Shown here piece after piece: positions 1 to 24,642 of a stretch of DNA of 24,642 nt (positions are counted from its first letter, which is position 1; each line of letters opens with the position of its first letter). The notes beneath the pieces were generated by a model. The model ran no database searches and was not told the DNA's origin. It saw only the letters and a program-made list of their open reading frames with translations. Origin of the DNA: a virus; IMG/VR virus record IMGVR_UViG_3300037840_000010, positions 1-24,642 of that record. One strand, given 5' to 3'. The translations under genes and the position numbers were made by a program.

Positions 1-300
1 ACCTCTTTTAGCAAGGAACGTGTTGAATATGAGGCGCAAAAGCTCCCTGTCATAAACGGTCAGAGGTATTGCCGGGTGAATATCCCAGTCACAGTTAGTA
101 ACAGTGAAATTGAAATGGCGCTTTACTTGAACCTTGATCCTGCCGAATATGTCAGGCGCCGCGTTATCATGATTGACAGCATGGCCTATCGGCAAGCCGC
201 CATTCTTGTGAAACGGGACGATTTTACAACGCCTGAAAACGAGTGTTTGTATTCGCGAGGAGAATTCCAAGCGAAGATTCTAACGGAGGCAGACCAATGA
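1..300 (+). CDS. Hypothetical phage protein, 5' truncated by window edge
   Basis: The reading frame is open from the first base to a TGA at 298-300, so at least 99 residues are present and the true start is probably outside the window. An internal GTG at 76 could serve as a start but has no clear ribosome binding site. The visible part is mixed charged and hydrophobic (for example DPAEYVRRRV near the middle), with no membrane segment, signal peptide or motif I recognise. The stop overlaps the ATG of the next gene (ATGA at 297-300), so it belongs to the same operon. Its function is unknown. The open frame and the overlap are seen directly; the claim that it is a longer gene is inference. Confidence 0.6.
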   Translation, partial: TSFSKERVEYEAQKLPVINGQRYCRVNIPVTVSNSEIEMALYLNLDPAEYVRRRVIMIDSMAYRQAAILVKRDDFTTPENECLYSRGEFQAKILTEADQ

Positions 301-920
301 CCAATGAACCCGAAGATAACGGCGAAATGCTCGATACCGACACGCCGGTTCGCCGCCGTGGTCCCTATAAGCCTCGCAATCCGCAGCGCGACGCTCCCCG
401 CAGTGGACCTCGCGTTCATAGATCGGCCAATGGCGAAATCCTCACCCGCTCGCGGCGCGGCGGCCTTGATCCGTTCGTAGTCCCGCTCGGTTTCGAGCCG
501 GAAGGCTTCAAGTATCAGTGGTGCGTGATGGCCTCGTTGGGCAACAAGGATATTGCGCAGGACTTCTACAACGAATTCTATCAGAACGGCTGGCGTCCCG
601 TACCTGCCAAGCGTCATGATGGCCATTGGATGCCCAAAGGCTATGACGGTGCTATCGTGGTGCGCGGTCAAGCTCTGATGGAGCGCCCCGAGGAAATGTG
701 TATCGAAGCCGCGAACGAGGACAAGCGCAACGCAATCCAGCAGATGCGCGACCGTGACGAATCGCTGATGGGTGGCAAGGCGCAGCTTAACAAGGCCATG
801 CGCGACGGATTCGAAATGGGCGGCAAGTATCGCGGGACAGGGGGAAATCTCAAGATGAGTATTGACCCCGCGCTGGATATTCCGATGCCGTCGCACAAGC
901 TCGCCGAACCGGGGGAATAG
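297..920 (+). CDS. Hypothetical phage protein (207 aa) with a family-typical central block
   Basis: ATG at 297 is chosen over an upstream in-frame GTG at 243 because a GGAGG lies about 8 bases upstream and the ATGA overlap links it to the preceding gene. The N-terminal ~45 residues are Arg/Pro-rich and look disordered. A middle block (about residues 60-140) carries FKYQW, GWRPVPAKRH, GYDGAIVVRG and LMERPEEM, followed by a charged helix. I recognise this arrangement (YQW ... GW.PVPA.RH ... LMERP) from memory as a widespread phage protein of unknown function usually encoded near head genes. It lacks catalytic motifs and membrane segments. A virion or assembly role is inference only. Confidence 0.75.
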   Translation: MTNEPEDNGEMLDTDTPVRRRGPYKPRNPQRDAPRSGPRVHRSANGEILTRSRRGGLDPFVVPLGFEPEGFKYQWCVMASLGNKDIAQDFYNEFYQNGWRPVPAKRHDGHWMPKGYDGAIVVRGQALMERPEEMCIEAANEDKRNAIQQMRDRDESLMGGKAQLNKAMRDGFEMGGKYRGTGGNLKMSIDPALDIPMPSHKLAEPGE

Positions 921-922
921 GT

Positions 923-1171
923 ATGGGTCATTCGAGCGAGGCGAGTGCCGAATCGCAGCGCAGTCACCCGAACTCTCGTGTATGGGTTACAAACTTACGG
1001 CAAGCGTATAGTGCATACTGGAATGCCGGAAACCATCGAGAATCACAGGCCGCTTACCATGAGATTCTTTTGTTTGGTGGAAAAGACGGATACCCGCACG
1101 GGCCGGAATGGCGAATCGTAGTTGTTAGATGGCTGCGGCGCGTGGCTGCTTATTTGGATCAAGACAAATGA
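923..1171 (+). CDS. Hypothetical small protein (82 aa)
   Basis: The ATG at 923 is two bases after the previous stop, with GGGGGAA just upstream as a plausible ribosome binding site. The stop overlaps the start of the downstream glycosyltransferase (ATGA at 1168-1171), which argues that it is translated. The sequence is polar at the N-terminus and then rich in aromatic and Arg residues (RQAYSAYWNAG, PEWRIVVVRWLRRVAAYLD). The last ~20 residues could form an amphipathic helix. I do not recognise the family. The evidence that it is real is its position and coupling, not homology. Confidence 0.55.
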   Translation: MGHSSEASAESQRSHPNSRVWVTNLRQAYSAYWNAGNHRESQAAYHEILLFGGKDGYPHGPEWRIVVVRWLRRVAAYLDQDK

Positions 1172-2082
1172 AGCTCTTAATTTCTCTTTCCACGCGCAAC
1201 CGCCCGCAAAAGCTGTTGGAAACGATTCGCATATCAATGGCGAATTGGACCCATCCGAACACGACGCTCACCATCCATGCCGACGCTGACGACTATGCGA
1301 CGCTCGGCATGGTGACCGACACCAAGCTTGATCCGCGTATCAAGGTGAACGTGCAAAAGCGCGAGGACACCATTGCGGCGAAATGGAATCGCTCCATGTC
1401 GGAACCCGCCGACGTGTACGCCATCGCCGCCGACGATGATCCGGTCATCACGCCGGGCTACGACACGAAGATTTTGGAGGCTGCAAAACTGTTTCCCGAC
1501 GGCATCGGCATGGTTTACGGCCATATGTCGAACGTTAGTTTTTCCTCAATTATGTGCCCCACGCGGCGGTGGGTGGAGGTTCTCGGCTATATCGTGCCTG
1601 AGTATTTCCCCTATTGGTTCTGTGACCATTGGATTGACGACATTGGCCGCATGACGAATCGCATCGTTCACGCCGATATTCGCAGCGACCAGCGCGCGGT
1701 GGGAACAACGCAGGAAATGCGCGAACCGGCTTGGTGGGGGACGTGGTTCGATGCCGCAAAGCTGATTCGCCGTGCCGACGCGGACAAGCTTATTGCCGCG
1801 CTTGACGAAACCGAAATGACCAAGGCAAGACTGCGCACGCTCTACATGCGCGTTGAGCATTATTCCAAATGGGTCAACGATAACGTGCGACAGAATTCGC
1901 GAGGCTGGGAATTGACGTTGACGCAATCCTCGAACGATGAACGCTACCGGCGCGTGAGGGATGCGGCCGTGGCGTTGATGCCCAAGATGTTCGAGGGCAT
2001 GGACCCGGCGGAAGCCAAGATGTTCAGCGAAGCGTTGGCACCGCCGTCCACCATTGTTTCGTTTCCACGAGCTTTCGGATAA
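1168..2082 (+). CDS. GT-A fold glycosyltransferase (family 2-like)
   Basis: This 304-residue protein starts LLISLSTRNRP, the beta1 and loop expected of a nucleotide-sugar-binding GT-A fold. A stretch NRSMSEPADVYAIAADDDP follows, with the acidic metal-binding triad DDD at residues 89-91. The acidic patch CDHWIDDIG further on is the kind of site that holds acceptor or catalytic acid residues in GT2 enzymes. No membrane segment is visible, so it is probably cytosolic. It is translationally coupled to the gene before it and is followed 4 bp later by a second glycosyltransferase. Its donor and acceptor cannot be told from sequence. Context with the aminotransferase, cupin and acyltransferase suggests transfer of a modified sugar, to virion proteins or host glycan; that is inference. 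Confidence 0.8.
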   Translation: MKLLISLSTRNRPQKLLETIRISMANWTHPNTTLTIHADADDYATLGMVTDTKLDPRIKVNVQKREDTIAAKWNRSMSEPADVYAIAADDDPVITPGYDTKILEAAKLFPDGIGMVYGHMSNVSFSSIMCPTRRWVEVLGYIVPEYFPYWFCDHWIDDIGRMTNRIVHADIRSDQRAVGTTQEMREPAWWGTWFDAAKLIRRADADKLIAALDETEMTKARLRTLYMRVEHYSKWVNDNVRQNSRGWELTLTQSSNDERYRRVRDAAVALMPKMFEGMDPAEAKMFSEALAPPSTIVSFPRAFG

Positions 2083-2086
2083 TCCC

Positions 2087-3013
2087 ATGCGCAAAGTTTT
2101 TATGTTTGTCCCCGGCTTCGGCCAGATTGTCTCGGCCGCAACCTTCATGACCACGCACGCCATTCAACAGGCGTTCACGTCCAAATCAATTGCCGGCTCG
2201 GTTTCGACTCTGTCGTTTCCCGACATTGCGGAGCTGCGGTCGATGGCGACCACGATCTGGTACGACACCATGCCAGACGTGCAATACATGCTGTTCATTG
2301 ATTCCGACATGGGTTTTGCGCCCGATATGGTTCTCGACATGATGCATTTCGACGAACCATTGGTGGGGGCGATCTATCCGCAGCGTAATCTTCCAACGTC
2401 GTGGGCAGGGTCGGGGACCGGCGACGCGATGACGCAGCGGCGCGGCAATTTCATGGAAGTCGAAGGCGTCGGCATGGGCTGCACCTTGATTCGCCGCGAC
2501 GTGATAACCGCGATGCTGACCAAGTTTCCCGAACTGATCGACGGACGAATCAGCTTGCAGCCGTATTTCAAGATTCTGCAATCGGCAGGGGCGAATCGTT
2601 TGCTCCGTGTATTCGACAAAATGAATATCGAAAGCCGAGGTTGGGTGAGCGAGGATTTGTCGTTCTGCATCCGCTGGCGCATGTGCGGCGGTCAGGTGTG
2701 GGCTGCAGTCGGTTATCGAATCTCCCATGTTGGGCCTTACGACTATGGCGCCTGTTATCTCGAACACGTCACGCAGCAGGAAGCAGTGGCGCAACAGCAG
2801 GCGGCGATGCAAAAAACGATTGAGGATCAGCAGCGGACGGCTGTCGAACAATCGCTGCAAGTGTTTCAACCCGCGCCGGGGGTCCTATACAACTGGACAA
2901 ACGGAGGGTTACTGCCGCAAGTGACAACTACGGTAATCACGCAAGAGGTTGTCGCCATCGCCGAAAAGACCACCAAACGCAAACGCGGCAACGGCAAGCG
3001 CGCGGCGAGATAA
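2087..3013 (+). CDS. Phage-type glycosyltransferase-like protein with DSD motif
   Basis: ATG 2087 (protein beginning MRKVFMFVPG, 308 aa) is preferred to upstream in-frame starts inside the previous gene. The order is a beta-strand start, a segment AELRSMATTIWYD, then YMLFIDSDMGFAPDMV with DSD at residues 72-74, then PLVGAIYPQRN and a later SEDLSFCIR and SHVGPYDYG. This is the familiar arrangement of phage and bacterial GT-A-like proteins: hydrophobic strand, DxD, a 'vggxYp' loop, then an acidic (E/D)D motif and a His. The C-terminal ~70 residues are different: a Gln-rich likely coiled coil (HVTQQEAVAQQQAAM) and a Lys/Arg-rich end (KRKRGNGKRAAR). That tail could bind a virion partner or nucleic acid. 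Activity is not proven; the fold assignment is fairly secure. Confidence 0.78.
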   Translation: MRKVFMFVPGFGQIVSAATFMTTHAIQQAFTSKSIAGSVSTLSFPDIAELRSMATTIWYDTMPDVQYMLFIDSDMGFAPDMVLDMMHFDEPLVGAIYPQRNLPTSWAGSGTGDAMTQRRGNFMEVEGVGMGCTLIRRDVITAMLTKFPELIDGRISLQPYFKILQSAGANRLLRVFDKMNIESRGWVSEDLSFCIRWRMCGGQVWAAVGYRISHVGPYDYGACYLEHVTQQEAVAQQQAAMQKTIEDQQRTAVEQSLQVFQPAPGVLYNWTNGGLLPQVTTTVITQEVVAIAEKTTKRKRGNGKRAAR

Positions 3014-3017
3014 TCCG

Positions 3018-3128
3018 ATGGCGAAGATCATTGATTCCATTAGTGATCTGATTAGTGAAAATGCGCCGCTGATTGCTTTCCTCGCATGTATAGTTGCGAT
3101 GTGTTTTGTGGCATATATGGCTGGATAA
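3018..3128 (+). CDS. Small single-pass membrane peptide (36 aa)
   Basis: ATG at 3018 is four bases after the previous stop and the frame ends at TAA 3126-3128. The peptide has a short polar N-terminus (MAKIIDSISDLISENAP) and one hydrophobic segment (LIAFLACIVAMCFVAYMAG) that reaches the C-terminus, consistent with one membrane span. The junction before it (GATAATCCGATGGC) is nearly repeated at the junction after it (GATAAATCCGATGGC), so the two starts share the same context. It has no recognised family. It could be a small membrane anchor or toxin-like peptide. Because it is so short, coding is supported only by spacing and the repeated start context. Confidence 0.45.
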   Translation: MAKIIDSISDLISENAPLIAFLACIVAMCFVAYMAG

Positions 3129-3133
3129 ATCCG

Positions 3134-3388
3134 ATGGCAATGGATGAACAGCAAGCGAAGGCGCAGGAGGTCCGCAAACTGCTGTTGCCAGGGTTGCGTG
3201 GCATCGCCGACACTCTTGGCATTGGCGACGAAGTCAATCTCATGTGTACGCGCGAGGGCACCATTTCACTTACGGTAACGTCCGCGCGACACAACAATAT
3301 GTTTCCGCTGTTCACCGCGCAGGAAATCAAGGACGACAGCTACAAGACGCATTTCCGCGAGCGCGTTGAAAAGCTATTGAAGGCGTGA
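3134..3388 (+). CDS. Hypothetical small protein with 'LLLPGL' N-terminal motif (84 aa)
   Basis: ATG at 3134 lies five bases after the preceding stop; ATG 3140 (MDEQQ) is an alternative. The first third is a charged helix ending in VRKLLLPGLRGI. The middle is probably beta (MCTREGTISLTVTSAR) and the end is a charged helix (FRERVEKLLKA). The helix-LPGL motif resembles the starts of the 75-aa protein at 5087 (MRELMLPGLMAI) and of the major capsid protein at 9321 (IRSELLPGLFDV), but here the similarity stops after about 12 residues. Its function is unknown. It sits directly upstream of the aminotransferase gene. Confidence 0.6.
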   Translation: MAMDEQQAKAQEVRKLLLPGLRGIADTLGIGDEVNLMCTREGTISLTVTSARHNNMFPLFTAQEIKDDSYKTHFRERVEKLLKA

Positions 3389-3397
3389 CGGTGACCG

Positions 3398-4531
3398 ATG
3401 AACCTCTCACCTTCGCTCCCCTCTCATGAGGCAGCACATTGCTTGGATGTGCCGTTTCTCGATTTGCGGGTAACAGACGCCGAAGAATATCGCGCTTTGC
3501 TTGGGCGCTTCATGCGCGTTTTGGATCACGGCCGCCTCGTCAACGGCCCCGAAGTCCGCGTATTCGAACAAGCCTTCGCCGCCCGCTGCAAACGAAGCTA
3601 CGGCATCGGCGTCGGTTCCGGAATGGACGCCCTCGTGCTGGCCTTGCGCGCGCTCCACATCGGCAAAGGCGACGAGGTCATAGTTCCGGCGCTGTCCTTC
3701 ATCGCGACCGCCAACGCCGTCCGCATGGTGGGCGCGGAGCCGATATTCTGCGACATAGCCGACGACTTGAATATCGACGTGAATCAAATCGAGGATCACA
3801 TCAGTCCCAGAACCAAGGTCATCATGCCGGTGCATTGGGCGGGGCGCATTTGCGATATGTCCGCAATAATCAATATTGCGGATCGACGCGGGCAGTATGT
3901 CGTCGCCGACGCTTCGCAATCCTTCGGCGCTTTGGTGAATGGCTATCCGCAAGGCGCTTGGGGTGACATGGCGTGTTTCAGCATGAACCCCATGAAAACC
4001 CTGGCCGCTCTTGGCGAAGCCGGGATGATCGTCACCAACGACAAAGAGATTTACGAACGCCTCGATCCGTTGCGTTATCAAGGGGTCTGGAACAAGGAAT
4101 ATTGCCACGAACTATCCGGCAATCATCGGCTCGATACCATCCAGGCGGCAATGCTGCTGGTGCGGCTTGATCGCGTCGATGATGTTTTACGAAAGCGCCG
4201 CGAGATTGCGGCGTTCTATGACACGCATCTGGCGGGTGTTGTCGAAGTCCCGCCGCAGGCGCCCTACGAAAAACTCGCATATTACACCTACACCATCCAA
4301 TGCGGCCACCGCAGTAAACTCAAAGCCTATCTGCAAGCCTGCGGCGTCGAAACCAAAATCCAGCATCCGGTTCTGATGCCGAATCAGCCGCTTTACAAAT
4401 CGACCGCCAAGGGCTGCTGGATCAATGCCGAAAAACTGATGAAGCGCGTTCTGTGCATTCCGTGCCATGAGAAGATGACCGACGCGCAGGTATGGCATGT
4501 GGTGAACAGCATCAAGGATTTTTACAAATGA
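3398..4531 (+). CDS. DegT/DnrJ/EryC1/StrS family PLP-dependent sugar aminotransferase
   Basis: This 377-residue protein has the normal length and motif order for the family, which transfers an amino group (usually from glutamate) to a keto nucleotide sugar. Visible motifs are GVGSGMDALVLAL (phosphate-binding, ~residues 71-83), GDEVIVPALSFIATANA, DASQSFGA with the cofactor-ring Asp at 171, and CFSMNPMKTLAALGEAGM with the Schiff-base Lys at 200, then GNHRLDTIQAAML. All key residues are present, so it should be active and cytosolic. It stands in a row with a WbuC-like cupin and a NeuD/PglD-like acyltransferase, so the product is probably acylated next. No nucleotide-sugar dehydratase or epimerase is in the window, so the keto sugar must come from the host or from genes outside. 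Whether it is a 3- or 4-aminotransferase cannot be told. Confidence 0.93.
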   Translation: MNLSPSLPSHEAAHCLDVPFLDLRVTDAEEYRALLGRFMRVLDHGRLVNGPEVRVFEQAFAARCKRSYGIGVGSGMDALVLALRALHIGKGDEVIVPALSFIATANAVRMVGAEPIFCDIADDLNIDVNQIEDHISPRTKVIMPVHWAGRICDMSAIINIADRRGQYVVADASQSFGALVNGYPQGAWGDMACFSMNPMKTLAALGEAGMIVTNDKEIYERLDPLRYQGVWNKEYCHELSGNHRLDTIQAAMLLVRLDRVDDVLRKRREIAAFYDTHLAGVVEVPPQAPYEKLAYYTYTIQCGHRSKLKAYLQACGVETKIQHPVLMPNQPLYKSTAKGCWINAEKLMKRVLCIPCHEKMTDAQVWHVVNSIKDFYK

Positions 4532-4605
4532 AGCGCATCCGAGAATTCTGGCAACGGCTGCGTGATCTTTATTATCTGATGGGGAATCTGGGAAAGTTGC
4601 CATGA
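4528..4605 (+). CDS. 25-codon mini-ORF coupled on both sides
   Basis: The ATG overlaps the aminotransferase stop (ATGA at 4528-4531), and its own TGA overlaps the cupin start (ATGA at 4602-4605). It encodes 25 residues with a basic, aromatic N-terminal helix (MKRIREFWQRLRDLYYLMG). The exact fit between two overlaps explains the otherwise empty gap and suggests that it carries ribosomes from one gene to the next. Whether the peptide has its own function is unknown. It could be a coupling device or a remnant of a longer gene. Confidence 0.5.
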   Translation: MKRIREFWQRLRDLYYLMGNLGKLP

Positions 4606-5087
4606 CCGCCGTATTCCGTAACGCAGGCCCCGTGATCGAAGTGGACGACGCCACTATCGACATGCTGATCGAGGCCGCAGGCGGCGAACCCAAGCGCCGC
4701 GCCAGGCTCAACCTGCACAATTCCGATGACGACCTGTTGCACGAAATGATAATTGCGTTCCGTGGTGATTCGCTCAACATGCCACATCGGCATGTGGGCA
4801 AGAGCGAATCCATGCACGTCATGCGAGGGCGTGTGCTGGTCGTTATGTTCGACGACCAAGGCAACGAAAGCCGCCGTATTATGCTTGGTGACCCTAGCTG
4901 GCACGCGCTCCCTACGGTATTCCGCATGGCCGCCCCGATCTGGCATACCGTTATTCCGCTCGATAACGTCGTAGTAGTTCACGAAACAACCAACGGACCG
5001 TTCATCCCCGGCAAGAACATGGAGATTCCGGAGTGGGCGCCGCCTGAAAATGAACTTGCGGCTTGGATAGAGGGACTGAAAGCATAA
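4602..5087 (+). CDS. WbuC-like cupin-fold metalloprotein
   Basis: This 161-residue protein matches from memory the WbuC group of cupins found in O-antigen loci: RRARLNLHNSDDD near residue 32, a first cupin motif MPHRHVGKSESMHVMRGRV with His62, His64 and Glu69 as likely metal ligands, a strand VVMFDDQGNESRR, then IWHTVIPL with His115, and a late NGPFIP and EWAPPENE. It is expected to be cytosolic and metal-binding. The biochemical role of WbuC proteins is not well defined; association with deoxy- or amino-sugar synthesis is known from gene neighbourhoods. Its place between the aminotransferase and the acyltransferase agrees with that. The stop shares one base with the next start (TAATG at 5085-5089). 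Confidence 0.85.
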   Translation: MTAVFRNAGPVIEVDDATIDMLIEAAGGEPKRRARLNLHNSDDDLLHEMIIAFRGDSLNMPHRHVGKSESMHVMRGRVLVVMFDDQGNESRRIMLGDPSWHALPTVFRMAAPIWHTVIPLDNVVVVHETTNGPFIPGKNMEIPEWAPPENELAAWIEGLKA

Positions 5088-5314
5088 TGCCAGTTTCCTT
5101 GCACCAAATGCGTGAATTGATGCTGCCGGGCTTAATGGCAATTCAATACGAAACGTTGCCGGTCCAATGGGCGACCATCTTTGCCAGCGAGGAAGTCGCT
5201 ATCCCGTCGCTTCCCGTGATTAGTCCTCAGATGGCACTGGCAATGGGTGCTGCTGCCGTTGTGATGAAAAACCCCGAAGTGTCCCGTCGTGGCTTATTTG
5301 GATGGTTCTCATGA
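5087..5314 (+). CDS. Small protein resembling the N-terminus of the phage's own major capsid protein (75 aa)
   Basis: Start ATG 5087 overlaps the cupin stop (TAATG) and the stop overlaps the next gene (ATGA at 5311). The first ~35 residues align with the major capsid protein encoded at 9321: MPVSLHQMRELMLPGL against MPVALANIRSELLPGL, then Y..LP.QW..IF against Y..IP.QW..VF. That gives 14 identities over 32 aligned positions with one two-residue gap. After that the protein diverges into a hydrophobic stretch (PQMALAMGAAAVVM) and ends RRGLFGWFS. The DNA is well diverged, so this is not a recent copy. It may be a capsid N-arm paralogue, an assembly modulator or a relic; no known family gives a function. 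The similarity is read directly from the two translations. Confidence 0.65.
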   Translation: MPVSLHQMRELMLPGLMAIQYETLPVQWATIFASEEVAIPSLPVISPQMALAMGAAAVVMKNPEVSRRGLFGWFS

Positions 5315-5523
5315 CAAAACCTCGTTTGCGCTGGAAGAAATTTGGCCGTGATCTGAGGCAGATGCGTCGGGATTGCGATTGGAGCATTCGGGAAATGGCC
5401 CGCAGAATAAAAATCAATCACTCCACTTATGTTCGGGCTGAAAAAGGCATGACGGTTGAGGCTGCGCATTTCCTGCGAATGTGCTACGGGTGCGATCTTA
5501 ACCCGCTGGATTACGTCCGATGA
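5311..5523 (+). CDS. XRE/Cro-type helix-turn-helix protein (70 aa)
   Basis: The ATG at 5311 overlaps the previous stop. Residues ~12-55 read as a lambda-repressor-like HTH: a first helix (GRDLRQMRRDCD), WSIREMARRIKI for helices 2 and turn, NHSTYVRAEKGM for the recognition helix, then helices 4-5 (VEAAHFLRMCYGCDLNPLDYV). The length is that of a bare DNA-binding domain, with no oligomerisation or peptidase domain. It is coupled (ATGA at 5520) to the acyltransferase gene. Being inside a late cassette rather than an early control region is unusual. It might control the sugar genes or host genes; target sites are not identifiable. Confidence 0.75.
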   Translation: MTKPRLRWKKFGRDLRQMRRDCDWSIREMARRIKINHSTYVRAEKGMTVEAAHFLRMCYGCDLNPLDYVR

Positions 5524-6224
5524 AAATCTTCACAGTCGGCGCCAAAGGCCACGCCCGTTTCTGCCGCCGCACTCTCCTGGGCGATGGCGAGAATTATTCA
5601 CCCTACAAGTTTCCCGTGGTGTTCGACGCCGATCCGGAAACGGTCAAGCCGTGGTCGGCCAGCACGTTGTACCACGATTGGGCGACTGCAGTGAGTCGAG
5701 CGCACGCCGAAGGCTGTACTGGATTTATGGTGGCCATCGGATCGAATGGCAAACGTCGCGCAGAAATTTCGGAGGATTTGGTATCGAGCGGCTTTCAGCC
5801 TGTACCCGTCATTCATCCCACATCCTACGTCAGCCGTTCCTCGATCTTCGGCGATGGAATGCAAATGCTGATTCGCTGCCACATCGGCGAGGAAGTCCGC
5901 ATCGGCAATTGGTGCATGATGCACGGCGCGTCTTTCGTGGAGCATGAAAGCGTGGTCGAGGACGGCGTCACCATCATGGCGGCAGCTTCCATCATGGGAA
6001 GCGCCGTCATCCGCCGCCACGCAACCATCGGCGGCGGTTCAACGATTCTCGGCGTTGAAGTCGGCGAAGGTGCCACGGTCGGCGCGGGGGCGCTGGTGAC
6101 CAAGGACGTGCCGCCGGGAATTACGGTTGTGGGCGTGCCGGCGAAGCCGATGCAGAGAATGCGCGCGGTGCTTAATGAATCGGGGTATGAGCCTGTTGTG
6201 ACGTATCAGCCACTTGCCGAGTAA
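5520..6224 (+). CDS. NeuD/PglD-like sugar O/N-acyltransferase (left-handed beta-helix)
   Basis: This 234-residue protein fits the NeuD/PglD/VioB family in length and order. It has a short Rossmann-like N-terminal part (FTVGAKGHARF, then FMVAIGSNGKRR at ~69-80) that binds the nucleotide sugar, and from ~residue 93 a hexapeptide-repeat left-handed beta-helix (FGDGMQMLI, IGEEVRIGN, VEDGVTIMA, VGEGATVGAGALV) closing with GVPAKPM. The conserved catalytic His is probably His142 in FVEHESV, followed by AAASIMG. The enzyme would transfer an acyl group from acyl-CoA to an amino (or hydroxyl) sugar; pairing with the DegT-type aminotransferase at 3398 favours an amino group, as in the PglE/PglD and PerA/PerB pairs. 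Substrate identity is inference. Confidence 0.9.
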   Translation: MKIFTVGAKGHARFCRRTLLGDGENYSPYKFPVVFDADPETVKPWSASTLYHDWATAVSRAHAEGCTGFMVAIGSNGKRRAEISEDLVSSGFQPVPVIHPTSYVSRSSIFGDGMQMLIRCHIGEEVRIGNWCMMHGASFVEHESVVEDGVTIMAAASIMGSAVIRRHATIGGGSTILGVEVGEGATVGAGALVTKDVPPGITVVGVPAKPMQRMRAVLNESGYEPVVTYQPLAE

Positions 6225-6250
6225 TGACGGAAACACTCGGGGAAAGTCCG

Positions 6251-6508
6251 ATGACTGATTTTGAGACACGCATTTTAGCGGCGATAGGGAAAGAGGGGGG
6301 CGAAATAACTGTCCCCGCACTAGAGTCTCTTTACACGAATCGGCGCGCGGATGCTGTGCGCGTCTCATGGCTTATCCGCCGGGGCTTGATTGAGTGGATC
6401 AGAAACATACGAGGCAGCGCAATATCTGTTCGACTGACCGAGGATGGGCGACTCTTGCACAAAAGCCGGAACAAAACTAGCCCTGGCGAATTAACCCCTC
6501 GCCCATAG
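6251..6508 (+). CDS. Small possible winged-helix protein (85 aa)
   Basis: Two starts are possible: ATG 6224, which overlaps the acyltransferase stop (TAATG), or ATG 6251, which has GGGGAAAG about 8 bases upstream and gives the more natural start MTDFETRIL. The body reads as helix (FETRILAAIGKEGG), helix (VPALESLYT), recognition-type helix (ADAVRVSWLIRRGLIEW) and a beta wing (ISVRLTEDGRLL). This is the pattern of a small winged-helix DNA-binding domain, although no diagnostic motif is present. The C-terminus is polar and Pro-rich. It could be a regulator or a virion-associated DNA protein. Its stop is 9 bases before a strong ribosome binding site for the next gene. Confidence 0.6.
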   Translation: MTDFETRILAAIGKEGGEITVPALESLYTNRRADAVRVSWLIRRGLIEWIRNIRGSAISVRLTEDGRLLHKSRNKTSPGELTPRP

Positions 6509-6517
6509 GAGGCCAAA

Positions 6518-7051
6518 ATGATAAATCTATCGGGAGTGTTCAATTTCTTCATTATACTCGTTGAGTTGTGCGTGATTGGCGCGCTTATCTTCGCTGCCCT
6601 CGACTTCATCGGCACGGACGAACGGTTCAAGAAAATTGCCAGGATCGCCGTCGGCGGCGTGCTGGTGGTTCTTTTCCTATTTGCTGTCAAAGCCGTGTTT
6701 TCCGGGGGCGGCGGCGGCATGAACATGACGCCCGTGGGCTTTCTCATGTTTGCCATCGGCGTGATTCTCGTTCTCATCGTCTGGTATGTGGTCGATTGGG
6801 CCATCGGCGCCTTGGCCTCAACGTGGTTGCCATTCCTCGCTCCGGTTCTAGGGGTGATTCGCTTCGTTCTTGCCGGCCTGATGCTGGTCGTTATCCTCTT
6901 GATCGCCGCCAATGTCTTATTCGGAGTCTCAGTGGGAGGCGCGCCCTTTCGATTCAGCCAACTCGAATCGATGCCAAGGCATGACCGGGCATCAACTGGA
7001 CTTATGCGAGGATTTCCAGAAGAATCACCAAAATGGACCGTTACCGCCTGA
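6518..7051 (+). CDS. Integral membrane protein with about four spans, possible internal duplication
   Basis: The start follows an excellent AGGAGG site (about 6510). The 177-residue protein has hydrophobic segments near residues 8-28 (FFIILVELCVIGALIFAALD), 40-63, 71-95 (VGFLMFAIGVILVLIVWYVV) and 105-137. A polar tail of ~40 residues follows. The unit 'two spans with an amphipathic basic or Pro-containing linker' occurs twice (residues ~8-63 and ~71-137), which looks like a tandem two-span module. A glycine run, GGGGG, joins the halves. Holin-like or glycan-flippase-like roles fit its place next to a sugar cassette and two further membrane peptides, but no family motif decides. It overlaps the next gene by 19 bases. 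Confidence 0.75.
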   Translation: MINLSGVFNFFIILVELCVIGALIFAALDFIGTDERFKKIARIAVGGVLVVLFLFAVKAVFSGGGGGMNMTPVGFLMFAIGVILVLIVWYVVDWAIGALASTWLPFLAPVLGVIRFVLAGLMLVVILLIAANVLFGVSVGGAPFRFSQLESMPRHDRASTGLMRGFPEESPKWTVTA

Positions 7052-7194
7052 CAACGACGCCAACCCGTCAATCTGTACAGGGTGCTAGGCGCACACGACT
7101 TCTGCTTGTCATCGTCGGCGGTGTAGTCTTGGCTTGCGTGCTGACGTGGCTTACATCGCTGATCTGGCCGCCGCCGCATCCGTTCTTCTGGTGA
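7033..7194 (+). CDS. Small single-pass membrane protein (53 aa)
   Basis: ATG 7033 lies inside the end of the preceding membrane-protein gene in another frame, and the frame closes with TGA at 7192-7194. The peptide has a basic N-terminus (MDRYRLTTTPTRQ ... ARRTR), one strong hydrophobic span (LLLVIVGGVVLACVLTWLTSL) and a Pro-rich end (IWPPPHPFFW). The positive N-terminus predicts N-in/C-out topology. It is followed four bases later by another membrane peptide. Its function is unknown; the small size, single span and grouping suggest a lysis or membrane-associated accessory. I base coding on tight packing and on the coherent charge and hydrophobicity pattern. Confidence 0.55.
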   Translation: MDRYRLTTTPTRQSVQGARRTRLLLVIVGGVVLACVLTWLTSLIWPPPHPFFW

Positions 7195-7197
7195 GCT

Positions 7198-7338
7198 ATG
7201 GCACGCAGTCCTTGGCCTGATCGAATCATCAACGGGGCGCTTATGCTGATCGGTGCCGCAATCTTCGCCGCGATTGTCTATGTCGGGTGGCTACCGGCTG
7301 ACGTGGTCTGGGCAATTGTAAGCGGCGAGGTAAAATGA
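7198..7338 (+). CDS. Small single-pass membrane protein (46 aa)
   Basis: ATG 7198 is three bases after the previous stop and the stop overlaps the next ATG (ATGA at 7335). The product has a polar start (MARSPWPDRIING), one hydrophobic span (ALMLIGAAIFAAIVYVGWLP) and a short end (ADVVWAIVSGEVK). It is the third membrane protein in a row. No family is recognised. It may work with the two upstream membrane proteins, but this is inference from proximity. Confidence 0.55.
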   Translation: MARSPWPDRIINGALMLIGAAIFAAIVYVGWLPADVVWAIVSGEVK

Positions 7339-7784
7339 TACATAGCCATAAACCCTATCTCGTCTTGTTCCGCGTAGAAATCGTCGATCCGAAACGCCAT
7401 TGGTGGGAATTCCATCATAAGCGTCTGGTCGAGGAAGCAACCATACCCCCCAATGGAGAAATCAAAATGAATCCCGTCACAGTCTCAATCGGCCATACCG
7501 TCAACTGCTCGATCAGTTATCTGGACGCTATCGGCAATACAATGCTGATTACGCCCACTCCCGACGCGCCGCCAGTATGGACAGATACGACCCCAGCTAC
7601 AGGCACGCTTACAACCGTTCCAGGCGGCCTTGCGGCTTCGGAACTGGCCGTGGCTGCGGGCAGCGACACCGTCAGCGTATCGCTCGCCGTCGGCGGTGTG
7701 ACGTACGCCGCATCGGCGCCGATCATCGTATCGCCCGCACCGCAGGTATTGACAAGCATAGCCATTGTTACAAGCGTAACTTAA
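7335..7784 (+). CDS. Phage protein with Ig-like beta-sandwich domain
   Basis: From residue ~45 onward the protein reads like common phage Ig-like proteins: VTVSIGHTVNCSISYLDAIG, then W.DTTPATGTL, GLAASELAVAAGSDTVSVSL and a final APQVLTSIAIV. This is a series of beta strands with small and hydroxyl residues. The first 44 residues (MIHSHKPYLVLFRVEIVDP ...) are unlike the rest. An internal ATG at 7467 with GGAGA eight bases upstream would give a 105-aa Ig-only protein, the usual form in the family. I list the longer form because its ATG overlaps the previous stop and no stop codon separates the parts. It is probably a virion decoration or adhesion protein. Confidence 0.7.
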   Translation: MIHSHKPYLVLFRVEIVDPKRHWWEFHHKRLVEEATIPPNGEIKMNPVTVSIGHTVNCSISYLDAIGNTMLITPTPDAPPVWTDTTPATGTLTTVPGGLAASELAVAAGSDTVSVSLAVGGVTYAASAPIIVSPAPQVLTSIAIVTSVT

Positions 7785-7802
7785 CCAGAAGGACCAAGTA
7801 TC

Positions 7803-8390
7803 ATGCCCGACACCACCACAATCGAACCGACAGCGCCGCATGTAGCGGCCGTCGTGCAACCTCCGGGGTCGCAGCCTCCTGTGCAGCCGCCCGTTCTCCC
7901 GCCAAATCCGGCGTGGCCTCACTCTACCCCGGCAACACCCGCTGCTCCCGCAAAGCCGAAAACGGCGTTTACCGTTGTCGAGCCTGCGGAAACCCCGTCG
8001 GTTCCGCCGCCGCCTGCGCCCGTTACCCCTCCGACGCCCGCGCCCGGCGCAGTGGCCGCTCCCGCTGCCACGGGGCTGGTCAAAGAGCAAATCGTGAGTG
8101 CCGGCGTCCTGACCATCGTCATGGTGGCGACCACAGGGACGCAGGCAAAAGGCAACATGAACGCAGTGATTCTGCCAAAAGATGCAGCCGACCTCAGCGT
8201 GGTCGAAGTGCATCGTGCGGTCGAATCAACCGGCATGGATGTTGCGGTCTATCCCAACAAAGGCGAATCCATTGCCGATCTTCCGGTTAGTGATGGAACG
8301 ATGAACGCCAAATTCGCCAAGGGCGTAAGCTCGGCCAAGCCGGTGTCGTTCCGGAAAATGTCCAAGACGAATTGGGCTATTATCAGCTAG
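7803..8390 (+). CDS. Pro/Ala-rich phage protein with small C-terminal domain (195 aa)
   Basis: AGAAGGA stands 8-14 bases upstream of ATG 7803. Residues ~1-92 are an extreme low-complexity Pro/Ala/Val/Thr region (QPPVQPPVLPPNPAWP, PSVPPPPAPVTPPTPAPG), surely extended and disordered. A compact C-terminal domain follows (~95-195: KEQIVSAGVLTIVMVATTGT ... DLSVVEVHRAVESTGMDVAV ... KMSKTNWAII) with alternating strands and helices. I do not recognise that domain. It is the last gene before a 299-bp non-coding stretch and the capsid genes, so a role in head assembly or decoration is plausible but not shown. Confidence 0.7.
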   Translation: MPDTTTIEPTAPHVAAVVQPPGSQPPVQPPVLPPNPAWPHSTPATPAAPAKPKTAFTVVEPAETPSVPPPPAPVTPPTPAPGAVAAPAATGLVKEQIVSAGVLTIVMVATTGTQAKGNMNAVILPKDAADLSVVEVHRAVESTGMDVAVYPNKGESIADLPVSDGTMNAKFAKGVSSAKPVSFRKMSKTNWAIIS

Positions 8391-8418
8391 TTTGTCTCAT
8401 TCGCGTTTGTTGCGCGCT

Positions 8419-8466
8419 CGGACTCAGTGCGGTCACCCAATCGCAGGCGATGGGTGACCGAGTCCG
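8419..8466 (+). other. Long imperfect RNA hairpin
   Basis: The outer arms CGGACTC (8419-8425) and GAGTCCG (8460-8466) are exact complements. An inner stem GGTCACCC (8431-8438) pairs with GGGTGACC (8452-8459) and continues with ATCG/CGAT around a CAGG loop after one bulged base. The left side has a 5-base bulge between the two stems. It starts 28 bases after the stop of the Pro-rich protein gene. It could slow or end transcription, protect the mRNA end or be a processing site. No T-run follows. Confidence 0.55.
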
Positions 8467-8652
8467 GTCTATCCGCTGGGAACAAACCCTCGTGACCCAA
8501 ACTTATCCACAACCTTCGTTCTTGACACTCCCATCGAAATAGAATCAACATATCAAACATTCGGGAATCTCCCGCGCCGGGAGTTAAATTCCTGACCATC
8601 TGACCAAGCCGCGCCGGTTTGGTTCCGCCCATCACACTCAGGCAGCGCATGT

Positions 8653-8679
8653 CGAGTGGGGATAGAAAAACCCCGCTCG
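8653..8679 (+). other. Hairpin abutting the ribosome binding site of the decoration-like gene
   Basis: CGAGTGGGG (8653-8661) pairs with CCCCGCTCG (8671-8679), nine pairs including one G-T, around the loop ATAGAAAAA. Its last paired base is the first G of the GGAG (8679-8682) that serves the GTG start at 8690. Folding would place the Shine-Dalgarno directly at the foot of the stem, where it could be partly masked or presented. The pairing is seen directly; control is inference. Confidence 0.5.
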
Positions 8680-8689
8680 GAGTCCTGCC

Positions 8690-9304
8690 GTGGCAAACGT
8701 TAACGCTCCCTTTGGTTTTCGGCACACGAGTTACCAGCCCGGCGGTGCCCCGGACTACCAGCTTTCCAGCTACGCCATTGCGACCGCAACAGCCACCCAG
8801 ATAGGGTTCGGCGACCCGGTCATCATGCAAGCCGCAACGGCGGCAACGCCTTTCATCATTCAGGCGACCGGCGCGCTCGCGACCACCCAGCCCATCGTCG
8901 GCATCTTTCAGGGATGCCTCTACATCCCATCGGCAGGCGGCGCTCCGGTCTACTCGCCGTTCTTCCCCGGCACCGTCGGCGGCGCGGCGGCAACCGCTTA
9001 CGTCCTCGACGCGCCCAACGCACAGTTCTTCGCCCAGACGCTCAACACCGCCGTCACCTCCGCGATGATCGGCCAGGTGTTCAACTTCACCACCGGCCAG
9101 TGTTCGACAGTCGGCGGCGGCTTCTCGGTCGCAACCATCGACCAGAGCACAGGTACTTCAACCGGCACCACGGTTAGCGTCTTACCCTTCCGCCTCACTG
9201 CGCTGTATCCCGGCGTGGGCAACGGCTCCGACCCGACCACGCCCTACAACGTCGGCAGGTTCGCCTTCAACTATCAAATCTTCAAATCGTCTGTCGGCGC
9301 CTAA
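8690..9304 (+). CDS. Putative head decoration/structural protein upstream of the capsid gene
   Basis: The start is GTG 8690 with GGAG seven bases upstream; the product begins MANVNAPFGFRH, a start I know from phage structural proteins encoded next to capsid genes. Its 204 residues are almost wholly small, hydroxyl and hydrophobic residues arranged as beta strands, with YQPGGAPDYQLSSY near the start and PFRLTALYPGVGN and FNYQIFKSSVG at the end. It lacks enzymatic motifs, transmembrane segments and a signal peptide. It is 16 bases upstream of the major capsid gene and is likely co-transcribed with it. Capsid decoration is the best fit, but a minor head role is possible. Confidence 0.75.
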   Translation: MANVNAPFGFRHTSYQPGGAPDYQLSSYAIATATATQIGFGDPVIMQAATAATPFIIQATGALATTQPIVGIFQGCLYIPSAGGAPVYSPFFPGTVGGAAATAYVLDAPNAQFFAQTLNTAVTSAMIGQVFNFTTGQCSTVGGGFSVATIDQSTGTSTGTTVSVLPFRLTALYPGVGNGSDPTTPYNVGRFAFNYQIFKSSVGA

Positions 9305-9320
9305 CGGAGAGGGATGAACC

Positions 9321-10235
9321 ATGCCCGTCGCATTAGCTAATATCCGCTCCGAACTTCTGCCCGGACTGTTCGACGTTCGCGGAAGTTACGACATGATCCC
9401 GCGACAGTGGGACAAGGTCTTTACCACCCACAAGTCGAACATGGCGGTCGAACGCTCCACACAAATGGCGTTCGTGGCCCTTCCCTATCTGAAAGACGAA
9501 GGCGCCGCTACGCAGTTCGACAACAACGCTGGTGAAAGATTCACTTGGGCATTTATTCACCTGGAGGTCGCCCTTGGGTACGCGATCACCAGAAAAGCCA
9601 TTGACGACAACCTCTATAAGGCACAATTCAATCCTACCAATCTCAAGTTGCAAGAGGCATTCGCCCAATTCAAGGAAATCCAAGGCGCGAACATCCTCAA
9701 CCTCGGGACCACCCCCAATGCCGCAATCATCGGCGACGGTGTTGCGCTTTTCTCCGCCGCTCACCCTTACGACGGCGGCACCTGGGCCAACACGTCAACC
9801 ACGCCAAAGAGCTTGAACGAATCGACGCTGCTTGCTGATATGACCAACGTCAGAACGCAGTTCGTCAACGAGCGCGGCCTTCGTATTCTTTCAAGAGCGC
9901 GTCGCCTTATCGTTCCGCCGAACCTCGAACCCATCGCAATTCGGCTCACCAAAACCGAACTGCGCCCTGGCACCGCCGATAACGACGTGAACGCCATCCT
10001 CACGTTGAGCGGCGGTCTGCCAGAGGGATTTATCGTGTTGGACTTCCTCACGTCCAACTTCGCTTGGTTCCTCACCACGAATATCGAGGGGCTGATTCAT
10101 ATGCTGAGAATACCATATGAGTCTGATATGTGGGTCGATAACGTAACGGATAATCTCCTAGTTAAAAGTTACGAAAGGTACTCATTCGGTTACAATGATC
10201 CGAGGGCTTGTTGGGGCGAATTCCCAACTTCGTGA
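9321..10235 (+). CDS. Major capsid protein (HK97-fold, Mu gpT-like group)
   Basis: The gene starts at ATG 9321 behind a strong GGAGAGGG. The 304-residue product opens IRSELLPGLFDV..SYDMIPRQWDKVF, the N-arm helix pattern of Mu gpT-like capsid proteins. It continues with a beta strand (MAFVALPYLKDEG), FTWAFIHLEVALGYAITRKAIDD (the long spine helix region), the family block GDGVALFSAAHPYDGGTWAN (~135-154), NERGLRILSRARRLIVPPNL, and a late DNVTDNLLVKSYERYSFGYNDPR. The length is in the usual range. The capsid self-assembles in the cytosol; there is no separate prohead protease in the window. Its N-terminus is mirrored by the small protein at 5087. Confidence 0.88.
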   Translation: MPVALANIRSELLPGLFDVRGSYDMIPRQWDKVFTTHKSNMAVERSTQMAFVALPYLKDEGAATQFDNNAGERFTWAFIHLEVALGYAITRKAIDDNLYKAQFNPTNLKLQEAFAQFKEIQGANILNLGTTPNAAIIGDGVALFSAAHPYDGGTWANTSTTPKSLNESTLLADMTNVRTQFVNERGLRILSRARRLIVPPNLEPIAIRLTKTELRPGTADNDVNAILTLSGGLPEGFIVLDFLTSNFAWFLTTNIEGLIHMLRIPYESDMWVDNVTDNLLVKSYERYSFGYNDPRACWGEFPTS

Positions 10236-10286
10236 GAAAAAACAACAATATAGGAAGATAGTAACAAAAGTAGAGACAACCGCTGA

Positions 10287-10308
10287 AAGGTATTGACGGT
10301 TATACCTT
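10287..10308 (+). other. Hairpin between capsid and endonuclease genes
   Basis: AAGGTAT (10287-10293) and ATACCTT (10302-10308) are exact complements around an 8-base loop. They lie in a 115-bp gap (10236-10350) that is visibly richer in A and T than the genes around it. The position just after the capsid gene suggests a pause site or a weak terminator that would lower expression of downstream genes, but there is no T-run. No convincing promoter or small gene is seen in the gap. Confidence 0.4.
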
Positions 10309-10350
10309 GTTATGAAAGACTGATGCTGTTTCGTAGCAAGGAGAAACCCG

Positions 10351-11526
10351 ATGGCGCGCATGATTACCCTGACCCACGAGCACCTTTTACAAGTTTTGGA
10401 CTACGATCCGGCGACGGGCGTGTTCACTTGGAAGGTGCGAGCCTCAAATCGTCTCAAAGTAGGAGACCGTGCTGGCGCGGTCGGAACGCTGGGCTATCGT
10501 CTGATTATGATTGGCGGCGAAAAATTCCAGGCAAGCCGTTTGGCGATCTTTTATGTTCGTGGCGAATGGCCGAAGGCCGACGTTAAGTTCCTAAATGAAA
10601 ATATGGACGATTGTTCCATTGATAATTTGCAGGAAATGTCGCGAATCGAAGCAGCGCGCCTTCGGAGCGCCCCCGCAAGCAATACGAGCGGCCTTCGCGG
10701 AGTAAGTCCCGCGCCGCGTGGTAAGTGGAAATCCGCGATCTGTGCGAACTACAAACAGATTATGTTGGGCGTATTCGATACCAAGGAACAGGCCTCTGCG
10801 ATCTACGAACATGCAATGTCGATTCTTAGCGGGGCCAAGACGCCACAGGAAGCGGACGCTGCCGCCGACGAAATTATACAATATCGCCGCAAGCGCGTAG
10901 CATGGGAACGGCTGCGACGAACGGAACGCCCTCATGTGTGGGCGTCCTTTGAACAGTTCGCGGCCGATATTGGCCGTATGGAATCGGACGAAAGCACGGT
11001 CGCCGCTGCGGACGAAAGCCGGCCTATCGCGCTGGACAATTTCAAATGGCTGTTGCGCCCACAAGGTCACTTCGACCGTTCAACCAAGGAAGGTCGCGCG
11101 GCTTATGCAAAAGCTTACCGCGATGCCAACCCCGGACGCTGGCGCCATGCTCATCTGCAGAAAAACTACGGCACCACGGAACTTGATTACCGCGAATTGC
11201 TCGCTAAGCAGAATGGCGTCTGTGCCATTTGCGGTCGCCCCGAAGTGAACCCGCGCGTTGCAGAAAAGCGGTCTCTGTCGTTCGATCATGACCACGAGGC
11301 TGAGGAAGCGACGGGCGAAAAGAAAATCCGAGGGCTGCTTTGCGGTAACTGCAATCACGGTCTCGGCATGTTCGGCAATGATCGGCCCGACAGGCTACGC
11401 GCCGCCGCCGACTATCTCGACACCTACTACGGCCGCAAGCGTCCTTGGTCAGTGCCGATCATCGAAGAAATCACGCATCTTCCCATCGGCCAGAAAATCC
11501 TAATGGAGGCCTCCCCAAATGGGTGA
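10351..11526 (+). CDS. Composite homing-type endonuclease: degenerate HNH + AP2-like + endonuclease VII domain
   Basis: ATG 10351 follows AAGGAG by 10 bases. Four blocks follow. Residues ~12-98 look like an HNH_3 module (DPATGVFTWK ... SRLAIFYVRGEWPKADVKFLNENMDDCSIDNLQE), but the usual His before RLA is Ser and the usual DH before the N is KF, so its active site seems lost. Residues ~111-157 look AP2-like (TSGLRGVSPAPRGKWKSAI). Residues ~195-237 (WASFEQFAADIG ... PIALDNFKWL) resemble a motif common in phage HNH proteins, also decayed. Residues ~275-360 form an intact endonuclease VII domain: CAIC at 291-294, DHDH at 312-315, RGLLCGNCN with C331 and C334, then GLGMFGND. It should cut DNA and is probably a free-standing homing endonuclease. 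Its stop overlaps the next structural gene. Confidence 0.85.
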   Translation: MARMITLTHEHLLQVLDYDPATGVFTWKVRASNRLKVGDRAGAVGTLGYRLIMIGGEKFQASRLAIFYVRGEWPKADVKFLNENMDDCSIDNLQEMSRIEAARLRSAPASNTSGLRGVSPAPRGKWKSAICANYKQIMLGVFDTKEQASAIYEHAMSILSGAKTPQEADAAADEIIQYRRKRVAWERLRRTERPHVWASFEQFAADIGRMESDESTVAAADESRPIALDNFKWLLRPQGHFDRSTKEGRAAYAKAYRDANPGRWRHAHLQKNYGTTELDYRELLAKQNGVCAICGRPEVNPRVAEKRSLSFDHDHEAEEATGEKKIRGLLCGNCNHGLGMFGNDRPDRLRAAADYLDTYYGRKRPWSVPIIEEITHLPIGQKILMEASPNG

Positions 11527-12805
11527 CACCAACTTGCGAGGCCCGCTGACCAGCATGGGGGCGCTTGAGGTCGAAGCCGGTACGGCAGCGACGATTGAGC
11601 CTTTCGACGGCCCCAGCGGTTTCTATCAATCCGTTGCGATGCTCGATCCGCGCAGCGCGCCGTTCGCCAAGGACGGCACCACGCCAGGGCGTTGTCCTGC
11701 ATTCATCAACAATCCGGACTTCTGGGCATTCGACAACAAGCCGCAGGCCACCAATGCTTCGGCGCTCGCGGCGTCGGCGGTGCAGACCAGCTTGGTTGCG
11801 TTCCCGCTTGCGACCACGCAAGTCTCCAATCCGAACGCGGGTTCACCCTTCATCGCGGTTGGCGTGCCGATTCTGCCGCAAGGCACCACGACCATCGTCA
11901 ACACGATTGCGCTCGACTTCGGGTTCTCGACAGGAACCACCACGGCCAATTCATCGACGGTTGCGGTTTACGATTCCACCAAGTTCACGGTGGGGCAGTG
12001 GATCGCCATCGGTGGTGCGGGCGCGGCGAACCAAGCCACGTTCTTTACGCAAGTGCAGACCATCAGCACGTCGAACACGACCAGCATCACAGTGTTGCCA
12101 TTGCCGCCGGCTTCAACTTCGTCGGCTCCGATTGGCCAGGCCAATGTGTTCGGCGCTGGACTGTATCCGCCGACTTATAATTTCGGGGCATCAACTCCTG
12201 CTGCGACCTACGTCAATCCCAATGTGCAAGCGGGATTGTTGCGGGTTCACAACCCCTCCGAAATGCTCTCCCGCAACGTGTCGATCACGCTGGCGACGGG
12301 CGGCGTGGCGACTGCGGTGAACTTCATCGTGTACGGCTATGACGTTTGGCGCGCACCGATGACGGAACTAATCACATCGCCAGCCACGACTTCGGCGACC
12401 GTGACCTATGGCCAGAAGGCGTTCAAGTATATCTCGTCGGTCGTGATGCAGAGTGCTTCTGCGAGCGGCAATTCGTACGCGGTAGGTATCGGTGACGTGT
12501 TCGGCTTCCCGTTTCGCGCCGATGAATGGGAACAAACCAATATCTATTGGGCCGGTACGGCTTCGGCGAATTCCACGGGCTTTACGGCTTGTGCGACTGC
12601 TGTGCCTGCTACCAATACCACGGGCGACACGCGCGGCACGGTGCAGATTGGGGCGGCTGGTCGTGGATCGGCTGTCACCGGCACGCTGTCGGCGAATGGT
12701 ACATCACGGCTTGCGGCAATTCAGAATCTTGGCGTATGGAACGTCGTGTTCACCACTCCCAATAATCCGGTGCCGATGTTCGGCGTCGCACAGTCCACGA
12801 CCTGA
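11519..12805 (+). CDS. Virion structural protein, beta-rich (428 aa)
   Basis: ATG 11519 lies inside the last codons of the endonuclease gene with GGAGG 10-15 bases upstream. The product begins with a defined segment (GPSGFYQSVAMLDPRSAPF ... FINNPDFWAFDN) and then is nearly all Ser/Thr/Ala/Gly/Val strands, including STVAVYDSTKFTVGQWIAIG, which reads as a small beta domain. Near the end are GIGDVFGFPFRADEWEQTN and LAAIQNLGVWNVVFTTPN. The protein has no enzymatic motif, signal peptide or membrane span. Its place after the capsid gene fits a capsid-associated or neck/tail structural protein. I do not recognise a named family. Confidence 0.7.
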   Translation: MGDTNLRGPLTSMGALEVEAGTAATIEPFDGPSGFYQSVAMLDPRSAPFAKDGTTPGRCPAFINNPDFWAFDNKPQATNASALAASAVQTSLVAFPLATTQVSNPNAGSPFIAVGVPILPQGTTTIVNTIALDFGFSTGTTTANSSTVAVYDSTKFTVGQWIAIGGAGAANQATFFTQVQTISTSNTTSITVLPLPPASTSSAPIGQANVFGAGLYPPTYNFGASTPAATYVNPNVQAGLLRVHNPSEMLSRNVSITLATGGVATAVNFIVYGYDVWRAPMTELITSPATTSATVTYGQKAFKYISSVVMQSASASGNSYAVGIGDVFGFPFRADEWEQTNIYWAGTASANSTGFTACATAVPATNTTGDTRGTVQIGAAGRGSAVTGTLSANGTSRLAAIQNLGVWNVVFTTPNNPVPMFGVAQSTT

Positions 12806-12823
12806 TAAGGAAAGGCTGTCATC

Positions 12824-13144
12824 ATGAGCAGAGCGCGTCATAGGGAAAAGGGCGGCCGGATTGGTCTGAAAGCATCGGGCAATCCCGACGTGTTCAAAGA
12901 GGCCGAAGGCAAAGAGGATTATGCCAAGGGCGATGAAAAAAAGCGCGGTGGGCGTGTCAAGCGCAAATCGGGAGGAAAAGTTATAGGGCTTATGACGGGC
13001 GGGGGCGTGAAGCCTCGTTTGGATCGTCCTGGCAGGAAACGTGGTGGTGGTGTGGGGTCGGATCGTTCGCCGCTTTCCAGTGCCCATAAGCACGAGAGGC
13101 CAGGAACCGCACCCGCTGAGGAAGAAAACGGCGCACCGGATTAA
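12824..13144 (+). CDS. Small basic Gly/Lys/Arg-rich virion-type protein (106 aa)
   Basis: A short gap with AAGGAAAGG precedes ATG 12824. The product is highly basic and probably disordered: SRARHREKGGR, EKKRGGRVKRKSGGK and GRKRGGGVGSDRSPLSSAHK. The last of these (GGGVGSD.SPLSSA) is a pattern I have seen in short phage proteins near head genes. It contains GGGVKPRLDRPGRK, which is echoed at the end of the next gene's product (GGAVKHRMDRAPRK). A DNA-binding internal head protein is a plausible but unproven role. Confidence 0.7.
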   Translation: MSRARHREKGGRIGLKASGNPDVFKEAEGKEDYAKGDEKKRGGRVKRKSGGKVIGLMTGGGVKPRLDRPGRKRGGGVGSDRSPLSSAHKHERPGTAPAEEENGAPD

Positions 13145-13221
13145 GGGTTTGACTCATTCCTAATCACGGGTTGCGTCGGCCTCACGGAAATTCACACGAC
13201 CGCTGGCGGAAAGAAAAGTGA

Positions 13222-13488
13222 ATGTCGGTACTGACGGCGGCGCGGAGAAACAAGTTACCGGCCTCGACGTTTGCGGGGCCGGATCGCAGCTACCCGATTC
13301 CCGATAAAGGACACGCGCGGGCCGCCTTGTCGCGCGCAAGTGCAAATGCGGGACCGGCGCTTAAAGCGAAGATTCGTGCAAAAGTACACCGTAAGTTTCC
13401 GGGGATCAAACAGCACGACGAATCGCGTATGAGAATGGACGGCGGCGCGGTCAAGCATCGCATGGATCGGGCGCCGCGCAAACACTAG
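13222..13488 (+). CDS. Small basic phage protein, DUF6582-like (88 aa)
   Basis: ATG 13222 follows GGCGGAAAG. The product reads LTAARRNKLPASTFAGPDRSYPIPD, then HARAALSRASANAG, then KAKIRAKVHRKFPGIK. This is the recognisable pattern 'R..LP.s.FA.P..r.YPI.d..HArnAl.R......ka.vrakV.rrfP' found in many phage proteins, alone or fused, which I match from memory to DUF6582. The ~20 residues after it (MRMDGGAVKHRMDRAPRKH) repeat the GG.VK.R.DR..RK motif of the upstream gene product. The family's function is not known; it is usually encoded near head genes. Confidence 0.82.
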   Translation: MSVLTAARRNKLPASTFAGPDRSYPIPDKGHARAALSRASANAGPALKAKIRAKVHRKFPGIKQHDESRMRMDGGAVKHRMDRAPRKH

Positions 13489-13500
13489 GAAGGCGCGAGG

Positions 13501-14172
13501 ATGCAGCCGGTCGTCGTCACCTACAGTCTGCCAGTTGCAAGCAATAGCTCTATTGTAAGCTCGGCGGGTTCGACTTCCGGGCTGTTGCCGCTCAACGGCA
13601 CGTTCGGCACAGCGTCGGCTGGCGTGCTTGGGACCGTGCAGCAGCGCGTCACGATCACCGACGGCGGCAACGATACCGGCATTTATTTTCACATTATCGG
13701 CTTGAACCAAGCCGGGTTTACGATTTCGGAGTTTCTGACCGGCGGAAATACCGGATCGACGGTGCAATCGAATCTGGATTATCGCACCGTCATTTCGATT
13801 CAGCCATCGGCATCGTCCGTTGCTCAGTCCTTGGCCACTACGGCATCGACCGTGAGCGCGGGAACGAACGGCGTCGGTTCGAGCCTGTGGAATATCGTCA
13901 ACTGGCATGTGTCGCCGTCCAATATCGAATACGGCTGCATCCTGCGTAGCGGGGCGGCGACGTTCTCCATCCAATACACCTATGATGATCCGAACAATCT
14001 TCCGCCTGGTGTTGCCTTTCCGCAAGCCTATAATCACCCCACCATCGTCAACGCCACGTCAACGATTGACGGTTCGAGCAATGACCCAATGACGGCGTGG
14101 CGTCTGCTGATTTCGGCGGGCACGGGCACGGTTTGCGCCATCGGGATTCAAGCAGGTATTGGTGGGCCATGA
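13501..14172 (+). CDS. Virion structural protein with 'DDP' beta domain (223 aa)
   Basis: The ATG at 13501 follows AGGAAGGCGAGG. The protein shows RVTITDGGNDTGIYFHIIGLNQAG, ISEFLTGGNTGSTVQS, a strand set ending SLWNIVNWHV, then FSIQYTYDDPNNLPPG and WRLLISAGTGT. This order (ndsG..F.I.G....G..isE...G.n ... SsW ... v.yT.DDP) is common among phage structural proteins of podovirus-like genomes. The fold is likely an all-beta sandwich. No export signal or active site is present. Its stop overlaps the next start (ATGA at 14169). Confidence 0.72.
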   Translation: MQPVVVTYSLPVASNSSIVSSAGSTSGLLPLNGTFGTASAGVLGTVQQRVTITDGGNDTGIYFHIIGLNQAGFTISEFLTGGNTGSTVQSNLDYRTVISIQPSASSVAQSLATTASTVSAGTNGVGSSLWNIVNWHVSPSNIEYGCILRSGAATFSIQYTYDDPNNLPPGVAFPQAYNHPTIVNATSTIDGSSNDPMTAWRLLISAGTGTVCAIGIQAGIGGP

Positions 14173-14771
14173 GCAACCTCGATCCTGTCGGCACGCAAGG
14201 CTTGGGACGCCGCACAAGCGATCTCGAAGCCGCATGGGAAGGCGGCGGCGATTACAATTCGCGGGTGCAGTTGCTTTCGGCCAAGAAAGAGGCGGCGGAC
14301 GCGGCGCTCAAGGCGCTTAATCTCGGTAACGACATTGCGGCGGCGCGCGCTGACGTTGAGAAAAATCGTGCCGATGCGGCAAGCCTGCACGAAAAGGCTA
14401 GCACGCTTGTTGCCGAGGCCAGGAAGGAAGCGCAGCGCATTCTGGACGAAGCCAGCGCATCGGCGCAGGCAACCGTTGACGCCGCCCAGGCCACTGCCAA
14501 AGCCAAGGTGGGGGCTGCTGACAAGGTAAAAGCCGACGCCGATACTTATGCGGCATCGGCAAAAAAAGCAGCCGACAGCCTCCGTAGCGACGCAGAGGCC
14601 CATAACGCCAAGGCCCTTGAATTGAGGACGGCTTTGGAGAAGGCGACCAACGAACACGTTGCGGCTATCGCCGCTGCCACTCATGCCCAAGATCAGGCCG
14701 AACAAACCCGCGCCACGTTGCAGGCTCATATTGATAAGCTCCACGGCGTTCTGAATGAAATAGCCGGATAG
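14169..14771 (+). CDS. Alanine-rich coiled-coil protein (200 aa)
   Basis: After a ~30-residue polar lead (DPVGTQGLGRRTSDLEAAWE), residues ~35-195 form one long heptad-repeat helix rich in Ala, Lys, Asp, Glu and Gln (AARADVEKNRADAASLHEKA, AKVGAADKVKADADTYAASA, NEHVAAIAAATHAQDQAEQT). There is no Gly or Pro break in the central part. The length and composition suit a scaffolding-like, internal head or fiber-shaft protein. In this position, a fiber stalk or internal virion component is possible; sequence alone does not choose. It overlaps the previous gene by ATGA. Confidence 0.7.
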   Translation: MSNLDPVGTQGLGRRTSDLEAAWEGGGDYNSRVQLLSAKKEAADAALKALNLGNDIAAARADVEKNRADAASLHEKASTLVAEARKEAQRILDEASASAQATVDAAQATAKAKVGAADKVKADADTYAASAKKAADSLRSDAEAHNAKALELRTALEKATNEHVAAIAAATHAQDQAEQTRATLQAHIDKLHGVLNEIAG

Positions 14772-14780
14772 GTTCGCGCG

Positions 14781-15728
14781 ATGGCCGACGCTAACGGCAA
14801 CAACTCGCGCATACCGGCCGGGGCACTCTTTTCCACGGCGTTTCCGAATGCGGGCGTGGCGGCTGGCGCGATCAGTTCCAGCGGAAACATGGTGCCGCTC
14901 AACGCCGACCCCAATGGCAATCTGCTGGTCGCCGGAAACTTTACCGCGACGCTAGGTGGTACAACCGCCGTCAATGTCACGCTGGTTGGCGGCAGTGCGA
15001 TAGTCCTTGGCCAAGCGGCTATGGCGTCGTCGTTCCCGGTGGTCATCGCCTCGAATCAATCCGCCATTCCTGTCACGGGGAGTTTTTCCGCGACTAATCC
15101 CGCCGTGGGGACGACGGGGACAACTGCGCCGACGAGTGCGGATTTTGTCGGCGTCGATATCGGCGGCAATCTTCAAGGATGGTCCGGGTTAGCCGTCGTC
15201 AACGCCACGGCCTATGCCGGTCGCATTGATCTTTCGTCGCTCAACGGTACGGCGTTAAGTATCGGCCAGCAGGTCATGACGGCCTCGATTCCCGTCGTCC
15301 TGGCGTCGAATCAATCGAATGTGACGACGGTACTGGGGGCGGCACTCCCTGCCGGCACGAATCCAATCGGCACGGTCAGCGCCCTGCAGGTTGGCACCTG
15401 GACCATAAACTTTTCCGGCGCTGGTACTATGCTCCGGGGCAATGCAACGGCGTCAAGCACGGCAGCGGTTGTTATCATCGCGGCGCAAAACGCCACCACG
15501 AAAATCTATGTGACCGGCCTGCAGTTCGGTAACACGTCCGGCTCGACGCTGATCGTGACTTTGAACGACACGGCGGCTTCGCAATTCATTGTGCCGTCCG
15601 GTGGTGGTAGTAATATCGACTTCCTGATTCCGCTTGCCTTGGCCACTGCAAATTCTTCGCTGACCTTTGCGCCATCGCTTGCGGTATCCACGGTTTACGC
15701 CAATGCTCAAGGCTACGGGGCAAGTTGA
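14781..15728 (+). CDS. Repeat-containing fiber-like structural protein (315 aa)
   Basis: The protein is built of beta-type repeats: FPVVIASNQSAIPVTGSFSA near residue 85, and LSIGQQVMTASIPVVLASNQ near 160, with AALPAGTNPIGTVSALQVG after it. Very similar units occur five times in the protein at 22054. The last ~80 residues form a separate domain (KIYVTGLQFGNTSGSTLIVT ... SLTFAPSLAVSTVYANAQGY) that matches the C-terminus of the protein at 23356. So this gene joins a shaft module from one fiber to a tip module of another. It is probably a tail fiber or spike component. The stop shares a base with the next start (TGATG). Confidence 0.72.
   Translation: MADANGNNSRIPAGALFSTAFPNAGVAAGAISSSGNMVPLNADPNGNLLVAGNFTATLGGTTAVNVTLVGGSAIVLGQAAMASSFPVVIASNQSAIPVTGSFSATNPAVGTTGTTAPTSADFVGVDIGGNLQGWSGLAVVNATAYAGRIDLSSLNGTALSIGQQVMTASIPVVLASNQSNVTTVLGAALPAGTNPIGTVSALQVGTWTINFSGAGTMLRGNATASSTAAVVIIAAQNATTKIYVTGLQFGNTSGSTLIVTLNDTAASQFIVPSGGGSNIDFLIPLALATANSSLTFAPSLAVSTVYANAQGYGAS
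15253..15380 (+). repeat. Copy A of a dispersed coding repeat
   Basis: This stretch aligns without gaps to 22535-22662 (offset 7282). Its first 16 bases CGTTAAGTATCGGCCA are identical, and most later changes are in third positions. It encodes SIGQQ.MTASIPVVLA..QS followed by ALPAGTN.IGTVS in both genes. It is a shared fiber module and a possible site of recombination. Confidence 0.75.
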
Positions 15729-16858
15729 TGGATAACGAAATCCCCACGGGCGGTCATTCCGAGGTTCTGGCGATGCTGGAACGCTATATCATTGAGGTTA
15801 AGAAGAACCCAAAGATAGGGTATGCCGCGCTGGCACTGGTGGAAGATGACCAAAGGACTGCATCGGGTGCGGTGTGCGGTGATATTAAATTGGAAGCGCG
15901 GGCAGAACTTGCAACCCGCAGCCTCGCCGATCACATCCGCGAGCGCGGCATCAATCGCATCATGCCGCCTCGCGATCCGTCTGCTCCTGCAAATTACGTT
16001 TGCTACAACGTACCGCTTGGGTCGATCTGCTACGACTTCATCATGTGGCTTATTGATGCCGAGATGCAGCGGCGGCGCGAGAATGCCCCGGTTCCTCTGC
16101 GGGTTTATTTTTGGTTCGGGCGCAATGGCGTTGACGGGCTTTATCTCGACGAACAGCAACAGATGTTCGAGAAAGTGGTGCGGCCGTCATTGGCGCTGGT
16201 CGGTGCAATCGAGGACAACGACGCCGAACAGGGGCGCTACCATCCGCATCGTCACATGAAAGCGATCACGCAAGCGGCGCGGGATTGGGGCGAGACGCCG
16301 CCGACGGTCAAAGCGCCGCAAGCCGCCCACGACGCGATGAAGCAATTTGCAGGTGCAGTCACGATCACTTTGCGCGAGGCGAAAAGCTGGGTACATCGCA
16401 ACAGCAATATGGAAGCGTGGCGCAGATTCGCTTACGATCTGCAACGCGAAGGCGAGCGGGTAATTTTCGTGCGGGACACCGCGAGGGCGGCGCAAAGATT
16501 GTGGAATTTTGAAACCTGTCCCGCCGCATCCCTGGACCTTCACATGCGCGCTGCATTGTACGAGCAGGCCAAAGCCAATCTGTTCGTGTCCAATGGGCCG
16601 AATACGCTTGCGCTGTTTGGCGAGCGGCCGTGGCTGGACTTTGTGCAAATGGAGCCTCCCGAGTCGGTCTATTACGCCAATACGCCGCTGTTCTGGGAAA
16701 CCCATGTGGGCGTCAAGGTCGGCGAACAACTGCCTTGGAGCAAGCCTAACCAGCGTATCGTATGGCAATCCGACACCTACGAAAACATCCGCACCGCATG
16801 GGAAGCTTTGCCACTCGATAACGTGGTTTCGTTCCGCGCAAAAAGTGCAGCATCATGA
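15728..16858 (+). CDS. Putative GT-B-like glycosyltransferase with small N-terminal module (376 aa)
   Basis: ATG 15728 overlaps the previous stop (TGATG). Residues ~12-70 form a small alpha/beta unit (VLAMLERYIIEVKKNPKIGY) like short phage/bacterial proteins of unknown role. The rest reads as two Rossmann-like halves: PLRVYFWFG at ~124 opens one, and VTITLREAKSWVHRNSNMEA (211-230), with REGERVIFVRDT after it, opens the other. LYEQAKANLFVSNGPNTLAL (278-297) resembles the donor-site loop 'a.l.vs.d.GP.hla' of GT-B enzymes such as GT9. Cytosolic; no membrane span. If correct, it would be a third glycosyltransferase, placed among the tail genes. The family call is from pattern recognition and is uncertain. 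Confidence 0.6.
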   Translation: MDNEIPTGGHSEVLAMLERYIIEVKKNPKIGYAALALVEDDQRTASGAVCGDIKLEARAELATRSLADHIRERGINRIMPPRDPSAPANYVCYNVPLGSICYDFIMWLIDAEMQRRRENAPVPLRVYFWFGRNGVDGLYLDEQQQMFEKVVRPSLALVGAIEDNDAEQGRYHPHRHMKAITQAARDWGETPPTVKAPQAAHDAMKQFAGAVTITLREAKSWVHRNSNMEAWRRFAYDLQREGERVIFVRDTARAAQRLWNFETCPAASLDLHMRAALYEQAKANLFVSNGPNTLALFGERPWLDFVQMEPPESVYYANTPLFWETHVGVKVGEQLPWSKPNQRIVWQSDTYENIRTAWEALPLDNVVSFRAKSAAS

Positions 16859-17310
16859 CCAATTACGCACCCCTGATCGCCGCCTGGAATTCAACGACGC
16901 AACCGCCAACCGGCGTGACCGGGACCGGGTTGAACGGCACCATGACCACGGCGCAGAAACTAGCGGCTGTGAATGGTTGGGTGATTACGGGGACGATTCC
17001 AACGGTGTTGAGCGTCAACGGTCCGCAGATTTTGAATTGCATCAACTACGCCGAATTCGCCGCGATTTCGAGTACGGCGCAACTTAATCTCCTGACCATG
17101 TGCAACAATCAGGGGCCGTTGGTGGGAGGCAGTGCCAATACCGCGTTCATGGTTGATGGCTTGCTTATCGCCAATTTCACCACCGGATCGAAAACCATTG
17201 CGGCGCTCACGGCCTTGGCGCAGGCGGCCGTGACGCCGTGGTGGCAGGCTAACGGTTTCACTGGGCCGTTCTCGACAACCGACCTGGGACTTGCGGGAGG
17301 GCTGACGTAA
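16855..17310 (+). CDS. Phage structural-region protein (151 aa)
   Basis: ATGA overlap at 16855 couples it to the previous gene. It contains MTTAQKLAAVNGWVITGTIP, CINYAEFAAISSTAQLNLLT and TPWWQANGFTGPFSTTDLGL, an arrangement I have seen in short phage proteins encoded among minor virion genes. The middle is helical (EFAAISSTAQLNLLTMC), unusual next to its beta-rich neighbours. No catalytic residues or signal peptide. The last base of its stop is the first base of the next start (TAATG). A minor virion component is the likely role. Confidence 0.7.
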   Translation: MTNYAPLIAAWNSTTQPPTGVTGTGLNGTMTTAQKLAAVNGWVITGTIPTVLSVNGPQILNCINYAEFAAISSTAQLNLLTMCNNQGPLVGGSANTAFMVDGLLIANFTTGSKTIAALTALAQAAVTPWWQANGFTGPFSTTDLGLAGGLT

Positions 17311-17798
17311 TGGCGTCCCGCACCGCATGGACCGCAGGCAATGGCGTCGGCTTGACGTGGACGGCTGTCATGGCTGGAACCGACTTGGCGGGACTGGCGA
17401 CCGCGAACACCGTGCTGAGTACGGATACGGTCACCAATGGCACCGCGCTCGATCAATATATGGACCTGTCGGTGCGCTGCTCGATCACGTCAACGACGGT
17501 GACGGCGGGAGCAAACATCGCGTTGTGGCTTTATCCGCTGTTGGATGACGGCGCGACTTATGGGGATGGACAATTTGTGGCCGGGACAGGTGCGGCGCTG
17601 ACACCGACGTTTCCACCGATTGCGGTTATTCCGCTGGTGGCCGCTTCGGCGCAGACGAAACTGGTGGGTGCGTCGCTCGAACTCATCATTCCGCCCGGTA
17701 CGTTCAAGATCGCGTTGCAGAATAATTCCGGGGCAACGCTGGCGACGACGACGCAGAATTGTTTGTATCGCACTTACAACATCAACTTGAACAACTAA
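17310..17798 (+). CDS. Phage structural-region protein, beta-rich (162 aa)
   Basis: The start at 17310 is in a TAATG overlap. The product has TNGTALDQYMDLSVRCSI, then IALWLYPLLDDGATYGDGQF, then LELIIPPGTFKIALQNNSGA and a terminal YRTYNINLNN. The order 'NgtaLD ... LY...DGttYGdG ... PPG.fK..l.N.sG' is familiar from podovirus-like structural genes and predicts a jelly-roll type sandwich. It is likely part of the virion surface, such as a tail or decoration component. The family has no defined function that I can name. Confidence 0.72.
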   Translation: MASRTAWTAGNGVGLTWTAVMAGTDLAGLATANTVLSTDTVTNGTALDQYMDLSVRCSITSTTVTAGANIALWLYPLLDDGATYGDGQFVAGTGAALTPTFPPIAVIPLVAASAQTKLVGASLELIIPPGTFKIALQNNSGATLATTTQNCLYRTYNINLNN

Positions 17799-17799
17799 A

Positions 17800-18618
17800 A
17801 TGGGCTTACCGCTTATATATCGCCGGCCTAATCCGCTGGCCTTTCCGGGCACCAGAAGGCCGGGATTTGATCCGACTCACATTGCGGCTGGACCGAAGCC
17901 ACGATTTTCCGGCACTTCGTCGGGCGCAAACTTCAATAATCTGTTAAACGGTAAAGTTGGGACTGCTGCCGGGACTCCAGTGCCCAGCACTGCGATAATT
18001 GGCAGTTTAGGGCGCGTTACTGTTTTCGGCGTTAGCGCGAATAGTACCATCGTTCGGTTTGCCGGTTCACCGACAACAAACGACGCAAATGTTACGATTG
18101 CAGTTCTGGTTTTGCTGCCGTCTGTCGGCGCTGGGGGTACTTTCTTTTCAACGTCAGCAACAAACAGCGCATGGCGGTTATGGAATGACGCTGGCGACCT
18201 GGCTTTAACGGCGGGAGGGGTTGCGGATCACAAATCGACATTGGGGTTGATTGGCAACGTTCCATATTTTCTCGTTGCGAGCGGCAGCAGCGGCAATGTC
18301 AACTTTCTCGCGCTCCGCTTGGATAACGGCCAAGTGACAACTGCCACCACTACTGGGTCTGCGCCCACCGCGCCGAATGGTACTTATAACGTGGGAAATT
18401 GGGACAATTCTGGCCTTGGCGGTGGCAACGTCGCTGCGGCTATGTTTTCTGCGCAGTATATGTCGATGGGCGCGCTTCTCCAATGGGCGCAGCGTCCTTG
18501 GGATTTCTGGTATCCGCCGACAGTCGAAGATTTGATATTTAGCTCTCTTGTTGGTGCTTCAACTCCTGTCGTGACCGTAACCAATCGCTTTCTTCCGCTC
18601 ATGGGAGTAGGACGATGA
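17800..18618 (+). CDS. Probable concanavalin A/LamG-like virion protein (272 aa)
   Basis: ATG 17800 is one base after the previous stop and has no strong ribosome binding site, so coupling is likely. A Pro-rich lead (MGLPLIYRRPNPLAFPGTRR) precedes a long beta-rich domain: VRFAGSPTTNDANVTIAVLV, SAWRLWNDAGDLALT, VPYFLVASGSSGNVNFLALR and NGTYNVGNWDNSGLGGGNVA. It closes ALLQWAQRPWDFWYPP. The pattern 'viaa..s.....ly.dG ... Y.iG......g.ia.~~~~~~~Ls..qwa..PWdfw.p' is typical of LamG/ConA-like lectin domains in phage proteins of alphaproteobacteria. It is a possible glycan-binding adsorption protein. Confidence 0.72.
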   Translation: MGLPLIYRRPNPLAFPGTRRPGFDPTHIAAGPKPRFSGTSSGANFNNLLNGKVGTAAGTPVPSTAIIGSLGRVTVFGVSANSTIVRFAGSPTTNDANVTIAVLVLLPSVGAGGTFFSTSATNSAWRLWNDAGDLALTAGGVADHKSTLGLIGNVPYFLVASGSSGNVNFLALRLDNGQVTTATTTGSAPTAPNGTYNVGNWDNSGLGGGNVAAAMFSAQYMSMGALLQWAQRPWDFWYPPTVEDLIFSSLVGASTPVVTVTNRFLPLMGVGR

Positions 18619-19268
18619 TAAGCAAACGCTCGCTGTTCGGCTTCTCGTTCCTACCATGGATCGTTGATCCGGCGAATGCGGCCGATCCGACCGGAAGCAA
18701 TAGTTCCGTCCCGCTTGCGAATGGTGCCGTTGCGGGAGGGGATTTGACCGGGACGCTCCCGAATCCCACCGTGGCTTTGACAAATGGCGTTGCCTTCGGT
18801 CCCGCCGCAACCGCTGTTCTTGGACAAATTCCAGGCGTCGCAACTGCGGGCTTGGCGTCCGCCGGAAATATTGGTGAATATCTCAGCACTGCATTGCTAT
18901 CCGGTTCGGCGTTTTCAATCTCGACCGGCGCGGCCACGGGTATCGTAAGCCTGCCGCTGTCCGCTGGCGATTGGGATGTTTGGGGACAGGGAATCGTTCA
19001 CGCGGGCGCGGCGATCACCGTCTTTACGTCGCTGACGGTCGGAATCAGTGTGGCGTCAAATACGGCTTTGCCTGGTCTTACGTCGGGAGCGCAGTCGCAA
19101 GTTGGCCTTGGCGCGGGGCTGACGGGAATAGCCGATACCGCAGTGAACGTAGGACCGGCACGAGTAAGCCTCGCAGCAGCGGGGACAGCATTCCTCAATG
19201 GGTCGTTTGCGTTTGCGACTTCGACGGCCTCGGTTTATGGTGTAATGCAGGCGCGGAGGCGACGATGA
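18615..19268 (+). CDS. Fiber-like virion protein with possible N-terminal export signal (217 aa)
   Basis: ATGA overlap at 18615. The N-terminus MISKRSLFGFSFLPWIVDPANAADPTG has two basic residues, a short hydrophobic core and an ANA-A site, so it looks like a weak signal peptide. It is followed by AVAGGDLTGTLPNPTVALTN, a motif widespread in phage tail fibers. The rest is Ala/Gly/Ser/Thr-rich with predicted strands (WDVWGQGIVHAGAAITVFTS) and ends in RRRR. It is probably a fiber or surface virion protein. The export signal may be chance: the core is short and contains Pro. Confidence 0.65.
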   Translation: MISKRSLFGFSFLPWIVDPANAADPTGSNSSVPLANGAVAGGDLTGTLPNPTVALTNGVAFGPAATAVLGQIPGVATAGLASAGNIGEYLSTALLSGSAFSISTGAATGIVSLPLSAGDWDVWGQGIVHAGAAITVFTSLTVGISVASNTALPGLTSGAQSQVGLGAGLTGIADTAVNVGPARVSLAAAGTAFLNGSFAFATSTASVYGVMQARRRR

Positions 19269-19348
19269 GCAGGTTCGCTTTTGAAATGTCCTTGGCACTG
19301 TGGGGTGAAATCTACATCATCTGTCATTGGGTGGGATGGGTTTACTGA
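19265..19348 (+). CDS. 27-aa hydrophobic peptide coupled to its neighbours
   Basis: The ATG overlaps the previous stop (ATGA at 19265), and its TGA (19346-19348) is one base before the next ATG at 19350. The peptide is aromatic and hydrophobic (MSRFAFEMSLALWGEIYIIC, then HWVGWVY) and could insert in a membrane. It fills the gap exactly and carries no motif. It may be a translational link rather than a working protein. Confidence 0.4.
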   Translation: MSRFAFEMSLALWGEIYIICHWVGWVY

Positions 19349-19349
19349 A

Positions 19350-20735
19350 ATGACCATTACAGTTACCCACGCCTTCGTTAGTGCTGTCGCCGACGATCCA
19401 ACGGCGCCGCAAGAAGTGCGGCCAAGCGATTGGAATGCGACCCATGTGGTTAATGGCGGCAACCTAACGATTACCGATGGTAGCCATACTGTCGCCGACG
19501 TAACGCAAATCACGGTTAACGGGGGTACTATCGGAGGTTCAACACCCGATGCCACGCTTACAATAACTGGCGGTGGCGTGTCGCTTCCGCTGCCGTTCTT
19601 CGGCAATTCCAACCCGCCATGGGTTCGGCCGTCCCTAAATATCGGTGGCCCATCAAGCGCGTTCAATACTTGGCTCAATCAGGGCGGACAGGTCATAAAC
19701 GTTGGTATTGTAAGTTTTTCAAATAATGGGACCGGGCCAAGCATAGCGGCAGGGCAACATTATGCTCCGTCCGACACGGTGACTATCGCTGGAGGAACCG
19801 GGACGGCCGCTGTATTAAGGATTACCGACACTCAGCTTGTTTCAGCGGCAATCGTTAATGGTGGAAGTAGCGGAACGCCAGGCGCCGCGCAAGTTATTGG
19901 AACGACGGGTGTGGGGCCTCAGTTATTTGTTCTAGACGTAATTATCGGTGCAGGCGGAAATATTACTTCTATTGTTGATATAAATAATGCAGGAGATTAT
20001 ACGACGAATCCGAGTAATCTCAGCCATGAGCCTGTTGCTGATAATTCATCATCTGGGATTACGGGAGCAGTTGTTAGTGTGGTGATGGGGGCGCTCGCAG
20101 CACTGCCAACATCTCCGGGAAATTATACCGTAAATCCCACAAATCCGGCATCTCAATCATCGTCAAGCGGGTCTGGCACGGGCGCAACATGGGATTTGTC
20201 CATTATTGATCTAGCGTCGGCTGCGGATGGTAGTTCTGGGACTCCGCTGATAATTGAAGCGGATACCGTGTTAGGGGGCAGCGTCGGGTTTTTTACATTA
20301 AGCGGCGTGATGACTCCCATAGGAGTATCCGCACCTTGGACAGTAACTGTTGCCATTTCTGCTGTTCCGCTCCAAAACGGTTTTTGTACTATTTTTCTTT
20401 TCGATTCATCCTCAAATATCGCCGCTGCTTTTGACGTCACCTATTTGAAAGTTATTACTAATGCAAACGATCCGGCGACCGCGACCGTTTCTGCTATAGC
20501 GTCCCAATATAACGCTTTGTCTTGGCAGTGGATGAAAATTCAAAATGACGGCACCAATTTAATTTTTTCTTTTAGTGATGACAATATATCGTTTCTTACA
20601 GGTGTTACAAAATCGCTCACATTCTTTGGAGCCTCGTTTAATTTTGTTGGATTAGGCATTTTGCGCAATGCAGATACTATACCTATTGCAAAGGCCAAAA
20701 TAGCTCTCTGGAACTTCACGCAAACGTCGCCATAG
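19350..20735 (+). CDS. Large fiber-like protein with SDWNATH motif and C-terminal LamG-like domain (461 aa)
   Basis: ATG 19350 (MTITVTHAFVSAVADDP) is chosen because it is one base after the previous stop. The motif VRPSDWNATHVVNG near residue 25 is typical of phage tail-fiber and virion proteins. A Gly/Thr-rich region follows with units like HYAPSDTVTIAGGTGTAAVL and VDINNAGDYTTNPSNLSH, which resemble tandem beta repeats. The last ~110 residues (LSWQWMKIQNDGTNLIFSFS ... FNFVGLGILRNAD) look like a LamG/ConA-type sandwich. The 3' part has much lower G+C than the rest of the window (hand count 64 of 180 in 20521-20700), suggesting a separate origin of the tip. A role in receptor binding is inferred. 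Confidence 0.72.
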   Translation: MTITVTHAFVSAVADDPTAPQEVRPSDWNATHVVNGGNLTITDGSHTVADVTQITVNGGTIGGSTPDATLTITGGGVSLPLPFFGNSNPPWVRPSLNIGGPSSAFNTWLNQGGQVINVGIVSFSNNGTGPSIAAGQHYAPSDTVTIAGGTGTAAVLRITDTQLVSAAIVNGGSSGTPGAAQVIGTTGVGPQLFVLDVIIGAGGNITSIVDINNAGDYTTNPSNLSHEPVADNSSSGITGAVVSVVMGALAALPTSPGNYTVNPTNPASQSSSSGSGTGATWDLSIIDLASAADGSSGTPLIIEADTVLGGSVGFFTLSGVMTPIGVSAPWTVTVAISAVPLQNGFCTIFLFDSSSNIAAAFDVTYLKVITNANDPATATVSAIASQYNALSWQWMKIQNDGTNLIFSFSDDNISFLTGVTKSLTFFGASFNFVGLGILRNADTIPIAKAKIALWNFTQTSP

Positions 20736-20773
20736 GAAGCCACAAGCTAAAGGCAGGGAAATGAGATACGAAC

Positions 20774-21556
20774 ATGGCTGGGGCCTTTCAATCAAACGCA
20801 TTTCAGGCCAATGCGTTCCAAACGACAACGTCGCCCATGCCGTCTCCGGTGCCTCCCGTGCCTAGCACCAGCGGTACATATAATTTCTTTCCGTCCAACG
20901 GTTCGTTGGTTCTCTCGGCCTATGAGAGAATCCAAATCCGCGCGCCCGAACTGCGCCAGGAACACATGCTCTCCGCATACAAGGAATTCAATTTCCTGCT
21001 CGGTGAGTATTCCAACAAGCAGCCAAATCTGTGGAAAATCATTCGCACGCAAACAGTGCTGACGGCCGGGCAGGCGACTTATACGCTTCCTGCCAGCACT
21101 GTCATGATCCTTGACGCTTCTGTTGTCTTGAATTTTGGCACGCAATACGAGTCGCGGCGCTACATCACGCCGATTTCGCGCACTGAATATCTCAGCTATG
21201 CCAACCAGCAGTCGCCGGGGCCACCAACGGTCTATTGGTTCAATCGGCAGGAAACGCCGACGGTGACTTTCTATTTGGTGCCGGACAATGGCGGTCCCTA
21301 TACGTTCGATTTCTTTTCCTGCCTGCAAATGCAGGACGCAAATTTGGCGGGCGGCGAAATTCCCGACGTGCCCTACAGGTGGATTGATGCCTTGGTGGCC
21401 GGATTGGCTTATCGCTTGGCGCGGATTTATGCACCGAGTTTAGAGCCAATGCGCAAGGCCGACGCCGCAGAGGCTTGGGCGGTGGCTGCGACTCAGGATA
21501 CAGAGAATGTGCCCTTAGTTCTTGCTCCGTCACTCGTCGGATATTACAGGCATTAG
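20774..21556 (+). CDS. Head-tail adaptor / packaged-DNA stabilisation protein (P22 gp4-like role)
   Basis: The product opens with FQSNAFQANAFQ, then a Pro-rich linker. The conserved body shows FFPSNGSLVLSAYERIQIRA, LRQEHMLSAYKEFNFLLGEY, LWKIIRTQTVLTAGQATYTL, VMILDASVVL, a strand ISRTEYLSYANQ, and finally VPYRWIDALVAGLAYRLARI with DTENVPL. I recognise this set from podoviruses of the Bcep22/P22-like type, where the protein sits in the neck between portal and tail. The all-helical start and end and the lack of any enzymatic motif agree. It is followed closely by its usual partner at 21560. It is one of the best identified virion genes here. Confidence 0.82.
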   Translation: MAGAFQSNAFQANAFQTTTSPMPSPVPPVPSTSGTYNFFPSNGSLVLSAYERIQIRAPELRQEHMLSAYKEFNFLLGEYSNKQPNLWKIIRTQTVLTAGQATYTLPASTVMILDASVVLNFGTQYESRRYITPISRTEYLSYANQQSPGPPTVYWFNRQETPTVTFYLVPDNGGPYTFDFFSCLQMQDANLAGGEIPDVPYRWIDALVAGLAYRLARIYAPSLEPMRKADAAEAWAVAATQDTENVPLVLAPSLVGYYRH

Positions 21557-21559
21557 ACC

Positions 21560-22057
21560 ATGCGCCCGCACCCACGACGAGCAAGAACGAACGCAACCGA
21601 CCCGGAAGCCTGGGGGACGTGCGACCGCAGCGGCTTCGTCCTCAATCAAAAGGACATGGTCTGGCAATATGATTGGCAGGGCACGCAGCTCGTGAACAAA
21701 AGGGTGCTGGTTGCACCCGATATGTGGGACGAACCGCAGCGGCAGCTTGGCACCATCATCCTGCCGCCCGATCCTGTCTCGATTCCGAACGCGCGCATCG
21801 AACCTTACCCAATCGACGAATATTGGATGTTCGAGTGCGAGGGGCTTCCCGCCGCTATCTGGGAAAAGGAAGGTTCCGAAGCCGCGATCACGCTGGAATA
21901 CGGCATCTACGATAATGACGGAATGTTCCCGGCAGCAGGACCGTTCCCAACATCCGGATTCCCGGTGCCGGTGCCGCCGATTACCGGCGCGGAACTGGAT
22001 TTCTCCAAGGCGTCAAACTCGCAATACATTCCGCTGATCGCAGGGGGCTTTGCATGA
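21560..22057 (+). CDS. Conserved phage structural-region protein, partner of the adaptor gene (165 aa)
   Basis: ATG 21560 is three bases after the adaptor stop, without a strong ribosome binding site. The product reads RPHPRRARTNATDPEAWGTC, DRSGFVLNQKDMVWQYDWQG, LVNKRVLVAPDMWDEPQ and TIILPPDPVSIPNARIEPY. This order (aWGtCDrsGF ... W.yDW.G..L.n.r.LV ... D.PQ...r.iiLPPDP..i.NaRpEpY) is common directly after the adaptor gene in related phages. Some relatives carry a Cys pair that would bind metal at the CDR and LV positions; here only one Cys is kept. The role in the virion is unknown. It overlaps the next gene (ATGA at 22054). Confidence 0.78.
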   Translation: MRPHPRRARTNATDPEAWGTCDRSGFVLNQKDMVWQYDWQGTQLVNKRVLVAPDMWDEPQRQLGTIILPPDPVSIPNARIEPYPIDEYWMFECEGLPAAIWEKEGSEAAITLEYGIYDNDGMFPAAGPFPTSGFPVPVPPITGAELDFSKASNSQYIPLIAGGFA

Positions 22058-23346
22058 CCTTCAAGGTTCTCGATGCTTCCGGCAATACCACATTCATTCA
22101 GGCGCTATCCATCAACGCCGGAACGGTGTTGACGCAGTCTGTACCGACGAATGCTCTTGGAACGGCGATGGTCGGGCAAACCACAATGGCCGGATCATTG
22201 CCGGTTGTCATTGCATCCGATCAATCGAATTTTACCGCCGTACTCAGCGGTTCTTTGCCCGCTGGCACGAATGCCATCGGCACGGTGTCAATTACGCAGG
22301 CGTTGCCGGCGGGGACGAATGCGCTTGGCACAGTCAGCGTGTTGCAGGTCGCGACATGGCTAACGAATATCACGCAGGTCGGCGGCACGCCGTTGGCGCT
22401 CGGCCAAGCCAACATGACGGCTTCGATTCCCGTCGTTATCGCGTCGAATCAATCCGCTATTCCAGTGTCGGGCACGTTCACCGCGACGTTCGGCGGCACG
22501 ACCAACGTCAATCTTATACAGATAGGCGGCACATCGTTAAGTATCGGCCAACAGCACATGACGGCTTCGATTCCGGTCGTGCTGGCGACCGATCAATCTA
22601 GCGTAACGACGATCATCGGTGCCGCGCTCCCCGCCGGAACAAACGCCATCGGCACCGTGTCAGTCACAGGCGCGCTTCCTGCTGGAACAAATGCGCTAGG
22701 GACAGTGTCCGTCACGGGGACGCCGTTGTTCAATCTGGTGCAAGTCGGCGGCACTACGATTACGTTGGGTTCAAAGGTTTCCGCAACATCCATCCCTGTC
22801 GTCATTGCGTCCGATCAGACCGCAATCCCGGTGTCCGGCAGTTTCACCGCGACATTCGGCGGCACGACCAACGTCAATCTGGTGCAAGTCGGGGGCACGG
22901 CCTTCTCGCTCGGGTCGAAAGTTTCTGCAACGTCGATTTCCGTGGTGCTGGCGTCCGACCAGGCGACGGTATCGGTGGCGGGTTCGTTGACTGCAAACTT
23001 TCAGGCGGCGACTTCCGCTGCCGTTGTCGCAACTTCGTCTGCGGTCGCCCCTGTCGCCGTCAAGGCAGCATCGGGCACGCTTTATGGTGTCAGCCTGTAT
23101 TGCAACAACACGACCAATCCGGTGTTCCTGCGGCTCTATAATCTCGCCACGGGATCGGTGAACGCTACGTCCGTCCCGAATGTCATCATCGGCGTTCCGC
23201 CTGGTGATTCACGCGAAATGCAACTACCTGTCGGCGGCGTGACATTCAATACCGCGATCAGTTATCAAATAACGCAACTCGGCGTAGCCAACGACACGAC
23301 GGCGGTAAACGCAAACGATCTGCTCGGCTGGATCACTTACTTCTAG
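22054..23346 (+). CDS. Repeat-built tail fiber-like protein (430 aa)
   Basis: This protein is a regular array of beta repeats. SIPVV(I/L)A(S/T)(D/N)Q-type units occur at residues 48, 124, 172, 246 and 294, so the spacing alternates 76, 48, 74, 48. LPAGTNA(I/L)GTVS occurs four times (68, 84, 192, 208), and TATFGGTTNVNL twice (143, 265). After ~residue 330 comes a distinct C-terminal domain (GTLYGVSLYCNNTTNPVFLR ... FNTAISYQITQLG) ending in GWITYF. The regular register suggests a beta-helical or beta-prism shaft with a globular tip, as in trimeric tail fibers. It shares modules with the protein at 14781. Membrane and export signals are absent. Confidence 0.78.
   Translation: MTFKVLDASGNTTFIQALSINAGTVLTQSVPTNALGTAMVGQTTMAGSLPVVIASDQSNFTAVLSGSLPAGTNAIGTVSITQALPAGTNALGTVSVLQVATWLTNITQVGGTPLALGQANMTASIPVVIASNQSAIPVSGTFTATFGGTTNVNLIQIGGTSLSIGQQHMTASIPVVLATDQSSVTTIIGAALPAGTNAIGTVSVTGALPAGTNALGTVSVTGTPLFNLVQVGGTTITLGSKVSATSIPVVIASDQTAIPVSGSFTATFGGTTNVNLVQVGGTAFSLGSKVSATSISVVLASDQATVSVAGSLTANFQAATSAAVVATSSAVAPVAVKAASGTLYGVSLYCNNTTNPVFLRLYNLATGSVNATSVPNVIIGVPPGDSREMQLPVGGVTFNTAISYQITQLGVANDTTAVNANDLLGWITYF
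22477..22514 (+). repeat. Direct repeat within fiber gene, copy 1 (copy 2 at 22843-22880)
   Basis: The 38 bases encoding FTATFGGTTNVNL recur at 22843-22880 with one difference (ACGTTC against ACATTC). The near identity, including third positions, points to recent duplication or gene conversion inside the gene. Confidence 0.85.
22535..22662 (+). repeat. Copy B of a dispersed coding repeat
   Basis: Ungapped counterpart of 15253-15380 in the fiber-like gene 7.3 kb upstream. It encodes the SIGQQHMTASIPVVLATDQS and ALPAGTNAIGTVS modules. Most differences between the copies are synonymous. Confidence 0.75.
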
Positions 23347-23355
23347 GAAAGCACC

Positions 23356-24081
23356 ATGAAGAAATGGCAGACGACACTTCACGGCGGCATGATGATTGTC
23401 ATGCTGGGCAATAGCCTGCCGGCTTACGCACAGCAGGCGGTGAGAATACCGAACGGCAATGATGTTGCGCTGGGAAGTCTGGGCGACAGTGCCTGTGCCT
23501 CTGCGGGCGCCGTCAGTTGCACGCTGGCAGCGTTGGAGCGGTCTTTGTTCAGTGCATTTATCGCTTCGCAGCCTCGCACCGTGTTGCCGACCACGGCAGC
23601 AAGTTGGGGGCTAGGATCAATCGGCGCTGCGCCTCCCGCAAACGCCCCGTACTGGGCGGGAGGGGCGAGCAGCACCGAACCGGCAAAGGCGACCACGGGA
23701 AATCTGACCGGCGTGTGGGTGGACTTATCCGGCAAGCCCATCGTGTCGCCTTACGCCGCGCGAGAACTCATGGTGCGCGGGATGGCGAGCACATCAAGCA
23801 CGCTTTCGGTTTCGCTCATCGGGCCGCAAGGATCAGGCGTCAAGACGTACATCACGGACATTCAATGCGGTCGAACGGATGCGGGAACGACGGCGCTTGC
23901 GGTCACCTTCAACGACAACGCCAATACCGTCATGGTTCTACCAAACAACGGCGGTGGCGGCGGTAATAATATCTCGCCAAAGATTCCGCTGGTAACGGCG
24001 GCCAATGCGACATTCACGTTCTCATCAAGCATTTCGGTCGGAAACCTGATCTGCAACGCACAAGGTTTTTCGGGGTACTGA
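23356..24081 (+). CDS. Exported-looking virion-region protein with fiber C-terminal domain (241 aa)
   Basis: AGGAAAG precedes ATG 23356. The N-terminus (MKKWQTTLHGGMMIVMLGNS, then LPAYAQQAV) is a convincing Sec signal peptide with a likely cut after AYA. The mature part starts with a low-complexity stretch (LGDSACASAGAVSCTLAALE) that contains two Cys and could form a disulphide outside the cytosol. The last ~83 residues (KTYITDIQCGRTDAGTTALA ... ATFTFSSSISVGNLICNAQG) match the C-terminal domain of the protein at 14781. A signal peptide on a protein sharing a domain with a virion fiber is odd: it may be exported to the periplasm, or it may be a moron-type gene. The stop overlaps the next start (TGATG). 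Confidence 0.72.
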   Translation: MKKWQTTLHGGMMIVMLGNSLPAYAQQAVRIPNGNDVALGSLGDSACASAGAVSCTLAALERSLFSAFIASQPRTVLPTTAASWGLGSIGAAPPANAPYWAGGASSTEPAKATTGNLTGVWVDLSGKPIVSPYAARELMVRGMASTSSTLSVSLIGPQGSGVKTYITDIQCGRTDAGTTALAVTFNDNANTVMVLPNNGGGGGNNISPKIPLVTAANATFTFSSSISVGNLICNAQGFSGY

Positions 24082-24642
24082 TGGTGCGCCGGGCTTTAAT
24101 CGTCGCTTATGTCCTCCTCACCGCCTGTCTGCTCCCGGCGCGGGGTGCGGATATTATTGGCAGTGGCGTCAGCGGCGCAACGGCCTATTCCGTCCCCGGC
24201 TGCGGTCCTTATCTGGCGCAGTCGTGCGCAATCTTTGCTGCGTTCACGACCCCGCCGACCACGGCACGCAAAGTCATCATAAATACGCTGGTGAACGCGT
24301 TGCTTCATGGCGCGACCGACACCTGGGACGAAATGGATTATCTCTATGTTGAGGCGGCCAACGACAGTCAGGCCGCCTCGATCAATTGGAAAAATCCGGG
24401 CACCGCGACATTGAGTGGAGTCAATTCGCCGACATTCGTGGCTAATCAGGGCTTTCATTCGGATGGATCGACGAGCTATCTCACTACTGGAGTTTCGTTT
24501 ACATCCGGCTCGCAGCTGTCGCAAAATAGCGTCAACGTCGGCGGTTGGATGCTGGGAAGCGCCCCAACCTTAGGCGGAATAATTCTAGGTGGATCAGCCA
24601 ATACTGCTGTTTACGCTTTGGTAGAAAACAACGCCGGCAACG
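24081..24642 (+). CDS. Partial LamG-like protein with lipoprotein-type signal, cut by window end
   Basis: ATG 24081 overlaps the previous stop (TGATG), and the frame stays open to the last base, giving 187 residues so far. The N-terminus MVRRALIVAYVLLTACLLPA has two Arg, a hydrophobic core and LTAC, a good lipobox with Cys16. Alternatively signal peptidase I could cut after ARG or RGA. The mature part begins ADIIGSGVSGATAYSVPG and contains INWKNPGTATLSGVNSPTFV and a strand GFHSDGSTSYLTTG, the usual lead-in of LamG-type domains in phage proteins. It is the third protein in this module with an export-like start. A lectin-like surface protein is the likely type; lipidation is possible but unproven. 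Confidence 0.65.
   Translation, partial: MVRRALIVAYVLLTACLLPARGADIIGSGVSGATAYSVPGCGPYLAQSCAIFAAFTTPPTTARKVIINTLVNALLHGATDTWDEMDYLYVEAANDSQAASINWKNPGTATLSGVNSPTFVANQGFHSDGSTSYLTTGVSFTSGSQLSQNSVNVGGWMLGSAPTLGGIILGGSANTAVYALVENNAGN

Follow-up and report, generated by a model that had tools for sequence, protein, structure and literature searches.

We consider it probable that the gene separating the major capsid gene of this phage from the structural-region gene that follows encodes a free-standing homing endonuclease, resident at the capsid gene's 3' end, in which an HNH domain has been retired to an accessory role and an endonuclease VII domain acts as the engine. The evidence comprises the anatomy of the protein, the loss of catalytic residues, a fixed insertion site with empty and remnant alleles, selection, mosaicism and a leader hairpin, all computed here for the window (a complete IMG/VR contig, 24,642 bases long) and its relatives. 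The features on which the argument depends are the following:

9321 to 10235, plus strand: major capsid protein gene (PHROG 371 major head protein, E 2e-6)
10305 to 10341, plus strand: predicted leader hairpin, its 3' arm holding most of the endonuclease Shine-Dalgarno (z -2.8)
10338 to 10343, plus strand: endonuclease Shine-Dalgarno AAGGAG (from the sequence; pairing probability 0.71)
10351 to 11526, plus strand: chimeric endonuclease gene, 391 amino acids (ORF translation; Pfam, PHROG; AlphaFold)
10372 to 10662, plus strand: HNH_3 / I-HmuI fold without catalytic residues, residues 8-104 (Pfam HNH_3, PHROG 99, 1u3e)
10585 to 10590, plus strand: K79-F80 replacing the catalytic Asp-His (I-HmuI D74-H75; alignments)
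10651 to 10653, plus strand: A101 replacing the third active-site residue (I-HmuI N96; alignments)
10678 to 10836, plus strand: predicted AP2-like DNA-binding domain, residues 110-162 (PDB 7et4, by sequence and structure)
10933 to 11055, plus strand: degenerate second phage HNH-type module, W.SFE.F...N[FY].W, residues 195-235 (HHalign)
11146 to 11430, plus strand: intact endonuclease VII domain, residues 266-360 (Pfam E 3.5e-18; T4 endonuclease VII structures)
11431 to 11523, plus strand: exchangeable C-terminal tail (closest to that of contig L116, 67%)
11505 to 11509, plus strand: GGAGG, Shine-Dalgarno serving the next gene and embedded in the endonuclease frame
11519 to 12805, plus strand: next structural-region gene, its start overlapping the endonuclease stop

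Domain architecture of the chimeric endonuclease

Translation confirmed the 391-residue open reading frame at 10351-11526 that had been described in an earlier, sequence-only reading of this DNA. The gene is free-standing (no intron is present) and co-directional with its neighbours, the upstream one encoding a product 62% identical to the annotated major capsid protein of MW202675; tRNA and Rfam searches of the window matched no family.

The N-terminal part of the protein is recognizable as HNH-derived by both its sequence and its beta-beta-alpha fold. Pfam HNH_3 matches at residues 61-102 (E 1.9e-6, just above the cut-off), PHROG 99 (HNH) spans residues 2-182, and in the AlphaFold model (53 family sequences as input; mean pLDDT 89.7) residues 8-108, which enclose the stretch for which an HNH-like fold had been proposed (residues 12-98), match I-HmuI (1u3e) with Z 8.1 and an rmsd of 2.6 Å over 92 residues; middling Z values are common in the structural comparison used, and for the HNH part fold and sequence agree. 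The profile of stand-alone relatives likewise matches 1u3e (E 1e-6), their Asp-His aligning with that of I-HmuI, and a constant offset of 5 residues places K79, F80 and A101 of the window protein at I-HmuI D74, H75 and N96. The catalytic roles of these three residues were reportedly established by Shen and colleagues in 2004, N96 being said to serve as the third metal ligand. The sequence-only reading had seen decay of the HNH_3-like block in two substitutions, Lys-Phe for the expected Asp-His and Ser for the expected His: the former is upheld (K79-F80), while the latter, although Ser62 does occupy the usual His position of 'HRL', was rejected as a mark of decay because 15/69 active-looking stand-alone domains also have no His there. 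The loss of the third metal ligand (N96 to A101) had escaped that reading. Judged by alignment, the diagnostic losses are the replacement of Asp-His by K/R-F/Y/P and the loss of the Asn.

Two further modules separate this domain (hereafter the dead HNH domain) from the C-terminal nuclease. An AP2-like domain had been suspected from the sequence, and it is borne out, as a sheet of three strands plus a helix, by the best-matching PDB chain, the plant AP2 domain 7et4 (E 2.8e-4 at residues 112-161 in the sequence search; Z 8.5 for residues 110-178 in the structure comparison); Pfam AP2 gave no match in the window protein and a below-cut-off match in one relative (L141). The SFEQF...NFKW block, when searched alone, matched no Pfam or PHROG entry. 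A profile of ten relatives matched the module W.sFenF.aDMG..P..LDRIdNDGnYePgNCRWAT, found in relatives of PHROG 3377 (annotated as HNH endonuclease), with an HHalign probability of 96% and E 1.7e-9, values that may be flattered by a comparison set chosen with a loose motif filter, and the best of the column-shuffled controls (n=30) reached a probability of 6%. The Asp-Arg and Asn-Asp-Gly positions of the module are gone in the profile alignment, in line with the earlier claim that the block had lost its acidic positions.

The endonuclease VII domain is complete. Pfam Endonuclease_7 matches at residues 268-357 (E 3.5e-18), residues 267-373 match T4 endonuclease VII (2qnf) with Z 6.4 in the structure comparison, and C291, C294, D312, H313, H315, R327, C331, C334 and N335 (the DHHRN motif) are kept; the CAIC, DHDH and CGNCN elements listed as intact beforehand are thus all retained together with R327. 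The DHHRN residues are present in every fusion checked. As the fold is that of T4 gp49, the gene could be a structural-region Holliday-junction resolvase and not a mobile element. We regard this as very improbable: the motif is C-terminal (residues 266-360 of 391), as in the endonuclease clade of PMC6083498 and unlike its resolvase clade, and not at the N-terminus as in the resolvases of the T4 gp49 type; PHROG 423, which agrees with gp49 in length and in where the motif lies, is a more distant match than PHROG 2914/2633; AP2 and HNH-derived modules accompany it; and the gene is patchily present at one site for which empty alleles exist (see below).

The HNH active site is lost in all fusions listed

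Relatives were gathered through a scan with the capsid protein and, independently, through endonuclease alignments. At least 58 distinct proteins join an HNH_3-type domain to an endonuclease VII domain. Asp-His is retained in none of the 58 distinct fusions among the matches listed (the searches were seeded with family members and the best 80 matches kept, so that rare live-HNH fusions could be missed), and the endonuclease VII domain is present in all of them. The replacing pairs are chiefly RF (14), KF (8) and RP (5), together with TF, RY, FF, QF and others, and in one listed fusion the His alone persists (RH). The approximately 108 stand-alone HNH_3 proteins listed carry Asp-His or one close variant, bar a few that were unscored at these columns. 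Since, among the matches listed, intact HNH residues occur in stand-alone relatives only and the same loss recurs in all 58 listed fusions, a sequencing error is excluded as its source. The first data set gave the same picture, with Asp-His in 0/28 fused versus 68/68 stand-alone domains (Fisher 8e-25, ignoring ancestry) and the Asn in 1/28 versus 66/68.

In a domain tree built without the active-site columns the fused state needed three changes, and a single fused clade was compatible with the tree (AU p 0.59). The residue losses probably stem from one or few origins, as judged from this phylogeny, and the 58 fusions therefore do not represent 58 independent events. The loss is thus shared and of old date, and cases such as L141 and L165 may be later additions.

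An IMG/VR exact-peptide scan with the window protein alone gave no match, bacterial genomes yielded endonuclease VII domains only (the fusion was not found), and among phage isolates and plasmids no match covered 80% of the protein. Candidates set aside include Felixounavirus matches, where HNH and endonuclease VII are encoded by individual genes placed around a split DNA polymerase, and the proteins of Klebsiella MT09 and Streptomyces Shawty, which are plain endonuclease VII proteins.

Several architectures at the margin of the family were also recorded. Tandem dead HNH domains precede the endonuclease VII domain in L165:2297-3298, L306:2884-3816 and L249:2923-3924; in L141:3998-5281 a live endonuclease VII domain is followed by a second copy with Asp-Arg instead of Asp-His; and the terminase of Gordonia phage Affeca (L203:514-2901) has a weak similarity to the query's endonuclease VII region. 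In Vibrio phage D167 (L207:1719-2510) an N-terminal HNH_3-like stretch without Asp-His (VRNIDG) is followed by a live HNH_3-AP2 enzyme, an arrangement that suggests, from its sequence, that retired HNH domains may exist beyond endonuclease VII fusions.

A single address at the end of the capsid gene

All 58 listed fusions start between -97 and +151 nt from the end of a capsid gene homologue. Among close relatives of the window (capsid identity 83-95%) the site is variously occupied: by long fusions (L005, L012, L082, L083, L084, L087, L088 and L116), by stand-alone HNH enzymes with Asp-His intact (L007, L008, L013 and L016), or by nothing (L002, L006, L009, L010 and L011), the empty sites having 16-41 nt from the capsid stop to the start of the next gene. 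The gap in L009 holds a 3' remnant of an HNH-AP2 gene similar to the one in L007. In more distant relatives the resident is a short fusion that has no AP2 domain or, in L068, endonuclease VII by itself. Across the capsid-scanned contigs with enough sequence, 11/71 have an occupied site (6 with a fusion, 4 with an HNH enzyme and 1 with endonuclease VII), and no such genes stand at the site in six phage genomes, mostly of isolates, whose capsid genes are related. Patchy presence at one fixed address, with intact empty alleles, is the pattern that a homing gene leaves.

We also considered whether homing co-conversion could explain the conservation of the capsid gene and rejected the idea, because synonymous positions are saturated and conservation is lowest at the 3' end; that the capsid gene shows no trace of co-conversion counts against the homing reading. 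A resident of the same site in L013 (7035-7829), an HNH_3-AP2 protein with Asp-His intact, ends in a CEIC...RYHTT...RGMLCLDCW tail; tentatively, this may be a degraded endonuclease VII domain and a mirror image of the window gene (Pfam E 0.027, with a low-confidence C-terminal model).

Selection on the dead domain and exchange of modules

On the assumption that the dead HNH domain is passive baggage in the course of being lost, with the AP2 and endonuclease VII domains doing all of the work, the absence of its catalytic residues from every listed fusion would be explained, and relaxed conservation of the fold would be expected as well. The fold is instead predicted with high confidence, it is present in all listed fusions, and it is often the best-conserved part of the protein: the dead HNH domain is 75% identical between the window and L082 (endonuclease VII 45%), 80% between L083 and L116 (54%) and 69% between L088 and L116 (38%), with the opposite order in L005-L084, where endonuclease VII is better conserved than HNH. 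pN/pS amounts to 0.21-0.25 in the window-L082 and L083-L116 pairs, and to 0.21-0.35 when L088-L116 is added. Furthermore, the short fusions dropped both the AP2 domain and the middle block and still retained the dead HNH domain, which drift would not have spared. We therefore find passive baggage unlikely; the substitution patterns argue for purifying selection on the dead HNH domain, and this selection is often stricter than that on the live domain. Because it is under such selection and keeps its fold, the best reading of the sequences and models is that the old module would be retained for DNA recognition.

The modules of the window protein have different closest relatives: residues 1-277 are nearest to L082, and the endonuclease VII domain is nearest to L083 (56%). 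This discordance is supported at individual sites (Fisher 2.5e-8 and 2.6e-7), and a breakpoint falls near residue 278 (permutation p 5e-4). Moreover, the last 92 nt of the stand-alone live HNH gene of L008 and of the L088 fusion are 90% identical, while the gene bodies are far apart. Such sequence mosaics indicate that catalytic and tail modules have been exchanged by recombination between residents of the site. Both the mosaicism and the 3' end common to a stand-alone HNH gene and a fusion speak for the change of catalytic domain that the sequence-only reading had envisaged, and its broader idea, of a homing enzyme that changed its nuclease and kept old modules for recognition, appears well supported by sequence comparison and structural modelling.

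A leader hairpin over the ribosome binding site

Outside the scope of that reading, we observed a predicted hairpin in the stretch between the capsid and endonuclease genes (window 10236-10350), which recurs in the leaders of 55 related genes. Within 25 fusion leaders the mean folding z was -3.85 (versus -0.39 in 187 other leaders of the same contigs; p 3e-13) and the pairing of the Shine-Dalgarno 0.87 (versus 0.53 in these controls; p 2e-9), and the difference in z was replicated on 30 new fusions (-3.43 versus -0.60; p 4e-11). In the short-fusion clade 8/13 stem pairs show compensatory change, the observed covariation score being unmatched by any shuffle, with slid versions reaching at most one third of it. 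The ribosome site is thus sequestered in a predicted leader hairpin of the type known from T4 homing genes, in which such a structure occludes the site on read-through transcripts (PMC2988022). In many relatives a TTGACA-like and TATAAT-like pair lies inside the hairpin and would start RNA there, freeing the ribosome site; this promoter-like pair is enriched over the family (z 5.1; p 6e-6; p 0.01 in further fusions). The window's own candidate inside the hairpin is weak (p 0.41), and scanning the window with a simple sigma70 consensus gave no promoter. Because the outer transcript would be one reading through from the capsid gene, the hairpin would be expected to keep the nuclease low during capsid expression.

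Proposed mechanism and relation to known homing systems

Homing enzymes are commonly regarded as combinations of catalytic and binding modules that can be exchanged, the usual binding modules being small zinc-finger, helix-turn-helix or AP2 units. In the lineage described here, of at least 58 distinct fusions, a whole nuclease domain appears to have been turned into an accessory module, and the active stand-alone versions, empty sites and remnant at one locus offer a natural series from nuclease to recognition domain. We propose that in a clade of tailed phages the gene has its address at the capsid gene's 3' end, and that it probably descends from an I-HmuI-type HNH_3-AP2 homing enzyme whose C-terminus was joined by an endonuclease VII (DHHRN) cassette. 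The HNH active site would afterwards have lost all three catalytic residues (with Asp-His usually giving way to K/R-F/Y/P), its fold staying under selection most likely for docking the protein on its target alongside AP2. The endonuclease VII domain would cut the capsid-junction DNA of gene-free phages, and repair of the break would then carry the gene over; modules would be swapped among residents of the same site, and on mRNA reading through from the capsid gene the leader hairpin would mask the ribosome site. What we infer is thus that the dead domain recognizes DNA, that endonuclease VII cleaves it, that the gene homes and that its translation is controlled.

A main role as a DNA-binding repressor, or in nuclease interference with co-infecting phages, to which homing would be subordinate, would have precedents, given that I-TevI is also an autorepressor (PMC2988022) and that homing-type domains have been co-opted in phage conflicts (PMC10448857). 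Every fusion checked has an intact endonuclease VII site, which makes repression alone unlikely, and we give such a role little credence. Returning to a homing enzyme as the preferred reading, a bolder extension of it, towards which we remain more doubtful than inclined, would have successive homing endonucleases swap engines at one address, an inactivated HNH domain (Asp-His to basic-aromatic) persisting as a DNA-recognition module. If true, replacing the nuclease and then retiring the old one would be a general escape from loss for homing genes, retirement would have happened more than once in some lineages (the tandem dead HNH domains of L165, L306 and L249), and L013 would be a possible reverse case, with a live HNH domain and a degraded endonuclease VII tail.

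Endonuclease VII homing enzymes and domain swapping among T5orf172 genes are already known; we found no description in the open-access papers searched of an HNH fold retired to an accessory domain beside endonuclease VII. The homing family with a C-terminal endonuclease VII motif was founded by F-CphI of cyanophage S-PM2, which shares with the window protein a C-terminal endonuclease VII domain (CxxC, DHxH, R and CxxCN) encoded by a free-standing phage gene; F-CphI is, however, much shorter (ORF177), has no described HNH-derived or AP2 module and targets a psbA intron site, whereas the window gene lies at a capsid junction (PMC6083498). The fold of residues 8-108 is that of I-HmuI and the HNH_3-AP2 enzymes (PHROG 99), with AP2 next in order as in stand-alone relatives, but the window protein has none of the three HNH active-site residues and an extra nuclease domain follows. 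The domain shuffling described for T5orf172 homing genes (PMC10448857) resembles the present case in that nuclease and binding modules are exchanged between resident homing genes, and differs in that their binding modules are zinc fingers, while here one accessory module is a former nuclease.

The locus also bears on the life of a selfish gene next to a capsid gene and under a putative RNA switch. Hairpins over the ribosome site are shared with I-TevI, I-TevII, I-TevIII, segB and Aeh1 mobE (PMC2988022); unlike in these T4-type genes, the upstream gene here is that of the capsid, and the promoter-like elements of the relatives are of the sigma70 type, so that timing would differ. T4 segD, between genes 23 (capsid) and 24, is likewise a free-standing endonuclease gene adjoining a capsid gene, but it is of the GIY-YIG type and in the opposite orientation (PMC2988022).

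Other features of the window

The structural region of the phage also contains a sugar-modification cassette (window 3398-6224) encoding a DegT/DnrJ/EryC1 aminotransferase (Pfam E 2e-97), a small DUF6016-like protein and a hexapeptide acyltransferase, with a small helix-turn-helix protein lying between the cassette genes. Furthermore, repeated protein segments (ALPAGTNAIGTVSV..., ASIPVVIASDQS...) were found at window 14973-15376 and 22258-22982; these segments lie 7.3 kb apart, have a DNA identity of 60-77% and are common to the ORFs at 14781-15728 and 22054-23346, which are probable repeat-bearing tail or surface proteins.
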